NCBI RefSeq assembly: GCF_003697815.1
Contig: NZ_RDQG01000046.1
Coordinates: forward strand, 1 to 40,607
Direction of reading: 5' to 3'
Source of the DNA: Halalkalicoccus subterraneus
GTDB taxonomy: Archaea > Halobacteriota > Halobacteria > Halobacteriales > Halalkalicoccaceae
DNA: 40,607 bases
In this document: in pieces, positions 1-40,607 of the stretch
How positions within the stretch are numbered: the first letter of the stretch is position 1
How the letters are laid out: each line of letters begins with the position of its first letter
The notes under the pieces: generated by a model
Database searches by the model: none
Seen by the model: the letters and a program-made list of their open reading frames with translations, nothing else
Told to the model about the DNA's origin: nothing
Program-made: the position numbers and the translations under genes

Positions 1-324
1 GTTTGCGTTCATGTTCGAGGAGGTTCCCGAGCCAGTCTGGAAGACGTCGACGGGGAACTGCTCGTCGTGCTCGCCCGCGATGACCTCGTCTGCGGCCTCG
101 ATGATCGCTTCTGCAGTATCCTCCTCGATCAGTTCGAGGTCGCGGTTCGCCTGCGCGGCGGCCTTCTTGACGACGCCGAGCGCGCGGACGAACCGGCGCG
201 AAAAGGTGATTCCTGAGATGGGGAAGTTCTCGACGGCGCGTTGGGTCTGTGCGCCCCAGTACGCGTCCGCGGGGACCTCCATCTCGCCCAGACTGTCCTC
301 CTCGATGCGAACGTCCTCGTTCAT
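1..324 (-). CDS. fumC: Fumarate hydratase class II, N-terminal part (gene runs off the window)
   Basis: Translating the minus strand from the ATG at 324 gives an open frame to the window edge, about 108 residues. It contains the class II fumarase N-terminal pattern: [20 protein letters not shown] near residues 15-34, then PISG, and near the edge the segment [14 protein letters not shown] that precedes the substrate pocket in this family. The enzyme interconverts fumarate and malate in the cytosolic TCA cycle. The catalytic signature loop (GSSxMPxKxN) would lie beyond the window, so completeness cannot be judged. The gene is divergent from the ABC transporter operon. Argininosuccinate lyase or aspartase relatives are less likely because of the WGAQTQR and GSGTSSNMN strings. 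Confidence 0.93.
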
Positions 325-502
325 ACCCGGGGCCTCGCAGTCCGGCGGGTAAAAGCTACTGAAACTAGCGGGCCGTCGACGTACGAACCGGGTATTCCGT
401 CCGTACGTAATGAGCCTGATCTAGAAAATATCGACGAAAGACGGTGACGGCGGAGCGGTAGTAGACATAAAATGACGTTCTTATTCGATAATGAAAAACT
501 CT

Positions 503-516
503 CGAAACGATTAAGT
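503..516 (+). promoter_or_regulatory. Putative BRE/TATA element of the ABC transporter operon
   Basis: The stretch CGAAACGATTAAGT resembles an archaeal BRE plus TATA box. It would place the transcription start near 540 and leave a short leader of roughly 15-20 bases before the ATG at 557. No Shine-Dalgarno sequence is seen before that ATG. The rest of 325-556 holds no convincing gene. Confidence 0.4.
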
Positions 517-556
517 GGTATGACCCCGGCCGTATGAGTGTACTACAGTACTAACC

Positions 557-1879
557 ATGAATAATAAACGATCCACATCGATTCCGCGCCGGGCGTATCT
601 GAAGGGAAGCGCCACAGCAGGAGGGGCGGCTCTGTTCGGACTTTCCGGCTGTCTCAGCGGCGACGAAGGCAATGGCGGTAATGGCAGCAACGGCAGCGGC
701 GGGAACGGCGGCGGCAGTAACACGCTCGAGGTCTTCCACGGGTGGACGGGCGGGGACGGCGCGGAGGCGGCCGAGGCCCTCTTCGGGGCGTTCGAGGAGG
801 AACACTCCGACATCGAACTCGACGAGAACCCGATCGGAGGCGGCGGCAACCAGAGCCTCGACCAGACGGTCGCAAACCGTCTCCAGAGCAACAATCCGCC
901 GAGTACCTTCGCCGGTTGGCCCGGCGCGAACCTCCAACAGTACGAGGGTGTACTGGGCGACATCGAGGAGGACGTCTGGAACGAGGCGAACCTCCAGGAC
1001 GCCCACGCCCAGGAGGCCGTCGAGGCCTGTCAGTTCGACGGCGGCTTTTCGGCGGTCCCGATCGGCTCCCACCGGATGAACGACCTCTTCTACAACGTCG
1101 AGGTCGTCGAGCAGGCCGGTGTCGACCCGAGTTCGCTCTCCGACGTCAGCTCTCTGATCGAGGCCCTCGATACGGTCAGCACGGAGACCGAAGCCACGCC
1201 GATGGCGTTCGCGCTCGAGACGTGGGGCATCCTCCAGACCTGGGCCGTCATCATGCTCAGCGAGCACGGCTTCGACGCCTACACGAGTTTCATCGAGGGC
1301 GACGGCGACGAGCAGGCGGTCCGTTCGACGTTCGAGACGCTCGGGGAACTCCTCGGCAACTACATCAATTCCGACGCCGCCTCGGTCGACTTCACCGAAG
1401 TCAACCAGAGCATCATGAGCGGCGACGCGGCGTTCATCCATCAGGGCAACTGGGTCGCCGGCGCCTACATCAACGAGGGGCTCGAGTACGGCGAGGAGTG
1501 GGGTGCGGTTCGCTTCCCAGGCACCGAGGGGATGTACGGTCTGCACATCGACTCGTTCATCTATCCGGGCGAGAACCCGAGCCCCGAAGCGACCGCGACG
1601 TTCATGCGCTTTGCCGGCGGCGAGGCCGCACAGGTCGCGTTCAACCAATACAAGGGTTCGATCCCGACCCGCCAGGAGGTGCCCACCGATGAGTTTAACC
1701 AGTACCTCACGGAGACGATCGAGGACTTCCAGAACGCCGACCAGAAGCCCCCGACGCTGGCCCACGGGCTCGCCGTCCCTCAGAGCACCCAGTCGGAACT
1801 CGAGGGCGTCCTCAACGAGAACTTCGCGGACCCCTTCGACGTCGACGCGGCGACCCAAGGGTTCATGGATACCGTCTAA
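557..1879 (+). CDS. Carbohydrate ABC transporter substrate-binding lipoprotein
   Basis: This is a 440-residue extracellular solute-binding protein, family 1. The N-terminus has twin arginines at residues 11-12 (PRRAYLKG), a short hydrophobic stretch and a lipobox ending at Cys32 (LFGLSGC), so it is probably exported by Tat and lipid-anchored. A Gly/Asn/Ser-rich linker follows at residues 33-54. The mature domain opens with LEVFHGWTGGDGAEA and contains FAGWPGANLQQYEG, a pattern like glucose or mannose binders of this family. It captures sugar outside the cell and delivers it to the two permeases encoded directly downstream, 12 bases away. The exact sugar cannot be read from sequence. Confidence 0.9.
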   Translation: MNNKRSTSIPRRAYLKGSATAGGAALFGLSGCLSGDEGNGGNGSNGSGGNGGGSNTLEVFHGWTGGDGAEAAEALFGAFEEEHSDIELDENPIGGGGNQSLDQTVANRLQSNNPPSTFAGWPGANLQQYEGVLGDIEEDVWNEANLQDAHAQEAVEACQFDGGFSAVPIGSHRMNDLFYNVEVVEQAGVDPSSLSDVSSLIEALDTVSTETEATPMAFALETWGILQTWAVIMLSEHGFDAYTSFIEGDGDEQAVRSTFETLGELLGNYINSDAASVDFTEVNQSIMSGDAAFIHQGNWVAGAYINEGLEYGEEWGAVRFPGTEGMYGLHIDSFIYPGENPSPEATATFMRFAGGEAAQVAFNQYKGSIPTRQEVPTDEFNQYLTETIEDFQNADQKPPTLAHGLAVPQSTQSELEGVLNENFADPFDVDAATQGFMDTV

Positions 1880-1891
1880 TCACGCTACTGT

Positions 1892-2863
1892 ATGAAAGGT
1901 GTTCTACGGTTTCTGCGGCGTAGTCGAACGAAACGGCGTGCCCGAACTGATGGGGGGACGGCGGAAAAGCGGTCGACGGCCAGACGTTGGCTCGACAGTG
2001 ACATCGTTCAGTCAGCGCCGTTTTGGGGCCCGCCGTTTCTGCTCATGGGCTTTTTCGTCTACGCGTCGATCGGCTGGAACTTCCTGCTGTCGTTAACCGA
2101 TTATACGGGGTTCGGCGGGGCCGATTACAGCAACCTGAGCCTCGAGAACTACCGGATGCTGATCGAGGACCCGGCAATCTGGGAGGCGACGCGTAACACC
2201 TTCGTTCTGCTGGTCGTCTTCACCATCACGTGTCTGGTCATCGGACTCGGGCTCGCGATCCTGCTCGACCGGCAGGTCCGCTTCGGGCGGGGCTTTCGGA
2301 CGATCTACCTGCTCCCCTTTGCCCTCTCGTTCATCGTCACCGCACAGTTCTGGCGGTGGATGTACAACGTTAACGACGGGATCGTCAACCAGTTCGTCGG
2401 AATCTTCGGTATCGGCCCGTACAGCTGGCTGGGGAACCCACAGATCGTACTGGGAGCGGTGATATTCGCGCTCGTTTGGCAGTTCAGCGGCTATACGATG
2501 GTCATCTACTTGGCCGCGCTGCGCTCGATCCCGACCGATCAGTACGAAGCGTCGAAGATCGATGGGGCCGGCACCCTTCGAATGTATCGCCGCGTGATCA
2601 TCCCGCAGTTGCGGCCCGCAATGGTGAGCGCATCGGTGACGCTGGTGCTGTTCGCGCTCAAGGCCTTCGACTTCCTGTACGCGGTCTTCGGGGGGTATCG
2701 TCCCCGACAGGGGGCGGACATCCTCGCGACGAAGATGGTCCGCGAGGCGTTCGGCCAGTCCGAGTGGGCCTACGGTTCGGCGATCGCGATCGCACTGTTC
2801 GCGCTATCGCTCGCGGTGATCGCGCCGTATCTCTACAGCCAGTACACACGAGGTAACCTATGA
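1892..2863 (+). CDS. Sugar ABC transporter permease, MalF/UgpA type
   Basis: The product is a 323-residue membrane protein with about six hydrophobic segments after a basic N-terminal tail of roughly 40 residues. The conserved EAA loop that contacts the ATPase is visible from about residue 218 (EASKIDGAGTLRMYRRVIIP). The gene lies 12 bases after the binding-protein gene, and its stop overlaps the next permease start as ATGA, which suggests translational coupling. It forms half of the membrane channel with the following gene. It was placed as MalF-like because it comes first and has the longer N-terminus. Confidence 0.92.
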   Translation: MKGVLRFLRRSRTKRRARTDGGTAEKRSTARRWLDSDIVQSAPFWGPPFLLMGFFVYASIGWNFLLSLTDYTGFGGADYSNLSLENYRMLIEDPAIWEATRNTFVLLVVFTITCLVIGLGLAILLDRQVRFGRGFRTIYLLPFALSFIVTAQFWRWMYNVNDGIVNQFVGIFGIGPYSWLGNPQIVLGAVIFALVWQFSGYTMVIYLAALRSIPTDQYEASKIDGAGTLRMYRRVIIPQLRPAMVSASVTLVLFALKAFDFLYAVFGGYRPRQGADILATKMVREAFGQSEWAYGSAIAIALFALSLAVIAPYLYSQYTRGNL

Positions 2864-3768
2864 GCGAACGATCGGTCTCGGTCGGAGAGGAAACGGGCGA
2901 CGAAACGACGACGGGCTTCGATCTCCGGCGGATCGGCCTGTACGCGACGATGCTTGCGCTGGTCGTCTTCTACCTGCTCCCGATCGAGTCGGGGCTGGTG
3001 ACCTCGATCAAGACTTCGGAGGCGCTCATCAACACCCAGCCGTTCGCCCCACCGGGTCTCGACGGCGTGACCCTCGAGAAGTGGCAGTTCGCGTTCGATA
3101 CCCTCTGGAGTGGGATGATAAACAGCATGCTGTTCACCATCCCCGCGACAATCCTCTGTGCGGTCTTCGGAAGCATGGCCGCCTACGGGCTGACGCTGGT
3201 CGACTGGCGTGGACAGGTCGCGGTGTTCACGCTGTTCATCGCGGGGATCTTCATCCCCTATCAGGCGGTCATCGTCCCGCTGACGCAGTTCTGGTCGCAG
3301 TACGCGATGCTCGACGTTCGACTCGGACTGATCCTCACGGATCGGACCGCGACGCTCCTCGAACTCATCATCACCCATACCGCCTACGGGATCCCGATCT
3401 GTACGCTGCTGTTTCGCTCCCAGTACAAGACGATGTCCTGGGAGATGATCGAGGCCGCCCGGCTCGACGGAGCGACCGTCTGGCGCATCTACAAGCGGAT
3501 CGTCCTGCCGCTGTCGGTACCGATGTTCGCGGTCGTGTTCATCTTCCAGTTCACGCAGATCTGGAACGAGTTCCTGTTCTCGCTGACGATCATCGGGAGC
3601 GTCAGCGACCCCGCGGCCTCGGCGACGCTGATCCTTTCGGGACTCGGCGAGGCGCTGGAAGGGACCGACTACCCGCTTCGGATGGCCGGCGCGTTCATCA
3701 CGGCGCTGCCGACGCTGGTGGTCTACCTCCTCTTTGCCGACGAGTTCGCGGAGGGGGTAGAGGTATGA
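2860..3768 (+). CDS. Sugar ABC transporter permease, MalG/UgpE type
   Basis: The product is a 302-residue inner-membrane subunit with about six hydrophobic segments and the EAA coupling motif near residue 198 (EAARLDGATVWRIYKRIVLP). The start codon overlaps the stop of the preceding permease gene. It pairs with that protein to form the translocation pore. The N-terminal 25 residues are acidic and soluble, then a first membrane helix starts (LYATMLALVVFYLLP). The stop codon overlaps an ATG that opens a 13-codon minigene before the ATPase gene. Confidence 0.92.
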   Translation: MSERSVSVGEETGDETTTGFDLRRIGLYATMLALVVFYLLPIESGLVTSIKTSEALINTQPFAPPGLDGVTLEKWQFAFDTLWSGMINSMLFTIPATILCAVFGSMAAYGLTLVDWRGQVAVFTLFIAGIFIPYQAVIVPLTQFWSQYAMLDVRLGLILTDRTATLLELIITHTAYGIPICTLLFRSQYKTMSWEMIEAARLDGATVWRIYKRIVLPLSVPMFAVVFIFQFTQIWNEFLFSLTIIGSVSDPAASATLILSGLGEALEGTDYPLRMAGAFITALPTLVVYLLFADEFAEGVEV

Positions 3769-3806
3769 TCGCTCGACGACTGCGACTATCGGTACGGAGG
3801 TTCTGA
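3765..3806 (+). CDS. Possible 13-residue minigene between permease and ATPase genes
   Basis: An ATG overlapping the permease stop (ATGA at 3765-3768) opens a frame that reads MIARRLRLSVRRF and stops at 3806, two bases before the ATPase ATG. A GGAGG sequence at 3796-3800 lies inside it, 8 bases before the ATPase start. It may be a coupling or leader peptide that carries ribosomes to the ATPase gene, or simply chance. The peptide is strongly basic, unlike typical haloarchaeal proteins, which argues against a stable product. Confidence 0.25.
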   Translation: MIARRLRLSVRRF

Positions 3807-3808
3807 TT

Positions 3809-4963
3809 ATGGCTCACACCAAACTCGACAAGGTAACGAAAGTGTTCACGGAGGACGACGGCGGCGAGATCGTCGCCGTCGACGAGGTATCGATCGACAT
3901 CGACGACGGCGAGTTCCTCGTCCTCGTCGGCCCCTCGGGCTGTGGGAAGTCGACGACGCTACGGATGGTCGCCGGCCTCGAATCGATCACGTCGGGCACG
4001 ATTTCCCTCGACGACAGGACCATAAACGACGTGCCCGCCAAGGACAGGGACATCGCGATGGTGTTCCAGTCGTACGCGCTGTACCCCCACATGACCGTGC
4101 GCGAGAACATGTCCTTCGGGCTCGAGGAGTCGACGGACATGCCGGACGACGAGATCGAGACGCACGTGGCGGAGACCGCCGAGATGATGGGGATCGAGCG
4201 ATTGCTCGACCGCAAGCCCGGCGAGCTCTCGGGCGGCCAACAACAGCGCGTCGCACTCGGGCGGTCGATCGTCCGCGACCCTGCGGTCTTCCTGATGGAC
4301 GAACCCCTCTCGAACCTCGACGCGAAGCTCCGCGCGGAGATGCGCACGGAGCTCCAGCAGCTCCAGTCGGAGCTGGGAACGACGACGATCTACGTCACCC
4401 ACGACCAGACCGAAGCGATGACAATGGGCGACCGGATCGCGATCCTCGACGAGGGCGTCCTCCAGCAGGTGGCGACGCCGCTGGAGTGTTATCACCAGCC
4501 CAACAACCTGTTCGTCGCGGGGTTCATGGGCGAGCCCGCGATGAACTTCATCGACGTCCACCGAGAGGACGAAACGCTCGTCGCTCGCAACGAATCCCTC
4601 AAGTATCCCCTCTCGGAGTCCACGCTTCGTGACGTCGGGGACGCGACCGATCTGGTGTTGGGCATCCGGCCTGAGGACATCGAGGTCGGCCCGGTCGGCG
4701 AGGCGGACTCGGACCACGGGTTCGAGGCGACCGTCTCGGTCGTCGAGCCGAAGGGCAACGAGAGCAACGTCTATCTCGACGTGGGCGATCTGGATATCGT
4801 CGCGACCGTTCCCGGGCTTCAGACGATCGACCCGGGTGACACCGTCGGGGTCCGGTTCCCCGAACCGACGATCCACCTCTTCGAGGCCGATTCCGGCCGG
4901 GCGGTCCACACTCGCTCGCTCGAGGCGCTCGACGACGAAACGATCCCGCAGGCCTCGAACTGA
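3809..4963 (+). CDS. Sugar ABC transporter ATP-binding protein, MalK/UgpC/MsmX type
   Basis: The product has 384 residues. The nucleotide-binding domain comes first: Walker A GPSGCGKS at 41-48, Q-loop FQSYALYPHMTV near 86-97, ABC signature LSGGQQQR from 140, Walker B FLMDEPLSNLD near 161-171 and switch histidine YVTHDQ near 195-200. From about residue 240 a C-terminal OB/TOBE-type regulatory domain follows, including GIRPEDIEVG, as in MalK and UgpC. It hydrolyses ATP to drive the two permeases encoded upstream. The ATG has a good Shine-Dalgarno sequence (GGAGG, 8 bases upstream), unlike the promoter-proximal genes of the window, which fits internal translation in an operon. Confidence 0.94.
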   Translation: MAHTKLDKVTKVFTEDDGGEIVAVDEVSIDIDDGEFLVLVGPSGCGKSTTLRMVAGLESITSGTISLDDRTINDVPAKDRDIAMVFQSYALYPHMTVRENMSFGLEESTDMPDDEIETHVAETAEMMGIERLLDRKPGELSGGQQQRVALGRSIVRDPAVFLMDEPLSNLDAKLRAEMRTELQQLQSELGTTTIYVTHDQTEAMTMGDRIAILDEGVLQQVATPLECYHQPNNLFVAGFMGEPAMNFIDVHREDETLVARNESLKYPLSESTLRDVGDATDLVLGIRPEDIEVGPVGEADSDHGFEATVSVVEPKGNESNVYLDVGDLDIVATVPGLQTIDPGDTVGVRFPEPTIHLFEADSGRAVHTRSLEALDDETIPQASN

Positions 4964-4985
4964 CGGTCCCGTCGGCGTCGCTCGG

Positions 4986-5231
4986 CTAGTTCTCGTACTC
5001 CTCGGGCGTGTACGTCTTCAGTTCGAGGGCGTGAATGTCCGTCGTCATGTGCTCGCCGAGCGCGTCGTACACCAACTGGTGCTGTTGGACCAGCGACTTG
5101 CCCTCGAACGCCGGCGAGACGACGACCGCCGCGAGGTGGTCCTCGTCGTGAACGCCCCGGGGGTGGGAGATAGTCGCCTCGCTGTCCTCGATCTCCGATT
5201 CGATCAGCGCCGCGACCTCGTCGGTATCCAT
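4986..5231 (-). CDS. BolA/IbaG family protein
   Basis: The product is a small protein of 81 residues with the BolA fold pattern: an N-terminal helix (VAALIESEIEDSEATI), the central HDEDHLAAVVVSPAFEGKSLVQQHQLVYDAL and the C-terminal HALELKTYTP. BolA-like proteins work with monothiol glutaredoxins or Fe-S carriers in iron homeostasis and Fe-S cluster handling. No glutaredoxin gene is adjacent. The gene converges with the ABC ATPase gene (22-base gap) and is followed upstream by the flap endonuclease gene on the same strand. The role in archaea is inferred from family membership only. Confidence 0.85.
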   Translation of the reverse strand: MDTDEVAALIESEIEDSEATISHPRGVHDEDHLAAVVVSPAFEGKSLVQQHQLVYDALGEHMTTDIHALELKTYTPEEYEN

Positions 5232-5269
5232 ACCAACCGCTCCGTGCCGAATCGGGAAAACGGTTCAGA

Positions 5270-6247
5270 TCACGTCCAACGATCCAGCCCGGTCTGGGTG
5301 ATCGACTCCTCGATGCGCTCGAATCCCGTCGAGACCTCCTCGGCGGGGATCTCCCAGTCGGCGACGAACGCGCGGGCGGCCTCGATGTCGGGCGAGGGGT
5401 CGACGTCGAACTCGTAGTCCTCGGTCACGTCGGGATCGAGAAACAGCTCACGGACCGACTCGAGGTTTCCGATCGCGGCGTCCCGGGCGTCGAGAACGCT
5501 CGCGAGATCGCCGTGTTCGTGGATCGCTTTGACCGCGGTCTTCGGGCCGATCCCGCTGACGCCCTCGTTGAAATCGGTCCCACAGAGGATGCCGACGTCG
5601 ACGAGCTGTTCGTACGTTAGGTCGTGCTTCTCGAGCGTTGCCGCCAGATCCATGCGCTCGGGATCGCCCTTGCTTGTGAGCTGGCGCAGCGTCAGCGGCG
5701 AGCCGAAGAGCAGAGCGTCGTAATCCTCGGTGCCGGCGTAGTCGACGGTCCCCGATTTCGCCATGTGGGCCGCCTGTGCCTCGCCTTCCGCGGGGGCCTC
5801 GACGTACGGCACGTCAAGCAGATCGAGCAGCTCACGGGTGGTCTTCTGAATGGTGTCGGTCAAGCTCTGGGTGCGGGCGTCGAGGCGGGCGGCCTCGATC
5901 CCGTCGCCGCGATCCCGAGCGGCCTGTGCCTTCGCTTTTGCCCGTTCCTTGGCAGCGCGCCGTTCGCTGATCTCGCCCTCCTTGAGGTCGGTGACGACCC
6001 CATCGAAGACGAACACGGGCGCGATGTCGTTCTCGAAGAACTTCGGAAGCCCCTGGACGAGCCCGATCAGGTTGGCGACCTCGGTTCCGTCGGCGGTGGT
6101 GTAGACGCCGTCGGCGGTCCACTTGACGGTCGTCGTCAGGTAGCGATAGAGCCAGTTGTGGGCGTCGATCGCGACGACCGCCCCCGAGAGGTCCTCGAAG
6201 GGGACCTCCTCGATCGCGGCGAGCTCCCGGAGCGCTGCGTTTCCCAT
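5270..6247 (-). CDS. fen: Flap endonuclease 1 (FEN1/XPG family)
   Basis: The 325-residue protein carries the XPG N domain ([14 protein letters not shown], later VFVFDGV), the internal XPG domain with acidic metal-binding residues ([24 protein letters not shown]) and a helix-3-turn-helix ([16 protein letters not shown]). The C-terminal QTGLDRW resembles a PCNA-interacting box. It removes 5' flaps in Okazaki fragment maturation and repair. The start was set at the ATG at 6247 ([10 protein letters not shown]) because archaeal FEN1 proteins begin this way; an ATG at 6298 in the same frame adds 17 residues with no family match. The gene is divergent from gatC. Confidence 0.94.
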
Positions 6248-6298
6248 CGTCCGAAATTGGACCCCGGGCGATTTCAACGTACGGATGGCGCTCGCCAT

Positions 6299-6313
6299 CC
6301 GAAACCCTTACTC
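6299..6313 (+). promoter_or_regulatory. Putative promoter of gatC-gatA
   Basis: The sequence around CGAAACCCTTACT lies 27-38 bases before the gatC ATG, the spacing expected of a TATA box for a leaderless archaeal transcript. A GGAGGT directly abuts the ATG, too close to act as a Shine-Dalgarno sequence. Confidence 0.4.
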
Positions 6314-6336
6314 CCGGCGCGGGGGTTCTCGGAGGT

Positions 6337-6615
6337 ATGAGCGAACAGTCCGTCACCGAAGAGGAGGTGCGCCACGTCGCGGTACTCGCGCGCATCGACC
6401 TCGACGAGCGGGAGGTCGAGGAGTTCGTCGAGCAGTTCGGCGAGATCCTCGACGCCTTCGAGACCCTCGATGAGGTGCCCGACGTCGAGCGCGAGGACGA
6501 CCTCGAGAACGTGATGCGCGCCGACGAGGTACGGGAAAGCCTCAACCAGGAGGCGGCGCTCGAAAACGCCCCCGAGACCGAGGACGGCTACTTCAAAGGA
6601 CCGAGCGTCTCATGA
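6337..6615 (+). CDS. gatC: Asp-tRNA(Asn)/Glu-tRNA(Gln) amidotransferase subunit C
   Basis: The product is a 92-residue acidic protein with the GatC pattern: EEEVRHVAVLARIDLDEREV at the N-terminus, FGEILDAFETLDEVPDVE in the middle and GYFKGPSV at the C-terminus. GatC clamps GatA to GatB in the complex that converts mischarged Asp-tRNA(Asn) or Glu-tRNA(Gln) to the amide form. The stop overlaps the gatA start as ATGA, so the two are probably translationally coupled. No gatB gene is present in the window. Confidence 0.93.
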   Translation: MSEQSVTEEEVRHVAVLARIDLDEREVEEFVEQFGEILDAFETLDEVPDVEREDDLENVMRADEVRESLNQEAALENAPETEDGYFKGPSVS

Positions 6616-7883
6616 GCGAGTCGTCGATCTTCATCACCGAGGAGCGCATCGAGGGCGAGGACGAGGGACCGCTCGCGGGCAAGACGGTCGCCGTCAAGGA
6701 CAACATCAGCACCGACGGCGTTCGCACGACCTGCGGCTCCGCGATGCTCGAAAGCTACGTCCCGCCGTACGACGCGACGGTCGTCGAGCGCCTGAAGGGG
6801 GCGGGCGCGACGATCGTGGGCAAGACGAACATGGACGAGTTCGGGATGGGCAGTACGACCGAGACCTCGCATTTCGGTCCGGCCCCCAACCCCGCCGCCG
6901 AGGGCCACGTTCCGGGTGGTTCCTCGGGCGGGTCGGCGGCGGCGGTCGTCGCCGGCGAGGCCGACCTCGCGCTCGGGACCGACACGGGGGGTTCGGTGAG
7001 AAATCCGGCGGCGTTCTGTGGCGTCGTCGGGATCAAACCGACTTATGGGCTGGTTTCGCGCTACGGACTGGTCGCCTACGCCAACAGTTTGGAGCAGATC
7101 GGGCCGTTTGCGCCCACAGTGGAGGGGGCCGCCGAGCTGCTCGACGTGATTTCGGGCCCCGACGAACGCGACGGAACGACGCGCGATGAGGGTGCCGACA
7201 GTGACTACGCGAGCGCCGCCGACGGCGACGTCGACGGGCTCTCGATCGCGATCCCGACGGAGCTCGTCGAGGGGGCCGACGAGGGCGTCCGGGAGCGGTT
7301 CTGGGAGGCGATCTCCGAGCTCGAATCGCAGGGTGCGAGCTCCCACGAGGTGAGCCTCCCTTCGATCGAGTACGGCGTCGCGGCCTACTACGTGATCGCG
7401 ATGTCGGAGGCCTCCTCGAACCTCGCGCGCTTCGACGGCGTGCGCTACGGCCCGGCCACCGAGTCGGCGGGCAACTGGAACGAGGCCTTTGCCGCCGTGC
7501 GCGAGGAGGGGTTCGGCGACGAGGTCAAACGGCGGGTTCTCCTCGGGACCTACGCGCTCTCTGCGGGCTACCACGAGAAGTACTACGCGAAGGCCCAGGA
7601 CGCCCGCGCGTGGGTGAAACGCGACTTCGAGGAGGCGTTCGAGGAGGCGGACGTGATCGCCAGCCCGACCATGCCGATCCCGCCCTTCGAGGTCGGCGAG
7701 AGCCTCGACGACCCGATGCAGATGTACCTCTCGGACGCCAACACGGTTCCGGTAAACCTCGCGAACCTCCCGGCGATCTCGGTTCCGGCGGGTGAGACCG
7801 ATGGGCTTCCTGTCGGACTGCAGTTGGTCGGCCCCGCCTTCGGCGAGGAACGGATCATCCATGCCGCGAGCGCGCTCGAATAG
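6612..7883 (+). CDS. gatA: Asp-tRNA(Asn)/Glu-tRNA(Gln) amidotransferase subunit A
   Basis: This 423-residue amidase-signature protein has the Ser-cisSer-Lys triad visible: Lys29 in VAVKDN, the GGSSGGS cluster at 102-108 and the nucleophile Ser128 in GTDTGGSVRNP. GIKPTYGLVSRYGLVAYANS follows, as is typical of GatA. It hydrolyses glutamine or asparagine to supply ammonia to GatB. It is somewhat shorter than bacterial GatA (about 480 residues), mostly at the N-terminus, which is usual in haloarchaea as far as I know. It is coupled to gatC by a 4-base overlap. Confidence 0.94.
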   Translation: MSESSIFITEERIEGEDEGPLAGKTVAVKDNISTDGVRTTCGSAMLESYVPPYDATVVERLKGAGATIVGKTNMDEFGMGSTTETSHFGPAPNPAAEGHVPGGSSGGSAAAVVAGEADLALGTDTGGSVRNPAAFCGVVGIKPTYGLVSRYGLVAYANSLEQIGPFAPTVEGAAELLDVISGPDERDGTTRDEGADSDYASAADGDVDGLSIAIPTELVEGADEGVRERFWEAISELESQGASSHEVSLPSIEYGVAAYYVIAMSEASSNLARFDGVRYGPATESAGNWNEAFAAVREEGFGDEVKRRVLLGTYALSAGYHEKYYAKAQDARAWVKRDFEEAFEEADVIASPTMPIPPFEVGESLDDPMQMYLSDANTVPVNLANLPAISVPAGETDGLPVGLQLVGPAFGEERIIHAASALE

Positions 7884-7969
7884 CCCGTTCTGTCGGCTGT
7901 AAGTAACTGTGTGAAACTCCGTCCAGCTCCGAGCCAGCGAGCATCTCGAACGACGTACAGCCGACGGTA

Positions 7970-8320
7970 TCAGTCCTTCGGGGAGAGCTTCCCGGCAAAG
8001 GTCTGGAACTCGATGGTCCCGTCGGGGATGTAGAACGTATCGGTCGCGAACTCGTAGACGTTCTCGGGCGTCTCCGCGTGCCAGATGATGTAACCGAATT
8101 CCCCCTCAGTCAGCTGTTCGTCCATCGTGATCGTCGCCTCGGGATCCGAGAACTCGGCGAACAGGTCCTCGAACAGCCCCTCGATCTCCTCGAGACCGCG
8201 GACCGTTCCCATGTTGGTGACGACGACCGACCCGTCGGTGTAGTCCTCCATGATTCCCGCTACGTCCTGCTCGATGAAAGCCTCCCAGTGGTGCTCGAAA
8301 ACGGATTCTGTGGTGCTCAT
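7970..8320 (-). CDS. SnoaL/NTF2-fold protein of unknown function
   Basis: The product has 116 residues. The pattern MSTTESVFEHHWEAFIEQDV, then MEDYTDGSVVVTNMGTVRGLEEI and later FATDTFYIPDGTI, fits the SnoaL-like NTF2 cone fold: a small one-domain protein that binds hydrophobic ligands or acts as an enzyme. No specific reaction can be assigned. The start at 8320 is favoured because a GGAG lies six bases upstream of it. In-frame ATGs at 8332 and 8353 are alternatives. An inverted repeat over an AT-rich core sits about 60-80 bases upstream, next to the winged-helix regulator gene, which may control it. Confidence 0.75.
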   Translation of the reverse strand: MSTTESVFEHHWEAFIEQDVAGIMEDYTDGSVVVTNMGTVRGLEEIEGLFEDLFAEFSDPEATITMDEQLTEGEFGYIIWHAETPENVYEFATDTFYIPDGTIEFQTFAGKLSPKD

Positions 8321-8379
8321 AGCGATCTCCATCCCCGTGACGTGACGGCACACGACAGGGGGATGGGAACTGATTTACC

Positions 8380-8401
8380 ACGAACGATAATAAACGTTCG
8401 T
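8380..8401. promoter_or_regulatory. Inverted repeat over a TATA-like core (possible operator)
   Basis: The arms ACGAACG (8380-8386) and CGTTCGT (8395-8401) are perfect 7-base complements around the AT-rich spacer ATAATAAA. On the minus strand the spacer reads as a TATA-like element for the SnoaL-fold gene. The right arm touches the stop codon of the winged-helix regulator gene. The layout suggests an operator over the promoter; a transcription terminator hairpin for the regulator gene is the main alternative. Confidence 0.45.
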
Positions 8402-8751
8402 TACCCCTCGTAGGCGAGGTTCATGATCCACTGCGAGAAGGCGTCGCTGTTGGCGTCGATCTCCTCCTCGCCGATAAAGGGCGAGAGCATGTCGCCGGCC
8501 ATCAGCAACGAGAAATCTAGATCGCGGGCCGCGGGCGTCAGCAGGTAGGTGTTGTGGCCGTTGTAGACCGTGTCCTGGCGCTCGATCAGGTCAGTGCTGG
8601 CGAGCTTCTCGGCGATGCGACTGCCCTTTCGCGAGGAGACGTCCAGTTCCTTCCAGAAGTCGCTCTGATGGATCCCCCCGCTCTGGCGGACGAGTTCGAG
8701 CCCGACCCGTTCGTCCTCCGACAGCTCGGCCTCGAGTTCGGCGGCGCTCAT
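8401..8751 (-). CDS. Winged helix-turn-helix (MarR-like) transcriptional regulator
   Basis: This 116-residue acidic protein is built like a small DNA-binding regulator: helices LSEDERVGLELVRQSGGIHQS and FWKELDVSSRKGSRIAEKLA (putative recognition helix), then a wing IERQDTVYNGHNTYLLT. The C-terminal third (residues 75-116) is of unknown type, perhaps a dimerisation helix. It is upstream of the SnoaL-fold gene on the same strand, with an inverted repeat between them, so it may regulate itself or that neighbour. It is divergent from an aminotransferase gene. No ligand domain is seen. Confidence 0.75.
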   Translation of the reverse strand: MSAAELEAELSEDERVGLELVRQSGGIHQSDFWKELDVSSRKGSRIAEKLASTDLIERQDTVYNGHNTYLLTPAARDLDFSLLMAGDMLSPFIGEEEIDANSDAFSQWIMNLAYEG

Positions 8752-8772
8752 ATTCCTACAAGGCCGCCCGAC

Positions 8773-8783
8773 GCCTTTAACGT
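8773..8783. promoter_or_regulatory. Shared TATA-like element between divergent genes
   Basis: GCCTTTAACGT lies about 30 bases from the winged-helix regulator start at 8751 (read on the minus strand as TTAAAG) and about 33 bases before the ATG at 8808 on the plus strand. Either or both genes could use it; the two promoters would then overlap and compete. Confidence 0.35.
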
Positions 8784-8807
8784 TGACCGTCCACGACCGG
8801 GAGGATC

Positions 8808-9941
8808 ATGGGGCGCCCCCGCGTAGGCCGGTCCATGACCCCCGAGGAGCTTCGAGCCGAGACGCCGGGCTTCGAGAGCTGTACCTACCTCAACACCGGC
8901 GCGAGCGGGCCTAGCCCACGTCGCGTCGTCGAGTCTGCGACCGGTTGTATCGAGCACCACGAGTACGACTCGCCGAACGCGGAGGGGATGTACGTCGCCG
9001 CGGACGCGGTCTACGAGGAGGCCCGCGAGGCGGTCGCCGGACTGTTGAACACCGACGAGCGGCGGATCGCGCTGACCCAGAGCACGACCGACGGGATCAA
9101 CCGGATCGCAAGCGCGGTCGACTTCGAGCCGGGCGACGTCGTGGTTCGGACGGACCTCGAACACTCCGCCGGGATCCTGCCGTGGCAGCGACTCGCGGAC
9201 CTCCACGACCTCGAAGTCCGAGTCCTCGAAACGCACCAGGGTAGGATCGACCCCGAGGAGTACGCCGAGGCGGTTTCGGATGCTCGGCTGGTCTGCTTCA
9301 GCGCGCTCACGTGGACGCACGGGACGCGACTACCAGTCCGAAAGCTCGTCGAGATCGCCCACGACGCCGGGGCGCGGGTGCTCGTCGACGCCGTCCAGAT
9401 GCCCGGACAGACGGGAATGGACGTCGAGGCCTGGGGCGCGGACGCGGTCGCGGCGGCAGGCCACAAGTGGCTGCTCGGGACGTGGGGCGCTGGATTCCTC
9501 GCCGTTTCGCCCGACTTCCTCGAGGAACTGGAACCGCGTTCCGTGGGCTATCGCAGCGTGGCCGAGCCGGACGCCGAAACCTATGCCTTCCACGAGGGAG
9601 CCCGACGGCTGGAGGTCGGCACGACGAACCCCGCGCCCTACGCCGCGCTCGCGGAGGCGATCCGCACGATGGAGGAACTGGGCTCCGACCGGATCGAGTC
9701 CCGGATCGCCGATCTGACCGACCGACTCAAGACGGGATTGGGCGAAGATCGCCTGAGAAGTCCCCGCGAGTACGAGAGCGGGCTGGTGACGTTTTCCGAC
9801 GAGAGTCCCGAAGAAACCGTCGAACGACTGGACGAGGCGGGGGTTCGCGTACGGACGCTGCCCGACGGCGAGTCGGTCCGCGCGTCGGTCCACGCGATCA
9901 ACACCGAGGCCGATATCGACGCGCTACTCGAGGCGCTCTGA
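8808..9941 (+). CDS. Class V (PLP-dependent) aminotransferase / cysteine desulfurase-like protein
   Basis: The PLP-fold domain carries the class V features: TYLNTGASGPSP near the start, TQSTTDGINRIA, VLVDAVQMPGQ with the PLP aspartate, and AAGHKWLLGTWGAGFL with the Schiff-base lysine (about residue 220). The family includes cysteine desulfurases and isopenicillin-N epimerase-like enzymes. I do not see the flexible catalytic-Cys loop of SufS or IscS, so the substrate is open. The ATG at 8808 was chosen from its spacing to the TATA-like element; family similarity begins at the ATG at 8835, which is the alternative start. The 3' end overlaps menE tail to tail by 18 bases. Confidence 0.85.
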   Translation: MGRPRVGRSMTPEELRAETPGFESCTYLNTGASGPSPRRVVESATGCIEHHEYDSPNAEGMYVAADAVYEEAREAVAGLLNTDERRIALTQSTTDGINRIASAVDFEPGDVVVRTDLEHSAGILPWQRLADLHDLEVRVLETHQGRIDPEEYAEAVSDARLVCFSALTWTHGTRLPVRKLVEIAHDAGARVLVDAVQMPGQTGMDVEAWGADAVAAAGHKWLLGTWGAGFLAVSPDFLEELEPRSVGYRSVAEPDAETYAFHEGARRLEVGTTNPAPYAALAEAIRTMEELGSDRIESRIADLTDRLKTGLGEDRLRSPREYESGLVTFSDESPEETVERLDEAGVRVRTLPDGESVRASVHAINTEADIDALLEAL

Positions 9942-11378
9942 GCGCTCGGCGAGCAGTTCGCGGACGGCCCCGCGGTCGACGGTTCCCGAGGCGGTACGGG
10001 GTAACTCGTCGATGAAGGCGATCTCCTTCGGGCACTTGTAGCCCGCGAGTCGATCCTCGATGAACTCCCGGAGACCGGCCTCCACGACGTCGCCGACGAC
10101 CAGCGCACAGACGCGCTCGCCCCATTCGGGGTCGGGAAGTCCGACGACCGAACAGTCGTCGACCCGGGGATGCTCGCGCAGGACGCGGGCGACCTCGGCG
10201 GGGTGGACGTTCTCGCCGCCGGTGATGATCGCGTCGTCGATCCGGCCGAGCACACGGACCGAGCCGTCGGATCCGACGCTTCCGAGATCCCCGGTCCGGA
10301 AGCCGTATGGTCCGAAGATTCGGTCGTTCGCCTCGCCGTCGCCGTAGTAGCCCGCCGTCACCGTCGGCCCCGAAACGACGAGTTCACCGGGTTCACCGGT
10401 CGGGAGTGGGTCGCCACCGTCGATCGCCCGAACGCGAGTAAACGCGAGGGGGCGGCCGACCCGCTCGGGGTTCGCAAACGCCTCCTCGGGCCGGGCGGTC
10501 GAGACCTGCGAGGCCGTCTCGGTCATGCCGTAGGTCGGGTGGATCGGCACTCCCCGGCGCTCACAGCGCGCGATCAGTTCCGGTCGAGCAGGGGCACCAC
10601 CGGTGAGAACGAACCGTAGCGAGTCGGGGGGATCGCCCGCATCGAGTATTCGATCCAGCATCGTCGGAACCACGGAGATACCAGTAACACGGTGCTCGTG
10701 GAGATGTGAGAGCGCGTCCTCGGCGTCGAACTCGTCCGGAAGTACGGCACAGGTCCCGTAGAGCGCCGAGCGGACGATCGGCGCGAGCCCGCCCATGTGA
10801 TACCCCGAAAGCGGGTCGTACCAGCGATCGTCAGGGAGCACACCCAACCGGAACGCCGAGGCGACGGCGCTCGCGAGCAGGTTTCGACCCGAGAGGACGA
10901 CCGCCTTGGGCTCGCCGGTCGTCCCCGAGGTAAAGAGCATGGCTCGGGGGGAGTCAATCGAGGGGTCCTCGGGAGCGAACTCGGTGACCGGCTTCTCGGT
11001 GAGCGCCGAAAACGGGATCGCGGGGGCGTCGGCGACCGCTCGGGCCCGCTCCGTGTACCGCTCTTCGGCCACAAGCGCCGCGAGGTCCACCCTCCGAACC
11101 TGCACACGAAGCTCCGATTCGGAGAGCCGGGTGTTGAGCGGGACCAGCACCGCCCCGATCCGCCACGCCGCATGAACGAGACGGGCGAAGTCGGGAGACG
11201 TATCGAGGAAGACGCCGAGTTGATCGTCCGGCCGGATTCCGAGCGACCACAGCCGTCCGGCGGTTCGCTCCGTCGCCCGGTCGAGTTCGGCGTAAGTCCG
11301 CTCCTCGCCCGACTCGGCGTCGATCAGCGCGGTCGCGTCGGGAACTGCATGGCGCTGATGGGAAACGGGATCACGCAT
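9924..11378 (-). CDS. menE: o-Succinylbenzoate-CoA ligase
   Basis: The 484-residue adenylate-forming enzyme carries the AMP-binding P-loop FTSGTTGEPKAVVLSG, the TYGMTETASQVST motif, the hinge region YGFRTGDLG and GGENVHPAEV. In menaquinone synthesis it activates o-succinylbenzoate to its CoA thioester. Context supports the assignment: it is the last gene of menA-menC-menE and its ATG overlaps the menC stop (ATGCGTGA). One oddity is that the C-terminal motif usually ending ASGK reads TASGTVDR here, so the catalytic lysine of the adenylation half-reaction seems to be threonine. An ATG at 11516 in the same frame only extends it into menC. Confidence 0.9.
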   Translation of the reverse strand: MRDPVSHQRHAVPDATALIDAESGEERTYAELDRATERTAGRLWSLGIRPDDQLGVFLDTSPDFARLVHAAWRIGAVLVPLNTRLSESELRVQVRRVDLAALVAEERYTERARAVADAPAIPFSALTEKPVTEFAPEDPSIDSPRAMLFTSGTTGEPKAVVLSGRNLLASAVASAFRLGVLPDDRWYDPLSGYHMGGLAPIVRSALYGTCAVLPDEFDAEDALSHLHEHRVTGISVVPTMLDRILDAGDPPDSLRFVLTGGAPARPELIARCERRGVPIHPTYGMTETASQVSTARPEEAFANPERVGRPLAFTRVRAIDGGDPLPTGEPGELVVSGPTVTAGYYGDGEANDRIFGPYGFRTGDLGSVGSDGSVRVLGRIDDAIITGGENVHPAEVARVLREHPRVDDCSVVGLPDPEWGERVCALVVGDVVEAGLREFIEDRLAGYKCPKEIAFIDELPRTASGTVDRGAVRELLAERSERLE

Positions 11379-12372
11379 CGAACCCACCCCCGTCCCACGG
11401 GCCGTCGGTTCCGAGCCCCGGACCCCGCGGGACCGCGACCGTCCCGTGGCGAACGGGCGCGGGGTCGGGTGCGATGTCCTCGGCCAGCATGCCCGCGGTC
11501 GCGAGCCCGCAGGCACGCTCGATTCCGAGCGCCGCGGCGGCGTGGACCGCCGCGGTTCGGGCGATCACGGCGTCGATCGTCGTCGTCACGATCACGTTTT
11601 CGAGTCGTCGGCCGAGTTCGACGGCGCGGTCGACCCCGCCGAGCGCCATCGGCTTCAGAACGAAGACGTCGGCGGCGTCGGCGAGCGCCTCGATCTCCGC
11701 CACCGTGCGCCCCGCGAGCGCCTCGTCGAGCGCGATCGGAACGATGGGGGGGAGTTCACGGTGGCCCGCAGCGTCGTCGGCCGAGAGGGGCTGTTCGACG
11801 TACTCGAGGTCGTACTCGGCGAGCGCGGCGAGCGCCCGCCCGGCCTCCTCGCGGGTCCACCCCCCGTTCGCGTCGAGCCGTATCGCGGTGTCGGGACCGA
11901 CCGCCTCGCGGATCGCACGGACTCGCCGAACGTCCTCGTCCACGGGGCGTGCGCCGACCTTGCACTTGACCGTCCCGAAGCCGTTTTCGACGGCCTCGTG
12001 GGCGGCGTCGGCGCTCTCCTCGACCGAACTGTCGCCGAGCGTCGCGTTGACCGCCACCTCCTCGACCGGGTCGTCGTCCAGTCGGCAAAAGAGCGAAACC
12101 CCCTCCTCGCGGGCGTCACGATCCATGAGCGCGAGCGAGAGGCCGTGGCGCGCGGCCGGGCGGTCGTCGAGGTCAGCGAGGGCGGTCTCGGGGTCGTCGA
12201 TTTCAGTGAGAGTTTCCCGGCACTCCTCGTAGGACTCGGTCCAGCCGGGAAGCGGCGTCGCCTCTCCCATCCCCTCATCGATCCGAATAGTGAACCCCCG
12301 CCGTTCGCGGATCTCGCCCGCCGCGGTCGAGAGCGGCGTCTTCAGGGGAATGGAGAACTTCTCGACCCTCAT
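11371..12372 (-). CDS. menC: o-Succinylbenzoate synthase
   Basis: This 333-residue enolase-superfamily enzyme has the expected active-site residues: the acid/base pair KCK at 136-138, metal ligands Asp167 (RLDANGG), Glu193 (YVEQPLS) and Asp216 (IALDEAL), and Lys240 (VLKPMALGG). It dehydrates SHCHC to o-succinylbenzoate in menaquinone synthesis. The ATG overlaps the menA stop (ATGA at 12369-12372), and its own stop overlaps the menE start, so menA-menC-menE reads as a tightly coupled operon. Related dipeptide epimerases share the fold, but the men context decides. Confidence 0.92.
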   Translation of the reverse strand: MRVEKFSIPLKTPLSTAAGEIRERRGFTIRIDEGMGEATPLPGWTESYEECRETLTEIDDPETALADLDDRPAARHGLSLALMDRDAREEGVSLFCRLDDDPVEEVAVNATLGDSSVEESADAAHEAVENGFGTVKCKVGARPVDEDVRRVRAIREAVGPDTAIRLDANGGWTREEAGRALAALAEYDLEYVEQPLSADDAAGHRELPPIVPIALDEALAGRTVAEIEALADAADVFVLKPMALGGVDRAVELGRRLENVIVTTTIDAVIARTAAVHAAAALGIERACGLATAGMLAEDIAPDPAPVRHGTVAVPRGPGLGTDGPWDGGGFDA

Positions 12373-13304
12373 CCGATCACCAGCCCGATGGCGAAGAGCG
12401 CGGCGAAGGCCGCGACCAGTTTTCCGGTGCGTTCGAGTGCCGGGTTGAGCGCCTCGCCGGATGTCTCCGTGAGCAGGGTCCGGAGGACCGAGGCGGCGTA
12501 GGGGACGGTGAGATACGGCAGGAGGACGGCGAGACCGAAGCCCGAGAGGAGGAACCAGGGCGGCGTGGCGTATGCGAGCGCGAACAGCGCAGCGTACTCG
12601 GCCCTGCTGAACCGATACCCGAGCAGCACCGCGAGCGTTCGCTTGCCGGTCTCGCGGTCGGTTTCGAGGTCCCGGACGTTGTTGACGACCAGCACCGCGG
12701 TCGCGAGCGCGGCGACGGGGAGGCTGGCGACGACCGCCTCCGTGGTGACCGTCCCGGAGGGAAGCCACAGCGGGAACGGCTCGGCGAGGACGGCGGCGGC
12801 CTGCACGTAGTAGGTGCCCGTCACCGCGACCAGCCCGAAGAAGACGAACACGAAGAGGTCGCCCAACCCGCGATAGCCGTAGGGGTAGGGCCCGCCGGTG
12901 TAGGCGATCCCCGAGGCGATGCTCGCGAGGCCGACCACGAGGATCGGGACGCCGCCGACGGAGACGAGGTAGGTGCCGACGAGGATCGCGAGCGCGAAGG
13001 TGAGGGCCATCGCGCGCTTGACCTCGTTCGCTTCGATCAGACCCGACTGGGTGACGCGAGTGAAGCCCTCGCGGTCGTCGGTGTCGGCACCCTTGATCGC
13101 GTCGTAGTAGTCGTTCGCGAAGTTCGTCCCGATCTGGATCAGCGTCGCGCCCACGAACGCCGCCAGCGCCGGTAGGAGGGAGAACACGCCGTCCTCGAGC
13201 GCGAGCGCGATCCCGACGAGGATCGGTGCGGCAGCCACCGGAAGCGTCTGCGGGCGGGCGGCCATCAGCCACGCTTTCCGCCGGGAGACATCGACCGTAC
13301 TCAT
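12369..13304 (-). CDS. menA: 1,4-Dihydroxy-2-naphthoate polyprenyltransferase
   Basis: This 311-residue UbiA-family membrane protein has about eight or nine hydrophobic helices. The first Asp-rich motif is seen in NFANDYYDAIKGADTDDREG and the second in NNVRDLETDRETGKR; together they bind Mg-diphosphate of the prenyl donor. It attaches the isoprenoid tail to DHNA in the membrane, giving demethylmenaquinone. The start at 13304 (MSTVDVSRRKAW) was taken over the ATG at 13322, which adds six unmatched residues. It leads the menA-menC-menE operon; no methyltransferase gene for the last step is nearby. Confidence 0.93.
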   Translation of the reverse strand: MSTVDVSRRKAWLMAARPQTLPVAAAPILVGIALALEDGVFSLLPALAAFVGATLIQIGTNFANDYYDAIKGADTDDREGFTRVTQSGLIEANEVKRAMALTFALAILVGTYLVSVGGVPILVVGLASIASGIAYTGGPYPYGYRGLGDLFVFVFFGLVAVTGTYYVQAAAVLAEPFPLWLPSGTVTTEAVVASLPVAALATAVLVVNNVRDLETDRETGKRTLAVLLGYRFSRAEYAALFALAYATPPWFLLSGFGLAVLLPYLTVPYAASVLRTLLTETSGEALNPALERTGKLVAAFAALFAIGLVIG

Positions 13305-13378
13305 TGTCCAAACGGACGGCATGACGGAGCATTATCCCTGCGAAAACATTTTTGTAATTGAAAATAATTCTAAATGAT

Positions 13379-13588
13379 ATGCGGTCCGACCTCAGCGAGA
13401 TCCGGTCGTCACCACTCGTGACAGCGGTGTTCCTCCTGGCGCTGGTCGTGTTCGTTGGAGCCATCCTGTTCGCACCGGGAGGCGATTCATGGGGCGCGCC
13501 GATGGGATCACCGGAGTGGCTGCTCGGGGCCGCTTGCGCTACCCTCGCTGTGGCGCTCGGCGTTCGCTCGTGGATGCGAGGGGAGTGA
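13379..13588 (+). CDS. Small two-helix membrane protein, unknown
   Basis: The 69-residue protein has two hydrophobic segments (LVTAVFLLALVVFVGAILFA and LLGAACATLAVALGV) joined by a short Gly/Pro-rich loop, and ends with WMRGE. I do not recognise the family. The ATG at 13379 is preceded by the AT-rich stretch 13347-13375, which can serve as promoter for this gene and for divergent menA. A TTG at 13358 could extend it by seven residues. Coding-like codon use supports it as real, but the evidence is limited. Confidence 0.55.
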   Translation: MRSDLSEIRSSPLVTAVFLLALVVFVGAILFAPGGDSWGAPMGSPEWLLGAACATLAVALGVRSWMRGE

Positions 13589-13648
13589 CGTATCAGCCAG
13601 TGTGATCGAGGCACATACGACTAACAGCTACCCCTACGAACGGGCCGT

Positions 13649-14191
13649 ATGGCTCGCGTTCCCTACGTCGAAAGCGAGGGCGTCCCAGAACAGCACCGCG
13701 ATCTGCTCGTCTCGTCGCTGCAGGACCGCCCGCTGCACGTCTACCGGGCGCTCGGCAACAACCCCGAAGTGCTCGCCGGCCTGCGTGGCTTTCTCTCCTC
13801 GCTCTGGAGCGACAGCGGCCTTACGGACCGTCGCCGGGAGCTCGTGATTCTCGCAGTAACGAGGGAGATCGAAAACGAGTACGAGTTCCACCAGCACGTG
13901 ACCATCGCCCGTGACGTCGGAATCGACGACGGAGCCATCGCCGCGGTGTCACGCGGGGAGTTCGATGACCTCGACGAGGAGGAGGCTGTCCTGCTTCGCT
14001 ACGCGCTCGCGGTCGTCCGCGGGGCGGTCGAGGATCGGGATCACGACGCCGTCACCGTCTACTACGACGAGTCGGCCGTGGTCGGCATCGCGGCGCTCGC
14101 GGAGGGCTATACCGCCCTCGGCGGGATCATCGACGCGCTTGGCGTCGAGCTAGAGGAGGCGTTCGTCGGGTGGGATCCGACAGTCGAGTGA
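13649..14191 (+). CDS. Carboxymuconolactone decarboxylase (CMD/AhpD)-family protein
   Basis: The product has 180 residues. The all-helical CMD pattern is seen in LTDRRRELVILAVTREIENEYEFHQHV, followed by ARDVGIDDGAIAAVSRGEFDDL and ALAEGYTALGGIIDALGV at the C-terminus. Many CMD proteins carry a redox CxxC before the histidine; here the equivalent region reads EYEFHQH with no cysteine, so an AhpD-like thiol role is unlikely. Some cysteine-free members act as decarboxylases or have unknown roles. It lies between the two men blocks on the opposite strand and converges with menB, one base apart. Confidence 0.8.
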   Translation: MARVPYVESEGVPEQHRDLLVSSLQDRPLHVYRALGNNPEVLAGLRGFLSSLWSDSGLTDRRRELVILAVTREIENEYEFHQHVTIARDVGIDDGAIAAVSRGEFDDLDEEEAVLLRYALAVVRGAVEDRDHDAVTVYYDESAVVGIAALAEGYTALGGIIDALGVELEEAFVGWDPTVE

Positions 14192-14192
14192 C

Positions 14193-15104
14193 TCAGTAGT
14201 GCCACGGGTAGTCGTCGAAGTCGGGATCGCGCTTCTCGAGGAAGGCATTCCGACCCTCTTGAGCCTCGTCGGTCATGTAGCCCAGCCGGGTGGCCTCGCC
14301 CGCGAACACCTGCTGGCCGACCATCCCGTCGTCGACGGCGTTGAACCCGAACTTGAGCATGCGGATGGCGGTCGGGCTCTTCGAGGTGATCCGGTTCGCC
14401 CACTCGATGGCCGTCGCCTCTAACTCCTCGTGGGGCACTGTTTCGTTGGCCATCCCCATTTCCACCGCCTCCTCGGCCGAGTAGGTCTTCCCGAGGAAGA
14501 AGACCTCCCTCGCCTTCTTCTGGCCGACCTGCCGAGCCAAGTAGGCCGAACCGAACCCGGCGTCGAAACTCGCCACGTCGGGGTCGGTCTGGAGGAACTT
14601 CGCGTGCTCCTCGCTCGCGAGCGTCATGTCACAGATGACATGGAGGGAATGGCCACCGCCGACCGCCCAGCCCGGTACGACGGCGATCACGGGCTTTGGC
14701 ATGAACCGGATCAACCGCTGGACTTCGAGGATGTGGAGTCGGCCGGCCTTGGCCTCGCGGACGTCGTCCGAATCGTCGTCCGCGGCCTCGTCGTCGCCGC
14801 GGTACTCGTAGCCCGAACCGCCCCGCACTGACTGGTCACCCCCCGAACAGAACGCCCAGCCGCCGTCCTTTTCGGAGGGGCCGTTCCCGGTCAGCAGGAC
14901 ACAGCCCACGTCGGTCTGTTTGCGCGCGTGATCCAGCGCGCGATAGAGTTCGTCGACGGTACCGGGCCGGAAGGCGTTTCGCAGTTCGGGGCGGTCGAAG
15001 GCGATCCGAACCGCGCCCGTCTCACGCGCACGGTGGTAGGTGACGTCGTCGAAGTCGTTCTCGACGGGTTCCCAGCGGTCGGGATCGAAGATCTCGGAAA
15101 CCAT
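14193..15104 (-). CDS. menB: 1,4-Dihydroxy-2-naphthoyl-CoA synthase
   Basis: The product has 303 residues of crotonase fold. Features are the substrate pocket FDRPELRNAFRPGTVDEL, the oxyanion-hole segment FCSGGDQSVRGGSGYEYRG, VPGWAVGGGHSLHVICDMTLA, TDPDVASFDAGFGSAYLARQ and the C-terminal YMTDEAQEGRNAFLEKRDPDF. The GGDQ and EGRNAF strings are typical of MenB. It closes the second naphthoquinone ring from o-succinylbenzoyl-CoA. The start MVSEIF at 15104 was chosen; an ATG at 15131 is possible. It follows menD by 36 bases and is the last gene of menF-menD-menB. Confidence 0.93.
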   Translation of the reverse strand: MVSEIFDPDRWEPVENDFDDVTYHRARETGAVRIAFDRPELRNAFRPGTVDELYRALDHARKQTDVGCVLLTGNGPSEKDGGWAFCSGGDQSVRGGSGYEYRGDDEAADDDSDDVREAKAGRLHILEVQRLIRFMPKPVIAVVPGWAVGGGHSLHVICDMTLASEEHAKFLQTDPDVASFDAGFGSAYLARQVGQKKAREVFFLGKTYSAEEAVEMGMANETVPHEELEATAIEWANRITSKSPTAIRMLKFGFNAVDDGMVGQQVFAGEATRLGYMTDEAQEGRNAFLEKRDPDFDDYPWHY

Positions 15105-15140
15105 GCGAACCGGTACGCGTCCGGCCGCCAAAAGCGCCCG

Positions 15141-16874
15141 TCATCCGAGGCGCTCGCGAACCCGCTCGTGGATTTCCTCCCGGATCCGGTGGCTCGCCTC
15201 GCTATCGGTGCGTACCTCGATCACCTGCGTTCTCGAGGCGGTGAGCGAGGCCGCATACGCGTCCTCAAACCCTGAAAGGGAGTCCGTACGGACGAACTCG
15301 AAGCCGTAGAGGTCGGCCGTCGCCTCGAAATCGAGGCCGTGCGGGGTCTTGAACTGGCCGGTAAACGGCGGGTCGAACCCCTCGATGGGAAGCATGTGGA
15401 AGATGCCGCCGCCGTCGTTGTTGATCAGGACGACCGTGGCGTCGATTCCCAAGCGGGCGACCGCGAGCAGGCCGTTGGTGTCGTGGTAGTACGCCAGGTC
15501 CCCGGTTACGAGCACGAGGGGATCGTCGGTGGCACTGCCTGCCCCCAGAGCGCTACTGGTGATCCCGTCGATCCCGCTGGCACCCCGGTTGCCCAAAACG
15601 GTGAGGTCGGTCCCGCGGGGCCGTGCGAAGCGATCGGCGTCCCGGATCGGCATCGAGTTCGAGACGAACACCGTCGCGGGGTCGGGCGCATCCGAGAAAA
15701 CGCGTTCGAGGACCGCACCCTCGAACAGACGGTTCGTTTCCTCGTCGATGAGGGTCCAGTACTGGTCCTCGGCACCCTCGAACCGTGCCCGCCACTCGTC
15801 GCTCGTCGAGGAGTCGAGGTCGGCGGCGAGCGCTCGTGCGAGTTCGTTTCCGTCGGCGGCGACGAGGTCGGTTGCGGTGAACGTCGCCTCGCGCCACTCG
15901 CCGGCAGGGTCGACGAGGAACTGCCGAGCGTCGGCGTCCCGCAGGTAGTTCCGAAGGGGTTTCGAAGTGGGTGAGGCCCCGAACCGAAGCACCAGATCGG
16001 GATCCGGCCAGTCGGCGGCTGCGAGCCACGAGTCGTACCCGCCGGCCACGGTCGCCTCGTCGGAGTCGAATCGAACCCCCGAGAGGGGGTCCGCGAGGAT
16101 CGGAAAGTCCGTTTTCCGGCCGAGTTCGTGGATCGGTTCGCCAGCGAGACGGTCGGAGGGGCCAGCGACGATCAGGCCGCGTTCCGCGTTTTCGACGGCC
16201 CCCGCGAGCCGTCGGCGGTCGGTCTCGGAGAGGGTCGGTCGACCCTGCGTCACCGAGACGAACGGTCCGTCGCGCCCTGCTGCGGCGATCGGGAAGCGGT
16301 CGGCGAAGTCGGCGGGAAAGTCCTCGGTCTCGATGGGTTCGAGCGGTTTGGCGAACGGGGCGTTCAGGTGGACCGGTCCCGCGGGCACCCCCGTCGTCTC
16401 TGAGAGGGCCCGACAGACGGTGGTTCGCAGCGACCGGAGCCGGCGGCCCTCGGGGGCGGGTTCGGGGAGTTCGCGATACCACCGCACGGCGTCGCCGTAG
16501 AGCGTGGTCTGGTCGATCGTCTGGTTCGCACCCGAGTCACGCAGTTCGGCGGGGCGGTCGGCGGTGAGTACGAGCATCGGGACCCGCGACTGGGAGGCTT
16601 CGACGACGGCCGGATGGAAGTTCGCGGCGGCCGTCCCCGACGTACAGACCAGCGGCGTCGGTTCCCCCGTTCGTTTCGCGCGTCCGAGCGCGTAGAAGGC
16701 CGCCGAGCGCTCGTCGAGATGCGAGTGCACGGTAATGGAGTCGTGGGCGGCGAAGGCCACCGTGAGGGGTGTCGAGCGGCTTCCGGGTGCGATACAGACG
16801 TCCTCGATCCCCGATTTCGCGAGTTCGTCGGCGATCGTTCGTCCCCAGAGGGTTGAGCGGTTCGGCGCGCTCAT
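15141..16874 (-). CDS. menD: SEPHCHC synthase (2-succinyl-5-enolpyruvyl-6-hydroxy-3-cyclohexene-1-carboxylate synthase)
   Basis: This thiamine-diphosphate enzyme has 577 residues. The N-terminal domain has CIAPGSRSTPLTVAF, HLDERSAAFYALG and CTSGTAAANFHPAVVEAS; the C-terminal ThDP domain has the GDLAYYHD...INNDGGGIFHMLP arrangement that binds the cofactor and Mg. It joins 2-oxoglutarate-derived succinic semialdehyde to isochorismate. The start (MSAPNRST) overlaps the menF stop as ATGA. The same frame stays open far upstream over menF, but that part has no similarity and was left out. It is the second gene of menF-menD-menB. Confidence 0.94.
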   Translation of the reverse strand: MSAPNRSTLWGRTIADELAKSGIEDVCIAPGSRSTPLTVAFAAHDSITVHSHLDERSAAFYALGRAKRTGEPTPLVCTSGTAAANFHPAVVEASQSRVPMLVLTADRPAELRDSGANQTIDQTTLYGDAVRWYRELPEPAPEGRRLRSLRTTVCRALSETTGVPAGPVHLNAPFAKPLEPIETEDFPADFADRFPIAAAGRDGPFVSVTQGRPTLSETDRRRLAGAVENAERGLIVAGPSDRLAGEPIHELGRKTDFPILADPLSGVRFDSDEATVAGGYDSWLAAADWPDPDLVLRFGASPTSKPLRNYLRDADARQFLVDPAGEWREATFTATDLVAADGNELARALAADLDSSTSDEWRARFEGAEDQYWTLIDEETNRLFEGAVLERVFSDAPDPATVFVSNSMPIRDADRFARPRGTDLTVLGNRGASGIDGITSSALGAGSATDDPLVLVTGDLAYYHDTNGLLAVARLGIDATVVLINNDGGGIFHMLPIEGFDPPFTGQFKTPHGLDFEATADLYGFEFVRTDSLSGFEDAYAASLTASRTQVIEVRTDSEASHRIREEIHERVRERLG

Positions 16875-18217
16875 TCGGCGAGCGCGTCGAGGATCGGGCG
16901 GTACTTGAGCTGGACTTCCTCCCACTCCTCGTCGGGGTCCGAATCGGCGACGATCCCGTTGCCCGCAAACAGGGTGACGAGGTCGTCGCTCGCGACGCCA
17001 GAGCGGATGGCCACCGCGAACTCCCCGTCGCCCGCGGCGTCGAACCAGCCTACAGGTGCGGCGTACCAGCCCCGCTCGAAGGTCTCGGTCTTGCGAATTG
17101 TCTCCCACGCCGTTTCGGGCGGGAGACCGCCGACTGCGGGCGTCGGATGGAGCGCCTCGACGATCGAGAGGACGTGCCTGTCCTCGTCGAGTTCGGCCTG
17201 AATCGGGGTCCGGAGGTGCTGGATGGTCGCGAGCTTCCTGACGGTTTGTGGCGCGACCCGGACCTCCCCGAGGGGGTCGAGCTGCTCGCGGATCGTCTCG
17301 ACGACGATGCCCTGCTCGTGCTGGATCTTCTCGCTTTCGAGCAGCGATCGCATCAGCTCGTGGTCCGTCTCGGGGGTTTCGCCCCGCGCGACCGAGCCCG
17401 CGAGCGCTTCCGTCTCGACGCGCCGGCCCGAAAGCGAGACCAGCCGCTCGGGCGGGGCGCCGAAAAAGCCCGCCTCCTCGGTCGGCTCGACGAGAAACCG
17501 GTAGCACTCGGGGTAGGTCCGCCGGAGACGTTCGAGCACGTCCGGTATCTCGAGCGCCGTCGCGAGGCGGACTTCGAGCGCCTGGGCGAGGACGACCTTC
17601 CTGAGATCGCCTGCCGCGATCCGGTCGGTCGCGGCCGCGACCTGCTCGACCCACTCCTCGTGCGGAGTGGTGAGGGTGCGCGAAGCGATTCCGGGTGGGG
17701 CGGCGCTGGGCTGCATTGCCGGGTGGGCCGTGAGCTCCGAGCGCACGGTTTCGAGTTCGGTCTCGACAGCGTTTACGTCGGCCTCCGGACCGTAGCGCGA
17801 CACCGTGAGCCACGTCGTTTCGTCGGTTCGCGTGAGCTGTACCCGCGGGATCACGAACTCCGCGGCGTGAAACCCTCTCCACGGCGGGGCGGGTTCGTGA
17901 CCCGCGTGGAAGGCGACGCCGCCGAACGCGCGCGGCCGGGCGGCGGGGGGAAGATCGGCATCGAGCGTCGAGAACAACCGTGTTGCGTCCTCACGGAGGG
18001 TTTCGAAGCGGTCCGGGCCGTCGGCGCGGAACCGGGCAGCCGCGCCGCCACCGGCGATTTCGAGGCCGTCCGGAGCGGCCCAGTGAACCCGCGGGGGATC
18101 GCGCTCGAAGAGAAACGCCCGAAAGGAGAGATCCGCCAGTTCGCAGGCCCGACTCACGAGCGCGCTCCCCTCGGCGGGCGAGGCGACGATCGAGCCATCA
18201 CGGTGCGAAACGGTCAT
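16871..18217 (-). CDS. menF: Isochorismate synthase
   Basis: This chorismate-binding family enzyme has 448 residues. The conserved C-terminal half shows TEALAGSVARGETPETDHEL, LESEKIQHEQGIVVETIREQ, HLRTPIQAEL, ALHPTPAVGGLP and ERGWYAAPVGWFDAAGDGEF. It isomerises chorismate to isochorismate, the first committed step to menaquinone. The start MTVSHRDGS at 18217 was preferred to an in-frame ATG at 18292, which would run through the origin-box pair. It leads menF-menD-menB. Its upstream region (18218-18338) holds two origin-box motifs, discussed separately. An anthranilate or salicylate synthase role is unlikely in this context. Confidence 0.92.
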   Translation of the reverse strand: MTVSHRDGSIVASPAEGSALVSRACELADLSFRAFLFERDPPRVHWAAPDGLEIAGGGAAARFRADGPDRFETLREDATRLFSTLDADLPPAARPRAFGGVAFHAGHEPAPPWRGFHAAEFVIPRVQLTRTDETTWLTVSRYGPEADVNAVETELETVRSELTAHPAMQPSAAPPGIASRTLTTPHEEWVEQVAAATDRIAAGDLRKVVLAQALEVRLATALEIPDVLERLRRTYPECYRFLVEPTEEAGFFGAPPERLVSLSGRRVETEALAGSVARGETPETDHELMRSLLESEKIQHEQGIVVETIREQLDPLGEVRVAPQTVRKLATIQHLRTPIQAELDEDRHVLSIVEALHPTPAVGGLPPETAWETIRKTETFERGWYAAPVGWFDAAGDGEFAVAIRSGVASDDLVTLFAGNGIVADSDPDEEWEEVQLKYRPILDALAE

Positions 18218-18266
18218 TACCCGTTCTCGGGGTTCTGTCCCCTTCAGCGTACCTATCCGGGACCCA

Positions 18267-18312
18267 CACACCACGTTTCCGGTGAAATACACCGGGTTTC
18301 CGGTGAACGGGT
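18267..18312 (+). repeat. Tandem origin-box pair (copies A and B) behind orc1, upstream of menF
   Basis: Copy A (core 18275-18287) and copy B (core 18296-18308) both carry TTTCCGGTGAA in the same orientation, 21 bases apart. Copy A is identical over 23 bases (18267-18289) to the copy at 19541-19563 in front of orc1. Copy B starts ACACCGGG and ends with CGGG, like the copies at 19594 and 19925. The pair fills the gap between the orc1 stop and the menF start, so a bound initiator could also affect menF transcription. Confidence 0.75.
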
Positions 18313-18338
18313 GGACGATCGCCTGACTGTCCGGCCCC

Positions 18339-19535
18339 TCAACTCTGGTCGATCAGCACGTCCCGAACCACCGTCGAGTCCTCGAGCAGCCGGTGGTTGG
18401 TGTAGCTCCCCTCGGCGCTGCCGCCGCTGTGGCGGGACTGTTCGATGATGTCGAGGAAGGCGTGTTCCTTGAGCAGGTCACGGACCCGCCGCAGGGATAG
18501 GGCTTCCGCGCCCTCCTGTCTGCAGATCTCCTCGTAAACGTCGTAGACGGCAGTGGTCCGAAACCCCTCGGCGCTCGCGTCGTTCAACGAGAGGATCGTC
18601 AGCGCATGGAGGACGTATCGGGAGTGGGGAGTCGAGCCACGGATGAGCTCGCGGAACCGGTCGGTCTCGGCGCGTTTGCGCGCGTCGGTGACGAACCCCT
18701 CCTGAACGCGGTCGGCACCCGTGGATTGGGCGATCTCTCCGGCATACCTGAGAATGTCGATCGCCTTGCGGGCGTCACCGTGTTCGCGTGCGGCGAGTGC
18801 GGCCGCCCGTGGGATCACGCCGTTATCGAGGACGCCCTCGCGGAAGGCGTCCCGGCGCGCCTCCATGATCTCGCCCAACTGGGAGGCGTCATAGGGTGGG
18901 AAGACGAACTCCCGCTCACAGAGGCTCGATTTCACCCGCTCGTCCATCCGGTCTTTGTACCGGATCTTGTTGCTGATCCCGACGACGCCGATCTTGCAGT
19001 CGGTGAGCTTGCCGGCTTCACCCGCGCGCGAGAGTTGCATGAGGATCGCGTCGTCGGCGAGCTTGTCGATCTCGTCGAGAAGGACGAGCACGACGTCGTA
19101 CGAATCGTCGAGGATGCGCCAGAGACGTTTGTAGTAGGTCGCGGTACTGATCCCCTTATCAGGGATGTTGATCCCGGTTTCCTCAGAGCGGTTCAACCCG
19201 CTCGCGATCGTCTGAACGGCCTGTGTTTCGGTAGTGTCCTGCGCGCAGTCGACGTACGCGAACGCGGCGTTCACCCCCTCGCTTCCGGCGGCGTCGACCA
19301 GCCGGCCCGAGACGTGTTTCGCACACAGCGATTTGCCGGTTCCGGTCTTCCCGTAGATGAGGATGTTGCTCGGGCTCTGTCCGAAGATCGCGGGATTGAC
19401 CGCGTTAGCTAGTAACTTGATCTCCTCGTCACGCCCGACGATCCGACCCTCCTCGGGGAGGTGGTTGATCTCCAGAAGCTCCTTGTTGACGAAAATAGGG
19501 TCATCGCGAATGAACAACTCGTCCGTCTCGACCAT
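18339..19535 (-). CDS. orc1: Orc1/Cdc6-family replication initiator (AAA+ ATPase)
   Basis: The product has 398 residues. The AAA+ module has Walker A GKTGTGKS at 62-69, Walker B VLVLLDEIDKL around 149-159, and a sensor-1-like segment GVVGISNK; the arginine-containing C-terminal part and a winged-helix domain (about 310-398, SLNDASAEGFRTTAVYDVYEEIC) follow. It binds origin boxes and loads the replicative helicase. The start MVETDELF at 19535 was chosen; an in-frame ATG at 19604 would read back through two origin boxes. Haloarchaea usually have several orc1/cdc6 paralogues, each often next to its own origin; this one is flanked by boxes on both sides. Confidence 0.93.
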   Translation of the reverse strand: MVETDELFIRDDPIFVNKELLEINHLPEEGRIVGRDEEIKLLANAVNPAIFGQSPSNILIYGKTGTGKSLCAKHVSGRLVDAAGSEGVNAAFAYVDCAQDTTETQAVQTIASGLNRSEETGINIPDKGISTATYYKRLWRILDDSYDVVLVLLDEIDKLADDAILMQLSRAGEAGKLTDCKIGVVGISNKIRYKDRMDERVKSSLCEREFVFPPYDASQLGEIMEARRDAFREGVLDNGVIPRAAALAAREHGDARKAIDILRYAGEIAQSTGADRVQEGFVTDARKRAETDRFRELIRGSTPHSRYVLHALTILSLNDASAEGFRTTAVYDVYEEICRQEGAEALSLRRVRDLLKEHAFLDIIEQSRHSGGSAEGSYTNHRLLEDSTVVRDVLIDQS

Positions 19536-19540
19536 ACGTC

Positions 19541-19563
19541 CACACCACGTTTCCGGTGAAATA
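19541..19563 (+). repeat. Origin-box copy C, over the orc1 promoter
   Basis: This 23-base copy is identical to copy A at 18267-18289 (core at 19549-19561). It ends 6 bases upstream of the orc1 ATG on its promoter side and overlaps a TATA-like stretch (minus strand CTATTTCA at about 19557-19564). Binding by Orc1 would be expected to block the promoter. Confidence 0.75.
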
Positions 19564-19593
19564 GCGCTTGCGTTTCGCCTCCAACGATGGGAG

Positions 19594-19624
19594 CGCACAC
19601 ACACCGGGTTTCCGGTGAAACGGG
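19594..19624 (+). repeat. Origin-box copy D (left arm of the 31-base inverted pair)
   Basis: The 31 bases are the exact reverse complement of 19925-19955. The core is GTTTCCGGTGAAAC at 19608-19621, preceded by a CA-rich run and ACACCGGG and followed by a G-run (GGGG), the layout of an origin recognition box with G-string. CACCGG and CCGGTG form a 6-base hairpin around GTTT inside it. Confidence 0.8.
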
Positions 19625-19778
19625 GTTCGAGGGTGGGTCCCCTTCCAGTCGAAACGGAGGTTGGTGCCGAAGGATCGAGTGAAACGATTCGAGGTGGGGA
19701 ACCACTCGACGACGCGCGACTAACCGGGACGGCTTGAAACGGCGCTGAGAGTTCGTTCGACTGGAGCTTTGGAAGGAA

Positions 19779-19860
19779 AGGCGATTATAGATCGCCTTGT
19801 ATCTAGTACGACGATTAACCCACTGGGCTATGAAACAGCTATAGTATATAAAATAGGAGG
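19779..19860. other. AT-rich stretch, probable DNA unwinding element
   Basis: This stretch is markedly AT-rich compared with its surroundings, with TATAGTATATAAAATAG at 19841-19857 and an internal inverted repeat GGCGAT-TATAG-ATCGCC at 19780-19796. It lies between the inverted origin boxes D and E, where helicase loading would start. A hairpin GAAGGGG/CCCCTTC at 19904-19920 sits between it and copy E. Confidence 0.65.
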
Positions 19861-19924
19861 ATGTTCGATAGTAGTGAGGTCATTCGAGAGAGACGAATCT
19901 CGAGAAGGGGTGCCCCCTTCTGAT

Positions 19925-19955
19925 CCCGTTTCACCGGAAACCCGGTGTGTGTGCG
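19925..19955 (-). repeat. Origin-box copy E (right arm of the 31-base inverted pair)
   Basis: It is the perfect reverse complement of 19594-19624 over 31 bases, with its core GTTTCACCGGAAAC at 19928-19941 and the CA-rich end pointing away from orc1. Opposite orientation on either side of the AT-rich stretch is the arrangement expected for bidirectional origin firing. Confidence 0.8.
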
Positions 19956-20037
19956 ACGAATCGGTGATCGATCAGCCGGTGTCGAGACGGCCGTTCAATC
20001 GGACACGGTTCGAGCCCCGTCCGATCGCCCGCCCGAA

Positions 20038-20634
20038 TCAGCTGTAGCGTTCCTCGTTCCACGGATCGGCGGTGTTCGAGTAGCCCCGTTTCTCCCAGAA
20101 TCCGCGTTCAGGCTCGGTGAGGAACTCGATCCCGTCGACCCACTTCGCCCCTTTGTAGGCGTACTTGTGAGGTGTCACGACCCGAAGGGGTCCGCCGTGC
20201 TCTCTCGGCAGCGCCTCCCCGTCGAACTCCCACGTGAACAGGACTTCGTCGCGCATGCACGCATCGAGCGGGAGATTCGTGGTGTAGCCGTCGAGCGCGG
20301 AGAACATGACGTGGACTGCGTCGTCGCGCACGCCCGCCCGTTCGGCCAGCGTCGGGAACGACACTCCAGTAAAAGCACAGTCGAACTTGCTCCAGCCGGT
20401 CACACAGTGAAAGTCCTGGGTCTGTGTCTCCCCTGGAAGCTCAGTGAACTCCTCGTAGGAAAACGAGAGGTCGGTCTCGACCGCGCCGCTTACTGTAAAC
20501 TCCCAGTGTTCGGGGTCGAATTCGGGGACCGATCCCTTCGAGAGGACGGGAAATTTCGAGGTCTCTCGCTGGCCCGGTGGCAGGCGCTTCCCGCCGAACT
20601 CCCGGTAGAGGTCGGTAACGTCCGTCGCGTCCAT
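20038..20634 (-). CDS. Sulfite oxidase-fold molybdopterin-dependent oxidoreductase
   Basis: The 198-residue protein has the molybdopterin-binding pattern of the sulfite oxidase/YedY family: WEFTVSGAVETDLSFSYEEF, then DFHCVTGWS with the cysteine that ligates Mo, FPTLAERAG, VMFSALDGYTTNLPL, HGGPLRVVTPHKYAYKGAKW and the end GFWEKRGYSNTADPW. No signal peptide is seen from the chosen start (ATG 20634), so it is probably cytoplasmic, unlike Tat-exported YedY. No dimerisation or heme domain is present. The substrate is unknown; methionine sulfoxide or related oxides are possible by family. The gene points toward the origin region. Confidence 0.88.
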   Translation of the reverse strand: MDATDVTDLYREFGGKRLPPGQRETSKFPVLSKGSVPEFDPEHWEFTVSGAVETDLSFSYEEFTELPGETQTQDFHCVTGWSKFDCAFTGVSFPTLAERAGVRDDAVHVMFSALDGYTTNLPLDACMRDEVLFTWEFDGEALPREHGGPLRVVTPHKYAYKGAKWVDGIEFLTEPERGFWEKRGYSNTADPWNEERYS

Positions 20635-20734
20635 AGACGAAGGGAGGCGGCCCAGAGGGGTATGCCTACCGGAAACCGAGATTGTCCCATCGAAAGGTTT
20701 CCTTGCCAGTTTTCGTATGAATTGTCCCGTTAGA

Positions 20735-20742
20735 GTTAAATA
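20735..20742 (+). promoter_or_regulatory. TATA-like element of the CopG-like gene
   Basis: GTTAAATA lies about 30 bases before the ATG at 20771, the spacing of a leaderless transcript. This also argues for that ATG over an upstream alternative at 20717. Confidence 0.45.
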
Positions 20743-20770
20743 CGCCTCCGTCGAAGCCCCGTCTGTTCCG

Positions 20771-20983
20771 ATGCCGAAAGTAGAAATCACCGTCCCGGAG
20801 CACCTCGAAATGCAAATCGCACAGATGGTCGATCAGGGGGAGTTCGCGACCCGTGACGAGGCCATCGAAGACCTGCTCTCCGCGGGGCTGAAAGCCTACA
20901 AGACCGGCGGATCGCAGATGGACGAGGAGCCCGGACTCGAGGAGGACGGAATGATGGGCCACGACGACGAGTACGTCTTCTGA
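20771..20983 (+). CDS. CopG-like ribbon-helix-helix protein
   Basis: The product has 70 residues. The first 45 fit a ribbon-helix-helix DNA-binding domain: the beta strand PKVEITVPEHL, then two helices (EMQIAQMVDQGEFATRDEAIED, LLSAGLKAYK). The tail is acidic and Met/Gly-rich (DEEPGLEEDGMMGHDDEYVF) and probably disordered. Such proteins dimerise and bind operator DNA; some are antitoxins, but no toxin gene follows. The next gene, UPF0058, starts about 90 bases on with its own TATA-like element, so the two are probably separate transcripts. Confidence 0.8.
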   Translation: MPKVEITVPEHLEMQIAQMVDQGEFATRDEAIEDLLSAGLKAYKTGGSQMDEEPGLEEDGMMGHDDEYVF

Positions 20984-21075
20984 TCGTCGGCCGTTCGTCC
21001 CTCCACTGACACCAGCCATGGGACCGGATGACGCGGGAAATTCTTAACATCTGGACCCGCATATCGGTAGATACG

Positions 21076-21354
21076 ATGCACAAAGACGAGCTTCTGGAAC
21101 TCCACGACCAGATGGTCACCATCATGGAGTACTTCAAACGTCAAGAGGACGTCGACGAGGAACTGTTCGCGCCCTACGATCGACTCGATGTCGACCCCTC
21201 ACACGTCCATAAGTCCAAAAGCGAACACAAACACGCGGTGTTCGTCCTCGGAAACGCCCTCGCGAGCGCCATGAGTAACGACGAGTTCTCCAGTGCGGGT
21301 CGTATCGGAAAGCGGATGGCGGAACTCGCTGACGACGCCGAACGGAAGATATAG
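21076..21354 (+). CDS. UPF0058 family protein
   Basis: The 92-residue protein begins MHKDELLELHDQMVTIMEYF and contains DPSHVHKSKSEHKHAVFVLGNAL, the His-rich signature of this conserved archaeal family, which is probably metal-binding and helical. Its function is not known. A TATA-like element (TTCTTAAC, 21041-21048) about 34 bases upstream supports the ATG at 21076 rather than an in-frame start at 21028. The following stretch 21355-21495 contains nothing I can support. Confidence 0.85.
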   Translation: MHKDELLELHDQMVTIMEYFKRQEDVDEELFAPYDRLDVDPSHVHKSKSEHKHAVFVLGNALASAMSNDEFSSAGRIGKRMAELADDAERKI

Positions 21355-21495
21355 CCACACTCGCGTCCGAACGAAGCGTGTTCTACGGGAGATTGTAGTA
21401 CCGACTCGAATCACGACGGCTAGTCGCCCTCGTCCCTACCGACGGCTGCCCGATTCGGGGCATCCCGCGATGGCCACGGTACCGCAGTAGAACGG

Positions 21496-21801
21496 TTAGC
21501 TCTCGACTTCGGCGACACCGTCGATCTTCATTCCTTCGAGGGTCTCGATCGTCTCGCCGAGCTTGCCGTCGAGTTCGGAGACGAACTCCTCGGTGCGCTC
21601 GGTGGTGATCGCACCCTGACTGGAGGGTTCGATGAGGTTCTCCTCCTCGAGGACGCGAAGCGAGTAGCGGACCTTGTGGTGCGGGTACCCCGTTTCGTTC
21701 GACATCTTCACGATCCCGATGGGCTCGTTTTCGATGACCATCTTCAGGACCTGAAGATGTCGTTCCAACATATCGACTTCCTTCTCAAGCCGGTCTATCA
21801 T
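21496..21801 (-). CDS. Winged-helix transcriptional regulator-like protein
   Basis: The product has 101 residues: an N-terminal coiled helix (MIDRLEKEVDMLERHLQVLKMVIE), a helix-turn-helix core (PIGIVKMSNETGYPHHKVRYSLRVLEEENLI) and a wing-like EPSSQGAITTERTEEF, ending in another helix. This is a common archaeal small-regulator architecture with a dimerising helix. No partner or ligand is evident. It is divergent from purA, and a perfect 12-base palindrome overlaps its probable TATA box, which would suit autoregulation. Confidence 0.75.
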   Translation of the reverse strand: MIDRLEKEVDMLERHLQVLKMVIENEPIGIVKMSNETGYPHHKVRYSLRVLEEENLIEPSSQGAITTERTEEFVSELDGKLGETIETLEGMKIDGVAEVES

Positions 21802-21825
21802 GGCATTTGTTAACTTGTCGTTCGT

Positions 21826-21837
21826 ACTTTTAAAAGT
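21826..21837. promoter_or_regulatory. Palindromic TATA element ACTTTTAAAAGT
   Basis: A perfect 12-base palindrome lies 25-36 bases upstream of the winged-helix gene start at 21801, so it can serve as a TATA box for a leaderless transcript on the minus strand. Its symmetry also makes it a candidate operator. purA on the other strand has a weaker TATA-like GTAATCGG at 21921-21928. Confidence 0.45.
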
Positions 21838-21956
21838 TGCTGTCGATACGGCGAGTTGCCGGGAGGATTTGATAGTTGTCGTGGGAGTGATTAACAGTTG
21901 TGGTTGGAGCCCGGCGGATCGTAATCGGTATGCGGGTCGGTCCGAAACCTCCGGCT

Positions 21957-23312
21957 ATGACCGTAACTATCGTCGGCGCACAGTTGGGCGACGAAGGCAA
22001 GGGCGGCGTCGTCGACCTCTACGGCGAGAACGTCGACGTCGTCGCGCGGTACCAGGGCGGGGACAACGCCGGCCACACCGTCGTCTTCGGCGACGAGGAG
22101 TACAAGCTCTCGCTGGTCCCAAGCGGTGCGGTTCGCGGGACCGTCGGCGTGCTCGGCAACGGCTGTGTCGTCAACCCCGAGACGCTGTTCGACGAGATCG
22201 ATGCCCTGCGAGAGCGGGGGCTGGATCCACAGGTGAAGGTCGCCGAGCGCGCCCACGTCATCATGCCCTATCACAGGGTGCTCGACGGGATCGAGGAGGA
22301 CGTCAAGGAGGACTCGGATCTGGACGCGGGTACGACGGGTCGAGGGATCGGCCCGACCTACGAGGACAAGGTCGGTCGCCGGGGGATCCGGATCGGCGAT
22401 CTGCTCGATTCCGACTCCCTCAGAACCAAACTCGAGTACGCCGTCCCTCAAAAGCGCGCCCTCGCCGAGGACGTCTTCGGAGCCACGACGGACGAGGCCT
22501 TCGACATCTCCAGTCTCTACGAGCAGTACCGGCGCTACGGCGAGCGCCTCGCAGAGGAAGGCATGACCGTCAACGCCGGCGATTACCTCACGAAGCGTAT
22601 CGAGTCGGGTGAAAACGTCATGTTCGAGGGCGCACAGGGCACCTCGATCGACATCGACCACGGCGACTATCCCTATGTGACCTCTTCGAACCCCACCGCG
22701 GGCTATGCGGCAACCGGTACCGGCGTCGGCCCAACAGTGGTCGGCCGCGGCGAGGTCATCGGGATCGTCAAGGCATATCTCACGCGCGTGGGAACCGGCG
22801 AGCTTCCGACGGAACTCGGCTCGGTCGACGGCCAGACGCCCCAGAACGGCGGACGCCCCGAGATGGCCGAACTCGCCACCCAGATCAGGGACGAGGGCGG
22901 CGAGTACGGCACCGTCACCGGCCGGCCACGCCGCGTCGGCTGGCTCGACGTACCGATGATTCGCCATGCCGCCCGCGTTAGCGGCTTTACCGGCCTTGCG
23001 ATCAACCACATCGACGTACTGGCGGGGATGGACGAGGTCGAAGTGGGCCACTCCTACGACCTCGACGGTGAGGAGGTCCTGACGATGCCCTCGACGAGCA
23101 AGCAGTGGGCGCGCTGTGAGGTCAACTATCGACGGTTCGACGGCTGGCCCGAGACCGACTGGGAGGCCGTCGCACGCGAGGGCTACGACGCGATCCCCGA
23201 GAACGCCCGCACCTATCTAGAGTACGTCAGCGCCGAACTCGACACCCCGATCTACGCCGTCGGCGTCGGTCCCGGTCGCGAGCAGACCGTCGTGGTCGAG
23301 TCCCCGTTCTGA
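21957..23312 (+). CDS. purA: Adenylosuccinate synthetase
   Basis: The 451-residue protein starts MTVTIVGAQLGDEGKGGVVD, with the GTP-binding P-loop variant GDEGKG at 11-16 and RYQGGDNAGHTV next, then TTGRGIGPTYEDKVGRRGIR, FEGAQGTSIDIDHGDYPYVTSS, TRVGTGELPTEL and RPRRVGWLDVPM. It joins IMP and aspartate with GTP to make adenylosuccinate on the way to AMP. The ATG at 21957 was chosen because the catalytic core starts there; an ATG-like start at 21900 would add 19 unmatched residues. The protein has inserts relative to 430-residue bacterial enzymes. Confidence 0.95.
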   Translation: MTVTIVGAQLGDEGKGGVVDLYGENVDVVARYQGGDNAGHTVVFGDEEYKLSLVPSGAVRGTVGVLGNGCVVNPETLFDEIDALRERGLDPQVKVAERAHVIMPYHRVLDGIEEDVKEDSDLDAGTTGRGIGPTYEDKVGRRGIRIGDLLDSDSLRTKLEYAVPQKRALAEDVFGATTDEAFDISSLYEQYRRYGERLAEEGMTVNAGDYLTKRIESGENVMFEGAQGTSIDIDHGDYPYVTSSNPTAGYAATGTGVGPTVVGRGEVIGIVKAYLTRVGTGELPTELGSVDGQTPQNGGRPEMAELATQIRDEGGEYGTVTGRPRRVGWLDVPMIRHAARVSGFTGLAINHIDVLAGMDEVEVGHSYDLDGEEVLTMPSTSKQWARCEVNYRRFDGWPETDWEAVAREGYDAIPENARTYLEYVSAELDTPIYAVGVGPGREQTVVVESPF

Positions 23313-23321
23313 GCCGTTCCC

Positions 23322-23882
23322 CTAGTTCTCGTGTCCGAGCCGCCACAGTGCCCGATAAAGCGTCCAGCAGTCCACGCCGTGCTCATCGGCGATCGCTCGA
23401 CATGCATCGAGAAACCTCCGGTACTCCTCGACCGAGGGCGAGTCAGGGTACGGCTCGTCGAGTTCGCCGGCGTCGTACAGCACCGTCCACGTTCGGGCGT
23501 CGACGGCCACGTAGCGATCGGGGTCGATGAACTGGAGGAAGGCGCTTGCGACACGCGTATCGACGCCCGCCAGCTCGGTCAGCCGTCCGACTCGCTCGTC
23601 GAGCGCCTCGGCGTTCGCGGCATCGATCACGGCTTCCCGCGTCGTGCTCCGTTCGTTCTCGGCAAAGCGATCCTCGCGCGCGCGCTGGCGGTCCTGCGGA
23701 TAGGCCCCGAGATTCCGCCGGTAGTACCACTGGACGACCCATTCGGCGTCGCGAAAGCCGAACTCCCCCTCGGCGAACGCGCTCGGAAGCGTCCCGATCC
23801 CCTCCTCCTCGACCGGATAGAGCGGTTCTTCTTCGATGTAGTCGGCGGCTGCCTCCTCGATCATCGAGCGAGTGAGTACCAT
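23322..23882 (-). CDS. Conserved hypothetical, possibly helix-hairpin-helix glycosylase-like
   Basis: The 186-residue acidic protein is mostly helical. The part ELAGVDTRVASAFLQFIDPDRYVAVDARTWTVL resembles the core of HhH-GPD DNA glycosylases, where a helix-hairpin-helix is followed by a conserved aspartate (here VDARTW). I cannot assign catalytic residues with certainty, so this is an inference. The N-terminal part (SAFAEGEFGFRDAEWVVQWYYRRN) is not familiar. The gene converges with purA, ten bases apart. The start at 23882 or Met7 at 23864 are both possible. Confidence 0.7.
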   Translation of the reverse strand: MVLTRSMIEEAAADYIEEEPLYPVEEEGIGTLPSAFAEGEFGFRDAEWVVQWYYRRNLGAYPQDRQRAREDRFAENERSTTREAVIDAANAEALDERVGRLTELAGVDTRVASAFLQFIDPDRYVAVDARTWTVLYDAGELDEPYPDSPSVEEYRRFLDACRAIADEHGVDCWTLYRALWRLGHEN

Positions 23883-23966
23883 GCACGGTTATTTGCGGGC
23901 CGGTGTCCTCAACGTTCGCCTCGTAACCGGGCTCCGTTACATATCACTCGATAGGACACGCGCAGG

Positions 23967-24019
23967 CGTTAAGTGGGTGGTACTCATTTACATGGTAGAT
24001 GATGGACCATCGAGGGAGG
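23967..24019 (+). promoter_or_regulatory. Promoter and ribosome binding site of the formate dehydrogenase gene
   Basis: A TATA-like CGTTAAGT at 23967-23974 would start transcription near 24000. GGAGG at 24015-24019 lies 7 bases before the ATG at 24027. This gene therefore has a short leader with a Shine-Dalgarno sequence, unlike the leaderless pattern of most first genes here. Confidence 0.45.
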
Positions 24020-24026
24020 AAGCATC

Positions 24027-26162
24027 ATGGCGTCTGAGGAGCAAGACCCGGTCAAAACGATCTGTCCGTACTGCGGCGTCGGCTGTGGGATTCAGGTGAA
24101 ACCCGGTGAAGAGCCCGGCGACATGCGCTTCATGCCGTGGGGCGAGGCGCCGGTCAACGAGGGAAAGATCTGTATCAAGGGCGGGGCGGCGACGCAGGTC
24201 GTCGACCACGAGGACCGGCTGACCGACCCGCTGATCAAGGAAGAGGGCGAGTTCCGCGAGGCGACGTGGGAGGAGGCCTACGAGCGAATCACCGAGGAGT
24301 TCGAACGCATCCACGAGGAGTACGGTCCCGACGCGATGGGTTTCTACGGCTCGTCGAAGACGATGAACGAGGAGAACTACCTCCTCCAGAAGCTCGCGCG
24401 CCGGTACGGGACGAACAACGTCGACAACTGCACGCGGATGTGCCACGCCTCGACGGTGTGGGCACTCCGAACCAGCCTCGGCGCGGGCGCGATGACCAAC
24501 AGCATGAAGGACCTCCGCGAGGAGGCCGACGTCTTCTGGATCCAAGGGGCCAATCCGGGCGAACAGCACCCGATCGCCAACAGCGTCTACTTCCGACAGG
24601 CGGTGTTGGAGGGTGCGACGGTCATCCAGGTCGACCCGCACGCGAACAAGACGACGCGGTCGTTCAAGATAAGCGAGACCGACCGCCACATGCACCTTCA
24701 GCTCGAACCGGGAACGGACATCCCGCTCCTCAATATCGTCCTCAAGACGATCCTCGAAAAGCACGAGGAGAACCCCGACGAGGGGTGGATCGACGAGGAG
24801 TTCATCGAGGAGCGCACCGAGGGCTTCGAGCACCTGAAGGAGACCCTCGAAGGCTTCGATGCGGCGGCCGCCGCCGAGGAGTGTGGCGTCCCGCTGGAGG
24901 ACATCGAACTCGCCGCCGAGAAGTACGCCTCCGCGGACAACGCCGCCGTCTTCACCGGGATGGGGATGAGCCAGCACGCCTGCGGCGTCGACAACGTCCA
25001 GAACGAGATCAACCTCGCGCTGATCACGGGCAACCTCGGCAAGCCCGGCACCGGCGTCAACCCGCTTCGCGGCCAGAACAACGTCCAGGGGACCTGCGAC
25101 GTCGGCGCGATGCCGAACGTCCTTCCGGGCTATCAGCTCGTCGACGACGATGAAGCCAGGGAGAGCGTCGAGGACGTCTGGGGCTTCGACGTGCCCCCGG
25201 AGCCGGGGTTGACGAACGTCGAGATATCCCACGAGTTCGGCGAGTCGGTCAAGGGACTGTACGTCATGGGCGAGAACCCCGTAATGAGCGAGCCCGACGC
25301 CAACGACGTCGCGGAACGGATCCAGGAGCTGGAGTTCATCGTCGCCCAGGACATCTTCATGACCGAGACGGCTAAGTACGCCGACGTGGTCCTGCCGGCG
25401 ACGACGTGGGCCGAACGCGGCGGGACGGTCACGAATACCGACAGGAGAGTCCAGCGGATGCGTCCCGTCCAGAAGGTCCACGAGAACACGAAACACGACC
25501 TCGAGATCGTCTCCGAGATCGGCACCAGACTGTTCGGCGAGGACGGCGGCTTCGACTTCTCGGACCCTGAAGAGGTCTTCGAGGAGCTTCGACTCGTGTG
25601 CCCGAGCTACCACGGGATGACCTACGACGCGCTCGGCGAGGAGGGGATCCAGTGGCCCTGCTACGAGGAGGGCGACGCGGGCGACCAGTACCTCTACGAG
25701 GACAGTTTCGACACCGAGAGTGGACTGGGCCACATCGAGGGCGTCAATCACACCCCGCCGGCCGAGACGCCCGACGAGGAGTACCCGCTGATCCTCACGA
25801 CGGCTCGACTGGAGGAGCACTACAACACGGGGACGATGAGCCGCCGCTCGCCGACGCTGAACCGCCAGCACCCCGAGAACTTCGTCGACGTCCACCCGAA
25901 CGACGCCGAACGATACGGCATCGAGGACGGCCAGGAGGTGACGATCCGCTCGCGGCGCGGCGAGATCACCGTCGAGGCCCAGGTCACCGAGGACATCAAG
26001 GAGGGCTCGATCTGGACGACGCCCCACTTCGCCGCGGCCTCGGCGAACAAGCTGACGAACGACGTGCTCGACGAACGGGCGAAGATCCCCGAGTACAAGG
26101 CCGCCGCCGCCGAGATCGAGGTCGGCATCGAGCCCGCCGGAGACGCGCCGGCGGACGACTGA
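24027..26162 (+). CDS. Formate dehydrogenase alpha subunit (molybdopterin oxidoreductase)
   Basis: The product has 711 residues. The N-terminal [4Fe-4S] site is Cys13, Cys16, Cys20 and Cys49 (CPYCGVGC ... KICIKG). The probable Mo ligand is Cys139 in NCTRMCHAS, with the adjacent His140, as in cysteine-type formate dehydrogenases. Molybdopterin dinucleotide regions follow (WIQGANPGEQHPIANSVYFR, GMGMSQHACG), and a C-terminal dinucleotide-binding domain from about residue 590 (LILTTARLEEHYNTGTMSRR). It oxidises formate to CO2 in the cytoplasm; no Tat signal is present. No beta or NADH-linked subunit gene is adjacent, so the electron acceptor is unknown. Confidence 0.88.
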   Translation: MASEEQDPVKTICPYCGVGCGIQVKPGEEPGDMRFMPWGEAPVNEGKICIKGGAATQVVDHEDRLTDPLIKEEGEFREATWEEAYERITEEFERIHEEYGPDAMGFYGSSKTMNEENYLLQKLARRYGTNNVDNCTRMCHASTVWALRTSLGAGAMTNSMKDLREEADVFWIQGANPGEQHPIANSVYFRQAVLEGATVIQVDPHANKTTRSFKISETDRHMHLQLEPGTDIPLLNIVLKTILEKHEENPDEGWIDEEFIEERTEGFEHLKETLEGFDAAAAAEECGVPLEDIELAAEKYASADNAAVFTGMGMSQHACGVDNVQNEINLALITGNLGKPGTGVNPLRGQNNVQGTCDVGAMPNVLPGYQLVDDDEARESVEDVWGFDVPPEPGLTNVEISHEFGESVKGLYVMGENPVMSEPDANDVAERIQELEFIVAQDIFMTETAKYADVVLPATTWAERGGTVTNTDRRVQRMRPVQKVHENTKHDLEIVSEIGTRLFGEDGGFDFSDPEEVFEELRLVCPSYHGMTYDALGEEGIQWPCYEEGDAGDQYLYEDSFDTESGLGHIEGVNHTPPAETPDEEYPLILTTARLEEHYNTGTMSRRSPTLNRQHPENFVDVHPNDAERYGIEDGQEVTIRSRRGEITVEAQVTEDIKEGSIWTTPHFAAASANKLTNDVLDERAKIPEYKAAAAEIEVGIEPAGDAPADD

Positions 26163-26228
26163 GCGACCCGAGCATTCGTCGGTACGTCGACCCCGACATT
26201 ATATGCTCCGGCGAACGCGACGCCAGCC

Positions 26229-27434
26229 ATGAACGTCTATCGCACCCGCGAAGGGCTCCGCCACGCCTTTCGTGACGTCCTGAACTTCTACCATCCCGAC
26301 TGCATCGACACACGGGTCGGCGGCTACGTCGCCCAGCTCGACGAGCAGGAGGGATACGTCTACGATTCGCGCACGAAACACCTCGTCGCGACCGCCCGCA
26401 CGATCAACAACTTCTCTCTGGGAGCCCTCGCCGACGGTCCCGAATGGTGCCGCCAGTCGGCCGAGCACGGCCTTCGATTCCTCTCGACCGTCCATTGGGA
26501 CCCCGAGCACGAGGGCTACGACTGGCTGCTCGACGGACGGGAACTGGTAGATCGGACGCGCCACTGCTACGGTCACGCGTTCGCGCTACTTGCGGGCGCG
26601 CGGGCCCATCAGGCCGGAATTCCCGGCGGGCGCGAGGAACTCGACCGGGCGTTTTCGGTCCTCGAAAAGCGCTTCTTCGAGCCGGAACACGGGCTCTACG
26701 CCGACCGGGCAGCGGCCGACTGGTCGGAGCTCTCGTCCTATCGGGGCGCGAACGCGAACATGCACGCTCTCGAGGCGCTGCTGGCCGCGGGCGAGGCCAC
26801 CGGGGAGGATCGATTTCTCGATCGCGCCTATAGAATCGCCGAGCGCTTCACCCGTGAACTCGCCGCCGAAACCGACGGCCTGCTGTGGGAGCACTACACA
26901 GACTCCTGGCAGCACGACCTCTCGCACAACGAAGACGAACCGGACCACCAGTTCCGCCCGCCGGGCTACCAGCCGGGTCATCACGCCGAGTGGGCGAAGC
27001 TGCTCTGCCTGCTCGCCGAGCACCGCGAGGAAGAATGGATCCTCACGCGCGCGACGGAGCTGTTCGACGCCGCGATGGAGCTGGGTTGGGACGGAAATCA
27101 TGAGGGGCTCTACTACACGGTCGAGACCTCTGGGGAACCGATCGTCGACGAGAAGTACGGCTGGGCCCACGCCGAGGCGATCGGCGCGAGCGCGTTGTTG
27201 GCTCGGCACGACCCCTCGTATCTCGAGTGGTACGACCGGCTCTGGGAATACTCCACCACCCACCTGATCAACCCGCAGTACGGCAACTGGTACGAACGCC
27301 TTACCCGCGAGGGCGAACTGCCGGAGCCGGATCACGGGCCCGAGGTGGAGCCGGGCTACCACCCGATCACGAACTGCTGGCTCGCGATGGGGGTCCTCAA
27401 GGACGATCCAATGGCCCTGGGTGCCGACGGGTAG
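26229..27434 (+). CDS. AGE family sugar epimerase/isomerase
   Basis: The 401-residue protein fits an (alpha/alpha)6 barrel of the N-acylglucosamine 2-epimerase / mannose isomerase family. Conserved patterns are RTKHLVATARTINNFSLG, RHCYGHAFALLAGARA, RGANANMHALEALLAAGEAT, FRPPGYQPGHHAEWAKLL, KYGWAHAEAIGASALL and GYHPITNCWLAMGV; the histidines in GYQPGHHAEW and WAHAE are where catalytic residues fall in the family. It probably interconverts sugars such as mannose, glucose and fructose or N-acyl hexosamines. A TATA-like CATTATAT at 26198-26205 suggests its own leaderless transcript. Confidence 0.87.
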   Translation: MNVYRTREGLRHAFRDVLNFYHPDCIDTRVGGYVAQLDEQEGYVYDSRTKHLVATARTINNFSLGALADGPEWCRQSAEHGLRFLSTVHWDPEHEGYDWLLDGRELVDRTRHCYGHAFALLAGARAHQAGIPGGREELDRAFSVLEKRFFEPEHGLYADRAAADWSELSSYRGANANMHALEALLAAGEATGEDRFLDRAYRIAERFTRELAAETDGLLWEHYTDSWQHDLSHNEDEPDHQFRPPGYQPGHHAEWAKLLCLLAEHREEEWILTRATELFDAAMELGWDGNHEGLYYTVETSGEPIVDEKYGWAHAEAIGASALLARHDPSYLEWYDRLWEYSTTHLINPQYGNWYERLTREGELPEPDHGPEVEPGYHPITNCWLAMGVLKDDPMALGADG

Positions 27435-27478
27435 GTCAGCCGCGATACGCTTTTGCCTGCCCCGCCGATTGGTCACGT

Positions 27479-28564
27479 ATGGCGGAACCGATACCGGTGA
27501 CGGTCGTCAGCGGCTCACTCGGCGCCGGAAAGACGACGCTGGTGAACCACGTCCTCACGAACCGCGAGGGCTACGAGGTGGCCGTGATCGTCAACGACAT
27601 GGGCGAGGTGAACGTCGACGCGGACTTGATTGCACGTGAGGGAAGCGAGGAAGGAATCGTCGACCTCTCGAACGGCTGTATCTGCTGTGAGCTGCGCGAG
27701 GACCTGTTAACCGAGGCGACTCGACTGGCCGATTCCCGGGAGTTCGACTACCTGCTGGTGGAGTCCTCGGGGATCAGCGAGCCGATCCCGGTCGCCCGGA
27801 CCTTCACCGAGGACGAGGGGGGCGACGCGGACGACGGGAGTTCTTCAGGATTTCGCCTCGACACCACGGTGTCGGTGATCGACGCCGCGGAGTTCGAGCG
27901 GGCGTTCGACGCGGGCGAGATCCCCGAGGCAGAAGGGGAGGAATCCGAGCGCCCGCTGACCGAGCTCCTGATCGACCAGATCGAGTTCTGCGACCTCCTC
28001 CTGCTGAACAAGACGGATCTCGTCGACGAGGAGAAATTGGCGGAGATCGAGGCGATCGTCGAACGCCTCCAGCCGCGTGCGGAGATCGTCCGGACGACGT
28101 ACTCGGAGATCAACCCCGGCCGGGTGCTCGGAACCGGACGGTTCGATCTCCGGGAGGCCCAGCGACACGTCGGCTGGAAGCGCGAGCTCGCCGGCGGGGT
28201 GCACGGCCACACACACCCCGCTGAAGGGCTCGGCGTCGAGTCGTTCGTCTACCGGGAGAGCCGCCCGTTCCACCCCGAGCGCCTCGACGAGGCGTTCGAA
28301 ACCCTCACGGAAATCGTTCGAGCGAAGGGGGTCTTTCGGCTCGCCGAGCGCGACGACGTGATGGGGTTCAACCTCGCCGGGGAGTCGATCAAGGCCGGGC
28401 CGATCGGCGAGTGGCACCCCGAGGACGAACGGCGGACCGAACTCGTCTTCATCGGGACGGAGCTCGACGAGGAGGGGATCCGCGAAACGCTCGACGCAGC
28501 ACTCGTGACCGGGACGGAACGCGAATCAGGGCTAACCGGCGTTTCCGATCCGTTCCCGCCCTAA
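27479..28564 (+). CDS. CobW/ZNG1-type G3E GTPase (metal chaperone)
   Basis: The product has 361 residues. The GTPase domain has Walker A GSLGAGKT at 12-19, the metal-binding CICC at 67-70 (SNGCICCELRED), ESSGISEPIPV and the guanine motif NKTD. The C-terminal CobW_C domain carries HVGWKRELAGGVHGHTHPAEG, with a histidine cluster, and ends after ESIKAGPIGEWHPEDERR. Such GTPases deliver zinc or cobalt to client enzymes. The ATG at 27479 follows a TATA-like element about 30 bases upstream. It overlaps, tail to tail, a 50-residue Cys-containing small gene. Confidence 0.88.
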   Translation: MAEPIPVTVVSGSLGAGKTTLVNHVLTNREGYEVAVIVNDMGEVNVDADLIAREGSEEGIVDLSNGCICCELREDLLTEATRLADSREFDYLLVESSGISEPIPVARTFTEDEGGDADDGSSSGFRLDTTVSVIDAAEFERAFDAGEIPEAEGEESERPLTELLIDQIEFCDLLLLNKTDLVDEEKLAEIEAIVERLQPRAEIVRTTYSEINPGRVLGTGRFDLREAQRHVGWKRELAGGVHGHTHPAEGLGVESFVYRESRPFHPERLDEAFETLTEIVRAKGVFRLAERDDVMGFNLAGESIKAGPIGEWHPEDERRTELVFIGTELDEEGIRETLDAALVTGTERESGLTGVSDPFPP

Positions 28565-28713
28565 TCGTCGGCGCCGAACTGTTCGCGAAGGTCGTCCCAG
28601 GACTCGTGAAAGCCGTAGTTCTCCGCCTGCTTTCGACTGCCCTGATAGGTGGCGTCGTACTGGAGGAGCTGGTCCCACCCGTCGTGGGCGTTGTAGGCGC
28701 AGTACTTGCACAT
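28561..28713 (-). CDS. Small CxxC protein (50 residues), unknown
   Basis: The open frame from the ATG at 28713 reads MCKYCAYNAHDGWDQ, ending HESWDDLREQFGADD. It has CKYC at residues 2-5, His10 and His41, and a haloarchaeal acidic composition with GC-rich third positions. It may bind a metal ion through the Cys pair and histidines, but no domain is recognised. Its stop overlaps the stop of the CobW gene by four bases, so it is likely read as a separate convergent transcript. Confidence 0.5.
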   Translation of the reverse strand: MCKYCAYNAHDGWDQLLQYDATYQGSRKQAENYGFHESWDDLREQFGADD

Positions 28714-28805
28714 GAACTCCCGTTGGCAGTCCGAAAGTATAACGGTTGTCGCGCGACCCGGACTCGGAGCGACAGGCGGAGTACCGTAGGGAGCTACTAG
28801 GTAGC

Positions 28806-28970
28806 ATGAACGAACCGGACCGACCGACGATCGGCGCGGGCGGGGGATCGCTCGTCGGCCGATGCGAGCACTGTGATTGGTCGGTCACCGCCGGCTCGCA
28901 CTCGGCGGTCGTCGAGGCGTATCAGGACCACCTGCGCGAGCGCCATCCCCGGGCGTGGCTGCGCGGGTAG
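28806..28970 (+). CDS. Small C2H2-like zinc-finger protein
   Basis: The 54-residue protein has CEHCDW with two cysteines and, about 20 residues later, YQDHLRERHPRAW with two histidines, the spacing of a C2H2-type zinc finger. The first 18 residues are Gly-rich. Such tiny zinc proteins are frequent in haloarchaea, with mostly unknown roles. A TTG at 28746 in the same frame could add 20 residues. No terminator or partner gene marks its operon. Confidence 0.55.
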   Translation: MNEPDRPTIGAGGGSLVGRCEHCDWSVTAGSHSAVVEAYQDHLRERHPRAWLRG

Positions 28971-28975
28971 CGTCG

Positions 28976-28981
28976 AAAAAA
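28976..28981 (-). terminator. T-run terminator candidate of the dehydrogenase gene
   Basis: Six A residues on the plus strand give a T6 run on the minus strand about 40 bases after the stop of the zinc dehydrogenase gene. T-runs end transcription in many archaea. It could also be chance. Confidence 0.3.
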
Positions 28982-29022
28982 CCAGAGTCGCTGTCGCCGC
29001 CGCAGTCGCTACGGTGACCGGC

Positions 29023-30189
29023 TCAGGGCTCGAGCAGGACTTTGGTAACGCCCTCCTCGCGGTTGTCGAACGCCTCGTACATCTCGGGGGCCTCGGCGAG
29101 GCCGACGCGATGTGAGACGATCCAGCTGGGGTCTGCACGGCCCTCGATGATCAGGTCACGGAGGGCGCGGTTGTACTGTTTGACGTTACACTGGCCGGTA
29201 CCGCACTTCAGGCCCTTCTCGAAGAACTTCCCGAAGTCGATGCCCAACCTGCCCTGTGCGGCCATCTCGTCGGGCGCGCCGGGATCGGACGGGACGTACA
29301 GTCCCGGAATACCGAGTTCGCTGGTCGGGCGCACCACCTGAATCAACTGGTTGAGGACCACGGCAGGGTTTTCCCTCGCTGGGTCGTAGGCGTCGTCCGA
29401 GGGATCGGTCTCCGGGTCGATCGCCTGATAGCCCACGGCGTCGACGCCCTTATCGACCATACCGCCGTGTTCGTTCTTGATCTGCTCGACGGGATCTCCC
29501 TCCTCGAAGTTGATCGGGATCGCATCGCAGTTCTCCTCGACGGCGTCGAGCCTGCTCGGTACCCGATCGACGATGTAAATCTCCGCGGCGCCCTTGATGT
29601 AGGCGCTGTAGGCGGCCATCGCGCCGACGGGGCCGGCCCCGAAGATCGCGATCGACTCGCCGGGCTGGAGGTTCGCCAGTTCGGTGCCGTGCCAGCCCGT
29701 CGGAAAGATGTCGGCGAGCAGCGCGAACGAGTCCTCGTGTTCGTCGCCCTCCGGCAGTTTCAGCGCGTTGAAGTCCGCATAGGGTACTCGAAGTCGTTCC
29801 GCCTGCCCGCCCTTGTAGGGCCCCATCGCGACGTAGCCGTAGGCCCCGCCGGCGAATCCGGGGTTGACGTTCGTACAGAAGCCCGTGTAGCCCTCCTCGC
29901 AGTTCTCACAGAACCCGCAGGCGACGTTGAAGGGTAGGACGATCCGGTCGCCCTTCTCGAGGGTACTTACGCCGTCTCCCACCTCGTCGATGATCCCCAT
30001 GTTCTCGTGGCCGAAGACGATCCCCGGCTCGGCGTCGGTTCGCCCCTCGTACATGTGGAGATCGGAGCCACAGATACAGGTCGTCGTGATGTCGATCACC
30101 ACGTCGTTGGGGTGTTCGATCTCGGGCTCGTCCACTTCCTCCACCGCCACGTCGTGCGGTCCCTGATAGACTACGGCATCCATTGACAT
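29023..30189 (-). CDS. Zinc-dependent alcohol dehydrogenase, formaldehyde dehydrogenase-like
   Basis: This MDR-family enzyme has 388 residues. Catalytic zinc ligands are in CGSDLHMYEGRT and GHENMGIIDEVG; structural zinc ligands are in the cysteine-rich CGFCENCEEGYTGFC. The stretch NVNPGFAGGAYGYVAMG with VPYADFNALKLP closely matches glutathione-independent formaldehyde dehydrogenases (as in Pseudomonas putida). The NAD site GAGPVGAMAAYSAYIKGA is in the Rossmann half. It probably oxidises formaldehyde to formate, or dismutates aldehydes. A TATA-like element (30223-30228) supports the start at 30189; Met3 at 30183 is possible. Confidence 0.87.
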   Translation of the reverse strand: MSMDAVVYQGPHDVAVEEVDEPEIEHPNDVVIDITTTCICGSDLHMYEGRTDAEPGIVFGHENMGIIDEVGDGVSTLEKGDRIVLPFNVACGFCENCEEGYTGFCTNVNPGFAGGAYGYVAMGPYKGGQAERLRVPYADFNALKLPEGDEHEDSFALLADIFPTGWHGTELANLQPGESIAIFGAGPVGAMAAYSAYIKGAAEIYIVDRVPSRLDAVEENCDAIPINFEEGDPVEQIKNEHGGMVDKGVDAVGYQAIDPETDPSDDAYDPARENPAVVLNQLIQVVRPTSELGIPGLYVPSDPGAPDEMAAQGRLGIDFGKFFEKGLKCGTGQCNVKQYNRALRDLIIEGRADPSWIVSHRVGLAEAPEMYEAFDNREEGVTKVLLEP

Positions 30190-30222
30190 TGTGATCCCTC
30201 GGTCAGTAGAAGGGAGCCACCG

Positions 30223-30228
30223 TTATAG
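30223..30228 (-). promoter_or_regulatory. TATA element of the zinc dehydrogenase gene
   Basis: On the minus strand this reads CTATAA, about 34 bases before the ATG at 30189, the geometry of a leaderless promoter. Nested inverted repeats lie directly upstream of it. Confidence 0.45.
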
Positions 30229-30233
30229 TCCTG

Positions 30234-30267
30234 GTTGTTAATGACTTACTAACGGCTAACAACCGTT
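30234..30267. promoter_or_regulatory. Nested inverted repeats upstream of the zinc dehydrogenase promoter
   Basis: GTTGTTA (30234-30240) and TAACAAC (30257-30263) are perfect inverted arms. Inside and past them AACGG (30251-30255) and CCGTT (30263-30267) form a second inverted pair. Position just upstream of the TATA element and the dyad symmetry suggest a regulator binding site, perhaps aldehyde-responsive; none is identified. Confidence 0.4.
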
Positions 30268-30313
30268 GTCCGGTGACCACAACCGGTATCGGAGCCGCCG
30301 CAGTAGTGCGGAT

Positions 30314-31030
30314 ATGGAGCTTACGGAGGCACTGCCGTCCGACGGGCTTACCTGTGCCGTCGGCGCAGGGGGAAAGAAGACGACGCTGTACGCGCTGGCG
30401 AACGCGCTCGATCGGGCGGTCGTCACTGCTACCGTCCGAATCCCGATCTTCGACCCGCACGTCGCGCGCGTCGCCGTCACCGACGACCCGGCGAGCGCGA
30501 TCGAGCGGAACGACGAGTGGCCCCTCGGCGTCGTTCCGGAGCGCGAGTTCGAGGATCGCTACCGGGGCTACGATCGGGAGGTCGTCGCGGACCTCGCCCG
30601 GGAAACGGACGCTCCGCTGTTCGTCAAGGCCGACGGCGCGCGCATGCGCGAGTTCAAGGCACCCGACGAGCGGGAGCCCCAACTTCCGCGAAACGCGAGT
30701 ACGGTGCTCCCGATCGCGAGCGTCCACGCGGTCGGCAAGCCGCTCGACGACGGTGTCGTCCACCGGCCCGAGCGCGTCGCGGCCGTCGCAGGGATCGAAA
30801 CCGGCGAGGAGATCACGCCCGAGACGGTCGCCGCGGTGCTCGCGAGCCCCGAAGGAGGGATAAAGGGCGTTCCCGAAGACGCGACGGCGATCCCGCTGTT
30901 GAACAAGGTCGATACCGACGAGGACGAGCCCGTCGCCCGCGAGATCGCCCACGAGATTCACGAACGTGCGGACGTCGAGCACGTGGTGCTCGCGCGGATG
31001 GCCGAAAGCGAGGTCATCGACGTCATCTGA
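30314..31030 (+). CDS. YqeC-like molybdenum/selenium cofactor protein
   Basis: The 238-residue protein opens with a P-loop-like CAVGAGGKKTTLYALANAL, then TATVRIPIF, VKADGARMREFKAPDEREPQLP and VHRPERVAAV, the pattern of the YqeC family. YqeC genes are found with molybdenum hydroxylases and MocA/MobA-type nucleotidyltransferases and are thought to help make or insert a modified molybdenum cofactor. Here it converges with mobA, overlapping by 8 bases. The ATG at 30314 was chosen; an in-frame start at 30266 adds 16 unmatched residues. Confidence 0.8.
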   Translation: MELTEALPSDGLTCAVGAGGKKTTLYALANALDRAVVTATVRIPIFDPHVARVAVTDDPASAIERNDEWPLGVVPEREFEDRYRGYDREVVADLARETDAPLFVKADGARMREFKAPDEREPQLPRNASTVLPIASVHAVGKPLDDGVVHRPERVAAVAGIETGEEITPETVAAVLASPEGGIKGVPEDATAIPLLNKVDTDEDEPVAREIAHEIHERADVEHVVLARMAESEVIDVI

Positions 31031-31634
31031 ATCGCTCCGCCGCCCGCTCGAACTCCTCGCGGGTGTTCAGGTTCTCGAAGGTGTCGAGGGCGGCGTGTTC
31101 TCGCGCCTCTTCTTCCTCGATCACGACGTAGTTCACGTATTCCAGCGGCGCGATCACCTTTCGCTCGCCCGCCGCGAGCGCGCGCTCACAGGCGTCGGCC
31201 ATCGATTCGGCATGATAGACGGCATGTGTTGGTTGAAACCAGCCGTCGCCTACGCGAGGGACCGCGGCGTCGTGTCCCTCGGCGCGCGCGAACAGATGAG
31301 TGACGAGCGCCGGATCGACGAAGGGCATATCGCAGGCCGCGACGAAGGCGTACTCACTTTCGGTGGCGCAAAGCCCCGTCCTGATCCCCGCCATCGGGCC
31401 CTCGTCGGGGGCAGGGTCCTCGGCGATCGCTACGGAGTTCGGGTAGCCCGCGAACGCCGCCTCGATGGCCGCGGTCTGGTCGGCCCGACAGTTCACGACG
31501 AGTCGGTCGGTTACGCCCGCGAGTCGGTCGCCGACCCGACGGATCATCGCTCTGCCCGCGAGGTCGGCGGTTGCCTTGTCCTCGCTTCCGAAACGGGTCG
31601 AGCGCCCGCCGGCGAGGACGACGCCGTCTGGCAT
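31023..31634 (-). CDS. mobA: Molybdenum cofactor guanylyltransferase (MobA-like)
   Basis: The 203-residue nucleotidyltransferase has the GTP-binding LAGGRSTRFGSEDKA, with ACDMPFVDPALVTHLFARA (metal site) and DAAVPRVGDGWFQPTHAVYH. MobA joins GMP to molybdopterin, giving the guanine dinucleotide cofactor used by formate dehydrogenases such as the one encoded at 24027. The start MPDGVVLAGG at 31634 was taken. A MocA-type cytidylyltransferase is possible, because YqeC usually pairs with MocA. Confidence 0.82.
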   Translation of the reverse strand: MPDGVVLAGGRSTRFGSEDKATADLAGRAMIRRVGDRLAGVTDRLVVNCRADQTAAIEAAFAGYPNSVAIAEDPAPDEGPMAGIRTGLCATESEYAFVAACDMPFVDPALVTHLFARAEGHDAAVPRVGDGWFQPTHAVYHAESMADACERALAAGERKVIAPLEYVNYVVIEEEEAREHAALDTFENLNTREEFERAAERFR

Positions 31635-31739
31635 ACGTGTGGGTTCTCCCCTATCGGTATAGTTCGCTCGGCACGAACCCGTCATACTTTTCCCACCCGC
31701 TACCGTCGATTGAGCCATGTATGGCGCAGGTGAGGGTCG

Positions 31740-31934
31740 ATGAAGGAGTCGCTGATGGAGATTATCTGCTGTCCGATCGACAAAGCCGATCTCGAACTCG
31801 ATGTCGAAGAACGCGACGGCGAGGAGGTCCTCGAGGGGACACTGACCTGTACCGACTGCGGTGAGGTCTACTCGATCGAGGACGGCATTCCGAACCTCCT
31901 ACCGCCGGATATGCGCGAGGACGCAGCGGCCTAA
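31740..31934 (+). CDS. Trm112 family protein (methyltransferase activator)
   Basis: The 64-residue protein has the Trm112/YcaR pattern: MKESLMEIICCPIDKADLEL, then GTLTCTDCGEVYSIEDGIPNLLP. The CCP and CTDC pairs can bind zinc. In archaea and eukaryotes Trm112 partners and stabilises several tRNA, rRNA and release-factor methyltransferases. It is followed six bases later by a membrane protein gene on the same strand. Confidence 0.88.
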   Translation: MKESLMEIICCPIDKADLELDVEERDGEEVLEGTLTCTDCGEVYSIEDGIPNLLPPDMREDAAA

Positions 31935-31940
31935 CCGACC

Positions 31941-32516
31941 GTGGCACGGACGCTGCCCGTCGAGATCAACCGCCGGTCGGTCCACTCGATCGAGCCGGGG
32001 GTCCGCCAGTTCGAAACCAGCGAGAGCTTCACGGTCGAACTCACCAACCACGGCTCGGCGACCCACGTCCACCTCAATATCGATGACGGTCTCGCCGACG
32101 CGATCTCGCTCGACGGCGGCAACCACTTCGTCGAGGCCGGGCGCACCCACCGAATCGAAGCCAGCGTCGACCAGCGAAGCCGGCCCGTCAGCGGGCGACT
32201 GAAGGTCGTCACCGGGTACGGAGCCGAGACGGCGGTCATCGACATCTCCCTGATCCCGCCCGACGAACCCACCGAGAAGGTCCCCGTCGAGGTCGACGAG
32301 CGGCTCTCGAAACCCAAACCGCGGACGCGAGACCAGCCCGAACGGACGACCGAGACGACGCTTCCGACGCGGGCAATCGCCGCAGGCGGGCTCGTCGTCC
32401 TCGCCTTGCTGCTCGTCGTCGTCGGCTCGCTGATCGCGGGCAACCCGGCGGTGATACTCGGCGCCGGGATCGTTCTTCTAGCTGTTGCGGGCGCGGTTGT
32501 GCTCCTTTATGCCTGA
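31941..32516 (+). CDS. Two-helix C-terminal membrane protein with Ig-like domain, unknown
   Basis: The 191-residue protein has an N-terminal soluble domain of about 110 residues with beta-rich, Ig-like or CARDB-like character (FETSESFTVELTNHGSATHVHLNIDD), then a charged linker (PVEVDERLSKPKPRTRD) and two close C-terminal hydrophobic helices (AIAAGGLVVLALLLVVVGSL and AVILGAGIVLLAVAGAVVLL). The start is a GTG. It seems to be a haloarchaeal family without known function. The 3' end overlaps the convergent DR2241-like gene by 10 bases. Confidence 0.75.
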   Translation: MARTLPVEINRRSVHSIEPGVRQFETSESFTVELTNHGSATHVHLNIDDGLADAISLDGGNHFVEAGRTHRIEASVDQRSRPVSGRLKVVTGYGAETAVIDISLIPPDEPTEKVPVEVDERLSKPKPRTRDQPERTTETTLPTRAIAAGGLVVLALLLVVVGSLIAGNPAVILGAGIVLLAVAGAVVLLYA

Positions 32517-33577
32517 TCGTCGGGGTAGGTCGGCGTCCCCGACAGCTCCCCGTCTTCCAGTCGTCGCGCCCGGAGGTAGCGCGCCCGGTAGCGGTTCGCC
32601 CCCTCGTTGAGGTCGGCCTCGCGGATCTCGTCGGTTCGTCCCTCCGCGACCGCGTCGATGATCTCCTCGATCTGTTCTTTTTCCGTGGGTGTGAGATCGA
32701 ACTCGTAGCTTCGGGTGTCCTCGCGGCCCAGCGTGACGAACTTCCGGGCGGCGGTGATGAACAGCGAGCACGGCTCTCGACAGGGGAACTCGCCCGATCC
32801 ACGCTCGACGTCGAGGGCGGTCTCCTCGTCCTCGTCCCACTGTCGGCGTTTGAGACAGTGGGAATCGACACAGCAGGTCTCGGCGGCGGCTTCGAGCTCT
32901 TCGACCGAGAGCTGCGAGACGATCGAATAGATCCCCGACTGGCGCTCGGCGGCCTCACGAAAGTGCGTTACGTCGAGTTCGCCCTCGCGCTCGCGGTGCC
33001 AGTTCTCGACGGTCGCGGGGTAGACGAAATCGACCGTCCGAACGAGGTCGTCCCCGCTGAGATCGGGGTACTCCCAGCCGGTCGGAAGGGTGGGAGCGGT
33101 CGAGAGCGGCCGATATCGCCCCCGGTCGTCGTGCTTGACGAGCTCGCGAGCCGCCAGCGGATCGCTGTAGCTCTCGAGGCCCGTGCTGTTCTCGTCGTCG
33201 ACGTGCCGGAGCGCGTAGCGGCGCTTGCCGTCCTCGCCGAGGCTCGCGGTGATCCGGAGCTGGCCCCAGCTCCGCGAGACGCCCGTCGAGAGCGCCTCGT
33301 AGCGCTCGCCGACCGGCCGCTCGTCGGCGCGCTCGATCCACCGCAGGAACGCGTAGCGCGCGCCCGCGGGTCCGACGGCGCGGGTCCAGTAGTACCAGTT
33401 CGAGACGTACCAGGGGTTCTCCTCGGCGAACTTTCGAAGCCCCTTCTCGTCGGTTTCGAGGCGATCGCCGGGGATCTCGGCGCGATAGCGGTCGTCGGTC
33501 GGCGAGACCGTGAGGTCGTCGAACTCGATGCCCGCCGAGGCGCTCGAGACGAACGCGTCGAGCTGTGGGGCGTTCAT
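32507..33577 (-). CDS. DR2241-like Fe-S protein associated with CbiX
   Basis: The product has 356 residues. A Cys cluster near residues 231-275 (CCVDSH, then GEFPCREPCSLF) would bind a [4Fe-4S] cluster, as described for the DR2241 family in Deinococcus and haloarchaea. Before it lies a domain with NPWYVSNWYYWTRAVGPAG and ALRHV, also typical of this family. The start ATG overlaps the cbiX stop by one base (TGATG), so it is probably translated with CbiX. A cobalamin- or siroheme-related redox function is inferred from that linkage and has not been shown. Confidence 0.82.
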   Translation of the reverse strand: MNAPQLDAFVSSASAGIEFDDLTVSPTDDRYRAEIPGDRLETDEKGLRKFAEENPWYVSNWYYWTRAVGPAGARYAFLRWIERADERPVGERYEALSTGVSRSWGQLRITASLGEDGKRRYALRHVDDENSTGLESYSDPLAARELVKHDDRGRYRPLSTAPTLPTGWEYPDLSGDDLVRTVDFVYPATVENWHREREGELDVTHFREAAERQSGIYSIVSQLSVEELEAAAETCCVDSHCLKRRQWDEDEETALDVERGSGEFPCREPCSLFITAARKFVTLGREDTRSYEFDLTPTEKEQIEEIIDAVAEGRTDEIREADLNEGANRYRARYLRARRLEDGELSGTPTYPDDQA

Positions 33578-34449
33578 CAGTCGCCTGCGACCCCCGCACC
33601 GGGCTCCCGTTCGCCGTCCGGCGCGCCGCTCACGTCCGCGCCGGCCTCGGCGGCACGTTCGAGCAACACGTCGGCCATCAGGGGTTCGGTACCGACCGCG
33701 CCCGAGTACCAGATCCGGTGGCCCGCTACCTCCGCGGGAACCTCGTAGCCCGTCCGGTAGTCCTCGGTCAAACCCATGTCCTCGGGGATGTCCTCCTGGG
33801 TGTGAAAGCCGTCGGCGATGAAGAGCGGAACGACGACCACGTCGGGACTCTCGAAGAAGTCGGTGACGTCGTCGACTTCCGGCTCCTCGTCCATGAACAG
33901 CGCCTTCACCTCGTCGAACCGACCCGAGTCGCGGATCCGCTCGGTGTGGTAATGGATCGCGTTCGCGCTGTTCTCGTTTCGCTCCGTACCGTGGCCGACG
34001 ATCGCGAGGCCGAACCCCTCCCCAACGTCGGGGTCGCCGGCGATCGACTCCGCGCGCCGGACGATCACGTCGCTCATCGAGTCGTGGGTGCCCGCGGGCC
34101 CGCAGTAGTGGACCGTTTTTTCGACGTCGCTGGCTTTCAGGGTGGCGTGATCCGCACTGACGCCGTCCTCTGAGTCCCATGCCGAGACGTCCCAGCCTTC
34201 GAGGCGGAGTTCGCGGGGGATGACCTGCTCGGTGAAGTAGCCCTCGCTGACGAACAGCGGGACGACGTAGACCTCGTCGCTTTCGAGGGTGCGAAGCACC
34301 TCCCGAAAGGAGGGCTCTTCCTTCCAGAACGCCTCGCGGACCTCGTCGAAGACTCCGGTCTCGCGGATCGTATCGGCGTGCGAGAACGTCGGTTTCGACG
34401 AGCCGGGGTTGAGGTGCGACCCGTGGCCGACGATGACGAGTGCCTGCAT
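33577..34449 (-). CDS. cbiX: Sirohydrochlorin cobaltochelatase CbiX
   Basis: The 290-residue protein has two tandem CbiX domains: MQALVIVGHGSHLNPGSSKP at the start and LAIVGHGTERNENSANAI in the second half, each with its metal-binding histidine, plus VYVVPLFVSEGYFTEQVIP and VVVVPLFIADGFHTQEDIP. It inserts cobalt into sirohydrochlorin in the early cobalamin pathway (or a related metal into siroheme precursors). The ATG at 34449 was chosen; an ATG at 34476 would add nine residues. It follows the receiver-PAS gene with a 63-base gap and is coupled to the DR2241-like gene. Confidence 0.9.
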   Translation of the reverse strand: MQALVIVGHGSHLNPGSSKPTFSHADTIRETGVFDEVREAFWKEEPSFREVLRTLESDEVYVVPLFVSEGYFTEQVIPRELRLEGWDVSAWDSEDGVSADHATLKASDVEKTVHYCGPAGTHDSMSDVIVRRAESIAGDPDVGEGFGLAIVGHGTERNENSANAIHYHTERIRDSGRFDEVKALFMDEEPEVDDVTDFFESPDVVVVPLFIADGFHTQEDIPEDMGLTEDYRTGYEVPAEVAGHRIWYSGAVGTEPLMADVLLERAAEAGADVSGAPDGEREPGAGVAGD

Positions 34450-34512
34450 GGTCGTCGCTAGCGACGGCGAACGCATAGGAGTTACTGTCGAACGCTCGCT
34501 CGAGGGATCGAC

Positions 34513-35298
34513 CTACGTTCGCCCGCGCAGATCCCGAAAGATCGCCTGGACGACGCGCCGGTCGCCGAACTCGATGGTCGCGGCGTTGATCTCGACGGGG
34601 ATCTCGTGGCCCTCGGCGTGGACGACGACGAGGTCGCGGTCGTCGCGGATCACGCCGCTCGATTCGGCGTGTTCCTCGAAGACGTCGACGTAGTACCCCC
34701 GGTCGTCCTCGGGGTGGAGTTCGGTCTGGTGGAGGCCCCGAAGCTCCTCGCGCGGGCGACCGAACAGTTCCTCGGCGGCAGTGTTGACCTCCAAAAGCCT
34801 CCCGGATTCGGCGTCGACGACGAGGATCGCGTCGGGGGCGGTTTCGAGCAGTCGCTCGTAGCTCTCGCGGGTCTCTTCGAGGGCCCGCTCGACCCGGCGC
34901 TGTTCGACGGCCCCTCGAATGCGGGTTGCGAGCAGTTCGAACCCTTCGAGCCCGCTGCCCTTCGAGACGTAGTCCGTGACGCCCGCCGAGATCGCCTCGC
35001 TTGCGACCTGCTCGCTCCCCTGTCCGGTAAAGAGGACGAACGGGAGTCGAGGATACGATTCGCGAACCCGGCCGAGGAGATCGACGCCCGTGAGTCCCGG
35101 CATCTGGTAGTCGCTGACGACGCACTCGACGCTCTCGCTCCCGATCCGGTCGAGTACCGCCGTCGGATCGATCGTCTGTCGAAGGTGGATCTCGGAATCG
35201 ACCTCCGTCAGGGACGTCTGCGTGAGCCGCAGGAAGGCCTCGTCGTCGTCGACATGTAACACTCTGATCGGCCCCTCCGCCGGTCGCACCGACTTCAT
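34513..35298 (-). CDS. Response regulator receiver-PAS domain protein
   Basis: The product has 261 residues. The receiver domain shows the acidic pair VDDDE near 17-20, phospho-accepting Asp63 (VVSDYQMPG) and a lysine in DYVSKGSG. After a linker coiled helix (VEQRRVERALEETRESYERLLE), a PAS domain (about 150-255) begins LLETAPDAILVVDAESGRLLEVN. There is no histidine kinase, HAMP or output DNA-binding domain, so it may relay or sense rather than act as a classic regulator. The start at 35298 follows a strong TATA box about 35 bases upstream. Confidence 0.86.
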   Translation of the reverse strand: MKSVRPAEGPIRVLHVDDDEAFLRLTQTSLTEVDSEIHLRQTIDPTAVLDRIGSESVECVVSDYQMPGLTGVDLLGRVRESYPRLPFVLFTGQGSEQVASEAISAGVTDYVSKGSGLEGFELLATRIRGAVEQRRVERALEETRESYERLLETAPDAILVVDAESGRLLEVNTAAEELFGRPREELRGLHQTELHPEDDRGYYVDVFEEHAESSGVIRDDRDLVVVHAEGHEIPVEINAATIEFGDRRVVQAIFRDLRGRT

Positions 35299-35331
35299 CT
35301 CATAACAGTGTGTTCTCCTGCACGATAGGTG

Positions 35332-35339
35332 TTTATATA
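35332..35339 (-). promoter_or_regulatory. TATA box of the receiver-PAS gene
   Basis: The minus strand reads CTATATAAAC here, 34-41 bases upstream of the ATG at 35298. It is the clearest TATA match in this part of the window and supports the chosen start. No equally good element was seen for divergent cysS. Confidence 0.55.
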
Positions 35340-35410
35340 GTCGAGCGCCGAACGCGCCGCCGGAAACCCGACCGACGGGTTGAAAGGCGCGCCCGGCGAC
35401 GTATCGGGTG

Positions 35411-36901
35411 ATGCTGTCCGTGACGAACACGCTCTCGGACGAGCGCGAGGAGTTTCGATCGACCGGGGCGGACGAGGAGGTCCTGCTGTACGTCTGCGGA
35501 CTGACGGTCTCGGACGACGCCCACCTCGGTCACGCCCGGGTGTGGGTCCACGCCGACGTGATGTGTCGCTGGCTCGAACACGAGGGCTACGACGTTCGTC
35601 ACGTCGAGAACTTCACCGACGTCAACGAGAAGATCGCCGCCCGGGTCGGCGAGGACGACCTCGGCGGGAGCGAACTCGACGTCGCACGCCACTTCATCGA
35701 GGGGACGATCGCCGACATGCGCGGGCTCAACCTGAAGCGCGCGACGGTCTATCCGCGCGTCTCCGAGCACGTCCCCGAGATCGTCGCGCTGATCGAGCGC
35801 CTGCTCGAATCGGGTCACGCCTACGAGTCGAACGGTTCGGTCTACTTCGACGTCACCAGCTTCGAGGAGTACGGCACACTCTCGAACCAGGACGTCGAGG
35901 ACCTCGAATCCCAGGGCGACCCCGAGGAGCGAAGCGAGAAGCGCCACCCCGCCGACTTCGCGCTCTGGAAGGCCGGCGGCGTCTCCGAAAGTGCCATCGC
36001 CGAGCACGCGAAGATCGACCACGACCATCCCCCTGAAGGCGAGACGTGGGACTCGCCGTGGGGCGAGGGCCGTCCCGGGTGGCACATCGAGTGTTCGGCG
36101 ATGGCGATGACCCACCTCGACGAGACCATCGACATCCACGTCGGCGGCCACGACCTGGTCTTCCCACACCACGAGAACGAGATCGCCCAGAGCGAGGCCG
36201 CCACCGGCGAACGGTTCGCGAACTACTGGCTCCATACGGGCCTGCTCGAAACCGAGGGCGAGAAGATGAGTTCGAGTCTGGGCAACTTCTTCACCGTCTC
36301 TGCCGCGCTCGAGGAGTTCGGCCCCGACGTGCTCCGCTCGTTTTACCTCTCGACGGAGTACGGCTCGAACCAGACGTTCTCGGAGGCGGCGATGGAGGAG
36401 GCCCGAGAGCGCTTCGAACGGCTCGAACGTGCCCACGAGCGCGCGACCGAGGCGATGGACGGTCCCGAGGCGCGGACGAAAGTCGAGGACGGCGACCTCC
36501 GGGCGACCGTCGAGGAGACACGCGCGGGGTTCGCACGGGCGATGAACGACGACTTCGGGGTTCGCGAGGCGATGGCCGCGCTCCTCGAACTCGCCGGCGC
36601 GCTCAACCGCCACCTCGATTCGCACGCGGAGTACGATTATCGGGGGCTGCGCCGGGCCATCGAGACCATCGAGGAGTTCGGTGGGGACGTCTTCGGACTC
36701 TCCTTCGGCACGGACGAGGGTGGCCGGGTCGAACTCGCCGAGGACCTCGTCGAACTCGTCCTTCGGGTCCGCGAGGAGGAACGCGAGGCGGGCAACTACG
36801 AGCGCGCCGACGCGCTCCGGGAGGACCTCGAATCGCTTGGGGTGGGTGTCGAGGACGAGGGAGAGGAGAGCACCTACCGGCTGTCGGAGCGGCGCTCGTA
36901 G
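35411..36901 (+). CDS. cysS: Cysteinyl-tRNA synthetase
   Basis: This class I aminoacyl-tRNA synthetase has 496 residues. The zinc/cysteine site starts at Cys29 (YVCGLTVSDDAHLGHAR), with the HIGH-type motif HLGH at 38-41, the middle zinc-ligand region (GRPGWHIECSAM and HHENEIAQSEA), and the KMSKS-like loop GEKMSSSLGN. The C-terminal anticodon-binding helical domain ends GEESTYRLSERRS. A GTG at 35408 is an in-frame alternative start. The last quarter is notable because its final ~70 codons are repeated 2.5 kb downstream. Confidence 0.96.
   Translation: MLSVTNTLSDEREEFRSTGADEEVLLYVCGLTVSDDAHLGHARVWVHADVMCRWLEHEGYDVRHVENFTDVNEKIAARVGEDDLGGSELDVARHFIEGTIADMRGLNLKRATVYPRVSEHVPEIVALIERLLESGHAYESNGSVYFDVTSFEEYGTLSNQDVEDLESQGDPEERSEKRHPADFALWKAGGVSESAIAEHAKIDHDHPPEGETWDSPWGEGRPGWHIECSAMAMTHLDETIDIHVGGHDLVFPHHENEIAQSEAATGERFANYWLHTGLLETEGEKMSSSLGNFFTVSAALEEFGPDVLRSFYLSTEYGSNQTFSEAAMEEARERFERLERAHERATEAMDGPEARTKVEDGDLRATVEETRAGFARAMNDDFGVREAMAALLELAGALNRHLDSHAEYDYRGLRRAIETIEEFGGDVFGLSFGTDEGGRVELAEDLVELVLRVREEEREAGNYERADALREDLESLGVGVEDEGEESTYRLSERRS
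36690..36770 (+). repeat. 81-base tract within cysS repeated at 39176-39256
   Basis: The tract begins TCTTCGGACTCTCCTTCGGC and matches 39176-39256 with two mismatches. Downstream the copies diverge and differ by a nine-base gap, and upstream the similarity stops abruptly at 36690/39176. The change in identity suggests gene conversion or a recent recombination end inside an older duplication. Confidence 0.75.
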
Positions 36902-36970
36902 CTCACGATTGGGTAACGGATCGAGTGGACCGCCACGGTCCTTATCGCGGGATGGACAACGGGTACAGCG

Positions 36971-37189
36971 ATGACCATCACACGCCGCGAGCTCTGCTCG
37001 CTCAGACGCCCGCAGAGACGATCGACGATCTCGCGGTGCTGTCTCCGTGCACAGCAGATCCACGCGATCACCCACCCACTCACAGGGCGACCCCAGCGAG
37101 GAGGTTCAGCGGTCGAGAAAGGGACCATGGCGGCGTTCGAGGAACGGTTCGGCGCCCCCTTCGCGGAGATGACCGGCCACACCCACTAG
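36971..37189 (+). pseudogene. Probable decayed copy of the DUF6517-like lipoprotein gene
   Basis: The frame starts MTITRRELCSL at the position, relative to the cysS end (69 bases), where the intact lipoprotein gene (39425) starts after the second cysS tail (64 bases; MAQTRRRLCSL). The upstream CTTATCGCGG at 36941-36950 lines up with the TATA element of the intact gene. After LCSL the frame becomes basic and Gln/Arg-rich, has no lipobox and no match to the rest of the lipoprotein, so it is likely frameshifted and shortened. The end (AFEERFGAPFAEMTGHTH) does not match the intact gene; it may come from another gene. A genuine small gene cannot be excluded. Confidence 0.4.
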
Positions 37190-37241
37190 GAACGACGGCG
37201 CTAGTCGCTTATTATCGCGGATCGGATAGACACCAGATAGC

Positions 37242-38084
37242 GTGCACGTACTCGTGGTCACGGACCTGGAGGGGCCGGCAGGGGTCGATTCCTTCCGGCA
37301 GACACGGACGGGACGGATCGAGCGAAAACGGGGCGCGATGGACCGACTCGCCAGCGAGGTCAACGCCTGTATCGAAGGCGTCCGGTCGGTCGCACCCGAT
37401 GCCGCAATCGACGTCTGGGACGGCCATGGCAGCGGCGGACTGCGGGAGGGCGACCTCGTTGGCGGGCGTTACCTCGCGAGCGGGCGCCCGTACTTCCACC
37501 TCGGGGATCACGATGCGGTGGTGTTCGTCGGCCAGCACGCGATGGCCGGCACGCCAAACGGGCCGCTGTGTCACACCTACTCGTCGCTCTCGATCGACTA
37601 CTACAAGCTCAATGGGGTGTTCGTCGGCGAGTTCGCCTGCCGAGCGCTGATCGCCGGCCGACAGGGCGTTCCCACGGTGTTCGTCGCCGGCGACGACAAG
37701 ACGGTTCTCGAGGCCCGACAGTTCGTCCCGGACATCGAAACGACGGTCACGAAGTACGGCACGGGACGGGAGTCCGCGCGCCACCGCGACCCCAAGGAGG
37801 TCGAGGCGGAGATCCGCGACCGCGCCGCAGCCGCCATCAGGAATCTGGACGACGTTCCACCGTACACGGACCTGAAACCGCCTTATTCGCTGGAGATCCG
37901 GTATCTCGAGCCCGAAAACGCCTCGAAGATCGACCGGGCTGCCGGGTGGATACGACGGTACGTCCCGCCCCTTCGGGGACGCCTTCCGGTCGCGATGGGC
38001 GTGACGCGGATCGATTCGCGAACGATCCGCGTGGAAGCCGATCGACTGCTCGATCCCGATTCGGGGCTCTATCACCGACTGTGA
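37242..38084 (+). CDS. M55 family D-aminopeptidase (DppA-like)
   Basis: The product has 280 residues. The zinc-binding features of M55 peptidases are visible: an N-terminal DLEGPAGV with Asp and Glu, VWDGHGSGGLR, VVFVGQHAMAGTPNG and the YGTGRESARHRDP segment. The family cleaves D-amino acid peptides or related substrates, often in peptide scavenging. The start is a GTG at 37242, supported by a TATA-like CTTATTATCG about 34 bases upstream. Nothing else in this part of the window is clearly related to its job. Confidence 0.85.
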   Translation: MHVLVVTDLEGPAGVDSFRQTRTGRIERKRGAMDRLASEVNACIEGVRSVAPDAAIDVWDGHGSGGLREGDLVGGRYLASGRPYFHLGDHDAVVFVGQHAMAGTPNGPLCHTYSSLSIDYYKLNGVFVGEFACRALIAGRQGVPTVFVAGDDKTVLEARQFVPDIETTVTKYGTGRESARHRDPKEVEAEIRDRAAAAIRNLDDVPPYTDLKPPYSLEIRYLEPENASKIDRAAGWIRRYVPPLRGRLPVAMGVTRIDSRTIRVEADRLLDPDSGLYHRL

Positions 38085-38129
38085 CGGAGTCGTCGCGCTC
38101 GTCGTTCAGTCGGAGGCGAGCGGAATCGA

Positions 38130-39104
38130 CTACGGTGTCGACGCGTTCGGCCGTCCGCGCCCGCGGTCCTCGACCGTCGCGGCGATGTCGGCGTTGGCCC
38201 GCGAACTCTCGAAGTAGACGCGCTCGTATTCGGTGGAATCGTACTCGGCGTACACATCGAGGGTGGCATTCTCCCCGTCGATCGCGTCGAGAACGGCCGC
38301 ATCGTCGAAGCGCACGATCAGTTCGTCGCCGGTTTCGGCGACCGTTTCGGGTTCGACCGTGTCGCCGGCGGTCGTCCACAGTTCGACGTCGCCCGCGAGC
38401 CCGCCGAAATCAGTCGGGAACGCGAGGTGAAGGTCGATCCGACCGCAGTCGTCGAGGGTGATCTCGGGCGCGGTCCCGAAATCCGAGTCGACACGGCGCA
38501 TCCGTCCCTCGACGGTCGGCGCGACGGTCCCGCGCTCTTCCAGATACTCGATGGTCGTCGTCGCCAGCAGTTCGCCCGTGTCCTCGATTACCGGCTTGTC
38601 CGCAAGCGGGTACCCGCTGCCGCCGCCGGCCATGTAGGAGTTGACGGCCACCGCGTACGTCTCCTCGTCGTCGAGCGGTTCGCCGCCAACCGAGACGTCG
38701 CGGACGAGATCGGTCCCTTCGTGGCCGATCCACTCGAAGGTGACGCCGCTGACCTGCTGGCTGACCTCCGTACCGTACTGTTCGCCCGTCTCGCTTTCCA
38801 GGGTGACGACCTGGCTGACGAGCGTCTCGATCAGTTCCGCGCCCGTCAGTTCGACCGTCGTGAGCGTGTTGTCGAACGGGAGCACGTTGAACACGTCGCC
38901 GCCGGTGAGTCCGCCCGGCCCGTAGGCGGCGTCCGAGCGGATGCCGCCGGCGTTCGTGATGGCGACGTCAGCATCGGCCTTCTCGCGCATCGCGTCGGTG
39001 ACGAGGTTGCCGACTGCAGTCTCCTCGTGGTAGTTCAGGTTCGCACCCGCATCGAGTTCGGTCTCGGTGGTGGCGACGACCTCGTCTGTGACCGGCGGTC
39101 GTGC
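38130..39104 (-). pseudogene. 5'-Nucleotidase C-terminal domain only (catalytic half missing)
   Basis: The minus-strand frame between the TGA at 39105-39107 and the stop at 38130 reads through the UshA/5'-nucleotidase C domain: NYHEETAVGNLVTDAMRE, ITNAGGIRSDAAYGPGGLTGG, NVLPFDNTLTTVELTGAEL and the VNSYMAGGGSGYPL substrate loop. Another ~110 residues follow, probably a haloarchaeal extension. The metallophosphatase domain that should precede it is absent: upstream of 39104 is a stop, about 70 bases of unclear sequence and then the cysS-tail copy. The first in-frame ATG is at 38990. It is therefore a remnant of a truncated, probably exported nucleotidase. Confidence 0.75.
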
Positions 39105-39175
39105 TCACGACCGTCGGTCTCATCGCCGCAAACAGGATCTGCAGTTCGAACCGGACCGACCGTGCGACCGCCGGC

Positions 39176-39360
39176 TCTTCGGACTCTCCTTCGGCACGGA
39201 CGAGGGTGGCCGGGTCGACCTCGCCGAGGATCTCGTCGAACTCGTCCTTCGGGTCCACGAAGCGGGCAACTGCGAGCGCGCCGACGCGCTTCGCGACGAT
39301 CTCGAAGCCCTCGGGGCGGGAGTTAATGACGACGGGAACGAACCGAGCTACCGGCTCTGA
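39176..39360 (+). pseudogene. Duplicated 3' end of cysS
   Basis: In the plus-strand frame the sequence LFGLSFGTDEGGRVDLAEDL is followed by a tail ending EPSYRL, against LSFGTDEGGRVELAEDL and ESTYRLSERRS at the end of the full cysS. It keeps the reading frame, with a three-codon gap, and stops six codons early. It is the end of a second cysS-like gene with no 5' part. It lies directly upstream of the intact lipoprotein gene, with the spacing seen after the true cysS. Confidence 0.8.
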
Positions 39361-39424
39361 GCCAGCGCAGGTCGGACGCCACGCCACCGTCTTTATACGA
39401 ACTCGCGAACAATCGGCGACAGCA

Positions 39425-40075
39425 ATGGCGCAAACCCGTCGGAGGCTGTGTTCGCTCGCCGCGCTCGCGCTCGTCGGCAGCAGCGGCTGTCTCGGCGGGT
39501 TCGGTGAGGATCCCGATCGGTTCGTCGCCCCCGAGACCGCCGTTTCGAACGCCGCACTCGGGGAGACGGGCTACGAACTCGACGGGACCGAGGTGATCGA
39601 GGAGACGCGCACCGTCGAGGCCGCAGGCCAGAGCCGCGACGTCGAGGCCGTCAACCGCCTCTCGGAGTACCACAGGGCGATCGACATAGCACCGCTCGGC
39701 GAGGCTCGCGCGGCCGTCTTCGCGACACTGTGTACGCCGGCGGCCTCGATGTTCGGCCGGACGTTCAACCCGATCGCGGAGATGGACAACCGCGAGCTCG
39801 CGAACCGCGCCCAATCGCAGTACGAGGAGCTCTCGATCGGCGAGGAGGTCGACCGCCGGACCGTCCGGATGTTCGACGAGGAGGTCACCCTCTCGAAATT
39901 CGAGGGCGAGGCGACGTTCTCGAGTACCGGGATCGACGTGTTCGTCCATACTGCCCTCGCGGAGGGCGAGGAGGCGTTCGTCGTCGTCTTCGGCGTCTAC
40001 CCGCGTCTCCTCCCGGACGAAGAAGAGGCGATCGTAACGCTCTCAGAGGGCGTCCGGATCGAGGGGGAGGGCTGA
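39425..40075 (+). CDS. DUF6517-like lipoprotein, unknown function
   Basis: The product has 216 residues. The N-terminus has three arginines (RRR at 5-7), a hydrophobic stretch and lipobox Cys22 (VGSSGC), so it is probably a Tat-exported lipoprotein. The mature part is beta-rich and acidic (ETGYELDGTEVIEETRTVEA ... TLCTPAASMFGRTFNPIAEM). I place it in the haloarchaeal DUF6517 family from memory; no function is known. A TATA-like CTTTATAC at 39391-39398 supports the ATG at 39425 for a leaderless message. The cysS tail sits just upstream. Confidence 0.75.
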   Translation: MAQTRRRLCSLAALALVGSSGCLGGFGEDPDRFVAPETAVSNAALGETGYELDGTEVIEETRTVEAAGQSRDVEAVNRLSEYHRAIDIAPLGEARAAVFATLCTPAASMFGRTFNPIAEMDNRELANRAQSQYEELSIGEEVDRRTVRMFDEEVTLSKFEGEATFSSTGIDVFVHTALAEGEEAFVVVFGVYPRLLPDEEEAIVTLSEGVRIEGEG

Positions 40076-40109
40076 GAGCCGATCGAACGCCCCGCGTTCG
40101 GCCGGCACG

Positions 40110-40203
40110 GTGGCGGTCGAAGTCTCGGACTCGAATGGGCAGCGACGAACGCAAGGGATGGCAAACGCGCGGCTCGAAACGGAAACCCCGCCGTTCGGCG
40201 GGG
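40110..40203 (+). mobile_element. Possible right-end remnant of an IS200/IS605-type (TnpB) element
   Basis: A perfect hairpin CCCCGCCG-TT-CGGCGGGG spans 40186-40203, within a frame that reads ETETPPFGGEAS. Haloarchaeal TnpB genes, as I recall them, often end with a GC-rich hairpin near this coding pattern, but there is no transposase gene here and only about 30 codons could belong to it. The match rests on memory and needs a search. An intrinsic terminator of the lipoprotein gene is the main alternative. Confidence 0.35.
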
Positions 40204-40482
40204 AGGCATCGGGTATCACTATCCCGTACTGGCGCGTGCCAGCAGCCGTCCCTACGGCCAGCACCTATATCCCTATAAACGGCCTAACGGACGGTTCATT
40301 CGACTATGGAGTCGCTATGCGCGCTGGAAACGCCGCAGAGATCGCATCGGCGCCCCTTGATCGTCGATCAATGGTACGACCGCTGGCGTTCGAACGCGGA
40401 ACGGACGCTATCGTACTAGCTTTCGTGACCTAGTCAGGGGAATACGACTCGAATCGGGGGAGGTCGGAGAAGGCCGCCGGGG
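40204..40482. other. Non-coding stretch
   Basis: An open frame continues through 40433, but its codon use and composition do not look like a protein here. It contains TATATCCCTATAAAC at 40265-40279, which could be a plus-strand promoter, but no gene follows in that direction. I see nothing else in it. Confidence 0.4.
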
Positions 40483-40607
40483 TTATCGGGAGAGTCGCCC
40501 GCTTGCGATGTCGGCGCCCTCGACGAGCGCCTCGAGTTTCGCCCACGCGATCTCGGGGTCGACCATTCCGATGCCGGCCTGCGTTCCGAACCCGCAGTCG
40601 GGCGCGG
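40483..40607 (-). CDS. Cobalamin-independent methionine synthase (MetE-like), C-terminal fragment
   Basis: The minus-strand frame, open at the window edge, reads APDCGFGTQAGIGMVDPEIA, then AWAKLEALVEGADIASGRLS and stops with TAA at 40483. The DCGFGT segment carries the zinc-binding cysteine near the C-terminus of the MetE catalytic domain. Only the last ~40 residues are in the window. The haloarchaeal version is often split or short; completeness cannot be assessed. The enzyme methylates homocysteine to methionine. Confidence 0.85.
   Translation of the reverse strand, partial: APDCGFGTQAGIGMVDPEIAWAKLEALVEGADIASGRLSR

Follow-up and report, generated by a model that had tools for sequence, protein, structure and literature searches.

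A probable secondary oriCb-type replication origin in Halalkalicoccus subterraneus and a core element that it shares with the loci of other Orc clades

The window, the stretch of 40,607 nucleotides that was analysed here and that represents contig C46 of the 101-contig genome of Halalkalicoccus subterraneus, very probably carries a secondary chromosomal origin of the oriCb type, at which the adjacent Orc would bind a set of boxes, the helix would open at an AT-rich centre where MCM loads, and two forks would start. The box pair, its polarity and its restriction to one locus, the AT-rich centre, the family of the Orc, the synteny in the genus and the conservation of a core element with its hairpin at origins with different boxes are all read directly from the sequences (Table 1), while binding of the Orc to the boxes, recruitment of MCM and bidirectional firing are proposed by analogy with the oriCb members that have been studied. 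The reading as a chromosomal origin is well supported at this level, and the first-pass annotation, which had suggested the same, is to be amended in that the origin is a secondary one, with oriC1 located on another contig, C72. Moreover, a picture consisting of boxes and an AT-rich spacer is incomplete, as it misses the separate core element, which is the most informative additional feature of the locus.

Table 1. Features of the origin locus, with positions and strands in the window.
Feature	Position	Strand	Description
orc1/cdc6 initiator gene	18339-19535	-	398 aa; oriCb (H. volcanii orc5) family; Pfam Cdc6_lid and Cdc6_C
Tandem boxes behind orc	18275-18287 (exact), 18296-18308 (one mismatch)	+	May titrate the initiator
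Promoter-proximal box	19541-19561	+	Immediately 5' of the start codon of orc; probably serves autoregulation
Box D	19594-19624	+	Arm of the 31-bp inverted pair on the orc side; CGCACACACACCGGGTTTCCGGTGAAACGGG
Spacer between D and E	19625-19924	.	300 bp, 48% A+T; A+T highest over the core element; candidate unwinding region
Classical ORB-like sequence	19643-19660	+	TTCCAGTCGAAACGGAGG, read from the sequence; resembles the oriC1 ORB of the same genome
Hairpin after the core element	19778-19798	-	AAGGCGAT-CTATA-ATCGCCTT
Core element	19809-19857	-	About 45 bp, asymmetric; TATA-like stretch, then AGCCCAGTGGGTTAATCG; family consensus AGTCCATTGA.tcA.TCG
Box E	19925-19955	-	Far arm; exact reverse complement of D

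Boxes D and E had been annotated as perfect reverse complements over 31 bases on either side of an AT-rich stretch, and exact comparison agrees with this. They form the sole perfect inverted repeat of at least 20 nt in the window whose arms are no more than 2 kb apart (87% complementary when extended without gaps to 52 nt), and the A+T content of the spacer compares with 34% in the window as a whole. The richest 60-mer of the spacer starts at 19830 (65% A+T) and belongs to the 48 highest of the 40,547 60-mers in the window. The box core GTTTCCGGTGAAA is found four times in the 3.61-Mb genome, at 18275, 19549 and 19608 on the forward strand and at 19929 on the reverse strand, all within 1.7 kb, while the same core written backwards gave 0 matches; with up to two mismatches there are six sites in the window versus 0.59 expected. 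Repetition of the box away from orc genes, which would speak against an origin, is therefore not seen in the genome, where the copies lie at one locus only. The internal CACCGG/CCGGTG hairpin proposed for the box exists as a near-dyad, but the unit conserved across relatives, and the consensus over 86 oriCb-family loci, is ACACCnnGTTTCCGGTGAAA. Its conserved tail seems to face away from the AT-rich centre, in the canonical ORB direction of TTTCACCGGAAAC followed by GGTGTG. A G-string ORB pattern, CC.CCGTTTCnnnTGGA, was rejected as a family feature in that form because it is present in only 9 of 76 loci, and the ORB-like sequence at 19643-19660 was not found as a family-wide feature among the oriCb-family loci.

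The alignment of six Halalkalicoccus loci shows that the boxes and the start of orc are nearly invariant, while the intervening sequence is largely unalignable. The longest perfect inverted repeats of these loci are 31 (window), 27, 24, 27, 28 and 13 bp, so that the exact pair of the window exceeds those of the five others. The shortest belongs to locus L104 (G002:C1), where 444 bp separate the far box from the core element and the arrangement is loosened. The Halalkalicoccus genomes compared share a syntenic gene neighbourhood that contains men-type genes and molybdopterin oxidoreductases. A probable menaquinone cluster with chorismate-binding, TPP enzyme and enoyl-CoA hydratase genes is found on one side (14193-18292) and the oxidoreductases on the other (20038-26162); among the loci compared, these neighbour genes are kept only within the genus.

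The orc1 gene said to lie beside the boxes is present there and carries the Pfam domains Cdc6_lid and Cdc6_C. Its product scores 417 bits against TIGR02928, is 94% identical to the Orc of H. paucihalophilus (91-95% for the orthologues within the genus) and 79-82% identical to members from Haloferax, Halorubrum and Natrialba, the relatives in Haloferax and Halorubrum adjoining rRNA operons. The oriCb family was described by Wu et al. 2012 with Hvo_orc5, Hbo_14700 and Hla_1524, which are linked to rRNA operons, and a second oriCb type without common synteny includes Hje_08365 of H. jeotgali (PMC3528665, in part). With an adjacent Orc about 80% identical to the members and inverted ORBs of the family type in the adjoining intergenic region, the window origin is a further member of oriCb. 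It resembles H. volcanii oriC2-orc5, H. mediterranei oriC3-cdc6G and Hje_08365 in an Orc of about 79% identity or more, in the same box and in inverted boxes upstream of orc; unlike the rRNA-linked members it has no neighbouring rRNA operon, as in the second type. The genome possesses many further Orc matches, and H. jeotgali has 4, 3 and 3 orc genes on its first three contigs. The window-type Orc of H. jeotgali, at 1.543 Mb, is located approximately where the tag 08365 would be expected, and the prediction of this counterpart seems to date from 2012 (PMC3528665, in part).

We also considered the possibility that the window contains oriC1, the universal primary origin of haloarchaea, in view of the inverted repeat of similar length with an AT-rich middle that lies upstream of an orc in Halobacterium NRC-1 (PMC1906834). 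This is almost certainly not the case. The window Orc scores 296 bits against NF001625, the ORC1-type (orc7 clade) equivalog, below the cut-off of 501, and no PolD small subunit gene is found among its neighbours, while the Orc on C72 reaches 656 bits and adjoins the PolD small subunit, which lies close to oriC1 in H. volcanii (PMC7776575, in part). Compared with Sso Cdc6-1, the C72 Orc scores 363 bits and the window Orc 210. The maximum of the skew in H. jeotgali falls at a C72-type orc, and the gene context of the window is matched only by other Halalkalicoccus loci among the genera compared, whereas the oriC1 context is syntenic (PMC3528665, in part). The passed cut-off, the PolD neighbour and the Cdc6-1 scores therefore place oriC1 on C72 and make the window another origin; compared with NRC-1 oriC1 (the orc7 ARS), its Orc is of another clade and lacks the PolD-linked context. 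Since the NRC-1 orc7 primer site had no exact match in 392 genomes, oriC1 was anchored by PolD and NCBIfam. The oriC1 locus on C72 (L212) possesses a 513-aa ORC1-type gene (6795-8336), which lies next to an aspartate kinase gene and the gene for the PolD small subunit, and G-rich ORBs surround an AT-rich stretch at 8300-8800 of this contig.

GC skew, which had been suggested as a check, was computed cumulatively on 76% of the H. jeotgali chromosome. Haloarchaeal skews are reported to be inverted relative to bacteria (PMC2841640, in part), with origins near the high points (PMC3119063, in part). The maximum (128 kb) is close to the oriC1-type orc, which lies at 138 kb; the minimum is at 1.268 Mb. 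A weak hump with the expected sign is seen at 1.544 Mb, where a second origin lifts R2 from 0.122 to 0.142 (p ~0.02 by block permutation for this fixed position, with 7% of positions doing equally well). The best position for a second origin is 0.54-0.58 Mb (~0.56 Mb), near another orc at 525.9 kb. With its main maximum at oriC1 and a weak second hump at the site, the skew is compatible with a weaker second origin at 1.544 Mb, short of proof. Because the hump is weak, we only infer that the window origin fires. Orc5/oriC2 of H. volcanii (PMC7776575, in part) and cdc6G/oriC3 of H. mediterranei (PMC4595724, in part) are active, while oriC4 of H. mediterranei indicates that origin-like loci may be silent (PMC4595724, in part), and by this example some oriCb-family origins can be dormant.

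The adjacent Orc would, by analogy, bind the inverted boxes as well as the box at its own promoter, and it would probably bind the pair of boxes behind its gene, too. A box within 60 bp of the orc start is found in 82 of 85 oriCb-family loci, the promoter box being invariant within the genus, and boxes downstream of orc occur in 33 of 86 loci; the former may serve autoregulation, and the latter may titrate the initiator as proposed for oriC2D of Haloarcula hispanica (PMC3936714, in part). Like oriC2D, which has an ORB cluster downstream of cdc6E, the window has boxes on the far side of orc, but two instead of eleven, and the titration role is a predicted one here. The frequency of the promoter box, together with the weak skew change at the H. 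jeotgali site, would also suit boxes that are mere operators for orc autoregulation, or an origin that is dormant and unused in normal growth. We consider this unlikely, as the polarity of the boxes flips exactly at the AT maximum and the core element in 58 of 59 oriCb loci (0.27 at random positions), the array of boxes and element is kept where orc is absent or kilobases away, and two Haloferax species have active orthologous origins (PMC7776575 and PMC4595724, both in part).

The core element was first visible as an extra conserved block of the AT-rich zone in the alignment of the genus. A profile built from 8 sequences was iterated and run on 76 dereplicated upstream regions, where it recovered the element in 41, once each and always on the orc strand, with no match in about 35 regions; in the final round reversed sequences gave no match. 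The consensus is AA.aatTAtATA.tata..tg.GTtA.aGTCCAtTgA.tcA.TCG, in which the TATA-like stretch is followed by the conserved motif GTCCATTGA. In all 41 loci the element lies between boxes of opposite polarity, (+) upstream and (-) towards orc, and it coincides with the local maximum of A+T (0.60, versus ~0.40-0.46 further away). A second model, R1, built from 27 sequences without structure, recovers the element at E <= 0.05 in 7 loci that the iterated profile missed and has a single match in the window genome (19810-19853, reverse strand, E 1.7e-6).

Our survey of 293 haloarchaeal genomes with R1 (E <= 0.01) shows 93 matches in 80 genomes and 33 genera, of which 86 are located upstream of an orc start, at distances of 188-1101 bp. 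These 86 comprise 59 sites of the oriCb clade and 27 at other Orc clades (identity to the window Orc ~49-62%); the model was built without any of these 27. The box of the window is absent from the required places in all 27 loci of the other clades (0/27), and accordingly the core element is not specific to a particular Orc. For instance, L106-type origins possess a different box, TACAGCGGCA..GAGGGGTGTG, around the same element, pointing one way in 22 of 22 upstream copies and the other way in 111 of 111 downstream copies, and L243-type origins have boxes of the ACGTCGGAAAC type. No orc was detected at the remaining 7 sites. Of these, L235 is the window-type locus of G004 in truncated form, L289 is cut off by the end of its contig, and the distance between L294 and its orc is 1.8 kb. 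In wider stretches, the element of each of L333-L336 is preceded by a (+) box and succeeded by a (-) box; orc is at 2.2 kb in L334 and 7.7 kb in L335, and no orc is detected within the 10-kb stretches of L333 and L336, so that the element follows the origin and not the gene. L333 (G097:C3 4648-5421) and L336 (G121:C6 4935-5335) may be orphan origins, and in L335 (G230:C1 9771-10270) the origin is apparently displaced from its family initiator.

A hairpin is found at a fairly constant distance past the core element, and its arms vary by lineage yet stay complementary (mean score 14.9, versus 5.8 for shuffles and 8.4 for random windows of the same loci). The end of the core element (X) recurs in the form X..X'..loop..X. 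Of 86 dereplicated loci, 32 have an exact triple of at least 5 nt, while shuffled sequences gave 0.5 (maximum 4) and segments swapped between loci 6.0 (maximum 14). Among 19 sister-clade sequences, 86.1% of the cells are paired for X':X (covariation 0.384 versus 0.236 shuffled) and 85.3% for X:X' (0.388 versus 0.234), figures that are inflated by shared ancestry; none of 500 shuffles reaches the observed values in either case, and slid controls stay at or below 42%. Compensatory columns (UA/CG 9:8 and AU/GC 9:7) change with lineage. Both pairings are equally supported, and thus the segment can fold, either as RNA or as single-stranded DNA, into two alternative hairpins that exclude one another. 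The counts bearing on the strand that folds, G-U versus A-C, are 7 versus 4 and 7 versus 3, and single-sequence RNA folds give z of -1.7 to -2.5. RNAalifold on an unguided alignment returned no structure, because MAFFT leaves the lineage-specific hairpins unaligned, and it was replaced by the shuffle and swap controls and the counts on the sister-clade alignment. No Rfam family matched at gathering thresholds, and a sub-threshold match to DsrA was judged to be chance.

The TATA-like stretch, the conserved T and purine about 30 nt further on and the invariant A near -10, which with the TATA-like stretch fits haloarchaeal promoter motifs (PMC4983044), point to a possible transcription start at the T/purine step, judged from the spacing. 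Together with the two exclusive hairpins and the position on the orc strand in 79 of 86 orc-linked sites, this would agree with a promoter and structured leader of the orc mRNA in place of an origin element. We regard such a leader as quite unlikely. The core lies opposite to the orc strand in 7 loci, it is found at four box arrays without a detected orc or with orc 2.2-7.7 kb away, its distance to orc varies over 188-1101 bp, and long leaders are rare in H. volcanii (PMC4983044). In the opposite-strand loci (L284, L295, L300, L302, L317, L305 and L332) the origin core appears to be inverted relative to its gene; five of these loci have an Orc of ~73% identity.

We think instead that the core element takes part in origin activation independently of the initiator. 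It may act as a site at which a general factor binds or melts the DNA, or as the promoter-like start of a short structured transcript. A more specific and tentative proposal is that at least three initiator families share an undescribed core of this kind, with a promoter-like start (the TATA-like stretch and GTCCATTGA) and an X..X'..X two-hairpin switch, whose transcript or melted strand would gate opening. The portions covered of PMC3528665, PMC3936714, PMC4595724, PMC4441112, PMC7776575, PMC2841640 and PMC3119063 do not mention the element, of which an earlier description may exist. The closest likeness is with Sulfolobus ucm, an 11-bp motif of the unwinding region at three origins, which is required for oriC1 activity and bound by UBP, the product of a relatively recent acquisition in Sulfolobales and Desulfurococcales (PMC12141716). 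Both are short conserved motifs in the unwinding region, common to origins with different initiators, and the position between inverted ORBs is found in 41 of 41 loci. Their sequences are unrelated (GTCCATTGA versus ATTATACAAAC for ucm, as read from the oligonucleotides of that paper; PMC12141716), so that the likeness is one of position and not of membership, and the hairpin triple is undescribed for ucm. H. hispanica oriC1 likewise has inverted ORBs with a further element between them, which affects origin efficiency; that element is a G-rich inverted repeat, whereas the one in the window is AT-rich and asymmetric.

The core element matters more than the origin itself, which is one more member of oriCb. 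H. volcanii oriC2 belongs to the same family, and this makes testable a question of the 2025 ucm paper, namely whether other archaeal lineages have origin elements or factors that are distinct from the initiator. Displaced or orc-less origins that are missed by searches next to orc genes are found with the R1 model. If the core element is required, haloarchaeal origins would have an activation step that is independent of the initiator, and if it is transcribed, it would represent a structured origin transcript in Archaea.
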